This document shows, piece by piece, positions 1 to 64,000 of a stretch of 64,000 nt of DNA. Every line of letters begins with the position of its first letter. Positions within the stretch are counted from its first letter, which is position 1. The position numbers and the translations under genes were made by a program. The DNA is taken from contig NZ_SNUT01000002.1 of assembly GCF_012027615.1 (NCBI RefSeq), positions 62,001 through 126,000 of the forward strand. Direction: 5' to 3'. The notes below the pieces were generated by a model. That model made no database searches. It was given only the letters and a program-made list of their open reading frames with translations, and was not told the origin of the DNA. This DNA comes from Thermococcus sp. 21S7. GTDB lineage: Archaea > Methanobacteriota_B > Thermococci > Thermococcales > Thermococcaceae.

Positions 1-276
1 TATGCTTATCGGCACATCCACGTGGTCGCGGATGGTCTTAATCGCCCAAACGGCTCTCCTTACCTCTTCCTCGACCGGAATCTGGGTCTCAAGGTATGGG
101 GCGGTCGACTTGGCTCCGATGTCGATGAAAGACGCCCCCTCCTCAACCATCTTTACCGCGGTCTTAATCAGTTCCTCCCCGTCGTTCCTGACGCTCCCCT
201 TGTAGAAGCTCTCAGGCGAAACGTTGATGACGCCCATTATCCTGGGCTCGCTCAGGTCAATTCCCGCGAACTTCAT
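1..276 (-). CDS. Dihydropteroate synthase-like protein, N-terminal part (cut by window edge)
   Basis: The minus strand reads 92 codons from ATG at 276 to the window edge without a stop. The product begins MKFAGIDLSEPRIMGVINVS, followed by PESFYKGS and a DIGAKST motif near residue 65. These match the pterin-binding N-terminal half of dihydropteroate synthases (MGVxNxTPDSF and DIGGEST type motifs). GGAGGGTGAAACC before the ATG is a good ribosome binding site. Family knowledge: these enzymes join a pterin diphosphate to a p-aminobenzoate-type acceptor. The head-to-head neighbour is a beta-RFAP synthase homologue, so I infer a modified folate/methanopterin-like cofactor. The C-terminal half lies outside the window, so catalytic completeness cannot be judged. 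Confidence 0.8.
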   Translation of the reverse strand, partial: MKFAGIDLSEPRIMGVINVSPESFYKGSVRNDGEELIKTAVKMVEEGASFIDIGAKSTAPYLETQIPVEEEVRRAVWAIKTIRDHVDVPISI

Positions 277-348
277 GGTTTCACCCTCCATATTGAAATG
301 GCCGCTGGATATAAAAGGACTTTCGCCCTTCCAGTTCTGGTGATCCTC
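277..348. promoter_or_regulatory. Divergent promoter region between two pterin-cofactor genes
   Basis: Only 72 bases separate the two divergent start codons. The segment contains GGATATAAAAGG at about 307-318, which is TATA-like for the rightward gene, and a ribosome binding site on each strand. The arrangement suggests coordinated expression; no operator palindrome was noticed. Confidence 0.45.
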
Positions 349-1317
349 ATGATAATCCGCACTCCACGGAGGCTTCATCTCGGTCTCGTAGACCCCGCCG
401 CCACATTTGGAAGGCGATTCGGAAGCCTCGGCGTTGCCCTTGAAGGCGGCTACGAGGTCAGAATCGTCGAGGGAGATGCTATGGAGATAATCGCTGAGGG
501 CGAGGACAGAAAAACCATCGAGTTCGCCATAAAGCGCATGAACTCCGCTTACGAAACCGGGGTCAACTACGTCGTCGAGGTCAGGAAAGCAATCCCCCGG
601 CACGTTGGCCTCGGTTCCACCACCCAGCTCAGTCTAGCGGTCGCAACGGGGATAACCCGGCTTAAGAACCTGAACCTCCCGGTTGAGGAGCTGGCGAGGG
701 TTCTCGGAAGGGGGAGGAATGGCGGTGCTGGAATCTACTCCTTCGCCCACGGTGGATTCGTCATAGACGGCGGCGTTAGGAACGGCATTCCACCCCTGAT
801 ATTCCGCGAGGACTTCCCGGAGGAGTGGGGCTTCCTCCTGGTGATTCCGGAACTTAAACCCGGCCTCGACGAGGAGGAGGAAAGGCCCGTGATGGCTGGG
901 GTTGTGGGAAGGACCGACGTCGCCATGGAGATAAGCCACAGGATTCTGCTCGGCCTCCTTCCCGCACTCAAGGAGAGGGACGTGAGGGCTTTCGGTGAGC
1001 ACCTCTCCGCAATACAGAGGCTCGTTGGAAAGCACTTCGAGCCGTACCAGGGAGGGGAGTTCAGGGAGGACGTTAAGCTTATACTCGACTTTCTTGCCGG
1101 AAAAACCTACGGCCATGGCCAAAGCTCCTGGGGCCCGACTGTTTACGGGCTGATAATGAGGGACGAGTTCCCAAGGCTCAGCGCCGAGGCCCACGACTAC
1201 CTAGGGGAGCACGGGATAAGGGCGAAGGTCGAACTCGGCGTCCCGAACAACACCGGGGCGGAGGTAATCGGGGAGAGCGCGTTCCTTGAGAGGCTGATAA
1301 AATCCGTGGGTGGTTAG
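349..1317 (+). CDS. Beta-ribofuranosylaminobenzene 5'-phosphate synthase family protein
   Basis: Read from ATG 349 (GGTGATCCTC just upstream), the product has 322 residues and starts MIIRTPRRLHLGLVD. An upstream extension of the open frame to position 22 is antisense to the neighbouring gene and is rejected. The glycine-rich stretch GLGSTTQLSLA near residue 87 and GGAGIYSFAHGGFVIDGG near residue 125 are typical of the GHMP-kinase-like fold of RFAP synthases. Family knowledge: the enzyme condenses PRPP with a p-aminobenzoate-type acceptor, releasing CO2 and diphosphate, the first committed step of methanopterin-type cofactors. Its divergent neighbour is DHPS-like. The 3' end overlaps the next gene by 8 bases, suggesting co-transcription. 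Confidence 0.8.
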   Translation: MIIRTPRRLHLGLVDPAATFGRRFGSLGVALEGGYEVRIVEGDAMEIIAEGEDRKTIEFAIKRMNSAYETGVNYVVEVRKAIPRHVGLGSTTQLSLAVATGITRLKNLNLPVEELARVLGRGRNGGAGIYSFAHGGFVIDGGVRNGIPPLIFREDFPEEWGFLLVIPELKPGLDEEEERPVMAGVVGRTDVAMEISHRILLGLLPALKERDVRAFGEHLSAIQRLVGKHFEPYQGGEFREDVKLILDFLAGKTYGHGQSSWGPTVYGLIMRDEFPRLSAEAHDYLGEHGIRAKVELGVPNNTGAEVIGESAFLERLIKSVGG

Positions 1318-2110
1318 ATTGACGCTGGATCGGTTCATCAGGGTAAAATATAAGGTCAACGAGGGGAAGGTGGAAGTTCTCAGGGAGATTCTAAGCGAAC
1401 TTGGCATCGACTGCGCGAGGGTGATAGAAGAGAGGGTTGACCTTCAGTTCGACGCCCTTAAAAACCTCCATGCGAACCTTGGAGACGATGAACTCTTCAT
1501 CAAGCTGGTCATAGCGAACTCTCTCGTGAGCTATCAGCTGACGGCAAAGGGCGAGCGGTGGTGGTGGGAGTTCTCCAGGTACTTTTCGGAAAATCCGCCG
1601 GGAAGGAGCATATCGGAAGCATACTCCCGATTTCTGCCGAACTCCAGGACCAACCGGCGACTCGTTGCGGGGAAGGTCAAAAGGCTGGAAAGGGCGGAGC
1701 CGTTCCTTGACTCACTGTCGCTCGGCCATCTGAAGGAATACTACTTCAACGGCATGGAACACCTGCGCGACGAGCTTGCAAAAACCCTCGGCTCGAAGAG
1801 AAGCGCCAAGACGATAGTCTTCGCGGTTAAGATGTTCGGCTACGCGGGCAGGATAGCCTTCGGCGAGTTCGTGCCTTACCCCGCGGCCATCGAGATACCC
1901 GACGACGTGAGGATAAACGCCTACACGAGGAGGTTCACGAACGAACCGCCGGTGAGCTTCTGGATGGGAATTGCGGAGGAAACTGGAATTCCGCCTCTTC
2001 ACATAGATTCGATACTCTGGCCGGTTCTGGGGAGGAGTGACGAGGTTCTCAGACGGCTGAGGGAGCACTGCGCGAAGTGGGAAGACGTCATGAGGCTCGC
2101 AAACCTCTAA
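1310..2110 (+). CDS. N-glycosylase/DNA lyase, archaeal 8-oxoguanine glycosylase AGOG
   Basis: The 266-residue product has the AGOG pattern: a lysine in RSAKTIVFAVKM (about residue 167) and an aspartate in EIPDDVR (about 199). Their 32-residue spacing equals that of the catalytic Lys/Asp pair of the Pyrobaculum enzyme as I recall it (140/172). Family knowledge: AGOG excises 8-oxoguanine and cleaves the abasic strand through a Schiff base, in the HhH-GPD superfamily but with a divergent hairpin. The start is GTG at 1310 or TTG at 1319; both overlap or abut the stop of the preceding gene, so translation is probably coupled. A T-run follows the stop. Confidence 0.85.
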   Translation: MVRLTLDRFIRVKYKVNEGKVEVLREILSELGIDCARVIEERVDLQFDALKNLHANLGDDELFIKLVIANSLVSYQLTAKGERWWWEFSRYFSENPPGRSISEAYSRFLPNSRTNRRLVAGKVKRLERAEPFLDSLSLGHLKEYYFNGMEHLRDELAKTLGSKRSAKTIVFAVKMFGYAGRIAFGEFVPYPAAIEIPDDVRINAYTRRFTNEPPVSFWMGIAEETGIPPLHIDSILWPVLGRSDEVLRRLREHCAKWEDVMRLANL

Positions 2111-2116
2111 TTTTTT
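2111..2116 (+). terminator. T-run after AGOG gene
   Basis: Six or more T residues directly follow the TAA of the glycosylase gene, a typical archaeal oligo-T termination signal. There is no hairpin. Confidence 0.4.
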
Positions 2117-2233
2117 GATTCTAACATCTCTCCGCTCCAGAAAGGGTCTTTGGGCGGGATGGTGTCCAACCCAAAGGCTTAAATACTCTAACGCCAACAA
2201 TACCTCGAAGTTCGATGCATCGGGGTGAAAGGT

Positions 2234-2374
2234 ATGTTTGGGAACTTTATAACTGAGGATAGGGCTTTGAGTAGCAACCGCGAAAGGGCCCCAGCACTCC
2301 AACCGGATAGGCAAAATTTTTATACTTCCTGTGTTAGTTGTAATCGAGTGAGGGAATTCACTCCGATATCGTAA
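2234..2374 (+). CDS. Candidate small protein (46 aa), unknown
   Basis: A small frame begins with ATG 2234, preceded by CGGGGTGAAAGGT, one of the better ribosome binding sites in the window. GGCTTAAATACTC at about 2177-2189 could be its TATA element, placing a start site near 2205. The 46-residue product starts MFGNFITEDRALSSNRERAP and has two cysteines (CVSC) but no recognisable domain or membrane segment. It ends just before the ABC permease gene and overlaps that gene's own apparent promoter (TTTTTATAC at about 2316-2324). It may be a leader peptide, a real microprotein or chance. The rest of the gap (2117-2383) shows nothing else. Confidence 0.3.
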   Translation: MFGNFITEDRALSSNRERAPALQPDRQNFYTSCVSCNRVREFTPIS

Positions 2375-2383
2375 TAAGGGGGT

Positions 2384-3259
2384 ATGGACATGCTTTGGGG
2401 ATTTCAGCTTGAGTTCAAGCAGAGCCTTCGAACCAAGAAGTTGTGGGTTATCCTGGGTGTCATGATGCTTCTGTACATACCGGGATTCTACTTCCAGAAA
2501 GCCTCTGGAGGGGAGATAGAAACCGTTCAGCAGGCCGTTTCGGTTCTCATAGGCAACATCAACGGGCTGGGAGGCTTTTTCATCGCCATACTCGCCCTTC
2601 TGATGGGTGCCACGGCGATAAACAGCGAGATAGAGAAGGGAACGCTGCGCGTTGCCATGAGCAAGCCGATAAAGCGGCTAGGCTACATCGGCGGCAAGTT
2701 CCTTGCCCACACGGTGGTTGTGCTGATGGCGCTCCTTCTGACGACCTTCGTTGGAATAGTCGGCCTGGCGTGGCTGGGCGCCCCGATGGGAAGCCAGCTC
2801 GTCACCGATTCCCTCCTGCTTAACGGTCTGTTGCTTCTAGCGATGGTACAGCTGATAGCGCTGGGCTACATAATCTCCACCACCGTGAAGTCTTCCAGTA
2901 CAGCACTCGGTGTTGCCCTGGTGATAATGTTCGTGGTCTTCATGATAATGCCCGCCATAGTTCAGTTCATGGCCGCCAAGGATACCATAATAAACGACCA
3001 CCCCGACTGGGAGGCGTATCAGGAGAAAAGCAAGGAGTACAAGACCAGATATCTCTTCTACGTTCCAACGACCCAGATAGACGTCATAGTCAGCGATGCC
3101 ACAAAGGTTACCGGCGACATAGAGAACCCGCAGGTAGAATACGTGGGAATAGGGAGTGCTATACGGAAGAATCCTGTCAACCTGGGCATACTCTTTGGAC
3201 TCACCTTCGTCTACCTAGCCCTGGCCTTCTACCGCTTCCTGCGCATGGATCTGAGGTGA
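2384..3259 (+). CDS. ABC-2 type transporter permease
   Basis: The 291-residue membrane protein has an N-terminal cytoplasmic stretch, a first hydrophobic segment near residues 20-35 and about five more between residues 55 and 285. GATAINSEIEKGTLRVAMSKP is the conserved amphipathic coupling element of ABC-2 permeases (IDREREEGTL type). The gene overlaps the following ATPase gene by 4 bases (ATGA type), so the two form one exporter. The substrate cannot be deduced; families of this type move drugs, polymers, lipids or ions. ATG 2384 follows AAGGGGGT. Confidence 0.85.
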   Translation: MDMLWGFQLEFKQSLRTKKLWVILGVMMLLYIPGFYFQKASGGEIETVQQAVSVLIGNINGLGGFFIAILALLMGATAINSEIEKGTLRVAMSKPIKRLGYIGGKFLAHTVVVLMALLLTTFVGIVGLAWLGAPMGSQLVTDSLLLNGLLLLAMVQLIALGYIISTTVKSSSTALGVALVIMFVVFMIMPAIVQFMAAKDTIINDHPDWEAYQEKSKEYKTRYLFYVPTTQIDVIVSDATKVTGDIENPQVEYVGIGSAIRKNPVNLGILFGLTFVYLALAFYRFLRMDLR

Positions 3260-4182
3260 TGGTGATGATAAGAATCGAGAACTTGGTTAAGGTTTACAAA
3301 GACGTTCGCGCCCTCGACGGCCTGGACCTTGAGGTCAGGCCAGGCCAGATATACGGCTTCCTCGGCCCCAACGGTGCAGGGAAGAGCACCACCATCCTCA
3401 GCACCCTGGGTCTGATATTCCCGCGGGAGGGGAGGATTCAGCTCTTTGACCTTGAGGTTTTCGCCGATGGGAAGTTCAACGAGAACCAGCTCGTCGAGGC
3501 CAAAAAACGCATAGGATACATGCCGGAGCACGCCACTCTGTGGGACTTTCTCACACCTGAGCAGACCCTCGACATAATAGCGGACGCGTTTAAAATCCCG
3601 AAGGCAGAGAAGGAGAAGCGCATCAACGAACTCCTGGATACCGTCGGTTTGAAGGAGGTCAGGAACAGAAAGGTCGGCAAGTTCTCAAAGGGAATGAGGC
3701 AGCGTCTCCTGCTAGCCCAGGCCCTCATCAACGACCCCGAGCTTTTAATCCTCGACGAGCCGATGACCGGCCTCGACCCGACGGGAATAGCGGAGTTCAA
3801 AGACATCATCAAAGAACAGAAGAAGGCAGGAAAGACCGTCTTCTTCTCAAGCCACATCCTGGCACACGTTGAGGAGATATGCGATACGGTCGGGGTAATA
3901 GTCAGGGGCAAGCTCCGCGTCGAGGACAACCTTGACAACATCAAGAGGGAGTTCCTGAAGAAGGCGGGCTATACCATCGTGCTGGAGACCAACGTTCCGG
4001 TGAACTTCACGGGGGTCGAGTGGAAGGTCATGCCGCTGGGCGAGAAGAAGTACCGCATAGTTGCCTCTGAGGACATAAGGGAGCAGATTCACGATTTCGT
4101 CGCAACACAGGGGGCAAAAGTTCTTACCATGCAGATCAAAGCCCCGAGTCTTGAGGAGATATTCCTCAAAATGGTGGAGTGA
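3256..4182 (+). CDS. ABC transporter ATP-binding protein (ABC-2 exporter partner)
   Basis: The 308-residue ATPase shows Walker A GPNGAGKSTT (about residue 38), signature FSKGMRQRL, Walker B LLILDEPMTGLDP and the switch histidine in SSHILAHVEEICD. The last 80 residues form the accessory C-terminal domain common in DrrA/CcmA-type ATPases of ABC-2 exporters. The start overlaps the permease stop; ATG 3256 or ATG 3265 (MIRIENLV) is possible, the latter after GAGGTGATGGTG. It energises the permease encoded immediately upstream. Confidence 0.9.
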   Translation: MMVMIRIENLVKVYKDVRALDGLDLEVRPGQIYGFLGPNGAGKSTTILSTLGLIFPREGRIQLFDLEVFADGKFNENQLVEAKKRIGYMPEHATLWDFLTPEQTLDIIADAFKIPKAEKEKRINELLDTVGLKEVRNRKVGKFSKGMRQRLLLAQALINDPELLILDEPMTGLDPTGIAEFKDIIKEQKKAGKTVFFSSHILAHVEEICDTVGVIVRGKLRVEDNLDNIKREFLKKAGYTIVLETNVPVNFTGVEWKVMPLGEKKYRIVASEDIREQIHDFVATQGAKVLTMQIKAPSLEEIFLKMVE

Positions 4183-4185
4183 GGG

Positions 4186-5451
4186 CTAAAGCCGGGCCCT
4201 CTCAAACTCTTCCTTTCTATCCAGAGGCTTGGTCGCGTCTATCCCCCACTTCGCGGTGAGGCTCTTCTCGGCGGAGGGGTCAAGGGAACTGCCGCGGGCG
4301 TTGGAGATGACCACCAAATCTTTATCTGCCTGGAAGCGCGTCGCTATCGCCCACTCAACCTCTCTGTCGTCGTATATGTTCACATCCGCATCCACAACGA
4401 CCACGTGCTTCAGGCTCGGGTGCCCGGCGAAGGCGGCAAGAATCGCGTTCTTACCGTCGCCGTCATGCTGTTTGGTTATGCTGACAACGGCGTGGAGCCA
4501 CATCGCACCGCCCTCGGTCAGCCTTACGCCGTGAACCTTTGGGACGACCCTCTTAACGCTTGCATAAATCTGAGGCTCCTTCGGCAGACCCATCAGCATG
4601 TAGTGCTCGTAGCCTCCGGGCAGGAGGGCGTGGAAGACCGGTTCATCGACGTGGTGCATGCGCTCGAAGACCACCACGGGCTGCTTCCTCACGTAGTCGT
4701 AGGTTCCGGTTATGTCCACGAAGGGCCCTTCGTCCGTCAGTTCCGGAAGTATCTTCGCCTCGAAGACGAACTCGGTCTCGACTGGGACGGGGATTCCTCC
4801 AAGGTCGAAGACCTCAAGGGGCTTTCCGAAGGCCCTCAGGCTCATTGCGGAGGCTATCTCAAGCTCACTTACCCCGTAGGCCACGCTCGTGGCACCTGCG
4901 ATTAGCAGATGAACGGGGTTCCCGACGACTATCCTGACGTCCAGCTCCTCCCCAGCTTCGGCCTTCTCCCTCCACATGGCGTAGAGGTGTCTCGGAACGA
5001 GCCTTATGGCGGCCCTTTTCTCGTCGATGACCATCATCCTGTGGAATGAGGTGTTGACGAAGCCGTTCTCGTCCTTGGCTATGACCATGGCGGAAGTGAA
5101 GTACTGGCCGCCGTCTTGGGGGTAGTACTTTGGAACCGGAAGCTCGCGGAGCGAGAAGTCTGCCGTGGAGTTCGCCATAAAGGGGGCATCGTCAACCGTC
5201 CTGTAAGGTTTGGGGTTTTCCATGGCATCGGCTATGAAGTGGAGGAGCCTCTCCCTTTCGGTCCCCAGGTAGCCCGCTATCCTCTCCCTCGTGCTCCATA
5301 TGTTGCCCGCAACGGTCCAGCCGTCCACGTTTCTGAAGAGGACCGGCCTGTCGCGGTACTTCACGAGATACCTGGTTATCTCAAGCTCCCTGCTCACGGG
5401 CTTTTCCACGATGACGGTATCCTCAAAACGCTCGATGATTTCCCTCAGCAT
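4186..5451 (-). CDS. UbiD family decarboxylase (possible anhydromevalonate phosphate decarboxylase)
   Basis: The 421-residue protein covers a full UbiD chain. It contains the flavin-site region [20 protein letters not shown], a glutamate-rich segment [15 protein letters not shown] followed by [12 protein letters not shown], and a C-terminal [16 protein letters not shown] helix. Family knowledge: UbiD enzymes use prenylated FMN for reversible decarboxylation, and in many archaea one paralogue decarboxylates trans-anhydromevalonate 5-phosphate. Because HMG-CoA reductase lies 8 kb away and this is the only UbiD seen, the mevalonate role is plausible but inferred. The UbiX flavin prenyltransferase and AcnX dehydratase partners are not in the window. 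Its 3' end nearly abuts the convergent ABC ATPase gene. Confidence 0.8.
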
Positions 5452-5518
5452 TCTACCACCTTAGAGGAGTGTTCCAAAAGGTCTATAAAGCCTTTTTCCA
5501 AACTCCCGATGATTGGCC

Positions 5519-6919
5519 ATGCCCATGGTAGTCCTTCGCATCCCGGACGGTTCGGCACTGGTGAAAATCGAGAAGGCTGACCCCCAGGTTTACTTCAAGA
5601 TATACGAGCTGCTGAGCTACAAGAAGGACTTCGGAAAATGGGAGAAGCCCGAGAGCCTCTACGACCCCTACGAGAGAACGTTCCCCGTGGGTGTTCTTCC
5701 AAGGGTTAAGAAGTTCCTCAACTGCAAGGGTTACCGAGTGAGGATTAAGGACGAGAGGCAGGTCAGGGGAATAAAGCTCAACTCCACTTGGAACGAGGAC
5801 TACGTCATGCGCAGATACCAGGCGAGGGCGATAAAAAAGGCCCTGAAGGAGAAGATGGGCGTTCTCTCCCTTCCGGTTGGGAGCGGTAAAACCGTTGTTG
5901 GCCTCAGGATAATTCACGAACTCGACCTCTCGGCGTTTATAGTCGTTCACACGAAGGAGCTCCTCTACCAGTGGGCGGATAAGGTTAGGGAGGTTCTGGG
6001 CGTTGAGCCCGGCATAGTTGGGGACAACAAGTGGGACGAGCGCGGCGTTACCATTGCCATGATACAAACCCTTCTTTCCAGGGGCGCGGAAAAGCTCCAG
6101 AACGAGTACGCGATAGTGATGTTCGACGAATGCCACAGAACCTCCGCCGCCGAGAAGTTCTACCAGCTCGGACTCAGCCTCCCTCAGGTCTACCGCTTCG
6201 GCCTCTCTGCAACACCCTGGCGCCGTGTTCGGGGGGAGGAGATAAAGATCGAGGCCGTCGTTGGTCCGACCATATTCGAGGTCAGGGCAGAGGATTTGAT
6301 AAAGGAGCGGTTCCTTGCAAAGCCCCGTTTTGAGATAATAACCTATGAATCGACCATGCCCTCATTCAGCGAGCGCTACAAGGAGCTGTATGAGGATATG
6401 ATAATGAACAACGATGAGAGGAACAAGGCGGTGGTCAAAAAGGCCGTTGAACTCGCCAGGAAAGGACACCGCATCCTCATTGACGTGAAGCGCATAGAGC
6501 ACGGCAGGATTCTGAAGGAGATGCTTGAGGCGGAGGGGATAAATGCCGAGTTCCTCAGCTCCCAGAGCCCCAACCGGTGGGAGATACTGGAGGCGTTTAA
6601 GGAAGGCGAGATCCCAGTCCTGGTTTCCACCCTCCTGAAGGAGGGCGTTGACATACCTGAGATTTCGGCGATAATCCTCGCCGGCGGTGGAAAGAGCGAC
6701 ATCATGACGATTCAGACGATAGGCCGTGCACTGAGGCCGAAGAGGGGTATGAAGGCCGTCATCGTTGATGTCCAGGACGACGATCCCCTGCTCTTCACCC
6801 ACTTCATCGAGAGACAGAAGGCTCTCAAGCAGTACTACGGCGTGTACTACGACAGGGAAATGGCTTCAAAGCTCGATGAGAACGTCCCCAAGAAGGGCCG
6901 CCCTCGTAAGCGCTCGTGA
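5519..6919 (+). CDS. Superfamily 2 DNA helicase, XPB-like
   Basis: The roughly 466-residue protein has a non-helicase N-terminal domain of about 100 residues, then RRYQARAIKKAL, Walker A LPVGSGKT, DECH box MFDECHRTSA, motif III GLSATPWRR, and C-terminal motifs VSTLLKEGVDIPEIS and IGRALRPKRG. This order fits the XPB/Rad25 branch of SF2 helicases, which unwind DNA in nucleotide excision repair and transcription-linked processes. I see no obvious RED motif and no Bax1-type nuclease neighbour. The start is ambiguous among TTG 5513, ATG 5519 and ATG 5525. The 3' end overlaps the convergent truA gene by 54 bases, so the two mRNAs are antisense there. Confidence 0.85.
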   Translation: MPMVVLRIPDGSALVKIEKADPQVYFKIYELLSYKKDFGKWEKPESLYDPYERTFPVGVLPRVKKFLNCKGYRVRIKDERQVRGIKLNSTWNEDYVMRRYQARAIKKALKEKMGVLSLPVGSGKTVVGLRIIHELDLSAFIVVHTKELLYQWADKVREVLGVEPGIVGDNKWDERGVTIAMIQTLLSRGAEKLQNEYAIVMFDECHRTSAAEKFYQLGLSLPQVYRFGLSATPWRRVRGEEIKIEAVVGPTIFEVRAEDLIKERFLAKPRFEIITYESTMPSFSERYKELYEDMIMNNDERNKAVVKKAVELARKGHRILIDVKRIEHGRILKEMLEAEGINAEFLSSQSPNRWEILEAFKEGEIPVLVSTLLKEGVDIPEISAIILAGGGKSDIMTIQTIGRALRPKRGMKAVIVDVQDDDPLLFTHFIERQKALKQYYGVYYDREMASKLDENVPKKGRPRKRS

Positions 6920-7669
6920 GTAGCGCTCGAATATATCCCCCTTTGCCTTGTTGAGGCCCCGCTTATCTCCCCCGAACTCTATTCCCCCGTAGGATATGTG
7001 CCACAGGATTAGGCCCTCCGGTCTTGCAGGGGGTACCTTTTTTCTGTAGTCCCCCGCAAGCATCCTCTCAACTTCCTCGGGTTCCATCAGGCCCAGCCCG
7101 CAGAGACGGATAGCGTTGACTATCCTCCTCGCCATCTCCCAGAGGAAGCTCTTGCCCTCAAGCTCTATGACGTAGTAGCCATGACGCCGGCTCACCTCAA
7201 CGCGGGTCAGCTCTCTCACCGGGTCTTTTCCCGGCTCCAGCCTCGCGAAGGCGGAGAAATTGTGCGTTCCGGTGAAGATGGAGGCGCAGTTCCTCATGGC
7301 TTCCTCGTCGAATCCCTCGTCGATCAGGTAGTACCTGTAGGTCTTTGACTTTGCCCAGAAGCGTGGATGGAAGTCGTCCGGAACCTTGGCAACGCCGAGA
7401 ACCCATACATCGTGAAGGTGGTGGTTGAGAACCTCGCCCCTAACCAGGTCGGGTCTGTTCTCAACGTCAAAGGCCACGACGTTGAAGAACGCGGAGACGC
7501 CCCTGTCGGTTCGGGAGGCCCCTTTGAAGTTCGAACTCTCGGCGTCCCCTATTACCCCGAGCTTTGAGAGAACCCTTAACAGCTCACCCTCGACGGTTCT
7601 AACGTCCGGCTGTCTCTGAAAGCCGTAGAATGCCGTGCCGTCGTACGCTATCCTGATGGCCACCCTCAT
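6866..7669 (-). CDS. truA: tRNA pseudouridine synthase A
   Basis: The 267-residue protein begins MRVAIRIAYDGTAFYGFQRQ and carries the catalytic motif GASRTDRGVSA near residue 53, whose aspartate is the nucleophile. FLWEMARRIV is the usual C-terminal motif (FLxxMVR type). Family knowledge: TruA isomerises uridines 38-40 in the anticodon stem-loop. GCGGAGGGTATAAATGCC on the plus strand lies just upstream, and a TATA element reads on the minus strand around 7692-7698. It overlaps the helicase gene at its 3' end. Confidence 0.92.
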   Translation of the reverse strand: MRVAIRIAYDGTAFYGFQRQPDVRTVEGELLRVLSKLGVIGDAESSNFKGASRTDRGVSAFFNVVAFDVENRPDLVRGEVLNHHLHDVWVLGVAKVPDDFHPRFWAKSKTYRYYLIDEGFDEEAMRNCASIFTGTHNFSAFARLEPGKDPVRELTRVEVSRRHGYYVIELEGKSFLWEMARRIVNAIRLCGLGLMEPEEVERMLAGDYRKKVPPARPEGLILWHISYGGIEFGGDKRGLNKAKGDIFERYSRALTRAALLGDVLIEL

Positions 7670-7726
7670 GGTCGGTGAATCCGGCGGAGGGTATAAATGC
7701 CTTTTCCCGACGGAACGACGGGTTAT

Positions 7727-7740
7727 TTTACAAATGTAAA
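7727..7740. promoter_or_regulatory. Inverted repeat TTTACA-AA-TGTAAA, candidate operator
   Basis: Two perfect 6-base arms with a 2-base spacer lie in the gap between truA and the candidate 30-aa gene before pheT. The sequence sits about 95 bases upstream of that small frame and about 57 bases upstream of the truA start. It is compact enough for a dimeric winged-helix regulator. I do not match it to a published Thermococcales motif. Confidence 0.35.
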
Positions 7741-7822
7741 CTATAATTTTGGATGGAATTCAATAAACTGCCGGAAAGATTGATAAAGGGCGCACTCCAA
7801 CTCCAATTGGGGGTGAGGTAAG

Positions 7823-7915
7823 GTGGAGATAGTTGATATGGAGATACTAGCGAACGTCACAAACTTTGAGATAATGTGCACGCTACTGCAGAAGGGTTTA
7901 AAAAAAGGGGATTAG
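7823..7915 (+). CDS. Candidate small protein (30 aa), unknown
   Basis: GTG 7823 is preceded by GGGGGTGAGGTAAG, a strong ribosome binding site, and opens a 30-codon frame ending in TAG at 7913-7915. The product starts MEIVDMEILANVTNFEIM and ends with a lysine-rich tail; it has no recognisable domain. Its stop overlaps the stop region of convergent pheT by a few bases, an economical arrangement typical of real genes here. It may be a regulatory microprotein or a chance frame. Confidence 0.4.
   Translation: MEIVDMEILANVTNFEIMCTLLQKGLKKGD
7900..7906 (-). terminator. Oligo-T terminator after pheT
   Basis: Read on the minus strand, seven T residues follow the pheT stop by about six bases, consistent with archaeal termination. 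Confidence 0.4.
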
Positions 7916-9636
7916 AGGTAGGGTTCCCTGTAGAGCGGCCGCAGGAAAAGCTCAAAGGCCGCCACAGGCATTTCTATTCCCCAGTTTTCTAGGACGGCCG
8001 GATGGATTTCCCCTATGATGCCGATTTCTTTTCCGTTCACGATTATTCTTCCAACCCTGCCCGGGATGAAGCTCGGATGGTCTGTTTCTTCAAGCTCGTA
8101 CTCAAAGCCGAGGTGACGCATGGCGCTTTCCAGTATCTCCTTGGCCTCTGTGAAGGTCACGCGCGGATGGGCTAGGGCAACGGCCAGCTTGCTCTCGCTC
8201 ACGGTTTTCGTTTCTCTGCCCTCGTCTATCAGCGTGACCTTTCCGACCTCGAAGATTCTCTGCGGGTACTCCTCGTGGGTGTTCTGGCTCAGGAAGTCGA
8301 GCAGGCTCGGGGTAATCCATCCCCTCAGCGCCGACCACTTGGGGCTTATCGGGTTCTCTATCTCGACGAGCTCCGCGGGCGGGTGGTTGGAGTACCCTCC
8401 GCACTCCTCCCGGTGCTCCCCGCAGGGGAGATTCATCCTTTTGTACTGATTATCCCTGTTGGTGAGGTTGAAGGTCATGACCTCCTGCAGGCCGAAGCCG
8501 ACCATAAGCTCCCTGACGGCGTCCTCGAACTCGACGAACTTGTCTCCCCTGCCCTGGACCGCAAGCTTCGGCTCTTCGGGCTCGATCTCGTTGTAGCCGT
8601 AGGCTATTAGGACGTCCTCTAAAACGTCCCTCGCGTGCATTATGTCGTCGCGGAATGCCGGATAGAGCAGCCTCGCCTTCCCGTCAACCACCTCTACATC
8701 GTACATCATGCGCTCCAGAAGGCTCCTCACGTCGTCGTCGCTTAACTCAAGTCCTGTCAGCCTCTTGATGTAGTCCAGCTCGACCTCGAAAGACTTCGGG
8801 GTTAGGTCCGGCGTCTCCACCTCGAAGTCCGGATAAACTACTTTAACGCTCTTTATCCTCCCGCCACGTTCAGCCAAGGCCGTAACGACGACGTTCAAGG
8901 CCAGCATTACCTTCTTCAAATCCCAGCCGGTCACATCAACGAAGACGTTCCTCGTCTCGGTGGTCACCCTTCCGGTTATCTCGGAGTTTATGATGGGGGG
9001 CATCGAGAGAACTTTGCCCTCGCTGTCCACGAGGAGCGGGTAGTAGGGCTTGTCCCTGATCAGGTGGCCGTACTCCCTCCCCTTCTCGTGCTTTTCGAGG
9101 ATTTCCTCCAGCGTAAGCTCCTCCTCGAAGCCGAGGGGAACAAACTTCTCGCCCTTCTCAGCGGCGCGGTAGTGGATTGGTGGCTTCACCTTGTCGAAGT
9201 CGAAGATGCCTATCGCTACCTCTCTCCTCCTCCTTCCGAAGGTCAGGGCGACCTTCTCCTGGAGGTTAATCATCTGCTTGAGTGCCTCTTCGTCGAGGCT
9301 CAGCCCCTCAACGATGGCGTAGAGGCCGTAGGGACGGACGTCCTTCAGCTTCCCGTCAACGTAAACGGTTACACCGCTCTCCTCGACATCATATTTTGGA
9401 AGGCCCCCCTCGAAGCCGAGCGCCCAGCGTACCTGCCTCGCTATTCCCTCGGCGCTCCAGAGGTCGGGCCTGTTGGTGTCCTTTGAGTCTGCCTTGAAGT
9501 AGATTTCACCGTTCTCCTCCCAAACGTCATCCAGCTCGCATTTGGCGTAGAGGAAGAGGTCCTCCCACTCCTCGACCGTGAATTCCTTCCCGACGAGCCT
9601 CTCCAAATCCCGCTTTGACACGTCGAACTTTGGCAT
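7912..9636 (-). CDS. pheT: Phenylalanyl-tRNA synthetase beta subunit
   Basis: The archaeal-type beta subunit (574 residues from ATG 9636) begins MPKFDVSKRDLERLVG. It contains the B3/B4-like region (EVAIGIFDFDKVKPP), the B5 domain and the catalytic-like core (GLQEVMTFNLTNRD, ENPISPKWSALRG, RIFEVGKV, GEIHPAVLENWG). It pairs with PheS as an alpha2beta2 tetramer to charge tRNA-Phe and binds tRNA. A GTG three codons upstream is possible, but GGTGAGGTG is spaced best for ATG 9636. The gene follows pheS by about ten bases on the same strand. Confidence 0.95.
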   Translation of the reverse strand: MPKFDVSKRDLERLVGKEFTVEEWEDLFLYAKCELDDVWEENGEIYFKADSKDTNRPDLWSAEGIARQVRWALGFEGGLPKYDVEESGVTVYVDGKLKDVRPYGLYAIVEGLSLDEEALKQMINLQEKVALTFGRRRREVAIGIFDFDKVKPPIHYRAAEKGEKFVPLGFEEELTLEEILEKHEKGREYGHLIRDKPYYPLLVDSEGKVLSMPPIINSEITGRVTTETRNVFVDVTGWDLKKVMLALNVVVTALAERGGRIKSVKVVYPDFEVETPDLTPKSFEVELDYIKRLTGLELSDDDVRSLLERMMYDVEVVDGKARLLYPAFRDDIMHARDVLEDVLIAYGYNEIEPEEPKLAVQGRGDKFVEFEDAVRELMVGFGLQEVMTFNLTNRDNQYKRMNLPCGEHREECGGYSNHPPAELVEIENPISPKWSALRGWITPSLLDFLSQNTHEEYPQRIFEVGKVTLIDEGRETKTVSESKLAVALAHPRVTFTEAKEILESAMRHLGFEYELEETDHPSFIPGRVGRIIVNGKEIGIIGEIHPAVLENWGIEMPVAAFELFLRPLYREPYL

Positions 9637-9646
9637 CCCAATCACC

Positions 9647-11149
9647 TCACCAGACGAGTCTCGCCTCCCTAAGCCAGCGCAGGTCGTAGCTGAAGAGGTA
9701 GCGGATGTCGTCTATTCCGAGCTTGAACATGGCCAGCCTGTCGATTCCTATTCCCCACGCTATGACTGGGACATCGACTCCAAGAGCCCTCGTCATCTCC
9801 TCGCGGAATATTCCGGCACCGCCGAACTCGACCCAGCCGAGCTCGGGGTGATAGGCGCTCATCTGGACGCTCGGCTCGGTAAACGGGTAGTAGTCGGGTA
9901 GGAATTTTACCTTCTTTGCGCCGGCTATCTCCACCGCGAAGCGCTTGAGGATTCCCAGGAGGTGCTTGAAGGTAAGGTCTTCGCCGACGACGAAGCCGTC
10001 AACCTGGTTGAACTCTATGAGGTGCGTCCTGTCGAGGACGTCCGGACGGAAGACGCGCTGTATGGTGAAGTATTTCCCGGGAATCTCGACGCCTTTAGCG
10101 AGCTGTCTGCCGCTCAGGGCGGTACCGTGCGCCCTCGGCATCAGCAGCATCGCCCTCTCCGGCGACCAGACGTAGCCCCAGCCACGCGAGCCGGCAATAC
10201 CGCGCTCGTGGGCCGTTTTAACTCTCTCCACGAGTTCCTCCTCCGGAAGGTGCCCGCTCTTCGGATACTTGAGCTGATACGTGTCAGTCCAGTCCCTCGC
10301 CGGGTGGTTCTGGGGCTGGAAGAGGGCGTCGAAGTTCCAGAACTGAGTCTCTATGAGGCTGTCAACGGTCATCTCGATGAAGCCCATCTCGATTAGCCTT
10401 CTCCTCAGCTTGTCGAGGAAAGCCCTGTAAGGTTGCTTCTTGCCAGGATAGAACCTCCTTACCGGGGCCCTGATGTTGAAGCGCTTGAACTCGACTTCCC
10501 TCCACCCTCCGGACTTTATCAGCTCTGGGGTGAGGGTCGAGACCTCTTCCCTCAGTTCGAGACCCTTCCTCACGAGCTCCTCTCCCTCGCGGGTTATCCC
10601 CACGAACCTCTCGGTTGCGGTGTCTTCCTCTGCTATCCTTCTCCTCTTGAGTTCCTTGGCCGGAACCAGCTTCTCAACTTCTCTCAAGGGAACGACTTTC
10701 CTCTCTGCGAGGAGCCTGAGGGCCTTGTCAATCGGCCTTTCCCCGGCTTTGAGTCCCTTTTCGGTGATTTCCAGAACGAGCTTCCCGTCTTCCTTCCGCA
10801 CGGATGCCCAGCCCTCCTTCCTCAGAAGGCCGACTATCGGTTTCAGCTCATCCTCACTGAGAACGTCCCCCAGGTCGTCCAGGGTTATCTTTCTCCTCTC
10901 CCTCAGAACGGCCAGCGCCCTCCACTCGGGGAGGCCTATCTCCGCGTATTTCCTACCGGTCTCGGTCAGCTTCGCTATCCTTTCGCTTCTCTCTTCGAGC
11001 CTCGCCAGCCCCTTGCTCTGAAGGCCGAGAACCGCTCGCATAACGGCAACCTGGTCCAGACCGGTCCTTTTAACGAGCTCTTCGAATTTAGTCTTTCCAA
11101 CTTCGCTGAGCTTTATGAGCGTGAGTTTCTCCTGGTAGCTTAGCTCCAT
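9647..11149 (-). CDS. pheS: Phenylalanyl-tRNA synthetase alpha subunit
   Basis: The 500-residue class II synthetase has N-terminal winged-helix repeats ([21 protein letters not shown] and later [12 protein letters not shown]), as in archaeal/eukaryotic PheS. The catalytic domain follows with motif 2 region [26 protein letters not shown] and motif 3 region [19 protein letters not shown]. It forms the active site for phenylalanine adenylation. It is the first gene of the pheST operon; GGAGGTGGCCCT precedes ATG 11149. Confidence 0.95.
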
Positions 11150-11219
11150 AGGGCCACCTCCCTGGGTGAGTTTGAGAGGAGTTACTTAAGAATTGCGGTG
11201 AAAGAAAAGGGGAAATAAT

Positions 11220-12272
11220 TCAACCTTTGTGCGGGAAGAACACGACCTTGCCGGTCTTGCCGGCCCTCATCAGCTCAAAGGCTTCCTCGAAGTCATCAAA
11301 GCCCTTGTACTTGTGAGTGATAACCGGGTCGAGGTTGAGCTTGCCGCTCTGGATGAGGCTTGAGACCGTGTACCAGGTTTCCCAGAGGTGTCTTCCGGTT
11401 ATGCCGTGAACCTCAAGGGCTTTGAAGATGATCAGGTTGTTCACGTCGAAGGTAACGTCGCGCGGGAACAGTCCGAGCAGGGAAACCCTTCCACCGGGCG
11501 TGGTGGCCTTAAGACCCTGTTCGAGAGCCTTTGGCGCGCCGCTGAACTCAAGGAAGACCTCAACGCCGGCGCCGTCGGTCACGTCCATCACGAACTTGAC
11601 CGGATCCTCCTCGAAGGGGTTGACCACGTAGTCGGCACCGACCTTTTTGGCCAACTCGCGTCTGAACTCGCTTGGCTCGCTCACGATAACAGGGTAAGCC
11701 CCGGATGCCTTTGCAACGGCGATTCCAAGGAGTCCGAGCGGGCCGGCACCAGTTATAAGCGTGCTCATTCCGGCTATCGGTCCCGCCAGAACGGTATCAA
11801 CCGCGTTGCCGAGCGGCTCCTGAAGGGTGGCGTACTCGGGCTTCATGCCCTTGGGGTTCTTCCAGGCGTTCTGGGCGGGAACTATCGCGTACTCGGCAAA
11901 AACACCGTCCATGTCAACGCCGAAAATCTTCGTGTTCTGGCAGACGTGGTAGCGGTTGTGCCTGCAGGCGTAGCACTTTCCGCAGACGATGTGGGTTTCC
12001 GCACTTATGTAGTCGCCGACTTCGAGGGTGTCAACGCCGGGGCCGACCTCGATGACCTCACCAGCTACCTCGTGGCCCATGATCTGGGGGGTTTTTATTC
12101 TGCTCTGGGCCCATTCGTTCCATTCGTAGATGTGGAGGTCGGTTCCGCAGATGCTGGTGGCGAGAACCTTAATGAGAACCTCACCCGGCCCGGGCTTTGG
12201 AACGTCGACCTCGACGAGCTCGGCGCCGTAAGCGGGCTTTGTTTTTACAATCGCGGGCATCTTCTCGGCCAT
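11220..12272 (-). CDS. tdh: L-threonine 3-dehydrogenase
   Basis: The 350-residue zinc-dependent medium-chain dehydrogenase is nearly the same throughout as Pyrococcus threonine dehydrogenase as I recall it. It has catalytic zinc ligands in [15 protein letters not shown] and GHEVAGEV, the structural-zinc cysteines [15 protein letters not shown], and the NAD-binding [18 protein letters not shown] near residue 175. It oxidises threonine to 2-amino-3-ketobutyrate. ATG 12272 (MAEKMPAI) has AAGGAGA eight bases upstream and is preferred over the ATG at 12281. A minus-strand TATA element (GTTTATATC) lies near 12318-12327. Confidence 0.95.
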
Positions 12273-12385
12273 GGCAATCATCTCCTTAACCTTACAATGC
12301 TTATCTGAACGGGGGATGATATAAACCTTTTGCGACTAGGCGCCTCCGTACTCAATTTTCCGGCGTTAGCTCCCGTTTTCAGGAA

Positions 12386-12396
12386 AAGTTTATAAT
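12386..12396 (+). promoter_or_regulatory. TATA element of the MinD-like ATPase / HMG-CoA reductase unit
   Basis: AAAGTTTATAA at this position lies about 40 bases before ATG 12431, giving a start site near 12415 and a leader carrying AGGGG. No separate promoter is visible between the ATPase gene and the reductase gene. Confidence 0.5.
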
Positions 12397-12430
12397 TCGT
12401 TTTTGTCTTAGATGAAAGCAGGGGTTAAAA

Positions 12431-13174
12431 ATGGCGATTATCATCGTAACGGGTAGGGGTGGGGCAGGCAAAACGACAACGACGGCTAATTTGAGCACCT
12501 ATCTTGCAATGGAGGAGTACCGTGTTCTGGCGATGGATGGTGATTTATATCTCCCAAACCTGGGCTTTCACTTCGCCTTGGATACCGTTAGGTACACCAT
12601 CCACTCCCTCCTGAAAAACCCCGACATCGATCCAGAATGGGCGATATACAAGCATCTTGAAACCGGGGTTCACGTCATGCCTGGGAGCACACAGCTCCAG
12701 GATGTTCTTGGAATATCGCCCAAAAAGCTCGTTGATATCATCGAGAGGGTTAAGTACAAGTTTGGTATCGTTTTTGTTGATTCTCCCACCGGTATTCCCT
12801 TTGACACGATACCAACGTTTGAGATAGCCAACTATCAGCTGATAGTTGTTGAAATCGAGCGCTCACCTATCTATTCGTTTGAGACTATGGTGAAGAACGA
12901 GATTGAGAAGCTAAAAGCTCTGGGCGAGAGGTATAGTCTGAATATAGGTGTTGTGCTGAATAAAGTCAGGGAATCCGAGAATGTGGTTGACAAAATAATC
13001 GAAGCCGTGGAAAACGACCTGGACGTTCCCGTCTTGGGCTGGATTCCCTTTGATAACGTCGTTCCGGAGGCTGTGAATGCCGGTATCCCCGTGGTCAAGT
13101 ACGCTCCCAAGAGCGATGCTGCCCTTGCGTTCATCGAAACCGGTCGGGTGCTTGAGGAGTGGATATTCGGCTGA
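12431..13174 (+). CDS. ParA/MinD-family ATPase
   Basis: The 247-residue P-loop ATPase begins MAIIIVTGRGGAGKTTTTAN, a deviant Walker A. Switch I/II regions follow (VLAMDGDLYLPNLGF and IVFVDSPTGIPFDT). The usual signature lysine (KGGxGKT) is replaced by arginine (RGGAGKT). Family knowledge: relatives position division machinery or chromosomes, or insert metals (CooC type). The reductase gene starts 17 bases downstream, suggesting co-transcription, although no functional link is obvious. The assignment to family is firm; the specific role is unknown. Confidence 0.85.
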   Translation: MAIIIVTGRGGAGKTTTTANLSTYLAMEEYRVLAMDGDLYLPNLGFHFALDTVRYTIHSLLKNPDIDPEWAIYKHLETGVHVMPGSTQLQDVLGISPKKLVDIIERVKYKFGIVFVDSPTGIPFDTIPTFEIANYQLIVVEIERSPIYSFETMVKNEIEKLKALGERYSLNIGVVLNKVRESENVVDKIIEAVENDLDVPVLGWIPFDNVVPEAVNAGIPVVKYAPKSDAALAFIETGRVLEEWIFG

Positions 13175-13191
13175 TTTCTGGGGGTGTTGAT

Positions 13192-14418
13192 ATGAACGTG
13201 GAGGAACTTGTGGACAAGGTAGCCAGCGGAGAGGTGAAGCTCCATCAGGTTGAGAGGTACACGAACGGCGATAGGAAACTCGCCACCGAAGTGAGGCGCC
13301 GTGCCCTGGAGAAAAGGCTCGGGATTAGCCTTGAGAACATAGGGCACTACTCGATAGACCCGGAGAGGGTCATAGGCAAGAACATCGAGAACATGATAGG
13401 TGTCGTTCAGATACCGATGGGCGTTGCGGGACCGCTCAGGATCAACGGCGAGTACGCGAAGGGCGAGTTCTACATTCCCCTCGCCACCACAGAGGGAGCG
13501 CTCGTTGCGAGCGTCAACCGCGGCTGTTCCGCTTTGACCGCCGCTGGAGGCGTCGAGACCACCATAATAGACGACAAGATGACGAGGGCACCGCTCCTCA
13601 AGTGCCCCGACGCAAGGAGGGCGAGGGAAGTTGCCGAGTGGGTTAGGGCCAACATCGACTACCTCCAGGAGAAGGCCGTCAGCAAGGTCACCAGACACGG
13701 GAAGCTGAGGGACGTTAAACCCTACATCGTTGGCAACAACCTCTACCTTAGGTTTGAGTTCGAGACCGGCGATGCCATGGGAATGAACATGGTGACGATA
13801 GCGAGCGAGGAGATAATGAAGGTCATCGAGGAGCACTTCCCGGACGTGAGGTACCTCGCCCTCTCGGGCAACCTGTGCGTTGATAAAAAGCCGAACGCCA
13901 TGAACTTCATCAACGGCCGCGGGAAGACCGTCATTGCCGAGGCTGTAATCCCGCGCGAGATAGTTGAGAAGAAGCTGAAGACGACCCCGGAGCTCATAGC
14001 CGAGGTCAACTACAGGAAGAACCTCGTCGGTTCGGCCCAGGCCGGCTCCTACGGCTTCAACGCCCACTTTGCCAACATAGTCGGTGCCATTTTCCTCGCC
14101 ACCGGTCAGGACGAGGCGCAGATAACCGAGGGCTCGCACGGGGTAACCCTTGCCGAGGTCACCGCCGAGGGAGACCTCTACATCAGCGTCACCATGCCGA
14201 GCCTTGAGATTGGAACGGTCGGCGGTGGAACGCGCGTTCCGACCCAGAGGGAAGCGCTGAGCATAATGGGTGTCGCCGGTGGGGGAGAACCAGCGGGCGC
14301 GAACGCCAGGAAGTTCGCGGAGATAATAGCCGGTACCGTCCTTGCGGGGGAACTCTCACTCCTCGCGGCGATAGCGGCGAAGCACCTGGCAAAGGCCCAT
14401 GCCGAGCTGGGGCGTTAG
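13192..14418 (+). CDS. hmgA: 3-hydroxy-3-methylglutaryl-CoA reductase (class I)
   Basis: The 408-residue protein has the family hallmarks ENMIGVVQIPMGVAGPL, the catalytic-glutamate region TEGALVASVNRG, dinucleotide-site motif GDAMGMNM and C-terminal GTVGGGTRVPTQREAL. These fit class I enzymes, usually NADPH-dependent, making mevalonate for archaeal lipid isoprenoids. ATG 13192 follows GGGGGTGTTGAT and is preferred over the frame's upstream ATG at 13159, which lies within the ATPase gene. A UbiD protein elsewhere in the window may act in the same pathway. Confidence 0.95.
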   Translation: MNVEELVDKVASGEVKLHQVERYTNGDRKLATEVRRRALEKRLGISLENIGHYSIDPERVIGKNIENMIGVVQIPMGVAGPLRINGEYAKGEFYIPLATTEGALVASVNRGCSALTAAGGVETTIIDDKMTRAPLLKCPDARRAREVAEWVRANIDYLQEKAVSKVTRHGKLRDVKPYIVGNNLYLRFEFETGDAMGMNMVTIASEEIMKVIEEHFPDVRYLALSGNLCVDKKPNAMNFINGRGKTVIAEAVIPREIVEKKLKTTPELIAEVNYRKNLVGSAQAGSYGFNAHFANIVGAIFLATGQDEAQITEGSHGVTLAEVTAEGDLYISVTMPSLEIGTVGGGTRVPTQREALSIMGVAGGGEPAGANARKFAEIIAGTVLAGELSLLAAIAAKHLAKAHAELGR

Positions 14419-15062
14419 CTTCCCTTCTTTTCAGCCCTTTTGACCTTGATAACGAAGACCTTCGTGGAAGGCTCGGTTTTCTGGATGACCTCAACGCCCT
14501 TGATGTACAGCAGGGAGAACGGGTAGTCGAGGACGAGGAAGATGATGAAGGCCAGGATGAGCGTGAGACCGACCTGGCCCCAGTAGCCCTCGATGTTTAT
14601 TGCGCTTGAAAGCAGGAGACCCCCTGTGAAGCTGATCAGAAAGTTCAGCGCGGAGCGGTGTTTGTACCTGATACCTCCGACTCTCTTTCGTCCTATAACA
14701 TCAAGAAGGGCGCGAAATCCTTCTTTTCCCCTCACGCGAAACGCGAGGACGAACTCCGGGTGGGGAAGCTCTTTAAGGCTCAACGGCGCGTCCGATGCGG
14801 CCAGATAGAAAAGACGGCTCAGGCCGTCGGTTAGCTCTATCACAGTCAGGAACTTTCCGCGGTCGTAGAGGTCTTCCCCCGACGACACCAGCAGGTACAG
14901 GTCTGGGTCGGTCAGGCGTACGAGCTTCGCCGTGGGAGCAAGGACGCCCTCCACCGCCCTCACGCACTCCGAGAGGATTCCACACCTCACCTTCGCGTAG
15001 GTGCACCTCTTTCCGTCCATCCAGCCGGTGATGATGCCCCCGACCTTTGCTTTGCGTCCCAT
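14415..15062 (-). CDS. Conserved membrane protein, paralogue of its upstream neighbour
   Basis: The 215-residue protein is not assigned to a named family. It has a soluble N-terminal domain (PDLYLLVSSGED, FLTVIELTDGLSRLFYLAAS) and two membrane segments at about residues 143-190, then a short basic tail ending KVKRAEKKGS. The N-terminal domain aligns with the protein encoded immediately upstream (shared PDxYxL, xVIExxxxLxRxFYLxxS pattern), so the genes arose by duplication. ATG 15062 follows AAGGTGAGCGGT; five bases separate it from the upstream stop. The 3' end overlaps the HMG-CoA reductase gene by 4 bases in convergent orientation. Confidence 0.7.
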   Translation of the reverse strand: MGRKAKVGGIITGWMDGKRCTYAKVRCGILSECVRAVEGVLAPTAKLVRLTDPDLYLLVSSGEDLYDRGKFLTVIELTDGLSRLFYLAASDAPLSLKELPHPEFVLAFRVRGKEGFRALLDVIGRKRVGGIRYKHRSALNFLISFTGGLLLSSAINIEGYWGQVGLTLILAFIIFLVLDYPFSLLYIKGVEVIQKTEPSTKVFVIKVKRAEKKGS

Positions 15063-15067
15063 ACCGC

Positions 15068-15586
15068 TCACCTTTTCTTTTTCTTGTAGCCCCTCCTGAA
15101 CCCCTCTATTAAGCCTGAGAGCAGCAGTACGAGCGGCAGAAAGTTGTTGACCCATCCAAGTTCGTCGTTTTTATAACCCATGTAGCTCAGGAGGAAAAAG
15201 CCTCCCCAGAGCAACAGCTGAAGTACTGCGGAAAACTTGTCCACGCCGGACTTTTTATGAGCCCGACCCTCTGCGATTTCTTTAAAGACTATTTCAAGGG
15301 CCTCCTCCTTTCCAACCTCGTACTCATAGGCCACTTTGGGCTTTTCCAGGCCTTTTGCGCTCCTGGTTAGATAGAACCATCTGTTGAGGTCGTTTTTAAT
15401 CTCGATCACGTAGGCCTCCTTCGAAGCCCCGAGGATGCTTCTGAAATTCGCCATGAGGGTGTACTCGTCGGGATTCACCAGCCGGCGGAAGCGGCCGAGC
15501 TTCGACTCAATAACCTTTGCATAGCTCCCGAGGGGTTCATCTTTAACCTCGTAGAGGTAGTAGATGATTTTTATCTTCTTGCCCAT
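15068..15586 (-). CDS. Conserved membrane protein, first of a paralogous pair
   Basis: The 172-residue protein starts MGKKIKIIYYLYEVKDEPLG. A soluble domain (NPDEYTLMANF, AYVIEIKNDLNRWFYLTRS) precedes two membrane segments at about residues 118-160 and a very basic C-terminus (RRGYKKKKR) that should be cytoplasmic. It resembles the downstream gene product in domain order and in the motifs listed. ATG 15586 follows GGGAAGC; a GTG at 15595 is also in frame. Function unknown. Confidence 0.7.
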   Translation of the reverse strand: MGKKIKIIYYLYEVKDEPLGSYAKVIESKLGRFRRLVNPDEYTLMANFRSILGASKEAYVIEIKNDLNRWFYLTRSAKGLEKPKVAYEYEVGKEEALEIVFKEIAEGRAHKKSGVDKFSAVLQLLLWGGFFLLSYMGYKNDELGWVNNFLPLVLLLSGLIEGFRRGYKKKKR

Positions 15587-15632
15587 GCTTCCCACAAAAG
15601 GAAGTAAGAAAAGGAAGTTAAAAACTTAACCC

Positions 15633-17513
15633 TCAGCTCAGCTCCCCAATCTTCTTTCTCACCAGGGTGCTCACGAGCTTTCCGTCCGCCCTTCCGCGGA
15701 GCTTTGCCATGGCCCTGCCCATGATCATGCCCATCGCGCCCATTCCCTTGGCCTTGATGACGTCTATGTTGGCCTGAACAACCTCGTCGATGATTCTCTC
15801 GACCTCCTCCTCGCTGAGGAGCGTCAGGCCCTTCTCCTCCGCCACTTGGGCGGCGCTCTTCTTTGGGTTCTTTGCGAGCTCCTTGAATATCTCCTCGAAG
15901 GCCTCCTTGGCTATCTTCCCGTTGAGGTAGAGGTCAAAGGCTTCCCTGATGTGGTCATCGGTGATGTTCTCGATGGGTGCCTCCTTCTTGAGTCCCTTGA
16001 GAACCACCACGAGTATCGAAGCCGCTAGGGATGGCTTGACGCCCCGGGCTATCAGCTCCTCGAAGAGCTCGTCGCGCTCGTCGTTCACCAGGGTTTCTGC
16101 TAAGCTTTTGTCTATCCCGTACTCCTTCACATAGCGCTCGACGCGCTCCTGCGGGAGCTCGGGCAGGTTCGCCAGTATATCGTCCTTCATCTCGCTGGTT
16201 ATCAGTATGGGCGGTATGTCCGTTTCCGGATACATCCTGGCCTTCCCGGGGAGGGGGCGCATGTACTGGGTGTTGCCGTCCGGCAGGGCCCTCCTCGTCT
16301 CCTCAGGAACGCCCTCGATGGCCTCCCTGGCCCTCTGAACGACCTCGTGGAGGGCGTTCTTTGCCCTCTCCTCGTCGGCCGCGACGAGAACGAACGCATC
16401 CTCCTCGCCGAGGCCAAGTTTTTCGATAACCCCATTAACCTCTAATTCTGTAATTCCATAGTTCGGTAATTCGTCAATGTGGAAGATGCCCTTCACGTAC
16501 TTCTTCGCCCTGTCCGCCATCTCGGTGCCGAGCCGCCTCCCAGGCTGGATTTCCCTGCCGATTAGGCCTCTGAACTTTGGCAGCTTGACGGCCAGAACCT
16601 TTCCGCCCCTCTTTACCGTCCTTGCGATTATCTTGGACTCGGTGTTCTCGAATATATCTGTGACATCGTGGAACTCCTCCTTGATGTCCTCCGGCTTAAC
16701 GCCCCTCTCGCGAAGCTCGTCCCTGATTTTGAGCAGATTCAGCTGCCTCTCAATCTCGCGCTCGATGATGACCGGTATCATGTCCAGCTCCTGCACACCT
16801 TTAATCTCGACCCTCGCTCCTCCCCTGATGGAGACGTTGAGGTCCTGCCTGATGGTTCCGAGACCGCGCTTGACCTTTCTCGTCGCCCTCAGCGCGTCGC
16901 CTATGTACTTGGCCACGACCTTCGCCTGCTCCGGGTGGTGTATGTCGGGGGTTGTGCTTATTTCAACGAGCGGAATGCCGAGGCGGTCCAGGCGGTAGAT
17001 TACCTCCTTTTCTCTCCTTTCGACGATGCGGCACGCGTCCTCCTCAAGGCATATGGTGGGAATCCCGACGCTTCCCCATGGGGTGTCGACCTTACCGTTC
17101 ATGGCTATTATCGCGGTTCTCTGGAAGCCGGAGACGTTGGAGCCGTCTATGACTATCTTGCGCATGAAGTGGACTTCGTCAACCGGGGTGGCGTTGAGGA
17201 GGTAGCTTATCTGGAGGGAGACCTTTAACGCCTCTTCGTCCGGCATGTGGGGAGGCTCCTCATCCATGTAAACGAGGTCCGCCAGCAGGTGGTTGCCCTC
17301 GTAGATGTAGCTCTTCCCCTTCTTGAACTCCTCCAGCGCGGCGGGGTCTATTTCACCCAGCTCGCTTATCGTGGGCCTCAGCCTCCTCTGGAATGTGAAC
17401 TCAACCTCATCGCTGAGCTCACTCGGGACGGGTGAAAACAGCTTTTTGGTGTCCAGCTGTCTGTGGATTTCAAGACCTACCTTGAGACCGAGCTTTTCGT
17501 AATCGTACGCCAT
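15633..17513 (-). CDS. gatE: Glutamyl-tRNA(Gln) amidotransferase subunit E
   Basis: The roughly 626-residue protein begins [22 protein letters not shown] and contains the GatB/E catalytic cradle ([67 protein letters not shown]) and the C-terminal GatB-Yqey tail domain. It contains the AspRS-like insertion expected for GatE. Family knowledge: GatDE converts Glu-tRNA(Gln) to Gln-tRNA(Gln) and is specific to archaea. Several in-frame ATGs overlap GATGATGATG; 17513 is chosen because GAGGTGATG precedes it. It lies directly after gatD. Confidence 0.95.
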
Positions 17514-17518
17514 CATCA

Positions 17519-18838
17519 TCACCTCAGGAACGTGTCAAACCTCGTGTAGGGCGTTATCTCTCCGGCGTAGTTCGTCAGCATCATCTCGCGCACTTCCTTC
17601 GGGTCGTCGGTGTGGCCTAGAACCCACATGAGCTTGACGTAGGCCGTCTCAGGCAGCATGTCCTCGCAGGGGATAACGCCTGCCTGTAGGAGTCTCCTTC
17701 CGGTTGAGTAGACGTTGAGGTTCACCCTGCCGTAGAGGCACTGGCTGGTCATGCAGACGGTGAGGCCTTCCTCCGTGGCGCGCTTTATCGAGTCGATGAG
17801 GTACGTTGGCACATGTCCGAGACCAGTTCCCTCGATGACGAGCCCTTTGTATCCCCTGTCAACGAAGAAGTCTATGACCTCCGGCTGGATTCCTGGGAAC
17901 GCTTTGAGGAGGGCTACGCGCTCCTCCATCTCGTCGTCCACCCAGACCTCACTCCCGGTTCTCTTCCTGTAGTCACCCCTGAGGAACTCGATTTTGCCCT
18001 CCGGCCATATCTTTGCGAGCGGAACGTCGTTTATGCTCCTGAAGGCGTCCCTCCTGCTCGTGTGCATCTTCCTAGCCTTGGTTCCGCGGTGGGCCAGGCA
18101 GTACGTATCGCCGGTCTCGCCGTGCATAACGATTGCGACCTCACCGAAGTCGGCAGTCGCCATCCGGACGGAGCATATCAGGTTCATCGCCGCGTCGCTG
18201 CTCGGCCTGTCGGAGCTCCTCTGGGAGCCTACGAGAATGACCGGCTTTCCGAGATCGCGGAGCATGAAGCTGAGCGCCGAGGCGGTGTAGGCCATAGTGT
18301 CCGTTCCGTGGGCGATGACAACCCCATCTTCTCCGTTGTTCAGCATTCCCGCGACCTCGTGGGCTATCTTAACCCAGTACTCCGGGCGCATGTCCTCGCT
18401 CATTATGTTGAAGAGCAGCTTCGGCGTTATGTTCGCTATGTCGAATATCTCCGGAACGGCCTTGGCAAGCTCCTCTGCGGTGAAGGCCGCGTGAACGGCA
18501 CCGGTTTTGTAGTCAATCCTGCTCGCTATGGTTCCGCCGGTTCCGATTATCGCAACGCTCGGGAGGCCCGGCTTCTTGGGAAAGACCTCCTCGAACCTCA
18601 GCTCTTCCCCGGGGGCTACCTTCTCGATGATTTCAACCGACACAATCTGGTCGACCAGTATCCCGATGTTGTAGCCGTTGTCGAGCTTCAGTGTGAGGGT
18701 TTCGCCGCTGGACAGCTCGTAGGGGTTCATCACGATGCCCTCATAGACGCTCGTGTTTCCATTCTCCTTTTCGATTATGCGGACGTAATCTCCGACTTCT
18801 AGATTCTTATCCTTCATAAACCTCTCAACTTTCCGCAT
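17519..18838 (-). CDS. gatD: Glutamyl-tRNA(Gln) amidotransferase subunit D
   Basis: The 439-residue protein has an N-terminal beta-barrel domain ([19 protein letters not shown]) and an L-asparaginase-type domain with [11 protein letters not shown] (first catalytic Thr, about residue 100) and [15 protein letters not shown] (Thr-Asp pair, about 175). It releases ammonia from glutamine for GatE. GGAGGGAGAGTT lies just before ATG 18838, a strong ribosome binding site. It is first in the gatDE operon; the TATA element reads GTTTATATTGGG on the minus strand near 18872-18883. Confidence 0.95.
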
Positions 18839-18896
18839 AACTCTCCCTCCGCCCTAAGCTGATACAAACCCAATATAAACCTTCGGGCTGGACAAG

Positions 18897-18936
18897 TGAC
18901 AAAAATCGACTACAATTACCGGCCAGTTTTGTCGAA
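18897..18936. promoter_or_regulatory. Inverted repeat upstream of gatD
   Basis: GACAAAA and TTTTGTC arms are separated by about 25 bases in the gap between gatD and the HTH/Zn-ribbon gene. They lie upstream of the gatD TATA element. This could be a loose operator or simply the end of the preceding gene's transcript. Confidence 0.2.
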
Positions 18937-18943
18937 ATGACAG

Positions 18944-19237
18944 CTATCTGGCCTCAATCTTAAACCTTGGCTCCTCTATCCATTCCGACCTGCACCTGGG
19001 ACAGCGCGAGGGAACGTTGATTTCTGGCCGGAAGACGAAGCCGCACTTTCTGCACTCGGCGGGCTTTATGAGGAGCACTTTCCCCTCGCGCTTGAGGGTT
19101 TTCTGGATGGCCCTCAGGTCCTCCAGCACGGTTTTCTTCGCCCCCCTGCCCCTCAGTTCGAGGGCCAGTGCAAGCTCCCCCGGCGAGTAGTCCCGCTCCT
19201 CCAAAAGCTTTATTATGCGCTGCCGACGAGTCATCAT
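18944..19237 (-). CDS. HTH/zinc-ribbon transcriptional regulator-like protein
   Basis: The roughly 97-residue protein begins MMTRRQRIIKLLEERDYSPG, a winged-helix-like start, continues with a helical stretch (GAKKTVLEDLRAIQKTLKREG) and ends in a zinc ribbon with CRKCGF and CPRCRSEW. This matches the archaeal group of predicted regulators with an HTH fused to a Zn-ribbon. The longer frame back to 19321 is rejected because it overlaps the divergent gene. The start, 19237 or 19234, lacks a ribosome binding site and lies about 25 bases from a minus-strand TATA, which suggests a leaderless mRNA. Confidence 0.75.
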   Translation of the reverse strand: MMTRRQRIIKLLEERDYSPGELALALELRGRGAKKTVLEDLRAIQKTLKREGKVLLIKPAECRKCGFVFRPEINVPSRCPRCRSEWIEEPRFKIEAR

Positions 19238-19282
19238 CGCGAGAAGCTTTGACCGGTGGGATATAAAGCTTAGGGTGGGAGC
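19238..19282. promoter_or_regulatory. 45-base bidirectional promoter with shared TATA box
   Basis: GGGATATAAAGCTT at about 19258-19271 reads as a TATA element on both strands (ATATAAAG on plus, CTTTATAT on minus). It lies about 24 bases from each start codon, so both divergent transcripts are predicted to be leaderless or nearly so, although GGGTGGGAGC also precedes the plus-strand ATG. Confidence 0.5.
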
Positions 19283-20443
19283 ATGATAATCGAAACGGCC
19301 GGGAGGATTCTTGAATCTCATGAACTATGCGACCACTGCCTGGGCAGACTCTTCGCAAAGCTCGGTAGGGGGACGAACGAGGAGCGGGGAAGAGCTATAC
19401 GCTTCGTCCTCAACATGGAGCGCTCCGCAAGGGGTTTAGCGCCCATAAAGGAACCCGATGGGTGTGAGCTGTGCGGCAACGTATTCGAGAGAATTTCGGA
19501 ACTCGTTGAGGCGATGCGAAAGGCGAGCGAGGATATAGAGTTCGAGACGTTCCTCGTCGGCTCCCGCTTCCCCGAGGAGATACGCGGGGAGGAAGGGGCC
19601 ATCTGGGAGGAATTTGGAATCGAAACAGCCGAGCCGATAAACCGCGAGTTCAACCGCGAGCTGGGGAAGGCCTTCGGAAGAGTAACTGGGAAGGAGACCG
19701 CCGGGAACCCCGACGTGGTTTTCATCGTTGAGCCTTATTCCGGTAAAATCGAGCTTCAGATAAACCCCGTTTACGTTTACGGTCGCTATCGGAAGCTTGT
19801 GCGCGGAATTCCTCAGACGCCTCTGCCAGGCTTCGAAGACAGCGTCGCCTCGATAATCTGCCGGGCGTTTTCGAAGGCCTTCGGGGGAAAGTGTGTCTTC
19901 AAAGGTGCCGGAAGGGAGGACGTCGACGTTCGGATGCTAGGCAACGGGCGGCCTTTTGTGGTTGAAATTAAGCGCCCCAGACGGAGGAGGCCCGACCTCA
20001 ACGCGATAGAGGGGGAGATAAATGCAAGCGGAAAGGTGGAGGTTCTGAACCTGCGCTCCATCTCACCGAAGGAGGCCGAAGAAGTCCTCACGCGGAATCA
20101 CCGCAAGGAGTACCTCGCCCTCGTCCGTGTTGATGACGGGGTGACGCCGGAGGAGGCCGAGGACGTTGCTGAGAAGCTTGAGGGGCTTGAGATTCGTCAG
20201 AGAACCCCCTGGCGCGTGCGGAAGGCGAGGGCCGATAAAGTTCGCGTCCGGAGGGTTCACAGGGCGGAGGCGAGGTGGCTCGATGAAAAGCACTTCGAGC
20301 TTCGCCTCGTCACGGACGGGGGTCTGTACATTAAAGAGCTTGTATCCGGCGATAGGGGACGCACGAAGCCCTCGGTGAGCGACCTGCTCGGAAAGTCCGC
20401 CTGGTGTGAGAGGCTGGACGTGCTGAACATTCTCGACCACTGA
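19283..20443 (+). CDS. pus10: tRNA pseudouridine synthase Pus10
   Basis: The 386-residue protein has N-terminal zinc cysteines (CDHC near residue 16 and CELC near 60), a THUMP-containing accessory region and a C-terminal catalytic domain. In that domain DVDVRMLGNGRPFVVEIKRPRR (about residue 215) contains the conserved catalytic aspartate. IKELVSGDRGRTKPSVSDLLG is the usual C-terminal motif. Family knowledge: archaeal Pus10 makes pseudouridine 54 and 55 in the T-loop. It is divergent from the small HTH/Zn-ribbon gene. Confidence 0.93.
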   Translation: MIIETAGRILESHELCDHCLGRLFAKLGRGTNEERGRAIRFVLNMERSARGLAPIKEPDGCELCGNVFERISELVEAMRKASEDIEFETFLVGSRFPEEIRGEEGAIWEEFGIETAEPINREFNRELGKAFGRVTGKETAGNPDVVFIVEPYSGKIELQINPVYVYGRYRKLVRGIPQTPLPGFEDSVASIICRAFSKAFGGKCVFKGAGREDVDVRMLGNGRPFVVEIKRPRRRRPDLNAIEGEINASGKVEVLNLRSISPKEAEEVLTRNHRKEYLALVRVDDGVTPEEAEDVAEKLEGLEIRQRTPWRVRKARADKVRVRRVHRAEARWLDEKHFELRLVTDGGLYIKELVSGDRGRTKPSVSDLLGKSAWCERLDVLNILDH

Positions 20444-20445
20444 AA

Positions 20446-20584
20446 ACTTTATAAACGGTTCTCGCCGATTGGATAGCGAAGCCATAACAGGCTTAGTCGA
20501 TATGCCGAAAAGGCTGGAATTCCTGAAACTGGACACGCCTCTGCGCCCGTTGCGCGATGGATAAAGATCTGTGAGGTGATAGGA
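20446..20584 (+). promoter_or_regulatory. Promoter and long leader of the L21e operon
   Basis: CTTTATAAACGG at about 20450-20461 is a good TATA element and predicts a start near 20478, leaving a leader of roughly 105 bases, unusually long here. The leader can fold into AAGCC-ATAACA-GGCTT and GCGC-CCGTT-GCGC hairpins. No C/D or H/ACA box set could be recognised. It could serve autogenous control of the ribosomal operon. Confidence 0.4.
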
Positions 20585-20881
20585 ATGGTCAAAAAGGCCC
20601 ACAGCTTTAGGAGGAAGACCCGCGGGAAGCTCAGCAAAAGCCCCAGGAGGAGGGGACTTCCGCCTCTCACCAGGTTCCTTCAGGAGTTTGAGACCGGGCA
20701 GAAGGTCCACATAGTTATCGAGCCGAGCTACCACAGGGGCATGCCAGACCCCAGGTTCCACGGAAGAACCGGAACCGTCGTTGGAAAGCGCGGCGATGCC
20801 TACGTCGTCCAGATTAAGGACGGCGGTAAGGTTAAGACCTTCTTCATCCACCCGGTTCACCTCAGGGCCCAGAAGGGATGA
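20585..20881 (+). CDS. rpl21e: Ribosomal protein L21e
   Basis: The 98-residue basic protein begins [20 protein letters not shown] and contains [22 protein letters not shown] and [12 protein letters not shown], diagnostic of archaeal/eukaryotic L21e of the large subunit. ATG 20585 follows GTGAGGTGATAGGA. The stop overlaps the rpoF start by 4 bases. It is the first gene of the conserved archaeal cluster L21e-RpoF-DUF655-KsgA. Confidence 0.96.
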
Positions 20882-21246
20882 GCATGATCGGGAGAAAGAA
20901 GCTCGAGGAGCGCTACCTCACGATATCCGAAACCAGGGAGCTCCTTGAGCGCAGAAAAGCCGAAGGGATGGAGGAGAACCCGGAGGAGCCGATGTTCTAC
21001 GAGGCTAGGGTTAGCCTTGAGCACGCCGAGCGCTTTGCGAAGCTCAAACCCGAGCAGGCGGTTGAGCTGAAGGGGAAGCTCATGGAACTCTTCGATTGGG
21101 TGGACGAGAGGCTCGCCGCGAAGCTCGTCGACCTGATGCCGGAGGACTACTTCGACATACGGGTAATCTTCAGCAAGGAGGACTACATGCCCACAAAAGA
21201 GGAAGCAGAGGAGATAATAAAGCTCCTCGACGACTACAGGGAGTGA
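20878..21246 (+). CDS. rpoF: DNA-directed RNA polymerase subunit F (Rpb4 homologue)
   Basis: The 122-residue, acidic and helical protein begins [20 protein letters not shown] and has the Rpb4 pattern with [24 protein letters not shown]. Subunit F forms the RNA polymerase stalk with subunit E. The start overlaps the L21e stop (ATGA); ATG 20884 is also in frame. A pyrimidine/T-rich tract follows the stop. Confidence 0.93.
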
Positions 21247-21266
21247 CCTCTTCTTTTTCCTTTTCC
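21247..21266 (+). terminator. Pyrimidine-rich tract after rpoF
   Basis: CCTCTTCTTTTTCCTTTTCC immediately follows the stop. It may terminate part of the transcripts before the DUF655 gene, which has its own TATA-like ACTTTGT/ATAAAAAC region nearby. Confidence 0.25.
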
Positions 21267-21316
21267 TAGACAAAGTATAAAAACTCCGGGAGGATATAAT
21301 TTCTGGGGGAGAGACA

Positions 21317-23269
<1,953 letters not shown>

Positions 23270-23320
23270 CACTTCTCCTTGGCACTCAACTTTTTAAAGG
23301 TCTCCGGAAAACTGTGCATC

Positions 23321-25066
23321 ATGATAATTGCCATCGTTGACGGCTACACCGACGAACCGGCCGGCCTCGGCGTTCCGCCGTACCTCGGGATATACCCGCG
23401 CTACGCCTACGGGGCCATAAAAAAGGCACGGAGGGATGCCGCGGTTTTCTACCTGACCATAGACGACCTTCGGGCCACCTTTGATGGTGAAAGGGGAATA
23501 GCCACCAAAAACAAGACCCCAAACTTTCCCAAAACGCGGGAAATTCTCCAAAAGGCCGACATCATCGTCTATATCGGCGGTCTGCACACCCCCGGCAAGT
23601 ACCTCTCGGCCGTGCCCTCGCAGGTTGAGGAAGTGGCTAGGTTTCTAAAGCCGCTCCCTGGAATTAAAATCCTCGGGGGGCCTGCGTTCATGGGATCGGC
23701 CCATGCCGGTGGTACTAGGATAAGCTCCCGCGAGCTGACGATGGCAGAGGCAGTTTTTGATCACATAGTTTACGGCGACCTTGAGGCGTTTCTCCACGAT
23801 TTCCTAAAGAATCCTCACGATGCTGACCCCTTCCGCTTCAGAACCTATGAAGAGCTCAGGGACTACGCGGTTGTTGGGGCGGAGGTGGTCAGGCAGTTCC
23901 CCGATTATCCGGATTTTGTAATAGCTGAAATTGAGACCCAGCGGGGCTGTCCTAAGGCCATGGGGATGGGGGGGTGCTCCTTCTGCACCGAACCCGTGCG
24001 TTATGGGACAGTGGAGAACCGGCCGGTGGGGGATATCGTTGATGAAGTTGAGGTTCTCTACCGGCTCGGCGTCAGACACTTCCGCGTTGGACGGCAGAGC
24101 TGCATATTCTCCTACATGGCGAAGCCGAACGGCCGCGTTCCGGTTCCAAATCCGGAGGCGATAGAGAAGCTTTTCGCGGGAATCCGCTCCGTCGCTCCGG
24201 AGGTCAAGACCCTCCACGTGGACAACGCCAATCCTGCAGTCATAGCCAACTATCCGGATGAGAGTGCGAGGATTGCAAGGGCGCTCATAAAGTACGGCAC
24301 CCCGGGGAACGTTGTTGCCTTCGGCCTTGAAAGCGCCGATCCGAAGGTTGCCAAGCTGAACAACCTGAACGCGACAGCGGAGGAGACCTATGAAGCTGTT
24401 AAGCTCCTCAATAGGATTGGAGGAAGGAGGGGCTACAACGGAATGCCATGGCTTTTGCCGGGGATAAACATAATCTTCGGCCTGCCGGGCGAGACGAAGA
24501 AGAGCTACGAGATGACATTCCAGTTCCTTAAACGCCTTCTGGATGAGGGACTGATGGTGAGGCGTATAAACATAAGGCAGGTGGTCGTCTTCCCGGGAAC
24601 TCCGCTGTGGCGCATGAGGGATAAAGTGAAAACTGAGAAGCACAAGAAACTCATCCAGCACTACAGGTACAAGATACGGCACGAGATTGACCTCCCAATG
24701 CTGAAACGCCTCGTTCCAGTGGGGACGGTTCTCAGGGACGTTCGTGCGGAGGTCTTTGAGAACGGTCTCACCTACGGGAGGCAGATAGGAAGCTATCCCC
24801 TCATCGTCGGGATTCCCAAGGAGATTGAGCTTAACAGGTTCTACAACGTCCTCATAGTTGGACACGGCTTCAGGAGCATTACGGGTGTTCCGGTACCCGT
24901 GAACGTGAACACCGAGACTCCTAAGGTTCTTCAGCACCTGCCTGGGATTGGGAAGAAAAACGTTGTGAGAATCCTCTCAAAGCGGCCCTTCAAGGACGAG
25001 AACGAGTTTTTCCGCACCGTTGGGGAGGATAAAAGGAAGATGCTGGACGGGCTGATCACCGTGTAG
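23321..25066 (+). CDS. Radical SAM protein with N-terminal B12-binding-like and C-terminal HhH domains
   Basis: The 581-residue protein starts MIIAIVDGYTDEPAGLGVPP. The first ~190 residues resemble a cobalamin-binding-like Rossmann domain (VYIGGLHTPGKYL, IKILGGPAFMGS). The radical SAM core carries CPKAMGMGGCSFC near residue 211, a CX8CX2C cluster motif rather than the standard CX3CX2C, followed by RVGRQSCIFSY and GINIIFGLPGETKKSYEM. The C-terminus has a helix-hairpin-helix (LQHLPGIGKKNVVRILSK near 547). It is a large archaeal family of unassigned reaction. The TATA TTTTTAAAGG near 23291 puts the start site close to the ATG, so the mRNA is probably leaderless. The longer frame from 22742 is rejected because it runs antisense to the ferritin-like gene. 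Confidence 0.8.
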   Translation: MIIAIVDGYTDEPAGLGVPPYLGIYPRYAYGAIKKARRDAAVFYLTIDDLRATFDGERGIATKNKTPNFPKTREILQKADIIVYIGGLHTPGKYLSAVPSQVEEVARFLKPLPGIKILGGPAFMGSAHAGGTRISSRELTMAEAVFDHIVYGDLEAFLHDFLKNPHDADPFRFRTYEELRDYAVVGAEVVRQFPDYPDFVIAEIETQRGCPKAMGMGGCSFCTEPVRYGTVENRPVGDIVDEVEVLYRLGVRHFRVGRQSCIFSYMAKPNGRVPVPNPEAIEKLFAGIRSVAPEVKTLHVDNANPAVIANYPDESARIARALIKYGTPGNVVAFGLESADPKVAKLNNLNATAEETYEAVKLLNRIGGRRGYNGMPWLLPGINIIFGLPGETKKSYEMTFQFLKRLLDEGLMVRRINIRQVVVFPGTPLWRMRDKVKTEKHKKLIQHYRYKIRHEIDLPMLKRLVPVGTVLRDVRAEVFENGLTYGRQIGSYPLIVGIPKEIELNRFYNVLIVGHGFRSITGVPVPVNVNTETPKVLQHLPGIGKKNVVRILSKRPFKDENEFFRTVGEDKRKMLDGLITV

Positions 25067-25832
25067 CCGTGCTGTTCTCCGGCCACTTGAAGTTCAGTAT
25101 CTTCTCTATAAGCGCGACCTCCGCCCTGAGGGCTGCGTCGCTCTTTCCTTCGAGCACAACCAGTCCCGGCCTCGCCACAGTAATCTGATTGACATCCGCA
25201 CCCTCTGCGGGCCCGATTATAACAACGGCGAGGTGCTTCTTGGTACCCATCCTTCCAAGTCCAATCTCGGCTTTTGTAACGAAGGTCAGGTATCCCTTTG
25301 AAAACCGCTTCATTGTCTGCTCGTAGGCGTACATCTTGGCGCTGGTGTTGTCCATTCCATTCTTTATTGCTTCCCAGTAGTAGTACCTCTTGAAGAGCGT
25401 CGAGGTGAGCGCCGTTATCTCAGAAACCGTCGCGGCCCTCTCGGGACAGCTTCCTGGGTAGTTTTTGGGCTCTGAGGAGCACATCTTAACGCTGGTGTCC
25501 CCGAGGACCACCGTGAACCTCTCGTACGGTGCCCTGAACGTCATGTTGACGTCGACCTCTGGAAACCCCGTGACGTATCCCGTAACGTTGATCAGATGCC
25601 CCTTGGAACCTGCGGGGGGCTCCCAGCCCATGCTTGTCAGATTCAGATAATCGCGGGGGGTCATTGCAAGGTATTCCCCGCTGGGCATCCTGATGACGAT
25701 GTACGTATGGGTGGCACCGGGTTTTGATGGATTTATGGCGCTGTTGAACTGAGTGTAGCCGTAGAACGCGTATGCGATGGGAGCAACTATGACCAGCACT
25801 GCTACTATCAGCACAAAGAACCGTCTGGACAC
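25056..25832 (-). CDS. Membrane-anchored extracytoplasmic protein, unknown
   Basis: The 258-residue protein starts MSRRFFVLIVAVLVIVAPIA, an uncleaved signal-anchor, followed by an exported domain with two cysteines (KMCSSEPKNYPGSCPE) that may form a disulphide, several N-glycosylation sequons and no further membrane segment. It is 42 bases downstream of the S-layer gene on the same strand, so it may be an envelope partner. A short motif NVTGYVTGFPEVDV resembles NVTGYIAGYPNETV in the anchored protein encoded at 60390-61184. The start is GTG 25832 after GGAGGTTTT. No family assignment. Confidence 0.7.
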   Translation of the reverse strand: MSRRFFVLIVAVLVIVAPIAYAFYGYTQFNSAINPSKPGATHTYIVIRMPSGEYLAMTPRDYLNLTSMGWEPPAGSKGHLINVTGYVTGFPEVDVNMTFRAPYERFTVVLGDTSVKMCSSEPKNYPGSCPERAATVSEITALTSTLFKRYYYWEAIKNGMDNTSAKMYAYEQTMKRFSKGYLTFVTKAEIGLGRMGTKKHLAVVIIGPAEGADVNQITVARPGLVVLEGKSDAALRAEVALIEKILNFKWPENSTATR

Positions 25833-25874
25833 TTTTAAAACCTCCAGAAGGAGAATGAAAAGAGGGAAAGGCCT

Positions 25875-27710
25875 TCAGAGGCCAGCGAGGTACTCCATGA
25901 GGGCCTCGGCAGCAGCCTTGGTGCCCTCCCTGTCGGTACCAGCGACAAGGACGACGCCGTAGCCGTTGATGTCGCCGCACTCGGCGACGTACTTGACGAC
26001 GCCGCTGTCGGCACCGGTGCCGTACTCGCTCTTCCAGCCGTCGTAGTCGCTCGGAACACCGAGCTTGTCGGCAAGGGCGGCGGTGACGCTGTTGACGACC
26101 GGACCGCCGATGAGGATGAGGTTGCTGTCGACGCTGTCAAGTCCGGCCTCCATGACCTCGGTGTCGAGGACTGTGATCGGCTTGGTGACCTTGCTCGGAA
26201 TGGCCGCCTTGGCCGGAACTGCGGTGGCGTTTATTGAGTCGATGGTGTATCCACTGTCGCCAATCTCGTCGCCGACGGAGTAGGTCTCGTAGTCCCACTT
26301 GGGCTTGATCGGGTCGATGACGACCCATGCGTCCATAGCGCCGTACTTCTTGTCGTCGTCCTCGTTGACCTTGGTCTTGATGGTGGCCTTGTAGTCAACC
26401 ACGTAGGTGTTGAACAGCTTGATCTGCTTGTCCTTCAGCGGGTCCTCGTTGACAAGTGCGAACCAAATGAGCTTGCCGTCGTCCACCTTGAACTTGGCTA
26501 TCCAGTTCGGCATGTACTCCTTGTCCTGCTGGATGTAGCTGATGTCCGTCTGAACCTCTATCTTGGCGCTGGTGGTTCCGCCGATACCGATGAAGGTGTC
26601 GAGCAGGGTAACCCTTATGCCGTCATCAGGTGAGGTCCAGCTCTTCGGTGAGGTCTGCCCAGTGGCGTCGAGGGTGACTATCTTGTTGATGCCCGGACCG
26701 GTTATCTGGAGCAGGGCCTTGGTCTTGCTGACGTCTATGTCGGCGACCTTAACGGTGTAGTCACCGAACTGCTTGGTGGAGTCCTTGTCAACGTAAACGG
26801 CGCCCCAGTCGTTGCCGTACTCGATGTACTTCGAGTCGATATCGAGTATCTTCACTTCCTTTCCGAAGAGGTCGATGGTGTCTCCGACTTCGACACCCTC
26901 GATTGCGGTGCCGTACTTGTCGTATCCGCTGGATTGCAAGTCTAAGTCTGAGACAGTGTAAGCCTTACCGCCGGTCGGGCCAAGGACCTTATCCTTAATG
27001 GTCTTGCTCCATGCAGTGAGCTTGAAGGTGACGTTGGCGACCACGTCGTCGAGCACCAGGGTGAAGTCCGAGAAGTCCATCATGTCGGTGGTCTTGATGT
27101 CTCCCTCGGCCAGCTCCTTGAGCTTTACCTCGCCTATCGTGAGGTTGTAGTGGATCTTAACGTCGGTGAGGTCGTGCACTTTCCCGTTCGGGTCCTTCCA
27201 GTAGTTGTTGTCGTTTCCGTCCTTCCACTCGATTGCGGCCTTAGCCACGTCCTCGTAGTTCCTGTAAACACCGCCGCTCCAGGCTGAGTCGTCCAGGCTG
27301 ACGTTGTATACCGGGTCGCCGTCATCGTAGGCGCCGTTCCACCAGTGCTTAAGCTCTGCGATGTCCTGCTTGTCCTTGAAGTTGTAGTCTCCGGCGTAGT
27401 AGTTGTTGAACACCGGAAGGTCGTCCGGGTCGTAGGAGGCATCGGTCTTAACGACGACGCTCGCGTCCTTAACGCTGACATCCTCCTCGGTGTAGAGAAG
27501 GCTTCCAAGAGCAACGGCTATGTCAGCTGCGCTTGAAACATCGAGAGCAGCACCCTGGCTTCCAACGACGATTTTAACGTTCGGCTGTCCATCTTTAACG
27601 AAGAAGTCCTTCGGTATGCTCGGAACGGTTGGCTGGGCGCTAGCAAAGCCGATAGTGGCTCCAACCATTGCGGCACCAACTGCAAGGGCCGCGATCTTTT
27701 TCACTTTCAT
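25875..27710 (-). CDS. S-layer protein
   Basis: The 611-residue protein from ATG 27710 has a signal peptide (MKVKKIAALAVGAAMVGA, cleavage after SAQ or nearby) and a paired terminal domain typical of archaeal S-layer proteins. The N-terminal GSQGAALDVSSAADIAVALGSLLY and the C-terminal ILIGGPVVNSVTAALADKLG plus GVVLVAGTDREGTKAAAEAL together form that fold. The middle is rich in Asp, Lys and beta-strands. It forms the paracrystalline cell wall. AAGGAGGTGTTGTGGA before the ATG is the strongest ribosome binding site in the window, and the promoter is also strong, both fitting an abundant protein. Confidence 0.93.
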   Translation of the reverse strand: MKVKKIAALAVGAAMVGATIGFASAQPTVPSIPKDFFVKDGQPNVKIVVGSQGAALDVSSAADIAVALGSLLYTEEDVSVKDASVVVKTDASYDPDDLPVFNNYYAGDYNFKDKQDIAELKHWWNGAYDDGDPVYNVSLDDSAWSGGVYRNYEDVAKAAIEWKDGNDNNYWKDPNGKVHDLTDVKIHYNLTIGEVKLKELAEGDIKTTDMMDFSDFTLVLDDVVANVTFKLTAWSKTIKDKVLGPTGGKAYTVSDLDLQSSGYDKYGTAIEGVEVGDTIDLFGKEVKILDIDSKYIEYGNDWGAVYVDKDSTKQFGDYTVKVADIDVSKTKALLQITGPGINKIVTLDATGQTSPKSWTSPDDGIRVTLLDTFIGIGGTTSAKIEVQTDISYIQQDKEYMPNWIAKFKVDDGKLIWFALVNEDPLKDKQIKLFNTYVVDYKATIKTKVNEDDDKKYGAMDAWVVIDPIKPKWDYETYSVGDEIGDSGYTIDSINATAVPAKAAIPSKVTKPITVLDTEVMEAGLDSVDSNLILIGGPVVNSVTAALADKLGVPSDYDGWKSEYGTGADSGVVKYVAECGDINGYGVVLVAGTDREGTKAAAEALMEYLAGL

Positions 27711-27784
27711 TCCACAACACCTCCTTGGCTTTGGGCTTACGCCCTGGAATGGTCTAATATGTGTTGTCACTGAATTTCTGCCCC

Positions 27785-27805
27785 CAAGGGGTATATATAC
27801 TTTTC
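27785..27805 (-). promoter_or_regulatory. Strong promoter of the S-layer gene
   Basis: On the minus strand GAAAAGTATATATACCCC gives a purine-rich BRE followed by a perfect TATATATA. The start site should fall near 27765, with a leader of about 55 bases ending in AAGGAGGTG. The leader contains GGGCGTAAGCCC, able to form a small hairpin. Confidence 0.7.
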
Positions 27806-27912
27806 GCTTTCAGACCCTTTCACAGCCTAAAAGAAGCTCGCTCATTGCCGTAAAATTAAAAGGAAGCTTAATTAAATGCCTACAGCCTTTTCGCCTTTTG
27901 CCGATAATATCT

Positions 27913-28740
27913 TTAGAGCTTAAACTTAAAAGTCTCCTTTTCGACGATCTCTTTCTTCACCGGTCTGGTGACGAGTTCGTAGACGAAGCCCGCCAGGTCC
28001 GCCAGTGCTCCTTGAAGCTCCGGAGCGTTTACATCGACTATCTCTGGCTCTATTATTGATATCGCCACCGGGGCGTACTTGGCGGTAAGCTGGAGCATCG
28101 TTTCAAAGGTTGAAAGGAGTTCCGTGGCAACCAGGATGTACTTGCGTCCGTTTCTCTCCCCCTGGAGCTTGGTGACGAGTTTGTTTATCCTGCACCCCTC
28201 GTAGGAAAGGGCCTTGGCGAAGTTTTTCTTTATTTCCTCTTCATCGTCTCCAAAGACTTCAACAACGAAGCGGTACAGAATCATCCTGTCCTCAACTATC
28301 ATTTCTTCTATTTCCTCTCGTGAATACCCGATTCTTGGTTCCGGAAGTTCCTCAAGCTTTGGATATGCAGCCAGGGCCCCGAACCTGTTCATCAGCTGTC
28401 CCATCAGGTATGAGACTTCCCCGAGGATTTTCATCAGTTCATTCCCCTCTATCTCCATCTTTCCGGGGCTTAGGATTTCAATTACTGCAGGAGCGTACGT
28501 GATGGTTGCAATGACAATTTCCCGTAGAGTCCCCCCCAATTTGGCCTCTATCATCCCGGAGTACGGAAGGGTTTCGCTGTTCGGGTCCTCTATGACATCC
28601 TCGACCTTGACGTACTCTACCTTCACTCTTTTCTCGTTTCTGAGTCTATCAGCGGTCTCCGCCAAAGCCCTTTCTAAAACTTTCTTGTCGTTTCCTATGC
28701 CTTCGATGTAAAAAATAACCTCAATCTCGGCCAATTTCAT
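27913..28740 (-). CDS. Unknown protein with an internal duplication
   Basis: The 275-residue soluble protein begins MKLAEIEVIFYIEGIGNDKK. Its halves, about residues 4-125 and 147-265, look like two copies of one domain. ATITYAPAVIEILSPGKMEIEGNE in the first corresponds to LTAKYAPVAISIIEPEIVDVNAPE in the second, each followed by an amphipathic helix (LGEVSYLMGQLMNRF; LADLAGFVYELVTR). There is no cysteine cluster or known catalytic motif. The ATG shares its A with the stop of amrS, implying translational coupling. The function is unrecognised; the tight link suggests a partner of the radical SAM enzyme. Confidence 0.7.
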   Translation of the reverse strand: MKLAEIEVIFYIEGIGNDKKVLERALAETADRLRNEKRVKVEYVKVEDVIEDPNSETLPYSGMIEAKLGGTLREIVIATITYAPAVIEILSPGKMEIEGNELMKILGEVSYLMGQLMNRFGALAAYPKLEELPEPRIGYSREEIEEMIVEDRMILYRFVVEVFGDDEEEIKKNFAKALSYEGCRINKLVTKLQGERNGRKYILVATELLSTFETMLQLTAKYAPVAISIIEPEIVDVNAPELQGALADLAGFVYELVTRPVKKEIVEKETFKFKL

Positions 28741-29786
28741 CACCATATCCAGCTATATCGCTTTTTCTTGTACGTGCCCACCACCCGGACGGGTTCGCCG
28801 CAGTACTTACACTTCCCATCGTCGGTTATGCTGTACTCGGTGATTTTGAATCCCCAGCGCACTATTAAAGGTTTGCCGCACTTGGGGCAGTACGTGGTCT
28901 CTCCCTCGTGCCCGGGCACGTTGCCGATGTAGACGAATTTCAGCCCCTCCTCCCGGGCAACGCGGTAGGCCATTTCGACGGTCTCAACCGGCGTTGGAGG
29001 GAGGTGGGCCAGCTTGTAGTGCGGGAAGAAGCGAGAGAAGTGAACCGGTGTGTCGTCTCCGAGTTCTTCAACGACCCAGCGCGCAAAGGCTCGGATTTCA
29101 TCTTCCCCGTCGTTGAGCGTCGGGATAATGAGATAAGTCAGCTCGACGTGGATTCCGAACTCCTTCTTGGCTATCTCCGCCGTCCTCCTGCTCGGCTCCC
29201 CGCTTGGAACGCCGGCTATCTTCATGTAGAAGGCGTCATCGAACGCCTTGATGTCGATGTTCATGGCGTCTATGTACGGTGCCAGCTCCCTGAACGGCTC
29301 CTCGTTGATGTAGCCGTTGGTTATGAGGAGGTTGTATATACCGGCCTCCTTAGCGAGCTTGGCCGTATCGAGAACGAACTCGTACCATATCACGGGCTCG
29401 TTGTAAGTGTAGGCTATGCTCTCGCACCCGTAGCGCTTCGCTATCGCGACCACACTCTCGGGAGTCATGTCGTGCAGATAAGGAAAGCTCTCATCGGTCT
29501 GGCTTATCTCCCAGTTCTGGCAGTGCCTGCAGTGCATGTTGCAGCCAACGGTGCTTATCGAGAGCGCGCAGGAGCCGGGCCAGAAGTGGAAGAGCGGCTT
29601 CTTTTCAACGGGATCCGCCGCTATGGATGAAACCTTGCCGTAGTTGAGCGTGTAAAGCTTTCCGTTGATGTTCTTCCTCACCCTGCAGGAGCCGCGCTGG
29701 CCCTCGTTTATGATGCAGTTGAGAGGGCACAGTCTGCACCTAACCCTTCCGCCATCAAGCGGCTCCCAGTAAAGGGCCTCTCTCAT
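28740..29786 (-). CDS. amrS: AmmeMemoRadiSam system radical SAM enzyme
   Basis: The 348-residue protein begins MREALYWEPLDGGRVRCRLCP with an N-terminal cysteine-rich motif (CRLCPLNC, GSCRVR). The radical SAM cluster is CNMHCRHC (about residue 84), the core includes AYTYNEPVIWYEFVLD and MNIDIKAFDDAFY, and a zinc ribbon (CPKCGKPL, CKYCGEPV) closes the protein. It belongs to the pyruvate formate-lyase activating enzyme-like family conserved with AMMECR1 and Memo; those two genes are not in this window. The substrate is not established. GGTGAGATCC precedes ATG 29786. Confidence 0.9.
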   Translation of the reverse strand: MREALYWEPLDGGRVRCRLCPLNCIINEGQRGSCRVRKNINGKLYTLNYGKVSSIAADPVEKKPLFHFWPGSCALSISTVGCNMHCRHCQNWEISQTDESFPYLHDMTPESVVAIAKRYGCESIAYTYNEPVIWYEFVLDTAKLAKEAGIYNLLITNGYINEEPFRELAPYIDAMNIDIKAFDDAFYMKIAGVPSGEPSRRTAEIAKKEFGIHVELTYLIIPTLNDGEDEIRAFARWVVEELGDDTPVHFSRFFPHYKLAHLPPTPVETVEMAYRVAREEGLKFVYIGNVPGHEGETTYCPKCGKPLIVRWGFKITEYSITDDGKCKYCGEPVRVVGTYKKKRYSWIW

Positions 29787-29811
29787 GGATCTCACCTAAG
29801 AAAAACTCTGG

Positions 29812-30534
29812 CTACTCACGTTTAAGCTTTTGGTACCTTTCATAGTACTCGCCCATTGTCAGGAACTCCGCATTCTGGCTCTTGTAATAGTCAATAAGCC
29901 TTCCGAGCAGTTCGACGGCCTTGTCTCCAGTATTGAACCTGCAGTCCCACCGGATTTTTTCCCTCTGCATCGGCACGAACTCCCAGGGGTGGGCGAAGTA
30001 AACGCGGGGCTCCTTCAGGCGGGCATGGATGAGCTTCTGCACCCTCCAGGGCAGTCTTATAACGGAACTCGTGGTGGATGCAGGGACCTCAAGAACTTCC
30101 CCGAAGAACCTCACGCCCTCTCTGTAACCTTTATAAGTTGCCTTGGATGAGTCAACGAGGACGCCATTTTTTGCCAGTATATCATAATAGTAGTTAGGAA
30201 ACTGAAGGTTGGGCGCGCGGAACGAGACGACCTCACCGAACTCCCTCAGCACCTCCAGGGATTTCACGATGGCCCTTTTGCCCCCGTCCTTGGTGAGCTT
30301 GTCCAGCCGCTCGTGGTTGTAGTTGTGGCTTCCCAGCTCGTGTCCCTCGTCAACGACCCGTTTAACAAGCTCCGGAAAGCGCTTCGCCATCTCCGCCGTA
30401 AAGAAAAACGTCGCCCTCACCTTCTTTTCGGCCATTAGATCCAGCAGCTTCGGAAGCCCGTCTTCCATTCCCCTCGTCGTCGTCAGGTACGGTGGACAGT
30501 CGTGCTCGACGTCAAACGTTATTGAAACGAGCAT
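29812..30534 (-). CDS. Polysaccharide deacetylase (CE4/NodB-like)
   Basis: The roughly 240-residue protein starts MLVSITFDVEHDCPPYL, where the motif 1 aspartates (FDVEHD) replace the classical TFDDG. Motif 2 is GHELGSHNYNHERLD with the HxxxH metal ligands (about residue 85), followed by VVSFRAPNLQFPNYYYDIL and YFAHPWEFVP. This is the NodB fold of metal-dependent N- or O-deacetylases. Its start overlaps the stop of a PIG-A-like glycosyltransferase, so it probably trims that enzyme's product. No signal peptide, so it should act in the cytoplasm. ATG 30537 is an alternative start. Confidence 0.85.
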   Translation of the reverse strand: MLVSITFDVEHDCPPYLTTTRGMEDGLPKLLDLMAEKKVRATFFFTAEMAKRFPELVKRVVDEGHELGSHNYNHERLDKLTKDGGKRAIVKSLEVLREFGEVVSFRAPNLQFPNYYYDILAKNGVLVDSSKATYKGYREGVRFFGEVLEVPASTTSSVIRLPWRVQKLIHARLKEPRVYFAHPWEFVPMQREKIRWDCRFNTGDKAVELLGRLIDYYKSQNAEFLTMGEYYERYQKLKRE

Positions 30535-31757
30535 CATCCCAGCCTCCTCATCATTCTGTACATCAGGTATCTCCTATCGGTGGCTTCACCCATGTCCATT
30601 GTGCAGCGGTACACCCTCACCAGCCGCTGAAGCACGACCTCCCAGGAAAACTCCTTTTCGGTTCTTTTTCGTGCTTCCACGCCCATAGCCACCAGCTTTT
30701 CAGGGTTTTGAAAAACCTCTGCGAGGTTCTCCGCCATTTTCTCTTCACTCACGGCCAGTAGACCGGTGGTTCCATTGATAACCATGTCCGACAGCCCGCT
30801 CTCGTTTCGCCCTATTACGGGGTTTCCCGTGGCCATTGCCTCAAGTCCCACGACGGGAAACGCCTCTAGGATGCCGGGCATGAGAACCAGGTCCGCCGCC
30901 CAGTACAGCGGGAGGAGCCTTCCCCTCTCCATGAAGTCGTACAGCTCTGCTATCTCCCCGATGCCTGTTTCCCGGAGGTTTCTCTCAAGCACCGGGCGCA
31001 TCGGGCCGTTTCCTATCATTACAAGCTTCACCTTACTCTTTGGAACCCCACTCCGCTTGAGTGCCGCCCTCATCATCACCGGTATCCTGTGGGCCTGCTT
31101 GCGCTCGGTCATCCTTCCGAGGTAGAGCACGACTATCTCGTCCCTCACCCCGAGATCCCTTCTGGCTCTCTCCCGCTCCTCCGGTTCGGGCGGACGCCAT
31201 TTCACCACGTCTATCCCGTTGGGAACCACGACGACCGGGCGGCCGTCGAGTTCCTTCCCCAGCAGGTTCCTGGTGTCTTCGGCGACGGGGGTGCTGACGG
31301 CCACGAAGGTGTCTATCCTCTTGAGGTGGTGCCTGATTAAGGGGCCGATTAAAAAGTCCAGGGAGGGCTTGCCGTAGAACGAGTGGTTGGTGGCGACCAC
31401 GGGGACGTTCCGGATTCCCCGGGATATCTTCGACACACCGATTGCCAGGGGGGAGTATATGCTGTGGATGTGGGTTATGTCAAAGCCCACCTCCTTGTAA
31501 AACTCGTTTATCTTCCAGAACTGCGAAAAACCAACGCTGGAGTGGTATTTTCGGAAGTAGAGCGTCGCGGGAAACCTGACAACGCGGTATGGAAAGCGGT
31601 CAACGTAGGGCTTCATATACCTGTAGTCGTGGGTCAGGACGTAGGGTTCGTGCCCCATGAGAACGAGGTTGCGGGTGAGTTCATCGATGTGTGATTCTAT
31701 TCCCCCTATCTTCGGGTAGAACCAGTCGCTTGCTATTGCGATTTTAAGGCTTTCCAT
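30534..31757 (-). CDS. Family 4 glycosyltransferase, PIG-A-like
   Basis: The 407-residue GT-B enzyme begins MESLKIAIASDWFYPKIGGI and continues ESHIDELTRNL, a pattern very like eukaryotic PIG-A (FFYPNMGGVESHI). The acceptor domain ends with HIHSIYSPLAIGVS and VVATNHSFYGKP. The donor site holds VVVPNGIDVVKWRP, LGRMTERKQAHRI and the E-x7-E motif EAFPVVGLEAMATGNPVIG. It likely transfers a sugar from a nucleotide donor to a lipid or glycan. It overlaps the UPF0104 gene upstream by about 25 bases and the deacetylase gene downstream, making a three-gene operon. Confidence 0.88.
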   Translation of the reverse strand: MESLKIAIASDWFYPKIGGIESHIDELTRNLVLMGHEPYVLTHDYRYMKPYVDRFPYRVVRFPATLYFRKYHSSVGFSQFWKINEFYKEVGFDITHIHSIYSPLAIGVSKISRGIRNVPVVATNHSFYGKPSLDFLIGPLIRHHLKRIDTFVAVSTPVAEDTRNLLGKELDGRPVVVVPNGIDVVKWRPPEPEERERARRDLGVRDEIVVLYLGRMTERKQAHRIPVMMRAALKRSGVPKSKVKLVMIGNGPMRPVLERNLRETGIGEIAELYDFMERGRLLPLYWAADLVLMPGILEAFPVVGLEAMATGNPVIGRNESGLSDMVINGTTGLLAVSEEKMAENLAEVFQNPEKLVAMGVEARKRTEKEFSWEVVLQRLVRVYRCTMDMGEATDRRYLMYRMMRRLG

Positions 31758-32614
31758 ATTTCAACCCCTCCGGACGTCAGGAGAACCGCTAGTCCCACTA
31801 GACTGCTGGCGACGTACGAGACAAAGCGCTCCAGGAGGGTTATTGAAACCGCGAGCGCCATGGGAATTCCGAAATAGGTGAGTGTCCCCACCAAGCCGCC
31901 CTCGATTATGCCCACACCTCCAGGGGTGAAGGCGACGAGGCCGAAGAGGAGGTTCGCTATTGAAATCACCGCTATGAAGCTCCACGCCAGATTGAGACCA
32001 AAGGCGAGGGCTATGAGCTTCAGTCTGACGACGTCGAGGAGCCAGACGGTGGAGCTGAGCAGGACCGCGGCCATATTGAGGCTGTGCATGCTCCGCAGTG
32101 CGGTTATTTTCCGCATCTCTTCATCCGTCACCGGGGTTCGGAAGACGCGGAGCGAGAGCCTCACGAAGGCGTCCCACTTGAACCATATCAGAATCACGCT
32201 GGCTGTGCCGAGGATTATGAACGGGAGGGGCTCCCCGGATGAGAAGTACATCATACCAACAAGGAAGAGGGCGAATATCGGAATGGTCTCCAGTATGCGC
32301 TCGTAGACTATGCTGACCGCGGAAACTCCCGTTGGGATGTTGGCCTTTTTAGAAACCCACGCCATTCTGAGCAGTTCCCCGCCGCTCCTGCTCATCGGGG
32401 TGACGTTGTTCATGAAAATCGAAGCGAGGATTGCTTTAATGAGTTCGTGCAGGGGGGCGTCCCTGCCGACGCCCTTCAAAACGAGCTTCCAGCGGACTGC
32501 GTAGAGAACGACGCTCACGTAGTACGTGAGAAAGGCTAGGATGAGGTACTTAAGGGACGCGCTGACGACCACTGAAAAATACTGCTGCGCTGACGTGGTA
32601 AGGCTCCCCAGCAT
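31733..32614 (-). CDS. UPF0104/lysylphosphatidylglycerol synthase-TM-like membrane protein
   Basis: The roughly 293-residue protein has about eight membrane segments, with YYVSVVLYAVRWKLVLKG early, the conserved FMNNVTPMSRSGGELLRMAW near residue 70 and FTPGGVGIIEGGLVGTLTYFGIP near 230. These are the signature loops of the UPF0104 (YbhN/AglD-type) family, whose members are often encoded beside glycosyltransferases and are suspected lipid or glycolipid translocases. As first gene of the operon it probably handles the membrane step of the same product. ATG 32614 is chosen, nine bases after AAGGTAGGTC; GTG 32620 is possible. Confidence 0.8.
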   Translation of the reverse strand: MLGSLTTSAQQYFSVVVSASLKYLILAFLTYYVSVVLYAVRWKLVLKGVGRDAPLHELIKAILASIFMNNVTPMSRSGGELLRMAWVSKKANIPTGVSAVSIVYERILETIPIFALFLVGMMYFSSGEPLPFIILGTASVILIWFKWDAFVRLSLRVFRTPVTDEEMRKITALRSMHSLNMAAVLLSSTVWLLDVVRLKLIALAFGLNLAWSFIAVISIANLLFGLVAFTPGGVGIIEGGLVGTLTYFGIPMALAVSITLLERFVSYVASSLVGLAVLLTSGGVEIWKALKSQ

Positions 32615-32654
32615 AGTCACGACCTACCTTAAGTCGGTCTAGGATTTTAAAACG

Positions 32655-33620
32655 TTATCGGAACATCGTTCTATACGTTCCTTTTACACCCTTGTTAAGG
32701 TGTTCCCAGCCCAAAACGGGCATCTCCTGTCTTTTTTCATTGATGGTAATGTAAACCCCTGCCCCTTTTAGAACCCTCCCGATGACGGTGCACCTCACGG
32801 GGCATTCATCCAGCAGGCTTTCCGGGATGGTGAAGACCAGCTCGAACTCCTCCCCGCTCGCGAGGGCCATCTCAATCGAATTCAAACCCATGACCTGGGC
32901 AACTGCCCTTACCTCATCCCGAATCGGCAGCTTCTGGGCCTCGACCTCTATCCTCACCCCGCTCATCCTGGCCAGGAGGTGCAGCTCCTTACTCAGACCG
33001 TCGCTTACGTCGATGGCTGCATTCGCAAGCCCGCTCAGTTCGATTCCCTCACTAACCCGTGCCATCGGTTCGAGAAGCTTCTCGTAAAGGGTCTCTTTCG
33101 TCTTCTTGGACACGTCAAGGCCGTGCTTCCACACTAGGAGCCCCGCCAGGGCCCTGCCGATGTCGCCGGTAATGCAGACCAGGTCGCCCGGCCTCGCCCC
33201 GCTCCGGGTCAGAAGTCTCTCAGTCCTCCCGAGGGCGATTCCGTCTATTATCAAATCGTCCGCCTCGTTGGTGTCGGCGCTCAGGACTGGGAGGTTGTAG
33301 AATTCAAGGGCGTTCCCGATTCCTTTTGCAACGCCTTCGAGGTAATCCATATCAATATCCTGCGGAACGCCCAGTGAGAAGAGGAACCCCACAGGTCTCG
33401 CTCCCATGGCGGCAACATCGCTGACGTTCATGGTGACGGCCTTAAACCCGACCTGCTCGGGCGTCATTACGTCCGGCACGTCAGTTCTCCTCACGAGCAT
33501 GTCGTTGGTGGCGACCAGCCATTCGTCACCGAACTTAATTGCTCCCGCGTCGTCCCCCAGCGGCAGGTCTCCCTGAAGCTTGAGGTGCCTTCTGAAGAGC
33601 TCGATTATCTCCCTCTCCAC
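32655..33620 (-). CDS. thiL: Thiamine-monophosphate kinase
   Basis: The 321-residue protein read from GTG 33620 starts MEREIIELFRRHLKLQG. It carries the AIR-synthase-like features of ThiL: GDLPLGDDAGAIKFGDEWLVATNDMLV, MNVSDVAAMGARPVGFLFSLGVP and VSADTNEADDLIIDGIALG-like segments. It phosphorylates thiamine phosphate to the diphosphate cofactor. The longer frame from 33689 is rejected: GGGGGTAAAG sits just before the GTG, and the TATA element (GGCTTTAAATCC, minus strand, about 33650-33661) falls inside it. Confidence 0.9.
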   Translation of the reverse strand: MEREIIELFRRHLKLQGDLPLGDDAGAIKFGDEWLVATNDMLVRRTDVPDVMTPEQVGFKAVTMNVSDVAAMGARPVGFLFSLGVPQDIDMDYLEGVAKGIGNALEFYNLPVLSADTNEADDLIIDGIALGRTERLLTRSGARPGDLVCITGDIGRALAGLLVWKHGLDVSKKTKETLYEKLLEPMARVSEGIELSGLANAAIDVSDGLSKELHLLARMSGVRIEVEAQKLPIRDEVRAVAQVMGLNSIEMALASGEEFELVFTIPESLLDECPVRCTVIGRVLKGAGVYITINEKRQEMPVLGWEHLNKGVKGTYRTMFR

Positions 33621-33707
33621 CTTTACCCCCACTTCCAGTTGGGGCCGGGGATTTAAAGCCTTCGCCAAGCTTTTATGTCCCTTCGCCAATCTAATCCAGT
33701 GGTGACG

Positions 33708-34691
33708 ATGCGGGAGCTGAGGTACAATCCTCTAACCGGCCAGTGGGTCATGGTCTCCGCTGTGAGGAAAAAACGCCCCTGGAGGCCGCGGAACTTCTGC
33801 CCCTTCTGCCCCGGTGGCGAGGAAACCGGTTACGGCTGGGAGGTTCTCCTGCTTCCGAACAGGTTTCCCCTGCTGTCCTTCGATGCCTCACGGCCAGAGC
33901 GAGATGGGTTCTACAGGAGGGCACGGGCGCTCGGCCAGTGCAGCGTGATAGTCGAAACGCCTGAACACGACGTCAGAGACCTCGACGGGCTTTCCCTCGA
34001 TGCCGTGACCAGAGTTGTTGAATTATGGAAAAACATAACCGCAGAACTGAAGAGAAATCCCCACGTTGCCTACGTCTCAATCTTCCGAAACAAGGGTGAG
34101 GAGATAGGTGTTAGCCTGACCCATCCCCACGGCCAGCTCTACGCGACACCGTTCGTACCCCTCAAGGTTCGCCTCAAAATCGAGAACTCCAGGGAATACT
34201 CCAAGCGCACCGGTGAGTGCCTCTTCTGCAGGATTCTGAGCGAGGAGCTGGAGAGTGAGAGGGCGATATACGAGAACGGAAGCTTTGCAATCTTCCTGCC
34301 CTTCTTTGCGAACTGGCCCTTTGAAGTCCACATCTACCCCAAAAGGCACGTCCAGAGGCTCACCCAGCTGACGGAGGAAGAGCTCGCGGATTTGGCCGAC
34401 GCGCTCAGGACTGCGACCGGAACCCTCAACACGGTCCTGGAGAGGGACATGCCCTATACGATGATGGTCTATCAGGCACCGTTTAAGGGAACCTACGGCT
34501 TCTACCACCTCCACATCGAGTTCTATCCAATCCTGAGGGAGAACGGCAGAATCAAGTACGCCGCGGGGATAGAGATGGGAACCTGGGACTTCACCTACGA
34601 TGGAATCCCAGAGGAGAATGCGGAGAAGCTGAAGGGTGCCTGCAGAAAGGTGATAAAAAGAATCGGCGCAAGGGGTAGGTGCCTCACTTAG
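33708..34691 (+). CDS. galT: Galactose-1-phosphate uridylyltransferase
   Basis: The 327-residue HIT-superfamily enzyme starts MRELRYNPLTGQWVMVSAVR and carries the zinc-site CPFCPG, the active-site SLTHPHGQLYATPFVP (HPH, catalytic second histidine, about residue 146), CLFCRILSEE and a C-terminal half with FEVHIYPKRHVQRL and FYHLHIEFYP. It interconverts UDP-glucose and UDP-galactose 1-phosphates (Leloir pathway). GGTGACG precedes ATG 33708; GCTTTTATG near 33669 is the TATA element. The 3' end overlaps the convergent endonuclease gene by 8 bases. Confidence 0.92.
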   Translation: MRELRYNPLTGQWVMVSAVRKKRPWRPRNFCPFCPGGEETGYGWEVLLLPNRFPLLSFDASRPERDGFYRRARALGQCSVIVETPEHDVRDLDGLSLDAVTRVVELWKNITAELKRNPHVAYVSIFRNKGEEIGVSLTHPHGQLYATPFVPLKVRLKIENSREYSKRTGECLFCRILSEELESERAIYENGSFAIFLPFFANWPFEVHIYPKRHVQRLTQLTEEELADLADALRTATGTLNTVLERDMPYTMMVYQAPFKGTYGFYHLHIEFYPILRENGRIKYAAGIEMGTWDFTYDGIPEENAEKLKGACRKVIKRIGARGRCLT

Positions 34692-35958
34692 CCTTCCGGC
34701 TTCCCCCGAGGAACTTCATGAGGCTCGTCTGCTTCGGCCGGTATTCCTCCTTTGGAACTTCGACCTCAAGGGCTTCGAGGTCCTCTATTCTGGCATTTTT
34801 TATCTCCTCCGGCAGTCTTATCTCTCCGTATTTTCCTCCGCCGCCGGGAATCACTATGAGCTTGCCCTCTCTGTAGGCCCAGATGGCCTTTGCAACCTCC
34901 TCATGAACCTCCGCCAGACCCTCAAGCGGTATATCGACGAGAACCCATATCTCGCTCCCGAACTCCTTCAAAAAGCGCTCCCAGATAACCCTTACTGCCT
35001 TCGTCTCAACTCCTTTTCCCACAACCATCGCGATTATCTCCGCCAGAGGGGCTAAGCGTAAATAGGGCGGCCTGTCCTTCGGTCTCTCTTCAGTGTCTGC
35101 CAGCTCAAGGATTCTGTCGTGAACGCCCTTCTTTATCCTGCCGCCGCACTTCGGGCACTTCCACTTGAAAGCCCTCGCCTCCTCCGGTGAATACTTTGCA
35201 TAACAGCGGGAGCAGGCGGTAAGGTGGTACTTGCCCAGCCTCGGGTCAAGGCCGGCGTTGAGGACGATTCTTCTACCTCCCCTCTTGAGAATGGCCTTCC
35301 GTATCTCCTCGAAGGTGACTTCCTCAACCTCGAAGCGGTTGAACTCCCTCCCGAGGCGGTGGGGCATCGGCGAGTGGGCGTCGCTGTTGCTGAGGTATGT
35401 CAGCGGGTGGTGGGCCTTTATCCTGTCGGCCATCTCGCTGTCGGCCGAGAGGCCGAGCTCAAGAAAATGCACCTTTGCCCCCTGGTATGCCTCCCTGAGG
35501 CTGTCGTACTCCTTGTAGAGAGCCGTCCAGGGCGTGAATGCATGCGCCGGCCCTATCAATACGCCGAGCTCGTTCGCTACCTCGGCTATCTCCGACGCTG
35601 GAAGGTTAACCCTCGGCCTTCCTTCGGTCTCTATGTCCGCCGAGTACCTCCTCAGCTCCTTCCTCATCTCCCGGACGGCTGAGATGCTCGGAAAAACCAG
35701 GACGTGGTGAACGCGCCGGTTATCCTCGACCTCTGCCGTGAGGATGAAGCGAATCCCGTTCCTCTCGTAGGTTCCCTCGTCAACCTTCTCGGTGTACCTT
35801 AACAGCTCCTCCTCCCACCTCGGGTTGAGTATGTCTCCAGTTCCGACTATCCCAAGGCCCTTGAACCTGGCGTTCTCGGCGAGGTTTGGAACCGTCATGG
35901 ATTTTGAGACCGCCTTGGAGTAGCGCGAGTGTATGTGAAGGTCGGCATCAACCTGCAT
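34684..35958 (-). CDS. Endonuclease Q (deaminated-base repair nuclease) with PCNA-binding tail
   Basis: The 424-residue protein has a PHP-type metal-dependent nuclease domain (MQVDADLHIHSRYSKAVSKS, HVLVFPSIS, GPAHAFTPWTALYKEYDSL, LSNSDAHSPMPHRLGREFN), then a zinc finger (CSRCYAKY, CPKCGGRI) and a helical C-terminal region. The last residues include QTSLMKFL (Q410-L413-F416-L417), a PCNA-interacting peptide. Family knowledge: EndoQ nicks DNA 5' of uracil, hypoxanthine, xanthine and abasic sites. ATG 35958 follows GAGGTGGTTCC-like sequence. Confidence 0.92.
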   Translation of the reverse strand: MQVDADLHIHSRYSKAVSKSMTVPNLAENARFKGLGIVGTGDILNPRWEEELLRYTEKVDEGTYERNGIRFILTAEVEDNRRVHHVLVFPSISAVREMRKELRRYSADIETEGRPRVNLPASEIAEVANELGVLIGPAHAFTPWTALYKEYDSLREAYQGAKVHFLELGLSADSEMADRIKAHHPLTYLSNSDAHSPMPHRLGREFNRFEVEEVTFEEIRKAILKRGGRRIVLNAGLDPRLGKYHLTACSRCYAKYSPEEARAFKWKCPKCGGRIKKGVHDRILELADTEERPKDRPPYLRLAPLAEIIAMVVGKGVETKAVRVIWERFLKEFGSEIWVLVDIPLEGLAEVHEEVAKAIWAYREGKLIVIPGGGGKYGEIRLPEEIKNARIEDLEALEVEVPKEEYRPKQTSLMKFLGGSRKAK

Positions 35959-35967
35959 GGAACCACC

Positions 35968-37686
35968 TCAGTCTATGTACATTCCCTCCAGACCGCGGTA
36001 GTAGGCGCGGTATATGTCCCTTTTGGTCACGACACCAACGAGCTTTCTGCTCCCGGGGCTTTCAAGGACGGGCAGGAGGTTCTGATCGTAGGCCATGAGC
36101 TTCTCGAAGGCATCCTCGGCAGTCTCCGTCGGGTAAGTTACTCCGTAGGGCCGGCGGATGAACCGCTTCACGGGCATCCGCTTAACGCTCGGGGGTCTTT
36201 TCAGGATGTCCTTTATGCCGACTATGCCCACTACCTCCATGTTTTCGTTGACAACGGGGAAGCAGTCGTGTCCGGTTTCCCCTATCAGGTGCTCCACGTC
36301 AAAGAGAGTCTGGTTCTCGGTGACGTAGACCGGCTCGCGGGTCATTATCTCGCCGACGGAGATGGTCTCAAGGATGACCGGCTTTCCGGTCTTCACGTGG
36401 TAGCCCTTCCTGATGAGCTTGAGGGTGTAGATGGACTCCCCCTTGAGGAAGAACCTGGCCGTTAGGAATCCTATGGTCGCGGAGGTCATCACGGGGGGGA
36501 GAACGGCGTAGCTCCTGGTGAGCTCCGTGACCATCAGTATCTGAGTCAGCGGGGCCTGCGTCATACCGCTGAAGAAGGCCGCCATTCCCGCCAGGGCGTA
36601 GACGGCGGGGTTTACACCAAGTCCCGGCAGGAGAACCTTCACAACCTGCCCAAAAGCCGCGCCGAACATGGTTCCTATGTACAGGCTTGGGGCGAAGACG
36701 CCGCCGCTCTGGCCGGAGCCTATCGTGAGGGCAGTGGCGAGCATCTTGACGAGCCCGAGGGTCACGAGCAGTCCTATCGCCAGCTCGCCGTAGAATGCCA
36801 TCCTCATTCCTTCGTAGCCTATTCCAAATATGCCGTAAGCTGGAAACAGCATCCCAAGAACACCGACTCCAAAGCCGCCCACCGCGGGCTTCAGGGTTTC
36901 GGGTATCCTCGACTCGGAGAAGCCGTCAACCATGCGGTAGAGGAACCGCGCGTAGAACGCCGCCAAGAGGCCGAGGCTCAGGCCCAGGAGGAAGAACATG
37001 GGGAGCTCGGGAAGCGCATGGCCGATGTCTCCGGGGAGGTCTATCTCCACCGCCCTCTTGAGGACGGCGAGGGTAATTGCGTTCCCGGTGACGGCGGCGA
37101 TGAATATGGGCACGAGGTTTATCGAAAATGCCCCCATGTAGACGACCTCAAGGGCGAACATTGCCCCCGCCAGAGGTGTGTTGAAGGTGCCGGCTATACC
37201 GGCGGCGAGACCGCAGGTGACCAGGAGCTTCTTCATCTCCCGCGATAGGTTGAACCAGCGCGCTAGAATGGATGTTAAAGCCGCGCCTATGAATCCTATG
37301 GGGCCTTCTCGTCCCACGCTTCCTCCCGAGCCTATGGTTACCGCGGTGGCTATCGTCTTCAAAACCGCGAACTTCCCCGGTATGTTGCCGCCCTTGAATA
37401 TAACCGCCTCTATAACCTCTGGGATGCCGTTCCCCTTGATCTCGGGACATTTGATGACGAAGAGCGTGACCACCAGCGCACCGAGCGTTGGCAGGAGTAT
37501 GTAGCCGATGTTGACGCCACCCACCTCGTAGGAAACGTTCGGGAGGAGCCATCCGAAAAAGAAGCCGTGAACTATGCCCACGGCCAGCCTGAACACTATC
37601 GCCCCCAAACCGCCAACTAGGCCGGCCAGGATTGAAAAAGCAATGACAACCCCCCACTTCCCGAGGTACTGCCTTTTCGATGCCAT
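35968..37686 (-). CDS. ClC-family chloride channel/transporter with CBS domains
   Basis: The 572-residue protein has an N-terminal ClC membrane domain with GNGIPEVIEA, GGSVGREGPIGFIGA (gating glutamate in GREGP, about residue 124), TFNTPLAGAMFALEVVYMG and GSGQSGGVFAPSLYIG, then two CBS domains (IMTREPVYVTENQTLFD, VVNENMEVVGIVGIKDIL, TAEDAFEKLMAYDQNLLP). The residue matching the internal proton glutamate of E. coli ClC (second E of FIIEEM) is valine here (FALEVV), a channel-like feature. ATG 37686 lies about 25 bases from the minus-strand TATA CTTTTTATTGG, predicting a leaderless mRNA. Confidence 0.9.
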   Translation of the reverse strand: MASKRQYLGKWGVVIAFSILAGLVGGLGAIVFRLAVGIVHGFFFGWLLPNVSYEVGGVNIGYILLPTLGALVVTLFVIKCPEIKGNGIPEVIEAVIFKGGNIPGKFAVLKTIATAVTIGSGGSVGREGPIGFIGAALTSILARWFNLSREMKKLLVTCGLAAGIAGTFNTPLAGAMFALEVVYMGAFSINLVPIFIAAVTGNAITLAVLKRAVEIDLPGDIGHALPELPMFFLLGLSLGLLAAFYARFLYRMVDGFSESRIPETLKPAVGGFGVGVLGMLFPAYGIFGIGYEGMRMAFYGELAIGLLVTLGLVKMLATALTIGSGQSGGVFAPSLYIGTMFGAAFGQVVKVLLPGLGVNPAVYALAGMAAFFSGMTQAPLTQILMVTELTRSYAVLPPVMTSATIGFLTARFFLKGESIYTLKLIRKGYHVKTGKPVILETISVGEIMTREPVYVTENQTLFDVEHLIGETGHDCFPVVNENMEVVGIVGIKDILKRPPSVKRMPVKRFIRRPYGVTYPTETAEDAFEKLMAYDQNLLPVLESPGSRKLVGVVTKRDIYRAYYRGLEGMYID

Positions 37687-37761
37687 CAAGGGTGATTTGG
37701 TGTCTCCAATAAAAAGCTTAAGCTTTTATACCCCCTTCCCGAACCCCCACCGGTGGGAACT

Positions 37762-38232
37762 ATGAAAGTTGAAGGATTCGTTGCTTCCCTTAGGAACGCC
37801 GAGACCATCGGCGAGCTGTTCAAGATACTCTCGGAGAAAGGGGCCCCGGTCGTCGAACTCGACGGGAAGAGGTTTCTCATCGTCGTTGAGGGCGACTTCG
37901 AGGGGAGGAGGTTCTGGACCGAGATAAACGGCGAGAAGGCCAACCAGGCCCTCGGCGATGCTATGCTCAACTCCTCAAGCTTCCCCTTCAAGTGCAGGCG
38001 CCCCTACACCGGTGGAAACGTCATCTTCGTGGACTCCGACGACATCGAGGTTGAGGACTTCCTCGTTGCGTACCGCGACCCCGAATACGGCATCTTCTAC
38101 CGCGTCAAGAACGGAGAGGCGGAGGAGATAACCGAGGAGGACTATGAAAACCTGATTCCGGAGATGCCCGAGTTCAAAATAAAGTCCATGAGCGAGGAGC
38201 AGATGGACATGATGGGAGCCTTCTTCGGCTGA
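37762..38232 (+). CDS. Conserved hypothetical acidic protein
   Basis: The 156-residue soluble protein starts MKVEGFVASLRNAETIGELF. It shows alternating strands and helices (RFLIVVEGDFEGRRFWTEING, NVIFVDSDDIEVEDFLVAYRD) and an acidic C-terminus with a methionine-rich end (SMSEEQMDMMGAFFG). No domain is recognised. CCGGTGGGAACT precedes ATG 37762; it diverges from the ClC gene across a 75-base promoter region. The next gene downstream is convergent. Confidence 0.7.
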   Translation: MKVEGFVASLRNAETIGELFKILSEKGAPVVELDGKRFLIVVEGDFEGRRFWTEINGEKANQALGDAMLNSSSFPFKCRRPYTGGNVIFVDSDDIEVEDFLVAYRDPEYGIFYRVKNGEAEEITEEDYENLIPEMPEFKIKSMSEEQMDMMGAFFG

Positions 38233-38251
38233 TGGGGAAAAGAAAAGAGGC

Positions 38252-39571
38252 TCACCCGGAGCCCTTCAGTTCTTTTATTCTCTTCTTCGTGCTTTCTATC
38301 CTCTCGACCTTTGCACTGGCCTTCTGTGCCCTCGTTGCTTCTATCTCCTCCCTGAAAGCCCACTTGAGGAGCGGCGGGGTTATCAGCACGGAGACCGTTA
38401 TGAATATCAGCGTTGCCGCTATGAACTCAGGGGCATGCTCCTGGCTTATCGCGCCACCGTGGATTGCCACCATCAGGTCAACGAGCGCAACTTCAGTCCT
38501 GGGAACCGAACCGATGCCCATCTGGAGCGACATCCAGAGGTTCTTCTTTGTGAAGAGGAAAGCCCTTCCACGTCCCCAGGCGGTTATCCACGCTCCGATT
38601 CCCCTTCCGATGACCTTTCCGAAGACTGCCACGGCGGTGAGAACCGCGGCCAGAATCAGGGCGTTGGCGTTCTCGAAAACGGTGAGGTTGAGCATCGCCC
38701 CCGTGTGGACGAAGAAGAACGGTATCAGCAGGCCGTAGCCGATGGCCTTCACGTCCTCCATGAGGCGCTTTCCTTCGGGGAGCTTCGAGAGGACGAGGCC
38801 CATCATGAACGCACCCTCAATGGCCGCGGCGAACCAGCCTTCCGCCAGGGCCGCGAAGAGGAACATCATTCCGAGAACCACTCCGAGGATTCCCTTCTCA
38901 ACGTGAAGCCTCTCGGCGAATTTTATGTAATAATCAACGAGGAACCACCAGATGACGCCGGTCAGGATAAAGAACGCCACGATTTTAACAGAGAGCTCAA
39001 GAAGGCCGCCGCTGCCGACGGCGAAGATGACGAGGGCTATACCCAGAAAGTCGTCCATAACGCTCGCGCTCAGGGAAGCCGCCCCAACCTCACTCTTGAG
39101 AACTCCCAAATCCATCATCACCCTGACGGTCAGGCCGATGCTGGTTGCGGTGAGGAGAACGCCGCCCGCAAAGGCCTCCCTGCTCGGGTAGCCCATCTCC
39201 ATGAGGGCGAACCAGCCGACCACGAGGGGGACGAAGACACCGAGAACCGTCGAGACGGTGGCCGTGAGGCCCGTCTTCTTGAGCTGTTCAAGGTCTGCAT
39301 CGAGGGCACCGAGAAACAGGAGGAATATTATACCCAGCTTGGCGAGGAAGTTGGCCACCACCGTCATGTCCGTGGTGAATGCCTCCCCGCTGACTATCGG
39401 GAGGTACTGGGGCGCGACTATGCCGAAGTAGACCAGGTTTCCGAGTATCATTCCCATCAGCAGCTCTCCCAGGACTCCTGGAAGTTCGTAGCGCTCGATG
39501 ATGCTGTCCCCTATCTTTGCGAGTATAAGCGAGAGTCCGAGGGCGAACAGCAGCCACGTCACGGTTTCCAT
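38252..39571 (-). CDS. CPA2-family cation:proton antiporter (KefB/NapA-like)
   Basis: The 439-residue protein has about 12 membrane segments. It starts METVTWLLFALGLSLILAKI, has the family segment ELPGVLGELLMGMILGN near residue 30 and a SASVMDDFLGIALVIFAVG segment near 160 that holds the ion-binding aspartate pair (DD). A basic/acidic cytoplasmic tail follows the last segment. It should exchange Na+ or K+ for protons. The start overlaps the CBS-domain gene by 13 bases, so that protein is a likely regulatory subunit. The longer frame to 39913 lies antisense inside the CBS gene and is rejected. Confidence 0.88.
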   Translation of the reverse strand: METVTWLLFALGLSLILAKIGDSIIERYELPGVLGELLMGMILGNLVYFGIVAPQYLPIVSGEAFTTDMTVVANFLAKLGIIFLLFLGALDADLEQLKKTGLTATVSTVLGVFVPLVVGWFALMEMGYPSREAFAGGVLLTATSIGLTVRVMMDLGVLKSEVGAASLSASVMDDFLGIALVIFAVGSGGLLELSVKIVAFFILTGVIWWFLVDYYIKFAERLHVEKGILGVVLGMMFLFAALAEGWFAAAIEGAFMMGLVLSKLPEGKRLMEDVKAIGYGLLIPFFFVHTGAMLNLTVFENANALILAAVLTAVAVFGKVIGRGIGAWITAWGRGRAFLFTKKNLWMSLQMGIGSVPRTEVALVDLMVAIHGGAISQEHAPEFIAATLIFITVSVLITPPLLKWAFREEIEATRAQKASAKVERIESTKKRIKELKGSG

Positions 39572-40053
39572 TGAGCACCACCTACCCTCAGCAGTCTCAG
39601 CAGCTCGTCTATCAGTATGCGCAGGCTCACCTCGCCCACCAGCTTGCCGTCCTTTACGACCGCCAGCACCTGAATCCTGTACTTGCGCATCTTCATCAGT
39701 GCGTCGAGAACCGTCGCGTCCTCGTTTATGGTGAGCACGTGCCTCTCGGCCACGTCCTCGGCCTTGGTGGCACCCCCAAGCATCGAGCGCAGGGTCTTGC
39801 TCGTCATCCCAAGTTTGAACTTGTGGGCCTCCGGCGGCAGGAGGACGTCTATGACATCTATGTAGCGGATAACTCCCACGAGCTTCATGTTCTCCCTGCT
39901 GTCGACCACCCATACGTGATGTCTGCTCCTGAGTATTTTAAGGACGCTGAGAAGGTCGGAATCGGCCGTTACTACCGGCATCGTTTCGAATCGGGGCATT
40001 ATATCGGTCAGCCTGAGCGAGTGAAAGCTTTCGAGAGCGGACTCGACTTCCAT
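39559..40053 (-). CDS. CBS-domain protein, likely regulator of the adjacent antiporter
   Basis: The 164-residue protein from ATG 40053 contains a CBS pair: TDIMPRFETMPVVTADSDLLSVLK with VVDSRENMKLVGVIRYIDVIDVL, and RHVLTINEDATVLDALMKMR with VLAVVKDGKLVGEVSLRILIDELL. CBS pairs bind adenine nucleotides and gate transporters or enzymes. It overlaps the antiporter gene that follows, so a sensing role for that antiporter is inferred. GGTGATGGTC precedes the start; ATG 40059 is also possible. Confidence 0.87.
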   Translation of the reverse strand: MEVESALESFHSLRLTDIMPRFETMPVVTADSDLLSVLKILRSRHHVWVVDSRENMKLVGVIRYIDVIDVLLPPEAHKFKLGMTSKTLRSMLGGATKAEDVAERHVLTINEDATVLDALMKMRKYRIQVLAVVKDGKLVGEVSLRILIDELLRLLRVGGAQWKP

Positions 40054-40215
40054 GACCATCACCAATTCGGATGGATGAAAAAAGTTCTATTTAAGGCTTT
40101 GTGGGTTGAAGGCGACACCAGCGAAATGTTTAGAACATTGTACCAATAAGAATAACAAAAGAAGTCCTCGGCATGCTTATTAACCTTGAAGGCAAAATTG
40201 ATTGGAGGAATAGTG

Positions 40216-41562
40216 ATGTCTGTGACTGGTGCATCAAACGTCCTTATCCCGAGCGTTGACCTGATGGTCTACGTGTTCTTCGTCGTCCTGGCCGTGGGAC
40301 TGGTTTCCCTTCTAGTGAGCAAGAAGTTTAACGTGTCATACATTCCCCTCTTCATGTTCCTCGGCATACTGGTCGGCCCAGTCCTGGGCCTCCTGAACAG
40401 GGGACTCGCCAACGAGCTGTTCAACTACGTCCGTGTCTTCGGCCTTGTGATGATACTCTTCACCGAGGGTCACACCCTGAGCTGGAAGATGCTGAAAAGA
40501 AACTCCAAGACGATACTGACCCTTGACACCCTGGGACTCCTTCTCACCGCGTTCATCATCGGGGGAATCTTCTCGCTGCTCTTCCACGTGCCCTTCATCG
40601 TCGGGTTCCTCTTTGGGGCCATCATAGGCGCCACGGATCCGGCAACCCTCATCCCGCTGTTCAGGCAGTACCGTGTTCGCGAGGACATCGAAACGGTCAT
40701 CGTCACCGAGTCGATATTCAACGACCCGATGGGTATAGTACTCACCTCGGTGGCCGTTGCAATGCTGGTTCCTGAGGCGTCCAGCGCAAAGTTCCTGGAG
40801 AGCATAGCCCACCACATCGGCCTGTACCCCGCGGCCGTTGTGTTCTTCGTGTACCAGATGGGAGCATCGATACTGATAGGGATAGCGCTCGGCGTGGTTG
40901 GCTACAACATCTTAAAGAAGACCGAGGTGCGGGACTTCCCCGAGATAGTTATATTCGCCCTGGTGATAGCGTTTGGCGGCTTCCTTCTCGGGGAGCTGGT
41001 CCAGGCCTCGGGCTACCTTGTGGTCACAGTCACTGGCATCGTTCTCGGCAATCACAAGGTCTTCTTCCGGGACGACATCTCCGTGGTCAAGAAGGTCATG
41101 CGGGCCGTCGAGAGGGAGGTGCACTTCAACGAGAGCCTTGCAACAATATCCACGATATTCATCTTCACCCTCCTGGGCGCCAGCCTGAACCCGGAGATAA
41201 TAAGGGGTCACATCGTTCAGGGTGTAATCATAGCGTTCGTTCTGATGCTGGTCGCCAGGCCGGTGGCTTCACTCCCCATACTGAGGTGGCGCTCCTTTAA
41301 GGAGTACCTTTTCATATCGCTTGAGGGTCCGAGGGGAGTGGTTCCGGCAGCCCTCGCCAGCCTTCCGCTGACCCTTGGAATCACCTACAACAACCCGGAC
41401 CTGGTGCAGTGGGGAGAGATAATTCTCAGCGTTACCATAATCACCGTTCTCGTCACGGTTCTCGTTGAAACTCTGTGGGTTCCGATTCTCAGGAGGGAAC
41501 TGCTTGAGGTTAGGAGCATCGAGAAGGAGATGAAGAAGGCCGGCTACAAGCCCAACCCCTAG
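40216..41562 (+). CDS. CPA1-family Na+/H+ antiporter (NhaP-like)
   Basis: The 448-residue protein has about 12-13 membrane segments. It contains TEGHTLSWKMLKRN, the unwound-helix motif GAIIGATDPATLIPLFRQY (about residue 142) and ESIFNDPMGIVLTSVAVAM (ND motif, about 172), which define electroneutral CPA1 antiporters. FEYLFISLEGPRGVVPAALASLP-type (KEYLFISLEGPRG) is the conserved late segment. It exports Na+ in exchange for H+. ATG 40216 follows GGAGGAATAGTG; the gene diverges from the CBS/CPA2 pair. Confidence 0.9.
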   Translation: MSVTGASNVLIPSVDLMVYVFFVVLAVGLVSLLVSKKFNVSYIPLFMFLGILVGPVLGLLNRGLANELFNYVRVFGLVMILFTEGHTLSWKMLKRNSKTILTLDTLGLLLTAFIIGGIFSLLFHVPFIVGFLFGAIIGATDPATLIPLFRQYRVREDIETVIVTESIFNDPMGIVLTSVAVAMLVPEASSAKFLESIAHHIGLYPAAVVFFVYQMGASILIGIALGVVGYNILKKTEVRDFPEIVIFALVIAFGGFLLGELVQASGYLVVTVTGIVLGNHKVFFRDDISVVKKVMRAVEREVHFNESLATISTIFIFTLLGASLNPEIIRGHIVQGVIIAFVLMLVARPVASLPILRWRSFKEYLFISLEGPRGVVPAALASLPLTLGITYNNPDLVQWGEIILSVTIITVLVTVLVETLWVPILRRELLEVRSIEKEMKKAGYKPNP

Positions 41563-41581
41563 TACATTTTAACACCTCGGG

Positions 41582-41625
41582 CGGGAAGTCCCTTTCCAAA
41601 AGGGCGGGTAGTTCGCCGCTTCCCG
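41582..41625. ncRNA. Structured element resembling an IS200/IS605 right end or omega-RNA-like hairpin
   Basis: Twenty bases after the antiporter stop, CGGGAAG (41582-41588) pairs with CTTCCCG (41619-41625), enclosing CCCTTT-CCA-AAAGGG (41590-41604) and a GGGTAGTTC segment. The order GGGAAG, hairpin, GGGTAGTTC recalls the right ends and guide-RNA 3' parts of TnpB-bearing elements, but no tnpB is near. It may instead be a terminator or processed 3' UTR. The rest of the 179-base gap holds a TATA element (GTATATAAAGC, about 41687-41697) for the next gene. Confidence 0.35.
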
Positions 41626-41741
41626 AAGGGATTAGGTTTTGTTCCGGTTTGTTTTAGTTCGGATACTACCTGTTTCTGGCCGACAAGTATATAAAGCTCG
41701 GTGGATTATGGAATCACGTGGAGGGAGTTTAGGTGAGCTGA

Positions 41742-42431
41742 ATGAGAACGTGGGAAAAGGGAATAATCCTGATCGCCAGGGCCATCGTTTTCTTTGGTCT
41801 CATCAGCACCCTGATGTACGGAAAGTTTGATCAAATTCTCAGCGCTTCTGCTGGCTTCTTCTCCCTCTTCGTCCCAAGTATCGTTCGGAGGATATACCCG
41901 CATCCCAGCAGAAGGATATGGCCGTGGGTCAGCCCGTTCTACAACGACAGCGTCTACGCCCTCTTCGCGATATTCATGGCCGCCCATATAACGTTTCTCA
42001 ACGTTCCTTTCCTGCACCTCGACCTGTACAACCAGGTCTGGAAGGGGGCGGACATACCGAGCCACTACCTGGGCGGCCTCGTGACGTGGGCCATATTCAA
42101 CGAAGTCGTCCTGGAATCGTCGAGAACCTACCACCTTCACTGGAGTTCCCTGAAGATATTTTCCATCAGTCTCTTCGCACTCTTCCTGGCCGGGGTGGGA
42201 TGGGAGTTCTTTGAGGTGGCACTTCAGCCCAGCATGCCCTGGCTCTACGAGAGCATGAGAAACAAAGTTCAGGACGTCGTTATGGAGCTGTTCGGTTTTG
42301 GAACCGGGGTTTTCATGGTTATCAAGTGGGAGTATCCATACTCCATGAGGAAGCCCCTCGAAAACGCCCCAGTGAGTGTGGAAACAGCTACTGTTGACCT
42401 GCTCCCGCAACCTGATCACGTGAAAGAATGA
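41742..42431 (+). CDS. Conserved integral membrane protein
   Basis: The 229-residue protein has about six hydrophobic segments (IILIARAIVFFGLISTLMYG, ILSASAGFFSLFVPSIV, LFAIFMAAHITFLN, GLVTWAIFNEVV, IFSISLFALFLAGVGWEFFE, VVMELFGFGTGVFMVI). The late VGWEFFE and DVVMELFGFGTG resemble DUF2238-type predicted membrane proteins, but I am not certain of the family. TTTAGGTGAGCTGA precedes ATG 41742. No functional hint beyond the surrounding ion-transport genes. Confidence 0.7.
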   Translation: MRTWEKGIILIARAIVFFGLISTLMYGKFDQILSASAGFFSLFVPSIVRRIYPHPSRRIWPWVSPFYNDSVYALFAIFMAAHITFLNVPFLHLDLYNQVWKGADIPSHYLGGLVTWAIFNEVVLESSRTYHLHWSSLKIFSISLFALFLAGVGWEFFEVALQPSMPWLYESMRNKVQDVVMELFGFGTGVFMVIKWEYPYSMRKPLENAPVSVETATVDLLPQPDHVKE

Positions 42432-42436
42432 AATTT

Positions 42437-43300
42437 TTAAGCCCCTTTTCCCATCGCTCCCATGAAGTGGAACAGCAGCTTTGCCGCGGTCAGGGCGGTA
42501 ACGTCGCCGAGTCCGCTCCCCGCGACCTCCATTATGTCAAAGCCCGCTATTCTCTTGTTCTCCAGGAGCCACTCCATCGCCTCAACCACTTCCCAGAACC
42601 CCAGACCTCCCGCCTCCGGGGTGCCCGTCGATGGAACCAGCGGGGGGTCGAACACGTCTATGTCAACCGAGAGGTAGACAGGCTCGGGGAGGGGCTTCAC
42701 AAGCTCGACGAAGGCATCGAAGTCGTAGTCCCTCGCGTGAACCCAGGGGATTCCGTTCTCCTCCGCGTAGAGAACCTCCTCCCTCGTGCCGCTCCTTATC
42801 CCGAACATCGCCTCCCTGACTCCCAGCTCGCCTATCCTCCTCGCAACGCAGGCGTGGTTGTATGGGTTGTCCTCGTAGCTCTCGCGCAGGTCGAGATGGG
42901 CATCGAAGACGACGTAGCTGGCCGGCTTAAGCGCCTCAACGGCTCCAAGGGTCTGGGAGTGCTCGCCGCCCAGGAGTATCGGCACTGCTTTCGGATTGAC
43001 GCGCTTGAGCTCCTCGACCGTTTCCCTAACCCTGTCCGCGGTCTTGCGGGGATCGCCGGCGACAACGGCGACGTCTCCGATGTCCGCTATGGGGAGTTCC
43101 GCTATGTCAATCCCGTAGTCGAGGATGTAGCTTTCGAGGTTGAGCGTTGCGTGCCTGATGAGCGTTGGGCCGAACCTCGCGCCGGGCTTGAAGCTGGTCG
43201 TTCCGTCGAAGGGTACGCCCAGGATAACGAATCTGGCCTCTCCTGGCTCGGCAAGTGGGAATTCAAGCTTAAGCGTTTCATAGGTGTAAAGGAAGTCCAC
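42437..43300 (-). CDS. speB: Agmatinase / ureohydrolase
   Basis: The 287-residue ureohydrolase shows the binuclear manganese motifs GGEHSQTLG (about residue 110), VVFDAHLDLRESY (about 133) and VYLSVDIDVFDPPLVPSTGTPEAGG (about 205). It hydrolyses agmatine or, in Thermococcus as I recall, N1-aminopropylagmatine, releasing urea in polyamine synthesis. The next gene upstream on the same strand encodes aIF5A, which needs spermidine-derived hypusine modification. The start is GTG 43300 after GAGGTGAGACT. Confidence 0.9.
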   Translation of the reverse strand: MDFLYTYETLKLEFPLAEPGEARFVILGVPFDGTTSFKPGARFGPTLIRHATLNLESYILDYGIDIAELPIADIGDVAVVAGDPRKTADRVRETVEELKRVNPKAVPILLGGEHSQTLGAVEALKPASYVVFDAHLDLRESYEDNPYNHACVARRIGELGVREAMFGIRSGTREEVLYAEENGIPWVHARDYDFDAFVELVKPLPEPVYLSVDIDVFDPPLVPSTGTPEAGGLGFWEVVEAMEWLLENKRIAGFDIMEVAGSGLGDVTALTAAKLLFHFMGAMGKGA

Positions 43301-43370
43301 AGTCTCACCTCCAGTGAGAATTGGTCGGAGTGCTTCTTAAAAGGTTGCGGAAATAGAAGAGCGGAAGGGC

Positions 43371-43781
43371 TCACTCGCCCTTGAGCTTCATTATCTTTAT
43401 CCTACCAAGGGTCTCCCAGTACTCGACGTTGATGCCCTCCTTGAGCTGGTCCTTGATGTCGTCGGCGACGCCGCCCTCGATCGGGACGTCGTAGAGCTCG
43501 TAGGTCTCCATGTCCATAATCTGGACGGTGTCAGGGGTCATGGCGATGATCTGGGCGGTTCTTTTGTCTATGATTGGAACGTCAACCTCGGCGCTGGTGG
43601 GCTTGACGATGCTCCTGACCTTGCCGTCGAAGATTCCAACGGCCTCGATCCTGGCCTTGGCGGAGCCGTGCTTTCCTGGTGAGGAAACGGTTATGTTGCC
43701 AATCCTGCAGGGCTCGCCGTCGATGAGGATGTACCTTCCGGGCTTGAGCTTGCTAACCTGAACCTTGGTCTTGTCTCCCAT
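43371..43781 (-). CDS. Translation factor aIF5A
   Basis: The 136-residue protein has the SH3-like N-terminal domain with [12 protein letters not shown], whose K37 is the expected hypusine/deoxyhypusine lysine, and an OB-fold C-terminal domain ([24 protein letters not shown]). It helps stalled ribosomes form difficult peptide bonds. GGGAGGTCTGAAAA precedes ATG 43781. The deoxyhypusine synthase gene is not in this window; the adjacent agmatinase supplies the polyamine route. Confidence 0.95.
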
Positions 43782-43854
43782 TTTTCAGACCTCCCATAAG
43801 CGTTCTAAAACCGATTGGGAAGGGTCTTTAAAAAATTTTTGAAAATGGAAAAGC

Positions 43855-45234
43855 TCAGCGGCGGGTCTTCATCAGCATGCTGTTCATGAGCACCGGCACG
43901 AAGAGAACCAGACCGAGCAGTGCCCCAATTTTGACCGGTGTTTGCGGAGCCTTGAAGGTGAAGTACAGGCTTACAAGGCCGGTTAGGAGCAGCAGTGCAA
44001 TTATGCCGCCGATGACCCCTTTGTTGTGTGCAAGCTCGCCTGAGAGGAGTGGGTAGGCTTCCACCGCCGCTATGAGGGCACCGACGCTGAATGGCACGAC
44101 GACGAACATGGTTCTGATGTCGCCTACGACCATCGTTGCCGAGAGCACGAGGCCGAGGAAGGCCACCAGCATCAGGCTCTTGCTCCTTCCAAGCTGCATG
44201 ACCTCGGAGAGTATCTGGCTGCCCATCTCAATGAGGATTATGATGGTGGTCAGTCCAGCGAAATAGAGCGAGAGCATTAGCAGGTATATCAGCCTGTCGG
44301 CGCTGGCGATGTTATCCTTGAGCACGTGGGGAATCGAGTAGAACACTTCGATTGAGTCCATCGGACTCTTCTCACTGTTGGTGGCGTAGTCCTTAAGGTT
44401 CTGGAAGCCGAGGTAGAGCTTCATGGACTCCTCTGCGGGAATGTTGGGGCTGTGGAATGCCTTTCCAAAGCCCTGGTAGGCGGCGCCGAGGGAGTATGCG
44501 ACGGTGAAAGCTGCCGCGAAGCTGAGGATTATCTGAAGGACGAAAACCGCCGCGAGGACTTTCCTGAGGTCAAGCTCCTCCGGGGTAAAGCTTCCGACCA
44601 CGTAGTAAACGCCCGCACCGAGTCCAAAGGAAACGAGGACCGATATGAGCATGTAGAGGATTCCCTTGAGGGAGAGCGGCTGGTCGAAGGACGTTATCGC
44701 TGAGACCGCGTTGTTCATGTATTGGACAGCCCGCGGCGCGGTGACCGCACTGAGGGCCTGGTTCCTGATGAGGATGGCCGAAACTATCGCGAAGATTACG
44801 AAGAGCACGGAGAGTACCGAGATGACTTCGAGGGTTCTGCCCTTGGCCAGCAGGAGAAGTATCACGGAGAGGAGTATCGTTCCGAGGGCGATCGCCGGGA
44901 CGTACTTGGACCCTATGCCCAGAATGTATATGATGCTGTACGAGGAGTAGTAGGTTGTGATTCCGAGCATCACGAGCAGGAACATTATGAGCACGAATAT
45001 CAGCGCCGGAGTGCGCGATATCTTGAAGAACAGCTCGTATATCAGGTATCTGGTGCGTTTGGTGCTCTCCGCCTCACTGTATATCAGGAACAGCGCCACG
45101 AGCATCGGTATCAGCGATATCAGGAATCCCTTCAGCCCAAAGTTTATGTAGTACTTGGGCAGAACCAGAAAGTTCCAGATTCCAAGGATGTACCCGGTTA
45201 TCAAAAACGCCATCAGGAAGCTTATTTTTCTCAT
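43855..45234 (-). CDS. Divergent NSS-family (sodium-dependent) transporter-like membrane protein
   Basis: The 459-residue protein has about 12 membrane segments. Segment 1, GYILGIWNFLVLPKYYINFG, resembles the unwound GxGNxWRFPY helix of neurotransmitter:sodium symporters, and DQPLSLKGILYMLISVLVSFGLG and ADRLIYLLMLSLYFAGLTTI are compatible with that fold. An extracellular loop of about 60 residues lies near residue 265. The substrate is unknown. A TATA element (minus, TTTTTATATTAC, about 45307-45318) and a leader hairpin precede it. Confidence 0.65.
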   Translation of the reverse strand: MRKISFLMAFLITGYILGIWNFLVLPKYYINFGLKGFLISLIPMLVALFLIYSEAESTKRTRYLIYELFFKISRTPALIFVLIMFLLVMLGITTYYSSYSIIYILGIGSKYVPAIALGTILLSVILLLLAKGRTLEVISVLSVLFVIFAIVSAILIRNQALSAVTAPRAVQYMNNAVSAITSFDQPLSLKGILYMLISVLVSFGLGAGVYYVVGSFTPEELDLRKVLAAVFVLQIILSFAAAFTVAYSLGAAYQGFGKAFHSPNIPAEESMKLYLGFQNLKDYATNSEKSPMDSIEVFYSIPHVLKDNIASADRLIYLLMLSLYFAGLTTIIILIEMGSQILSEVMQLGRSKSLMLVAFLGLVLSATMVVGDIRTMFVVVPFSVGALIAAVEAYPLLSGELAHNKGVIGGIIALLLLTGLVSLYFTFKAPQTPVKIGALLGLVLFVPVLMNSMLMKTRR

Positions 45235-45248
45235 AGATTCACACCCCC

Positions 45249-45300
45249 ATCGTAATGTTTCTGGCCCGTTATCCCGGGAAAGCTTACGGGGAATTAAACG
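45249..45300 (-). promoter_or_regulatory. Leader hairpin before the NSS-like transporter gene
   Basis: In the predicted leader, CCCGTT and AACGGG arms enclose about 26 bases that include a CCCGGG core. The leader is roughly 60 bases, longer than most here. It might control translation of the transporter or reflect a start-site mis-prediction. Confidence 0.25.
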
Positions 45301-45338
45301 GGAGGTAATATAAAAACGTTATGTCCCCGCGGGCGTTT

Positions 45339-47064
<1,726 letters not shown>

Positions 47065-47089
47065 GTCAACACCCCATGGGAGTTGTGGC

Positions 47090-47104
47090 AAGGTATATAT
47101 AAGC
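47090..47104. promoter_or_regulatory. Symmetrical TATA element shared by divergent genes
   Basis: AAGGTATATATAAGC lies about 26 bases from each start codon (47064 leftward, 47124 rightward). TATATA is palindromic, so polymerase direction must be set by flanking BRE sequence. A leaderless rightward transcript is predicted; the leftward one retains room for GGGGTG. Confidence 0.55.
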
Positions 47105-47123
47105 CCTGCTCCTAGTTTCTCCA

Positions 47124-47702
47124 ATGCCGTTCAAGCTTCCCATCTTCCGGAAAAAGGTCCTCGAAGTGCTCGCCTCCTCCGATGAGACGAAGGTCATGCA
47201 CGTAAGCGATACTCCCGAGAGCGTCTACCGCTTCATCGGTGAGCTCATAGAAAAAACCGCTCCGGATTACGTCATCCACACCGGCGACCTCGCCGACAAC
47301 GTGAAGCTGGAGAGACGGCCAGAGCTCAGGCCCCGCTACCAGGGAGCAATAAGGAAGCTCGCCCACGTTCTCAAGGGCTATGGGGTGAAACTCTACGTCG
47401 TTCCGGGAAACGAGGACGACCCGGAGCTGGTCAGGGAGTTCTTTGGTGACGCCGTCGTTGAGCCCGGGACCGTCATCGAGATAGAGAGTGCGAGGTTTGC
47501 CCTGGGCCATACGTGGAGGGACGTGGCGAACCTGGACGCAGATTTCAGACTGTACGGCCACAACTTTAAGCTGGTCGAGAGGGGTCTAAATGGCGTTCTC
47601 GGCGTCAACTTCGTTCTTCTGCCGAGCAGGCAGACCTACCGCGTTAAGTACCCCGGCGGAACGGATTTTGATAGGGGCTACAAGATGTGGAGGGGAATAT
47701 GA
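47124..47702 (+). CDS. Calcineurin-type metallophosphoesterase
   Basis: The 192-residue protein has the metal-ligand motifs of the superfamily: VMHVSDTPESVYRF (D of the usual DxH is retained, H replaced by T), YVIHTGDLADNVKLE (GDxxD, about residue 53), VPGNEDDPELV (GNxD, N then E instead of H) and RLYGHNFK (GH). The departures from DxH and GNHD make activity less certain. It has no membrane segment. The mRNA is probably leaderless. Its stop overlaps the next gene. Confidence 0.75.
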   Translation: MPFKLPIFRKKVLEVLASSDETKVMHVSDTPESVYRFIGELIEKTAPDYVIHTGDLADNVKLERRPELRPRYQGAIRKLAHVLKGYGVKLYVVPGNEDDPELVREFFGDAVVEPGTVIEIESARFALGHTWRDVANLDADFRLYGHNFKLVERGLNGVLGVNFVLLPSRQTYRVKYPGGTDFDRGYKMWRGI

Positions 47703-48676
47703 TGAAGGTCATTAGATTCGGCCCGTCCATACTCTTTCTTAGAACCAGGGACTCTGAGTTGGTAAAAAGGGCCGTTTCTGAGGCATTTGGTGTCGATGAA
47801 CTGCCAACGGATGAGGCGATAAAACTCAGCAACGAGTTTGAAACTGTCGTTTTCGTAACTGAGGAATGGAAGAAGGAGACCATCCCGCCGGAGACGGCTT
47901 TCCTGATAGGGGCCCACGCCCCGGTCGTCCTCAGCGAGATCGTCAACCGAAACCTCCCCGTGGAGAAGGTGCACGTTGAGAGCACCCTAATCCTCCTGCG
48001 GATACCCACCAACGTTGAGGACGGGCTCAGGCTGCTGGCCGAGAAGTACGGCGGCGAAATCATGGACATTCGAACCGCCTTCGACGAGGGCGAAGCCGGG
48101 GACACGATAATCGGCGTAACGACGAAGAAGCTCAGCGCTCCCATTGGACCGGATGAAATCGCGGGGGCGGTTCTGATACGCAGGGACTTCCTGAGCGTCT
48201 ATCATGAGTTAACGATTGACGTTCCGGTTCTCCTCCTCCGGCTGATGCCCGAATGGAAGGAGCTTACCATCAAAGTCTACGACACCGACAAGCGCTACGA
48301 TGAGAACATAGAGCGGCTGATGATGGTCATAGAGAACCTCGACCTCGGCTTCGTCGTCGGCGAGGGCTGGGACTGGGACTATCCGAGGCCCTTCATGCGC
48401 GTTCCAGTGTACAAGCTCAAGCTGCTGACGTGGGAGGACCCGGTGCGCGTTAAGTTCCTGCTGAAGGGCATCGAATACGTTGGATACAAGCGTCTCTGCG
48501 ACATAGACGTTTTCCTGGAGGGCAAGAAGATTCACTGGACGTCCCTCGGGAAGTACGACTCGAAGTTCGAGCTTGCCAAGGCCGCCCGTGAGGAGCTGGA
48601 GAGGAACCTCAGCGAGGACGTCCTGGAGAGGCTTAGAAAAATAGATGAGGTTCTAGTTTCAGAATCCAAAGATTAG
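47702..48676 (+). CDS. Conserved protein of unknown function
   Basis: The roughly 324-residue soluble protein starts MKVIRFGPSILFLRTRDSEL. It consists of alternating strands and helices with FETVVFVTEEWKKETIPPETAFLIGAHAP near residue 50 and a C-terminal half resembling a small alpha/beta domain (LKLLTWEDPVRVKFLLKGIEYVG). I recognise no catalytic motif or named family. The start overlaps the stop of the phosphoesterase (ATGA); ATG 47699 is an alternative after GGAGGGGAAT. Convergent overlap of 4 bases with the methyltransferase gene. Confidence 0.7.
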   Translation: MKVIRFGPSILFLRTRDSELVKRAVSEAFGVDELPTDEAIKLSNEFETVVFVTEEWKKETIPPETAFLIGAHAPVVLSEIVNRNLPVEKVHVESTLILLRIPTNVEDGLRLLAEKYGGEIMDIRTAFDEGEAGDTIIGVTTKKLSAPIGPDEIAGAVLIRRDFLSVYHELTIDVPVLLLRLMPEWKELTIKVYDTDKRYDENIERLMMVIENLDLGFVVGEGWDWDYPRPFMRVPVYKLKLLTWEDPVRVKFLLKGIEYVGYKRLCDIDVFLEGKKIHWTSLGKYDSKFELAKAAREELERNLSEDVLERLRKIDEVLVSESKD

Positions 48677-49602
48677 AGCTTTTTAACCTTCGCAACGAAG
48701 AAGCCGCTCGTTCCGTGCCTGTCTGGATAAAAGCGCCTCGCTTTTCTTATCTCTTCACTCAGCTCGATTCCGAAGGGGCTCGTTAAAGCCGGCTCGCCGT
48801 GGCGGAGCGGGAGCAGTTCAACGTCAAAGTTATCAAGAACCCACTGAAGGACGAACTCGTTCTCCTCCGGTTCGAGGGAGCAGGTCGAGTAAACCAGAAC
48901 TCCTCCGGGCTTCAGAACCCCCAGGGCTTTTTCGATGAGCTTCATCTGCAGTCCCTGGCAGAACTTCACGTCCTCCATCGTCCTGTTGGCCTTACGCTCC
49001 GGGTTCTTGTGTATCGTTCCCGAACCGGTGCAGGGGGCATCCAGGAGGATTCTATCGAACTCGATGCCCAGCTCGGCTATGTGGAGTGAGGATTTGTGGA
49101 TGAGCACGGTGTTGGTTACCCCTAGGCGAGAAAGGTTGAGCCGAGTTTCCTTTAAGCGTTCCTCCCCGACGTCGAAGGCGTAGATTATCCCCTCGTTCTC
49201 CATCAGCTGGGCAATGTAGGAAGTTTTACCCCCAGGTGCCGCCGCCATGTCGGCAACGGTTTCACCGGGCTTCGGTTCGAGCGCCACCGGCGGATACATA
49301 GAGCTTGCTTCCTGAATGTAAAGCAGGCCGCTCAGGTACTCGGGTGTGGATGTTACCGAAAAGGGCTCGCGTGTTAGGCAGAACCCCTCCCTCGCCCAGG
49401 GGACGCGTTTGAACTGAAAGCCCTTCTTGTTGAGGAGCTTGGTGAGCTTCGGCACTTCGATGCGGAGGGTGTTTACGCGGAAGCACCTCGACAGGGGCTT
49501 TTCCATGGCCTCGGCTATAGCTAATGCCCTCTCACCCCAGAGGGTATAATATCTCTCCGCGAAGGTCTTGGAGTATCCGAGGCTGAATAGCTTTTCGAGC
49601 AT
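48673..49602 (-). CDS. NOL1/NOP2/Sun-family RNA cytosine-5 methyltransferase
   Basis: The 309-residue protein starts MLEKLFSLGYSKTFAERYYT and has RCFRVNTLR, the SAM motif VADMAAAPGGKTSYIAQLM (about residue 115), DRILLDAPCTGSGTIHKNP with the release cysteine of motif IV, and VYSTCSLEPEENEFVLQWVL with the catalytic cysteine of motif VI. It makes 5-methylcytosine in tRNA or rRNA; the substrate is not defined by sequence. The 49653 extension is rejected: TATA TTTTAAACC (minus, about 49623-49631) predicts a leaderless start at 49602. Three palindromes lie just upstream. Confidence 0.9.
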   Translation of the reverse strand: MLEKLFSLGYSKTFAERYYTLWGERALAIAEAMEKPLSRCFRVNTLRIEVPKLTKLLNKKGFQFKRVPWAREGFCLTREPFSVTSTPEYLSGLLYIQEASSMYPPVALEPKPGETVADMAAAPGGKTSYIAQLMENEGIIYAFDVGEERLKETRLNLSRLGVTNTVLIHKSSLHIAELGIEFDRILLDAPCTGSGTIHKNPERKANRTMEDVKFCQGLQMKLIEKALGVLKPGGVLVYSTCSLEPEENEFVLQWVLDNFDVELLPLRHGEPALTSPFGIELSEEIRKARRFYPDRHGTSGFFVAKVKKL

Positions 49603-49641
49603 GGTAGGAAATACGAAGGGGGGTTTAAAAGGTTCTTCGTT

Positions 49642-49725
49642 TGTGAAAGCCAACTTTCATAACTGCGATGATTTATGAAAGTGCACTTTCATAGAAGGGC
49701 AGTTTTGTGAAAGTCCGCTTTCACA
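49642..49725. promoter_or_regulatory. Array of three 20-base palindromes at exact 32-base spacing
   Basis: Copies are at 49642-49661, 49674-49693 and 49706-49725, each TRTGAAAG-N4-CTTTCAYA. Copies 2 and 3 are perfect 8-base dyads and copy 1 has one mismatch. The 4-base centres (CCAA, TGCA, TCCG) and the 12-base linkers are unrelated, so only the arms are conserved. Arm changes are matched (TGTG with CACA, TATG with CATA). The array lies upstream of the TATA box of the RNA methyltransferase gene and downstream of argF. Spacing of about three helical turns puts all sites on one DNA face, as for cooperative binding of a dimeric regulator. Confidence 0.7.
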
Positions 49726-49782
49726 GCGGAAGGCATCCCAGAAGGCCAAGCAGTGTGGGAGAACAAAAGGGAAGAAAAGGCC

Positions 49783-50730
49783 TCAGACCTTAATCCCGCC
49801 CATGACAAGGGCCATAACGGCTTTCTGGGCGTGGAGCCTGTTCTCGGCCTCGTCGAAGACGACGCTGTTCGGGGAGTCGACGACGTCGTCGGTGACCTCC
49901 TCGCCGCGGTGGGCCGGGAGGCAGTGCATGAAGATATAGTCCGGCTTGGCGTGCTTGACGAGGTCCTTGTTCACCTGGAAGGGCATGAAAATCTTTCTCC
50001 TCTCCTCGGCCTCGGCCTCCTGACCCATGCTGGCCCAGACGTCGGTGTAGATGACGTCCGCATCCTTAACTGCCTGAACCGGGTCGTGGAGGAGCTCGAA
50101 GCTGCCGCCGCTCTCGGCCGCGTTCTGCTCGGCCCACTTGATGACCCTCTCGTCCGGCTCGAAGCCCTCCGGGGTTGCAACGACGACGTGGGCACCGAGC
50201 TTGGTTCCGGCTATCATGAGCGAGTGGGCGACGTTGTTTCCGTCACCGACGTAGACTATCTTGAGGCCGGCTATGCGGCCCTTCTTCTCAAGTATGGTCT
50301 GGTAGTCGGCAAGGGCCTGGCACGGGTGGCTGAAGTCGCTCAGACCGTTGATGACCGGGACGCTGGCGTACTTGGCGAGGTCAACGACGTCCTGGTGGTC
50401 GAAAACCCTCGCCATTATTCCGTCGACGTACCTGCTGAGAACGCGGGCGGTGTCGGCTATGGTCTCGCCCCTCCTCAGCTGGAGGTCGTTGGCGTTGAGG
50501 TAGAGGCCGTAGCCGCCGAGCTGGTAGATTCCAACCTCGAAGGAGATCCTCGTTCTGGTCGAGGGCTTCTGGAAGATCATGGCCAGGGTCTTGCCCTCAA
50601 GAACGCGGTGCGGCTTTCCTATCTTGTTCCAAATCTTCATCATCTCAGCGGTCTTGAGAATAGTCTCAATCTCCTCCCTTGTGAAGTCCTGAAGGCAGAG
50701 AACATCCCTTCCTGCAAGGCTAACCACCAT
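49783..50730 (-). CDS. argF: Ornithine carbamoyltransferase
   Basis: The 315-residue enzyme starts MVVSLAGRDVLCLQDFTREE, with the carbamoyl phosphate motif FQKPSTRTRISFE (about residue 50), FSHPCQALADYQTI, the DGNNVAHSL segment and the ornithine-site FMHCLPAHRGEEVTDDV (about residue 270). It matches the well-studied Pyrococcus enzyme in length and almost every motif. It makes citrulline from ornithine. ATG 50730 matches the Pyrococcus start and follows GGTGATGCAC; upstream ATG/GTG codons at 50736 and 50739 are alternatives. TATA TTATTAAAAGG (minus) lies near 50757-50767. Confidence 0.96.
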   Translation of the reverse strand: MVVSLAGRDVLCLQDFTREEIETILKTAEMMKIWNKIGKPHRVLEGKTLAMIFQKPSTRTRISFEVGIYQLGGYGLYLNANDLQLRRGETIADTARVLSRYVDGIMARVFDHQDVVDLAKYASVPVINGLSDFSHPCQALADYQTILEKKGRIAGLKIVYVGDGNNVAHSLMIAGTKLGAHVVVATPEGFEPDERVIKWAEQNAAESGGSFELLHDPVQAVKDADVIYTDVWASMGQEAEAEERRKIFMPFQVNKDLVKHAKPDYIFMHCLPAHRGEEVTDDVVDSPNSVVFDEAENRLHAQKAVMALVMGGIKV

Positions 50731-50963
50731 GTGCATCACCGATTAATGCTGGCGCTCCCTTTTAATAACCCTTTCGTCGGATAAACCTGCTCCCGGCTGA
50801 AATCTTTTGAGCATTAGCGTCCTTGAACTTTCCAAACGTAATGGGCATTAGTGCATCTGTTGCTCCATTGGGGCAATTCCGACTGAACTGTGTCCTAAAT
50901 TTTATGGCCTGGCGTAGAAACATTTTTATAAGGCTAGTCCCTATCTGGGATGAGGTGACCAAT

Positions 50964-51485
50964 ATGGCAGAGCTTAAGAATGCAAAACTGATGGGAGGTA
51001 TAGGCGCCCTGCTGACCTTCCTGGGGCTGGGCTTCATAGGCTTCGTTCTGAAGCTCTTTGCAGTTAAGAACATAGCCGAGGCCACAGGAAGGGAGGAGAT
51101 ATTCAGCAAGTACCTCTGGGCGGCAATACTTAACATAGTGGCCAGTTTAATACTCGTGGGGACTATGTGGGGTTCCATGCTGAAAATGGGGATGAGCGAG
51201 TCCCCGGAGATGGGCCTTGGGATGCTTGGGATTGGTGGACTCGTGGCAGTGGTGTTGATGATTGTTGGGGTCTGGTTTATGAAGCAGAGCTACGACATGA
51301 TATCCCAGGAGACCGGGGTTGGTATGTTCCACACGGTCGCTCTGCTGTACATCATCGGCGCAATCCTGATGATAGTCCTCATCGGTGGCCTGCTTATTGT
51401 CATAGCGGCAATCCTGGAGATAGTCGCGTTCTTCTCACTTCCCGACGAGATATCCAAGCCCGTTGAAGAGCCAGTGCCTGTTTAG
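50964..51485 (+). CDS. DUF996 family membrane protein
   Basis: The 173-residue protein starts MAELKNAKLMGGIGALLTFL and has about five membrane segments with the charged loop KLFAVKNIAEATGREEIFSKYLWA between the first and second. The pattern matches DUF996; a methionine- and glycine-rich loop (MLKMGMSESPEMGLGMLG) lies near residue 73. Function unknown. GAGGTGACCAAT precedes ATG 50964 and CATTTTTATAAGG near 50921 is the TATA element. T-rich tracts follow the stop. Confidence 0.82.
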   Translation: MAELKNAKLMGGIGALLTFLGLGFIGFVLKLFAVKNIAEATGREEIFSKYLWAAILNIVASLILVGTMWGSMLKMGMSESPEMGLGMLGIGGLVAVVLMIVGVWFMKQSYDMISQETGVGMFHTVALLYIIGAILMIVLIGGLLIVIAAILEIVAFFSLPDEISKPVEEPVPV

Positions 51486-51530
51486 TTTCCTGTTTGGTTT
51501 TTTGTTTTCGGCTTCCTTTTTTCGATTTTT
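51486..51530 (+). terminator. Multiple T-tract terminator after DUF996 gene
   Basis: Three T-runs (TTTTTT, TTTTTT and TTTTT) within 45 bases follow the stop, without a stem. This is the clearest archaeal terminator in the window and separates the DUF996 gene from the structured region that follows. Confidence 0.6.
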
Positions 51531-51539
51531 GCCCTGTGG

Positions 51540-52020
51540 ACATATGGCGTTCTCGCCCTTTTCGGGCCCCCGGGACTTCCGCGGGAAACCTGTTGGACAC
51601 TCCCCGAGCTGACCTCCTCCCAGCCAAGGCGAGGGTTCCAATGGGTTAACCCCCTCGCCATTAACGGGTGGTTGGTTCGCGGGCCCATTACTTACTCCCG
51701 TCGCCAGTTTCGGGTTCGCCCAAAGGCCCGGTCTCGGGCCCGTTACCCCTACCGGCAAAGCCCGATTGGGGTTATGGTTTCAGAGGCCACCATTCAGGGT
51801 TTCAAACTGCCCAACGGGCAGTTCTCAAAAGGACGCCTTACGGCGTCAACCCTCCAATGCCGGAGGGTAACGTGAAACCCCTCATCTCATCGGGTTGTTT
51901 TTACAGTGGCCTCTCCAAGGCCCTTATTAAATTGGGAAATTATTTAAGGGTTTTCGGTGATTCAAGGCTCGTTGGGTTGAAAACTGTACCCGCCCTTAAA
52001 GGGCGAGACTTTCAAAAGAA
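51540..52020. other. GC-rich, highly structured region without a convincing gene
   Basis: No frame here shows a recognisable protein, but inverted repeats are dense. GGCGAGGG/CCCTCGCC lies at 51628-51659, GGCCCG-GTCT-CGGGCC at 51725-51740, a branched cloverleaf at 51782-51914 (listed separately), and TTGAAA...CGCCC-TTAAA-GGGCG...TTTCAA at 51977-52015. Two short direct repeats starting GGGCCC also occur near 51681 and 51737. Candidates are a structured noncoding RNA, a non-autonomous mobile element or a derelict insertion sequence. TATA-like ATTATTTAAGG near 51940 may serve thyX. Confidence 0.5.
51782..51914. ncRNA. Predicted cloverleaf-like structured RNA
   Basis: Five perfect helices nest without conflict. 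AGAGGCCAC (51782-51790) pairs with GTGGCCTCT (51906-51914). Inside it GGGTTTCA (51797-51804) pairs with TGAAACCC (51873-51880). Inside that are three hairpins: CTGCCC-AAC-GGGCAG (51807-51821), GACGCC-TTAC-GGCGTC (51832-51847) and CCCTCC-AATGCC-GGAGGG (51850-51867). All arms are perfect Watson-Crick, so the transcribed strand cannot be told. I do not recognise the family. Confidence 0.45.
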
Positions 52021-52068
52021 AAAGGTAAACCTAATAAACCTGGGCCTTTTCTATCTCCGGTGACGCGA

Positions 52069-52806
52069 ATGGGGAATGGGATCAGGGTTACCCTTGTCAA
52101 TTATACAAAAAAACCTCTCGAAACCGTCACTTGGGCCGCGCTCATAAGCTACTGGGATGAATGGGAGACGGAAGCGTTCGAGCGCATGGGCGAAGGGGAC
52201 GTTGGGATGCACCTGCCCCGGGTTCTGGGCTACGGCCACGAGTCGATACTGGAGCACGCGGTTCTGACGTTCTCGATTGAGGGCTGTTCTCGTGTCTGTT
52301 CGCACCAACTTGTAAGACATAGACTCGCAAGTTATACCCAACAGTCACAAAGATACATAATATTAAACCCAAATGATGTTGAGGAGACCTTCGTAATCCC
52401 CGAAAGCATCAAGGAGAGACCGGAGCTCTACGAGAAGTGGAAAAATCTGATGCGCGAAGCCATCGAGCTCTATGAGGAGAGCTACAAAGCTGGAATTCAT
52501 CAGGAGGACGCGCGCTTTATACTCCCCCAGGCGGTTAGGACGAAGCTCGTCGTGACCATGAACCTGCGCGAGCTGAAGCACTTCTTTGGCCTCAGGCTCT
52601 GCGAGAGGGCGCAGTGGGAGATTCGCGAGGTTGCCTGGAAGATGCTGGAGGAGATTGCCAGAAACGACGAGCTCAGGCCGATTATCAGGTGGGCGAAGCT
52701 CGGTCCCCGCTGTGTTCAGCTTGGCTACTGCCCGGAGAGGGAGCTGATGCCTGAGGGTTGCTGGAAGAGGACGAAAGAGAAATGGAGGAGAATAGCTGGA
52801 ATATAA
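52069..52806 (+). CDS. thyX: FAD-dependent thymidylate synthase ThyX
   Basis: The 245-residue protein contains the ThyX motif RHRLASYTQQS (RHRX7S, residues 83-93) preceded by SRVCSHQLV, and the C-terminal RAQWEIREVAWKM and GPRCVQLGYCPE segments. It makes dTMP from dUMP with methylene-carrier and reduced flavin. ATG 52069 follows GGTGACGCGA. The bases around the RHR motif (about 52303-52380) are much more AT-rich than the rest of the gene. A degraded copy of its 3' end lies at 54616-54764, and a structured region lies upstream, so the gene is probably part of an exchanged segment. Confidence 0.93.
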   Translation: MGNGIRVTLVNYTKKPLETVTWAALISYWDEWETEAFERMGEGDVGMHLPRVLGYGHESILEHAVLTFSIEGCSRVCSHQLVRHRLASYTQQSQRYIILNPNDVEETFVIPESIKERPELYEKWKNLMREAIELYEESYKAGIHQEDARFILPQAVRTKLVVTMNLRELKHFFGLRLCERAQWEIREVAWKMLEEIARNDELRPIIRWAKLGPRCVQLGYCPERELMPEGCWKRTKEKWRRIAGI

Positions 52807-52865
52807 TTCAGTTTCCGGCCTTTGGAGGGCGAACAATGACCCTGGAAACTGGATAGAGTTCCAAC

Positions 52866-54431
52866 TTAAAGTTCCTTCGCGGTTCTCTTTTCAACCAGCA
52901 CTATCCTGTCCACGAGCTTGGTGGTGGAGGGCCTGTGGGATATGGCGATCAAAGTTATTCCCCTGGCCTTTATTTTCTCAATTATCTCGGCTTCCACGTC
53001 GGGATCGACTCCCGAAAGGGCCTCATCGAGTATCAGCACCTCGGGCCTGCGGATTAGGGCCCTGGCCAGTGCTATCCTCTGGCGTTCTCCAAGGGAAACC
53101 TCCCTGTGTCCTGGTCCGATTTTCTCATCAGGAGGCAGGTCTACTTTTGCCACCTCCATCACATCCCTCAGGGCTTCTTCGTCAAATTTTTCCCAGAGGG
53201 TTATGTTCTCCCTAACGGTTCCCGGGAATACGAACTCGTTGGTCTCCACCAGAACTATCTTCTCCCGGGGGTTCCTGAACTCGAAGGCCGGCACACTGTT
53301 TATCAGGACTTCCCCTTTCTCGGGGCGATAATGACAGGCTATTATGTTGGCGAGGGTTGTTTTACCGCTTCCGCTCTCCCCGATGATGCCGATGCTGTCC
53401 CCGTGGGATATCCTCAGGTTTACATTCTCCAGTATCCCGCTGTACGAGACGTTTTTCAGCTCTATCGACTCAACCCTCATAAGCGTCCTGTCCCCAAAGC
53501 TCTCCTCCTCCATGTTGAGCGCCTCGTCAATCCTCTTCAGCGCGGGGTAAGATTCGGGAACGTGGCTGAGATCGCTTAAAATGACGACCAAGGGCTCTAT
53601 GACCTCGCCCGCCATCATATAAAACGCCACCAGAGTTCCGGTGTCCACCTTCCAGAGGAGTCCGACCAGAACGCTGATCAGAGGCACGAGCCGATAGAGG
53701 GTGTTGTACAGGTACCGGTATTTCAACGATGCGAGCACCAGGCTCTTAACTGAGTTGTACCATCCACTGCACTCTTCGTTCAGCTTCCTTACGGCGCCGT
53801 TTAGGGCGCTTGTGTTCCTGATGGTTTTCCTGCCTTCAAGTTTTGTCCTTATCCTTTCAACCAGCATTGAGAATCTGCTCCTCTCTTTGGCAGACACTTT
53901 AGCGAGTTCTCCAACCTGCTTTTTGAATAGAAGGACTGTTATTATCAAAAACGGCAGCAACACGAGGGAGAGCCGCGGGCTAAGGAGGAAGAGGGCTATG
54001 AGATACGCCCCGAAGCTTACCGCGTTCACAATCAAAGCTGGTATCAAGGCAGCCGATAGGGAGCTGACATAAACAACGTTTGAAATCAGGTCGGTGAGAT
54101 ATTCGCCGGGGGTTTTTGCCCTGAAGGTCTCCTCCTTTGCGTGCAGGATTCTCCTGTAAATTCGGCCGATTATCTCCACCTGCATTGCCCTCTTCGATAC
54201 CTCAAGGAGGTAGGTAACCACGAAGCTCAGGGCGTTTATCAAAACGAGAAAAACTCCCAGTGTGAGGATCCTACCAGTACCCGGGCTGTTTATGGCGTCT
54301 CTCAGCATCAGGGCAAAGCGAATGTTGAGGTAAGAAACAACCAAATTCACGAGAACGATAACCGCCTGCCTCTTCCTCAGGCTTCTTGACAGCTCCCAGT
54401 ATCTGGAGAACGAGTGCCTGAGCACGCTCAT
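52866..54431 (-). CDS. ABC exporter half-transporter (fused membrane and ATPase domains)
   Basis: The 521-residue protein has about six membrane segments in residues 20-290, then an ATPase domain with Walker A GIIGESGSGKTTLAN (about residue 350), signature EVSLGERQRIALARAL, Walker B VLILDEALSGVDPD and a switch histidine in AISHRPS. It would act as a homodimer. The substrate (peptide, drug or lipid) is unknown. GAGGAGGTACTGTA precedes ATG 54431 and an AT-rich TATAATATAAT-type promoter lies just upstream. It is flanked by thyX and by a thyX remnant, implying transfer together with thyX. Confidence 0.88.
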   Translation of the reverse strand: MSVLRHSFSRYWELSRSLRKRQAVIVLVNLVVSYLNIRFALMLRDAINSPGTGRILTLGVFLVLINALSFVVTYLLEVSKRAMQVEIIGRIYRRILHAKEETFRAKTPGEYLTDLISNVVYVSSLSAALIPALIVNAVSFGAYLIALFLLSPRLSLVLLPFLIITVLLFKKQVGELAKVSAKERSRFSMLVERIRTKLEGRKTIRNTSALNGAVRKLNEECSGWYNSVKSLVLASLKYRYLYNTLYRLVPLISVLVGLLWKVDTGTLVAFYMMAGEVIEPLVVILSDLSHVPESYPALKRIDEALNMEEESFGDRTLMRVESIELKNVSYSGILENVNLRISHGDSIGIIGESGSGKTTLANIIACHYRPEKGEVLINSVPAFEFRNPREKIVLVETNEFVFPGTVRENITLWEKFDEEALRDVMEVAKVDLPPDEKIGPGHREVSLGERQRIALARALIRRPEVLILDEALSGVDPDVEAEIIEKIKARGITLIAISHRPSTTKLVDRIVLVEKRTAKEL

Positions 54432-54615
54432 TACAGTACCTCCTCATTATATTATATTGCATATTGAATTTATAACTCTCACTAAATAACAACCTAATGT
54501 TAAAAACTTCTTATAGTGAACATGCACATTTAGAAATCAGTAGTTCTTCCACAGCTATCTAGAGGAATAAAAGGATGTGTTTATTCCGGATTCTCAAGCT
54601 TTATCCCTTCAATCC

Positions 54616-54764
54616 GCCAAAAACGATGAACTCAGGCCGATTATCAGGTGGGCGAAGCTCGGTCCCCGCTGTGTTCAGCTCGGCTACTGCCATGGAGGGA
54701 GCTTATGCCACCCGGCTGCTGGAAGAGGACAAAGGAAAGGTGGGCAAAGGTTGCCAGGATATGA
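54616..54764 (+). pseudogene. thyX: Frameshifted 3' remnant of a second thyX allele
   Basis: This 149-base stretch aligns with the last 150 bases of the intact thyX (52657-52806). Over the first 75 bases only four differ, three of them synonymous and one Arg to Lys. A one-base net deletion follows just after the TACTGC codons, and in the shifted frame the end reads ELMPPGCWKRTKERWAKVARI-like sequence and stops with TGA at 54762-54764. The remnant therefore comes from a once functional, slightly different thyX. It lacks the rest of the gene and any start signal; the sequence around it is AT-rich and otherwise empty. Confidence 0.8.
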
Positions 54765-54868
54765 ATAATTTTTCATAAATTTTTTGGTTCAATGTTCAAT
54801 ACATCAAAATAATATTTGGGTAGGGAGGTTTATTGAAGAACTTCCATGCATTTTGTTATCCCTTGTTA

Positions 54869-54910
54869 GCTATTCTGGGGTAGATTTGCCATAATAATTT
54901 ACAGAATAGC
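54869..54910. repeat. Inverted repeat GCTATTCTG / CAGAATAGC upstream of nhaC
   Basis: Perfect 9-base arms (54869-54877 and 54902-54910) enclose 24 AT-rich bases. It lies about 20 bases upstream of the nhaC TATA box. It could be a terminator-like hairpin, an operator or a trace of the recombination that left the thyX remnant. Confidence 0.45.
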
Positions 54911-54928
54911 CATAAAAGTTCTAAAAAG

Positions 54929-54983
54929 ACTTTTATATTGTACCACTGATATCTATTGGCGACGTGCCCCCAATAGTACAATA
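54929..54983 (+). promoter_or_regulatory. nhaC promoter with nested dyad symmetry
   Basis: ACTTTTATATTG (about 54929-54940) is the TATA element, with a start site expected near 54960. TATTGTAC (54936-54943) and GTACAATA (54976-54983) are perfect 8-base arms, with TATTGG/CCAATA (54954-54959, 54970-54975) nested inside. The outer left arm overlaps the TATA box, so a bound repressor would block the promoter. GGGTGGTTGAACC precedes ATG 54999. Confidence 0.5.
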
Positions 54984-54998
54984 GCGGGTGGTTGAACC

Positions 54999-56627
54999 AT
55001 GAGTGACTTTGGAATTCTGTCGCTGCTTCCTCCACTGGTGGCCATTGGGCTGGCCATCCTGACGAAGAGGGTGCTGTTCGCTTTGTTTTTTGGAGTGTGG
55101 GTCGGTGGACTGCTGGTGGCCGGAGGGAACCCAATAGGTGCCACTACCGAAACGCTGAAGTGGATAGCATTCAACATAGCATCCGCCTGGGAGGAGAACG
55201 GACAGATTATGACCGACCTCTGGAACACGAGAATTCTCCTCTTTGACGCGCTCATAGGTGCAGGGGTGGCGCTGATATACAAAGCCGGAGGCATGAACGC
55301 CATAGCGAAGGCGGTAACGCGGAAGATTAAAACCAGCCGCGCCGCTTCCCTCATGGCGGCTATCTTCGGGACGATAATATTCTTCGACGATTACACCAAC
55401 ACCATCATAGTCGGCAACACCATGAGGCCAATAACCGACAGGGCAAGGGTTTCAAGGGAGTTCTTAGCTTACGCCGACGATTCCACCGCTGCTCCTGTGG
55501 CGGTTCTGGCGGTCGTCTCCACATGGATTGGCTACGAGCTCGGCCTCCTTAAGGACGCGATAGCGAGCGTCGGTGCGAACATAAGCGCCTACTCCGCCTG
55601 GTTCTCAAGCTGGCCCTACAGGTTCTACCCCATCCTGGCGGTCATCCTCGTCTACCTCGTTGCAATCACCCACAGGCACTACGGCCCGATGCTTCGCGCC
55701 GAGTACCGCGCCAGGACCGAAGGCAAGGTGATGCGCGACGGGGCGCAGCCGATGATGACGACGGAAGTGGACGTTGGAATGCCCATAGAGGGCAAGGAAA
55801 GCGTCTGGGTGTTTATACTTCCGGTTGCGGCGCTCGTCTTCATGACCTTCCTCGGCCTGTGGGTTACCGGCGGAGGCAGCGCCGCTTACGCGAAGGGTGG
55901 CTTCCAGGAGGTCCTGTCCAACGCCGACTCAACGTGGGCCCTCGTCTGGGGTTCGTTCTCCATGGTCATCGTCGCAATGGCCCTCGTTCTGGCGATGAGG
56001 ATAATGAGCCTTGAGGACGTCGAGCACACCCTGGTCGCGGGAATGAAGCAGATGCACTTCGCCATGATGATACTCATCCTTGCATGGAGCATCAAGAGCG
56101 CCTGCGATGCGGTTGGTACGGCCGACTACATAGTCGAGGTGGCCCAGAACGTCCTCTCGCCTGGACTGGTGCCCTTCGTGGTCTTCGTGGTGGCGGCGTT
56201 CATCTCCTTCACGACGGGAACGAGCTGGGGAACCTTCGCCATAATGATGCCGATAGCGGTTCCTCTCTCGTACCAGCTCAGCGGGAGCTTCGGACCTATC
56301 GTCTACGCCAGCATCGCCTCCGTCTTCGCGGGAGGAGTCTTCGGCGACCACTGCTCACCGATCAGCGACACGACCATCATGAGTTCCATGTTCTCAGGCT
56401 GCGACCACATCGACCACGTGAACACCCAGATACCCTACGCCCTCACCGCGGGCTTCGTTGGCGCCCTCATGCTCCTGCTCTTCGCCGCGGGCCTGAGGAA
56501 CGGCTGGGTACTGCTCGTCATCGCGGTACCGCTGCTCGTTGTACTCCACCGCCTCCTCAGCGAATGGTACGGCAAAAGAACCGGAATCCCGCACGGGAAG
56601 GTTCCCATCTACGTTGTGGAGGACTGA
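54999..56627 (+). CDS. NhaC-family Na+/H+ antiporter
   Basis: The 542-residue protein has about 12 membrane segments, with FFDDYTNTIIVGNTMRPITD (about residue 127), YADDSTAAPVAVLAVVSTWIGYELG, SFTTGTSWGTFAIMMPIAVPLSYQ and FGDHCSPISDTTIMSSMFSGCDHIDHV (about residue 447). These are the hallmark motifs of the NhaC/YuiF group. It should exchange Na+ for H+ or a dicarboxylate-linked ion pair; the exact substrate is not certain. Strong inverted repeats upstream suggest regulation. A T-rich tract follows the stop. Confidence 0.85.
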   Translation: MSDFGILSLLPPLVAIGLAILTKRVLFALFFGVWVGGLLVAGGNPIGATTETLKWIAFNIASAWEENGQIMTDLWNTRILLFDALIGAGVALIYKAGGMNAIAKAVTRKIKTSRAASLMAAIFGTIIFFDDYTNTIIVGNTMRPITDRARVSREFLAYADDSTAAPVAVLAVVSTWIGYELGLLKDAIASVGANISAYSAWFSSWPYRFYPILAVILVYLVAITHRHYGPMLRAEYRARTEGKVMRDGAQPMMTTEVDVGMPIEGKESVWVFILPVAALVFMTFLGLWVTGGGSAAYAKGGFQEVLSNADSTWALVWGSFSMVIVAMALVLAMRIMSLEDVEHTLVAGMKQMHFAMMILILAWSIKSACDAVGTADYIVEVAQNVLSPGLVPFVVFVVAAFISFTTGTSWGTFAIMMPIAVPLSYQLSGSFGPIVYASIASVFAGGVFGDHCSPISDTTIMSSMFSGCDHIDHVNTQIPYALTAGFVGALMLLLFAAGLRNGWVLLVIAVPLLVVLHRLLSEWYGKRTGIPHGKVPIYVVED

Positions 56628-56650
56628 CTCCCTCTTTTTTCTTTTGGAAG
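56628..56650 (+). terminator. T-rich terminator after nhaC
   Basis: CTCCCTCTTTTTTCTTTTGG directly after the stop provides a T6 and a T4 run, consistent with archaeal termination. Confidence 0.4.
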
Positions 56651-56717
56651 GGTTCCAAACCAACGGTTTAGGAAACCTTTTTACATAGCTTTTTTTACAA
56701 ATCCTCGGTGAGTGGCG

Positions 56718-57440
56718 GTGAAAACTAAAAGCCACGAGGTAGAACTGCCCCATTCCTGGGAAGGCCTCCAGATGATCCTTAGCGAGCCCGAGAAGACCCT
56801 TCCGTTCTTTCCGTACTTCGAAAGCTTACATGATGATACCGTGAGGTTTAACGTCCCCAGGTTCATATTTGACTTCGGTTACGAGTTCACGCTGGCCCTG
56901 GGATTCAGAAAGAACGCCGCCGTGTACACTTTCACCGGGGAAAAGGGCGTACTCACGGTGACGTTTGAAATGCAGGGGAAGAGGCTCAAAGTAACGGCCA
57001 GCTGGTCAGGGTTCGGTGAACTCCTCATGGGCAAACCGTTGGAAAACTTCGCCAGGGGTATAGCCGAGGCGATAAGGGACTTCTGCAGCGCTCAGGCAGC
57101 CTGCCCTGTGCTGGAACTGGAGTCTGACGAAGGCGTCGTGCATCACGTGACCCCAGAGAGCGCCCCCGCGCTCATAAAGAGAATCGTCTGGGAGCTTAGG
57201 GGTGGGGACTTCGTCCTCGAAGGTGTGTCGGAGAAGGGCATCAGAATCTCCGCAACCGTTATGGGAGGGAGGCTCATTAGACTCACAGCGAGGGACCCGC
57301 TTAACAAAGAAACAGTGGTCGAGGCGGACCTCCCTGTACTGGAGATAAGCCCTGACCTCTTTGAGGGTCTTCCCCTGGATGATACGTTCAGGATAAAAGT
57401 CAGGAGAATTCGGAGGTCTCCTCCGCTATCTCCTCTATAG
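56718..57440 (+). CDS. Conserved protein of unknown function
   Basis: The roughly 240-residue soluble protein starts MKTKSHEVELPHSWEGLQMI and shows two halves of mixed strands and helices. RFIFDFGYEFTLALGFRKNAAVYTF lies in the first and FVLEGVSEKGIRISATVMGGRLIRL in the second, possibly two copies of a lipid-binding-like fold. The family is not certain. GTG 56718 after GGTGAGTGGC is preferred over GTG 56712. The 3' end overlaps the convergent HIT gene by about 40 bases. Confidence 0.65.
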   Translation: MKTKSHEVELPHSWEGLQMILSEPEKTLPFFPYFESLHDDTVRFNVPRFIFDFGYEFTLALGFRKNAAVYTFTGEKGVLTVTFEMQGKRLKVTASWSGFGELLMGKPLENFARGIAEAIRDFCSAQAACPVLELESDEGVVHHVTPESAPALIKRIVWELRGGDFVLEGVSEKGIRISATVMGGRLIRLTARDPLNKETVVEADLPVLEISPDLFEGLPLDDTFRIKVRRIRRSPPLSPL

Positions 57441-57906
57441 CCCTCTTCAGCTCGTCGTAGGCTTCTTCAAGCGACTCAGGGATTACCTTGGTGTCGGCTA
57501 TTACCGGCATGAAGTTCGTGTCCCCGTTCCACCTCGGCACTATGTGGAGGTGCACGTGGTCGTCTATTCCGGCGCCGGCAACGCGGCCGAGGTTCACGCC
57601 CATGTTGAAGCCCTGCGGGTTCATCGTCTTCTTCAGGGCCTTTATCATGAGCTGGGAGAGCCGCATCATCTCAAGAAGCTCGTAGTCGGTTAAATCCTCC
57701 CACCTTCCAACGTGCCGGTAGGGGGCTATCATAACGTGACCGGGATTGTAGGGGTAGTTGTTCATGATTATGAAGCAGTGCTTCCCGCGGTAGAGGATGA
57801 GCCTCTCCTTATCGCGGTTCTCCTTCGGGAAATCGCAGAATATACATCCATCGTGCTTTGGTGAGCGTATGTACTCGATGCGCCACGGTGCCCACATTAT
57901 CTTCAT
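57400..57906 (-). CDS. HIT-family nucleotide hydrolase
   Basis: The 168-residue protein starts MKIMWAPWRIEYIRSPKHDG, has a CIFCDFP zinc-type pair, FIIMNNYPYNPGHVMIAPYRHV and the histidine triad DDHVHLHIVPRW (about residue 117). It resembles the Ap4A-phosphorylase/hydrolase group with the N-terminal MWAPWR motif. It cleaves dinucleoside polyphosphates or nucleoside phosphoramidates. GGGGGTGAGGGA precedes ATG 57906; ATG 57897 is an alternative. Confidence 0.9.
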   Translation of the reverse strand: MKIMWAPWRIEYIRSPKHDGCIFCDFPKENRDKERLILYRGKHCFIIMNNYPYNPGHVMIAPYRHVGRWEDLTDYELLEMMRLSQLMIKALKKTMNPQGFNMGVNLGRVAGAGIDDHVHLHIVPRWNGDTNFMPVIADTKVIPESLEEAYDELKRAIEEIAEETSEFS

Positions 57907-58034
57907 TCCCTCACCCCCAGTGGGAGAAAGGGGGAGGGGTTAAAAGCTTTTTTGAAACTCAGGGTGATGAAGCGGTTCAAATCCAGCCAACAAAGCTTTT
58001 AACTCCATGCCGCTACTCACTCCAGGTGATAGAT

Positions 58035-59270
58035 ATGAAGCAGAGGAAGGGACTTCTCATAATCCTTGACGGTCTCGGGGACAGACCGATAAAGGAGTTC
58101 GGCGGAAAAACTCCGCTTGAGCACGCAAACACACCCAACATGGATGGACTCGCGAGATGGGGCATCCTCGGCCAGCAGGACCCCATAAAGCCCGGCCAGC
58201 CGGCGGGCAGTGACACCGCTCACCTGAGCATCTTCGGCTACGACCCCTACAGGGTCTACCGCGGAAGGGGCTTCCTTGAGGCGCTCGGCGTCGGCCTGGA
58301 CCTCGATGAGGACGACTTAGCTTTCCGCGTAAACTTCGCGACCATCGAGAACGGCGTCATAACTGACAGGCGCGCCGGAAGGATAAGCACTGAGGAAGCC
58401 CACGAGCTGGCGAAGGCCATTCAGGAGGAGGTAAAGCTTCCGGTTGACTTCATCTTCGTTGGAGCGACCGGCCACAGGGCGGTTCTCGTTCTCAAGGGCA
58501 TGGCTTCGGGGTATCGCGTTGGCGAGAACGACCCGCACGAGGCCGGGAAGCCGCCCCACGAGTTCGCCTGGGAGGACGAGGAGAGCAGGCGCGTTGCCGA
58601 GATACTCGACGAGTTCGTCAGACAGGCCCACGAGGTTCTCGAAAGGCACCCCGTCAACGAGGAGCGCAGAAAGGCTGGTAAGCCCGTGGCCAACTACCTC
58701 CTGGTGAGGGGCGCCGGCACCTACCCGGACATTCCGATGAAGTTCACAGAGCAGTGGAAGGTGAAGGCAGCGGCGGTCGTTGCGGTTTCCCTCGTTAAGG
58801 GCGTCGCAAGGGCGATAGGCTTCGACATATACACCCCCGAGGGAGCCACCGGCGAGTACAACACCGACGAGATGGCGAAGGCGAGGAAGGTGGTCGAGCT
58901 CCTCGATGAGTACGACTTCGTCTTCCTGCACTTCAAGCCGACCGATGCAGCGGGCCACGACAACAATCCGAAGCTCAAGGTTGAGATGATAGAGAAGGCC
59001 GACAGGATGATAGGCTACATAGTTGACAAAGTTGACCTTGAGGACGTCGTTATAGCCATAACCGGCGACCATTCAACGCCCTGCGAGGTCATGAACCACA
59101 GCGGCGACCCGGTTCCGGTTCTCATAGCCGGTGGCGGTGTTAGGCCCGACCACACCGAGAGCTTCGGCGAGCGCGAGTGCATGCGCGGCGGCCTCGGCAG
59201 GATAAAGGGCCACGACATAGTGCCGATAATGATGGACCTCATGAACCGCTCCGAGAAGTTCGGGGCTTGA
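58035..59270 (+). CDS. apgM: 2,3-bisphosphoglycerate-independent phosphoglycerate mutase (archaeal type)
   Basis: The 411-residue alkaline phosphatase-superfamily enzyme starts MKQRKGLLIILDGLGDRPIK. It includes PAGSDTAHLSIFGYDPYRVYRGRG with the catalytic serine and AITGDHSTPCEVMNHSGDPVPVLIAGG with metal ligands near residue 345. It interconverts 3- and 2-phosphoglycerate in glycolysis and gluconeogenesis. ATG 58035 follows CCAGGTGATAGAT; the frame's upstream extension to 57858 is antisense to the HIT gene and is rejected. No TATCAC-N5-GTGATA glycolytic motif was seen upstream. Confidence 0.95.
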   Translation: MKQRKGLLIILDGLGDRPIKEFGGKTPLEHANTPNMDGLARWGILGQQDPIKPGQPAGSDTAHLSIFGYDPYRVYRGRGFLEALGVGLDLDEDDLAFRVNFATIENGVITDRRAGRISTEEAHELAKAIQEEVKLPVDFIFVGATGHRAVLVLKGMASGYRVGENDPHEAGKPPHEFAWEDEESRRVAEILDEFVRQAHEVLERHPVNEERRKAGKPVANYLLVRGAGTYPDIPMKFTEQWKVKAAAVVAVSLVKGVARAIGFDIYTPEGATGEYNTDEMAKARKVVELLDEYDFVFLHFKPTDAAGHDNNPKLKVEMIEKADRMIGYIVDKVDLEDVVIAITGDHSTPCEVMNHSGDPVPVLIAGGGVRPDHTESFGERECMRGGLGRIKGHDIVPIMMDLMNRSEKFGA

Positions 59271-59341
59271 GCCCCTTCGCTTTTTTCATAATCCAGAAAC
59301 CTAATTAGCACGAACCTCGATTCTTTCGGTGGTGGGGTACT

Positions 59342-60175
59342 GTGACGGCTTCCAAGGTAATCGATGTTAAAAAGATAGGCGATGACGGCGTTACCTCCAT
59401 TGGAATGGGCACGTGGGGCATCGGTGGAAAGGAGAGCCCGGACTACTCGCGCGACGGGGAGAGCGTCGAGGCCCTGAGGTACGGTCTTGAACTCGGGATT
59501 AACCTCATAGACACGGCTGAGTTCTATGGGGCGGGCCATTCTGAGGAACTTGTGGGTAAGGCTATCAAGGGCTTCGAGAGGGAGGAGCTCTTCATAGTCA
59601 GCAAGGTTTGGCCGACGAACTTCGGCTACGCTAAAGCAAAGAAAGCCGCGAGGGCGAGCGCGAGAAGGCTCGGCACGTACATAGACCTCTACCTGCTCCA
59701 CTGGCCCGGTGAGAGCTGGAGGAAAATCGAGGAGACGCTCCACGCACTCGAAGAACTGGTTGATGGAGGGCTGATCCGCTACATTGGTGTGAGCAACTTC
59801 GACCTTGAGCTTCTCAGGCGTTCCCAGGATGCCATGAGGAAGTATGAGATAGTGGCCAACCAGGTCAAGTACTCGCTCAGTGACAGGTGGCCCGAAACGA
59901 GCGGGCTTCTCGATTACATGAAGCGTGAGGGTATCGCTTTGATGGCATACACTCCCCTTGAAAAGGGCTCCCTCGCGAGGAACCCTTGTTTAGCTGAGAT
60001 TGGACGGAAGTACGGCAAAACCCCCGCCCAGGTCGCGCTCAACTACCTCATCTGGGAGGAGAACGTCGTGGCCATTCCAAAGGCCGGCAGGAAGGAGCAC
60101 GTGGAAGAGAACGCCGGTGCCATGGGCTGGAGGTTGAGTAGGGAAGACCGGGAGAAAGCCAGGAGGTGCCTTTGA
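59342..60175 (+). CDS. Aldo/keto reductase
   Basis: The 277-residue (beta/alpha)8 oxidoreductase starts MTASKVIDVKKIGDDGVTSI. It has the catalytic tetrad in NLIDTAEFYGAGHSEELVG (D, Y), FIVSKVWP (K) and LYLLHWPG (H), and the NADPH site VVAIPKAGRKEHVEENAGA near the C-terminus. The substrate is unknown. The start is GTG 59342 after GGTGGTGGGGT. Its stop overlaps the ATG of a broken aldehyde:ferredoxin oxidoreductase gene, so the two may once have formed a redox operon. Confidence 0.9.
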   Translation: MTASKVIDVKKIGDDGVTSIGMGTWGIGGKESPDYSRDGESVEALRYGLELGINLIDTAEFYGAGHSEELVGKAIKGFEREELFIVSKVWPTNFGYAKAKKAARASARRLGTYIDLYLLHWPGESWRKIEETLHALEELVDGGLIRYIGVSNFDLELLRRSQDAMRKYEIVANQVKYSLSDRWPETSGLLDYMKREGIALMAYTPLEKGSLARNPCLAEIGRKYGKTPAQVALNYLIWEENVVAIPKAGRKEHVEENAGAMGWRLSREDREKARRCL

Positions 60176-60393
60176 TGTACGGATACAAGAACAAGATAGC
60201 GAGAGTGAACCTGACCGAGGGGAAGGTTACCTACGAGGAACTACCCGACGAGGTGATTAGGAAGTTCGTGGGCGGAAAGGGCCTCGGCTAGTTCTACAGG
60301 CTCAGGGGATGGCACGAGGAGCTCGGCTATCCGGAGTTCAGGGAAGACGCGGAGAGGGCTTTGGAGGTCGTGAGGAAGAGAATGGGGGCTTAG
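60175..60393 (+). pseudogene. Aldehyde:ferredoxin oxidoreductase remnant with internal deletion
   Basis: The first 38 codons read MYGYKNKIARVNLTEGKVTY and continue to KFVGGKGLG, the start of tungsten aldehyde:ferredoxin oxidoreductases. A TAG stop at 60289-60291 follows. Then, still in the same frame, FYRLRGWHEELGYPEFREDA continues to a TAG at 60391, which matches the C-terminal YYxLRGW tail of the family. About 500 central codons with the pterin and iron-sulphur sites are missing. The gene was evidently deleted internally and then acquired, or retained at the junction, a stop. Confidence 0.75.
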
Positions 60394-61184
60394 TGCCCCT
60401 CAAGCATCTTTTTTAAGGTCTCATCGTCAGGGACTGTGTCAAAGTGATACGTTTCAGCGGGCATCAGATAGGTTTCCGAGCCCACACGGTAAACGAGTAT
60501 CGGCCTGATGACGTAGAGGCTTCCAAGTTTTGTCGTGTTGACGAGCGTAAATGTAACGTTGGCCATCTGATTGGGGAGAATCTTTACAGGTCTAAAGCTC
60601 TCAAGCCGGAAGTCGGAGAGGTTAAAGGTAACGTTCAGAACTTCCACCGGCTCGCTCAGTGGGTTGAGGATGGCATAGCTGAAGAGAACCTCCCGCGGAG
60701 GCTCTGACCCCGATGAGCCGCCGATGTACTGGGTTATAACTGGCATCTCAGGTTCTGGCCTTAGTATGACGACCTCAACTCTCCCAAGGGGCACCCTCTT
60801 GGAGCGGTTTCCCCGAAGGAGTTCAACGTAAGCACCGTTCAGAACGCACCTGCCCGGCTTTCCAAGGGTCAGTGTCACGTGAATTATGGCCTTTCTGAGC
60901 TCCCCTCTTTGGGGAAGTTCCGTTAGGCCTACGTTTCCTGCCTTAACGCAGGACGGGAAACCGCCCACTCTGAAGGTGCCGCTAAAGTTGCCGTTCCCCG
61001 CCTTTATCCAGTAGAGGTGGAGTTCCACTGTTTCGTTTGGATAGCCGGCGATGTAGCCGGTTACGTTGGAGATGAAGAGCTCTCCTTGTAAGGGGGTTTG
61101 ACTTTTGTGTGTAAAAAATATAGTATAATAAAACAAGATTAAAAGTATCCCTAACCCTATAACAAACATGCTTGTGTTTCTCAT
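60390..61184 (-). CDS. Membrane-anchored extracytoplasmic protein, unknown
   Basis: The 264-residue protein starts MRNTSMFVIGLGILLILFYY, a signal-anchor. The rest is a beta-rich exported region with two cysteines (PSCVKAG and GRCVLNG), several Asn-X-Ser/Thr sequons and an EPVEVLNVTFNLSDF Ig-like segment. NVTGYIAGYPNETV resembles NVTGYVTGFPEVDV in the S-layer neighbour at 25056-25832. It overlaps the upstream secreted-protein gene by 4 bases, so the two work together. The first part of the gene is AT-rich. Family unknown. Confidence 0.7.
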   Translation of the reverse strand: MRNTSMFVIGLGILLILFYYTIFFTHKSQTPLQGELFISNVTGYIAGYPNETVELHLYWIKAGNGNFSGTFRVGGFPSCVKAGNVGLTELPQRGELRKAIIHVTLTLGKPGRCVLNGAYVELLRGNRSKRVPLGRVEVVILRPEPEMPVITQYIGGSSGSEPPREVLFSYAILNPLSEPVEVLNVTFNLSDFRLESFRPVKILPNQMANVTFTLVNTTKLGSLYVIRPILVYRVGSETYLMPAETYHFDTVPDDETLKKMLEGH

Positions 61185-61729
61185 CGGTTACCATCTCTTC
61201 TTATTACTGGAAAATAGAAGCGCTTCCATTTTAGAACATACACAGTAGCAGTCTCTCCAGCATATGTTCGCCCATCAATGTGGACATAGTGTCTTTGGAC
61301 AACTCTGTATTTGTCATATACATTAGCATAAAAAATTTCAACATATTGACCATTATATTGGACAATTGCTCGATATCCCGCTACACGGGTAAAACTTTTA
61401 GTTACATCAAATCCTACTTCAATACTCAATGTATCAACAGTTACTTTTAAATTTCCATAATATCTATTAGACACTGTAACTGGTGTATCACACACTACAT
61501 AGTCTCCTTGAGTTCCACCCCGTGGGGGAGTAGAAGCACATGAAGTCCAATCCGAATCATAATATTCACCAAGATACGTGACACTTTCCACTTTCCAGTA
61601 TTCCCAATAACCTCCTGCATCTTGAGGTTGTACCTTTTTAGGTGAGGTTGCGCTGGCATTCACGTTTCCTGCCATAACCCCAACCATCAGCAGTCCCAAG
61701 AGGACTGCCAACATAGGCTTCCATCTCAA
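61181..61729 (-). CDS. Secreted protein of unknown function, AT-rich gene
   Basis: Starting at TTG 61729, five bases after GGAGGTGA, the roughly 182-residue product has a signal peptide MRWKPMLAVLLGLLMVGVMA with cleavage near NASA. The mature part is rich in aromatic residues (GGYWEYWKVESVTYLGEYY), has two cysteines (SDWTSCAST, YVVCDTP) and beta-rich GFDVTKSFTRVAGY and YVEIFYANVYDKY segments. These recall bacterial secreted toxin/bacteriocin-like beta proteins, but only loosely. Base composition is far more AT-rich than neighbours, suggesting transfer. Starts further upstream (61768) are less likely. Confidence 0.65.
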   Translation of the reverse strand: MRWKPMLAVLLGLLMVGVMAGNVNASATSPKKVQPQDAGGYWEYWKVESVTYLGEYYDSDWTSCASTPPRGGTQGDYVVCDTPVTVSNRYYGNLKVTVDTLSIEVGFDVTKSFTRVAGYRAIVQYNGQYVEIFYANVYDKYRVVQRHYVHIDGRTYAGETATVYVLKWKRFYFPVIRRDGNR

Positions 61730-61928
61730 GTAGTTCACCTCCAGAGAGTTTTCATAACACCTATGCATGTTCTGGTATATAAGCTTTTTCTTTTACTATT
61801 GGTAAAATTTTTTCCTTTTTTTTTCGAGTATAAATTTATTTAGAGTTGAATTTTACGATGAGAATAAGCCAAAAGAAAGAAGAGTAATCGAGTAAGCTAG
61901 TGAATACATCAGAACAAAAAGCGAAAGG
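61730..61928. other. AT-rich intergenic region with promoter-like sequence
   Basis: This stretch has long A/T runs. On the minus strand AAAAGCTTATATACC (about 61775-61789) is a good TATA element for the secreted-protein gene. A run of nine or more T residues near 61813-61824 (plus) is an A-run on the minus strand. No further gene, repeat or RNA was recognised. Confidence 0.4.
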
Positions 61929-62654
61929 TCACCCCTTCAAAAACGCCTCTACGAGATTCCTCGTCTCGTTGAAGGCCTCAAGCGGAACTCCCTTGGGCAG
62001 GCCGCCTATCTCTCCATTTACGTCCTTGAGGACGCCCTCTCCGGCGCCGAGGAACATTCCCTCGCTGACGATTCCACGGAAGTTGGCCGGCGGGAGTAAC
62101 GCGACAGCCACGCGGTTCCCTTCCTTCACTGTCATGTCGTTGGTGACGACGGTAATAGCTCTATCTCCGATGTTCACGTTGGTAACTAGCAATCGGTCAG
62201 CGTTCGGGTGCTTGCCGACGCTCATAACCTCGCCGACCTTTATATCAACTGCTATGACCGGGTCGTTTATCTTCCCAAGGGCGAGGCGCTTGTCGAGGCC
62301 GAGGATTGTGTTGAGGAAGAAGCGGACTTTAGCCACCTGCTCCTCGACCTTCTCGCGCTCGCTCTTATCCGCCAGGCTGATGAACTTGTGGTGCCAGTCC
62401 TCTCCTCCAAGGGCCTCGATTATGCCGCTGGCCTTCTCCTTCAGGGCCTTCATCTGCGGTGTCTCAATCAGCTCCTTCGGCTCCACGTAGCTGTACCTCA
62501 TCGCCTGTATCTCCGGAATCATCTCCTTCGCCAGCTGAATCGCTCCCTTCTTGTTCCACTTCCCCTTGAACTTCGCGTGCTCCACCGTCTTCAGGAACAG
62601 CTCCACCGCCTTCTCCGCCACCAGTAAGCGGTAATCCTTGCTCGTGTCCCACAT
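61929..62654 (-). CDS. tRNA-binding (EMAP-II/ARC1-like OB-fold) domain protein
   Basis: The 241-residue protein starts [20 protein letters not shown] with a helical region to about residue 125. An OB-fold domain follows with [37 protein letters not shown] and [19 protein letters not shown], typical of the tRNA-binding module in MetRS-beta, Arc1p and Trbp111. It probably binds tRNA structure, perhaps as a synthetase cofactor. GGAGGGTGAGAATT precedes ATG 62654; the start lies inside the end of the preceding gene's frame. Confidence 0.85.
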
Positions 62655-63705
62655 AATTCTCACCCTCCAGTTCCTCTAAAACGCGGTTCTTAACGCTTTC
62701 GTCCCTTATTCCCGCGGCTATCGAACGGGCCCTGGCTTCATCGCCCCAGCGGGCGTGGGCCAGGGCCACCTCCCCAAGGAGCTCCGACGCTATCTTATCG
62801 TCCCTGATAACCCCTGCCAGAATCAGCGGCTCATCCAGGAATCCTATGCGGAGGAAGCGCCTAGCTATCCCCTCCAGCTCCCTGTCGGTCGGCCTGAACT
62901 TGCCCACGAAGATTATCTCAAGGGCGTCGTCGAAGACCCTCCTGCCGAGCCTCGGCTGCTCGTGGAGGTAGAGCCAGTATGCCAGCTCAAGCATGGCTAC
63001 GGCTCTTCCCTCAAGCGGGAGGAAGCGCATCATTGAAATCGCGGGCTCTACCTCCCCCTTCTCAAGGAGCTCCTCCACCGCCGCTTTGCCCCTCTTCAAA
63101 ACGTCCTTTATCAGCTCCATCTTGTCCTCAATGTGCTTTGCCTGGAGTTTGAAGAATATCGAGGCGTAAACGTCCCGGGCAAGCTCGTAGAATCCCAGGG
63201 CCATTTCGTTGGGTACCTCGTCGGCGCTCTTCTCAATCAGCCGGGCGACCTTTATGAGCGATGACGTTGCCGCCGATGACAGCCCCCGCGAGGCCTGGAG
63301 GAGCTCTACGGCCTCCCTGAAAAGCCTCAAGCCATCTTTATAGCGGTCCGAGAGGACAAGGTTCCTTCCTATTCCTGCCAGCACCTCTCCCCTTACCCTC
63401 GGAGAGTCTATGCTCCCCGCGATGCCCACGGCGTTTTCAAAGTACGCCTCCGCGTCCCTGTCCCGGTCAAGCGTGTAGAGCGCCCTTCCGAGGATGGAAT
63501 ACGCTAAGGCCTTCTCCGGCGTTCCACCCACTGATTCAAGCGTATCCAGCATGTGGCTTAGGACTTCGTCCCGCGGAAAGGCCGTCAGGACTTCGGTTAA
63601 GGCTATCAGGCGCTTTATCCGGTCTCCGATACCCAGCGCATTCCTCAGTGCGTTTTTATAGTCCCCTTTGGATAGGTAAAGCTCCACGGCCTCCACGAGA
63701 ACCAC
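62464..63705 (-). CDS. Helical-repeat (TPR-like) protein with odd C-terminal extension
   Basis: The 413-residue product consists mainly of paired helices with a TPR-like pattern ([56 protein letters not shown]). It is probably a protein-interaction scaffold. The coherent part ends with [15 protein letters not shown] at about 62655. The frame then runs another 60 or so codons, Gly/Glu-rich and low in complexity, antagonistically overlapping the tRNA-binding gene on the same strand. A shift to another frame would stop at TGA in GGGTGAG. This suggests a lost stop, frameshift or sequencing error. GTG 63705 (or TTG 63708) fits a leaderless start after TATA near 63733. Confidence 0.65.
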
Positions 63706-63746
63706 CAACCGCTGGAAGTAGGGGACGAAAGTAAAAAAGGCTATCG

Positions 63747-63965
63747 CTAACCCTTGACCTTCTTATCCCAGTTCTCAAGCATCGTGTCGAGCGCCAAGAG
63801 GCTGTTGAGCCTCAGGCGAACCTTCCGGTTCTCCCAGTCTATGGAACCCTTGAACTCGTTGAGCAGGGCGAAGACCTTTTCAGCCTCTTTCCCCGGAAGG
63901 TTCCTCCCGTAGAACTCCTCACCGCAGTGGGGGCACTTGAAGACGAAACTTTCGAAGGTTTCCAT
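63747..63965 (-). CDS. Small zinc-binding protein, unknown
   Basis: The 72-residue protein starts METFESFVFKCPHCGEEFYG with a single CPHCG knuckle, followed by two helices (GKEAEKVFALLNEFKG, LNSLLALDTMLENWDKKVKG). A lone CxxC would need dimerisation or extra ligands to bind zinc. No family recognised. It is upstream of the helical-repeat gene on the same strand, 40 bases away. Confidence 0.6.
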   Translation of the reverse strand: METFESFVFKCPHCGEEFYGRNLPGKEAEKVFALLNEFKGSIDWENRKVRLRLNSLLALDTMLENWDKKVKG

Positions 63966-64000
63966 GAACTTTTCTCGTTCTTGAAAAATCGCATCCGCGT

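Follow-up and report, generated by a model that had tools for sequence, protein, structure and literature searches.

A tnpB-less IS200/IS605-family element before thyX of Thermococcus sp. 21S7 carries a conserved cloverleaf and a predicted guide-RNA scaffold

Directly before thyX, Thermococcus sp. 21S7 carries nearly 500 bases without a gene, crowded with perfect inverted repeats. What is this stretch, and why would such a structure persist there? The original prediction, made for positions 51540-52020 of the window (the whole stretch of DNA analysed, 64,000 nucleotides), suggested a structured RNA, a palindromic mobile element or the guide-RNA end of a lost transposon. The present analysis reveals that 51609-52024 is a non-autonomous, tnpB-less IS200/IS605-family (PATE-like) element; the first 69 bases of the predicted region (51540-51608) are flanking DNA.

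The inverted repeats were found where they had been predicted, at 51782-51914. A perfect 9-bp outer helix (51782-51790/51906-51914) encloses inner helices at approximately 51797-51804/51873-51880, 51806-51813/51816-51823, 51831-51836/51841-51846 and 51849-51855/51862-51868. This segment folds with −61.9 kcal/mol (z −7.2) on the plus strand and −65.0 kcal/mol (z −6.5) on the minus strand, and none of 200 shuffles folded as well, in agreement with the statement that random DNA would not give this. The entire 481 nt (51540-52020) folds at z −5.3 and −4.9. Of the predicted helices, the 8-bp GGGTTTC/GAAACCC helix covaries across copies no better than shuffles and was rejected as a family feature; a local AACCC/GGGTT hairpin is kept across copies in its place. 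A 17-nt inverted repeat (51551-51567/51992-52008) spans the element boundary, with one arm in flanking DNA. Searches of the hairpin stretch returned no tRNA or tmRNA and no Rfam family at the gathering threshold, and coding sequence in the element is disfavored by indels and compensatory changes among copies.

Comparison of copies resolved the locus into the following parts, all read on the minus strand.

51609-52024, minus: whole tnpB-less IS200/IS605-family (PATE-like) element, 416 bp; copies in its own genome and in the genus, empty site in one relative (G002)
52025-52028, minus: TTAC target or transposon-adjacent motif, single copy (GTAA on the plus strand); precedes the left end in most copies and is single at empty sites
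51953-52024, minus: left end, with a hairpin at about 51990-52007; profile shared with tnpB and tnpA-tnpB elements, terminal motif also in tnpA-tnpB elements
51940-51956, minus: promoter-like BRE/TATA motif CGAAAACCCTTAAATAA, conserved in copies; RNA start predicted near 51922-51926
51782-51926, minus: cloverleaf RNA domain, outer helix plus four hairpins, with an alternative 5′ hairpin at 51908-51923; from covariation and covariance model R1
51609-51784, minus: omega-RNA scaffold and right end, terminating in ...GGAGGTCAG; from the profile match to tnpB right ends, double-change cells and a weak HgcC match
51593-51608, minus: predicted guide CTCGGGGAGTGTCCAA, the first 16 nt of the flank, directly past the right end; position and length by analogy with ISDra2 TnpB

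That the element is mobile, as had been proposed, follows from dispersed copies and from sites that are empty in relatives. Within its own genome, 32 places match the hairpin stretch; long copies cover about 51609-52028, and many more match by their ends only. On the minus strand, TTAC followed by (A/C)TTTTTCTTTTGAAAGCC marks one end of the copies and GGCGGGGAGGAGGTCAG the other. Two full-length relatives (C7:38148-39621 and C5:73746-75224) have the same ends with a 438-454-aa TnpB between them, classed as OrfB_IS605, Cas12f1-like_TNB and guided_TnpB, and elements with both tnpA and tnpB bearing these ends were found in other species. As TnpB is read in the minus sense of the window, the left end lies at 52024 and the right end, which holds the omega-RNA scaffold, at 51609. 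The 416 bp contain neither a tnpA nor a tnpB gene, and the element is thus non-autonomous. We also observed at least 14 terminal-only forms of about 44-46 bp in this genome among the loci examined (e.g., L014, L015, L017, L028 and L030 near 1501-1540). They read TTAC, then ATTTTTCTTTTGAAAGCCTCGCCC..GGGCGGGGAGGAGGTCAG, with the left-end hairpin joined straight to the right end, and resemble the 52-bp terminal-only PATEs of Haloquadratum.

Empty sites reveal how the element inserts. One relative (G002) has the neighboring gene and thyX without the element, and its joint of CCCCGAG with GTAAACC equals both flanks; eight further relatives have the GTAAACC region upstream of thyX without the element. 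For a second copy, on contig C3 of the same genome, three relatives (G059, G058 and G035) carry one continuous stretch across the insertion point, and the joint aligns without a gap in G059, G058 and G029. The empty sites of these two copies indicate precise insertion without target duplication, as expected for IS200/IS605. Membership of this family is thus seen both in ends common with tnpA/tnpB elements and in insertion 3′ of a fixed TTAC without target duplication. In addition, the element is protein-free with near-terminal palindromes like those of IS605, and needs no terminal inverted repeats, as in PATEs. A MITE of a classical DDE transposon was rejected because the ends differ and the empty sites lack a target-site duplication. 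Plasmid and phage collections gave no match to the element.

Mobility had also been argued from an exchanged thyX segment, and here we differ: the element inserted precisely and separately, 36 bp ahead of the thyX start. The 3′ end of thyX occurs twice (52657-52778/54616-54736, 122 nt, 87.7% identical), on either side of an ABC-transporter gene (52866-54431, minus strand). This repeat suggests that recombination or an insertion took place at this end of thyX, and is another matter. In one of the eight relatives with the GTAAACC region (G004, L122 at about 1300-1510), an oppositely oriented remnant of a tnpB element stops within a few bases of the same TTAC before thyX, so the site has been hit independently.

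To place the interior, three parts of the element were made into profiles, and each was tested against 15 tnpB loci alongside shuffled controls. The profile of the left end hits nine tnpB or tnpA-tnpB elements (E 2e-17 to 2e-8). The 175-nt right-end profile aligns virtually from end to end with all 10 elements of the clade with a TnpB of about 440 aa (E 1e-16 to 1e-31), and matches none of the five loci with the other TnpB type (about 394-413 aa); in the coding copies these 175 nt overlap the tnpB 3′ end. Like a TnpB omega-RNA, the right end is a scaffold homologous to the tnpB 3′ end with a conserved structure. The profile of the cloverleaf (about 140 nt) matches none of the 15 tnpB loci. Upstream, a CGAAACCCTTTTAA motif is 79-100% conserved per position in 59 copies and is followed, after about 20-24 nt, by a conserved TAnTAAGGCC, a spacing as in BRE/TATA promoters; we regard it as promoter-like, its function being predicted from sequence. 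The RNA would accordingly be about 310 nt of structured minus-strand transcript, reading cloverleaf, then scaffold, then flanking guide.

Compensatory changes across copies, in line with the proposal of a structured RNA, support both RNA domains at the level of sequence comparison in about 60 copies; 60 full-length copies were collected, and one (L087, a tnpB right end) was excluded from later counts. In 51 copies of the cloverleaf, aligned independently of the structure, pairing holds in 90.4% of the cells of the five helices, compared with 37-53% when the partners are slid, and 87 cells show double changes where shuffles predict 33.5 (0 of 500 shuffles reach 87). The scaffold has 96 double-change cells against 32 after shuffling, a figure that leans towards the structure, which was predicted from the same alignment. 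A long-range 5′-3′ closing helix, GGCCUC/GAGGUC, keeps its pairs and never changes on both sides, and is therefore neutral. In the minus sense the consensus folds more stably and G-U cells outnumber A-C cells (316 versus 200); both observations favor an RNA in that sense. The covariation could partly reflect folding of single-stranded DNA. A K-turn in the scaffold is unconvincing (a CUGA-like motif in 40 of 59 copies, a box C-like RUGAUG in 12 of 59).

The reading we prefer, at a probability of roughly two in three, is a non-autonomous element that encodes a structured minus-strand guide RNA and is served by TnpA and TnpB in trans. Both ends of a tnpA-tnpB element are retained, together with the promoter-like motif, and tnpB would have been replaced by the RNA of cloverleaf and scaffold, whose 3′ end would run into the flank as guide. 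TnpA provided in trans would move the element as single-stranded DNA. TnpB made by coding elements of the same clade would take up its guide RNA, and the loaded TnpB would cut the empty TTAC-plus-flank site after excision, so that the element is restored. The cloverleaf perhaps stands in for the tnpB mRNA in folding or protecting the 5′ part of the RNA, or gives the RNA an advantage in competing for TnpB. This reading draws on the copies with their shared ends, on TnpB and tnpA-tnpB elements with the same ends, and on the empty sites. It draws equally on a scaffold, but not a cloverleaf, homologous to tnpB 3′ ends, on covariation of both domains, and on the minus-strand preference. Finally, it takes in the spread of the element (51 of 94 genomes), its co-occurrence with TnpA and TnpB, and the expressed T. 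kodakarensis HgcC RNAs that are not associated with transposase genes (PMC4247193). Transcription of the 51609-52024 copy itself is something we infer, and its putative mobilization by TnpA agrees with the co-occurrence with TnpA across genomes (p = 9e-5, uncorrected for relatedness).

A search of archaeal genomes by covariance model, as had been recommended, was run on 94 Thermococcales genomes; model R1 of the cloverleaf matches 51 of them, in five of six genera, with up to 20 copies per genome. By DNA search within the genus, the cloverleaf occurs in 12 of 15 genomes with TnpA and in 10 of 46 without (Fisher p = 9e-5), and its model-based copy number tracks the number of TnpBs (Spearman 0.73), both values being uncorrected for relatedness. 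The 21S7 genome has about 10 near-full-length TnpB matches, at least three of the matching clade. Two results count against our reading: a TnpA search of this genome gave no match, and one genome with the element (G050) shows no TnpB match. Three loci match the cloverleaf model in genome G064, presumably P. abyssi, none of them sRkB/sRkC or sRk48/sRk52. In a genome of another genus (G068, L269:1501-1954), a cloverleaf is followed within about 90 nt by sequence like P. abyssi sRk48/sRk52. The wider claim, namely a guide-RNA-only transposon family across most Thermococcales genera in which a cloverleaf replaces tnpB in a two-domain, trans-acting omega-RNA of about 310 nt, is tentative, and we hold it at somewhat less than even odds.

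The strongest competing explanation is a passive PATE, a tnpB-deleted IS605 derivative spread by TnpA whose hairpins are only DNA structures, with no RNA function left. Haloarchaeal PATEs are known, and one keeps a piece of the sequence encoding the TnpB C terminus (PMC3119063); the association with TnpA and the 14 or so terminal-only forms of 21S7, counted among the loci examined, also fit. Nevertheless, those same forms imply that the ends alone may suffice, so that the interior needs another reason. The conserved promoter-like motif, the scaffold covariation overlapping former tnpB coding sequence and a conserved domain of about 140 nt not found in tnpB elements also speak against a passive derivative, and a pure DNA constraint poorly predicts the excess of G-U over A-C cells. 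We consider this explanation unlikely. Very improbable is that copies are domesticated regulatory RNAs, partnered by TnpB or L7Ae, that act in cis or trans on genes of the host, in this case thyX. In favor of this, the element lies close to thyX, related P. abyssi RNAs bind L7Ae, and sRkB possibly has a link to the gene beside it (PMC3124441). Against it, insertion sites vary between genomes and few copies have the box C-like motif. Nor is any effect on thyX indicated: the GTAAACC region, which relatives without the element also have, is intact, the RNA would be read in the direction leading away from thyX, and elsewhere in the genome the guide finds no exact target next to TTAC, near matches being no more frequent than in the control. 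Action of the guide on another gene was rejected on the same lack of an exact target.

Our preferred reading of a trans-served guide RNA finds a close counterpart in ISDra2, whose TnpB binds a right-end RNA with its last ~16 nt from flanking DNA and has been proposed to cleave the empty donor joint beside the TAM (PMC8612924). Like ISDra2-type tnpB elements, the present one has target-adjacent insertion, no target duplication, a right-end scaffold and a predicted guide from the flank, and the likeness to TnpB omega-RNA stems from the homology of its scaffold to tnpB elements of the same genomes. Unlike them, it lacks tnpA and tnpB, has a conserved cloverleaf in the place of tnpB, and is predicted to use its own promoter and TnpB in trans. 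The PATEs of Haloquadratum are likewise protein-free IS605 derivatives with near-terminal palindromes and also exist as terminal-only forms of about 50 bp (PMC3119063); in contrast to these, the Thermococcales element has a promoter-like motif, an omega-RNA scaffold and a new RNA domain conserved over five genera.

The scaffold also touches known archaeal RNAs. Against Rfam HgcC (RF00062, gathering score 50), tnpB right ends score 60.0 (L222:2702-2852, plus), 55.5 (L215:760-879, minus) and 52.5 bits (L229:1296-1405, minus), and these matches appear to be the TnpB omega-RNA scaffold with the start of the guide. HgcC and sot0042 (RF02656) match the 3′ domain of several element copies below threshold (HgcC 30-38 bits), and the 51609-52024 copy matches HgcC weakly in its scaffold part (18.7 bits). 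Since tnpB right ends lie above the threshold and element copies below it, the simplest identity for HgcC is the omega-RNA scaffold. The cloverleaf lies outside both models, so that the description of the locus as undescribed stands for that domain only. A truncated element copy overlaps an ORF start at G012:C1:1474313-1474576, in a genome that we take to be T. kodakarensis KOD1. T. kodakarensis expresses HgcC RNAs, three of them from transposase genes, and HgcC4 and HgcC5 are not associated with one (PMC4247193). The truncated copy fits the description of HgcC4 and may be identical to it. In P. abyssi, sRkB and sRkC are standalone RNAs with promoters of their own and are related to a tnpB 3′ end; the element resembles them and sRk48/sRk52 as repetitive, ORF-independent intergenic RNAs related to tnpB (OrfB) 3′ ends (PMC3124441). 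Identity with these RNAs was rejected, as their loci do not match the element profile (E 0.6 for sRkB/sRkC). The literature searched, whose coverage is incomplete, gave no earlier account of tnpB-less omega-RNA elements in Thermococcales.

The three alternatives first proposed thus turn out to apply together. The idea of a guide-RNA end of a lost transposon is borne out in the homology of the scaffold to tnpB 3′ ends; it falls short in that the element is no mere relic but belongs to an organized family with its own conserved domain. The conserved cloverleaf is what is new here, PATEs and omega-RNA/HgcC being already known, and the long-orphan archaeal RNA family HgcC is offered a simple identity. 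A TnpB omega-RNA is normally cut out of the transcript of tnpB itself, which links nuclease and guide. If our reading is true, a widespread guide-RNA-only element, apparently with its own promoter and a new folded domain, would provide relatives of the ancestors of Cas12 with a naturally occurring guide RNA from a separate gene, and the protection of elements by TnpB in trans would become directly testable.
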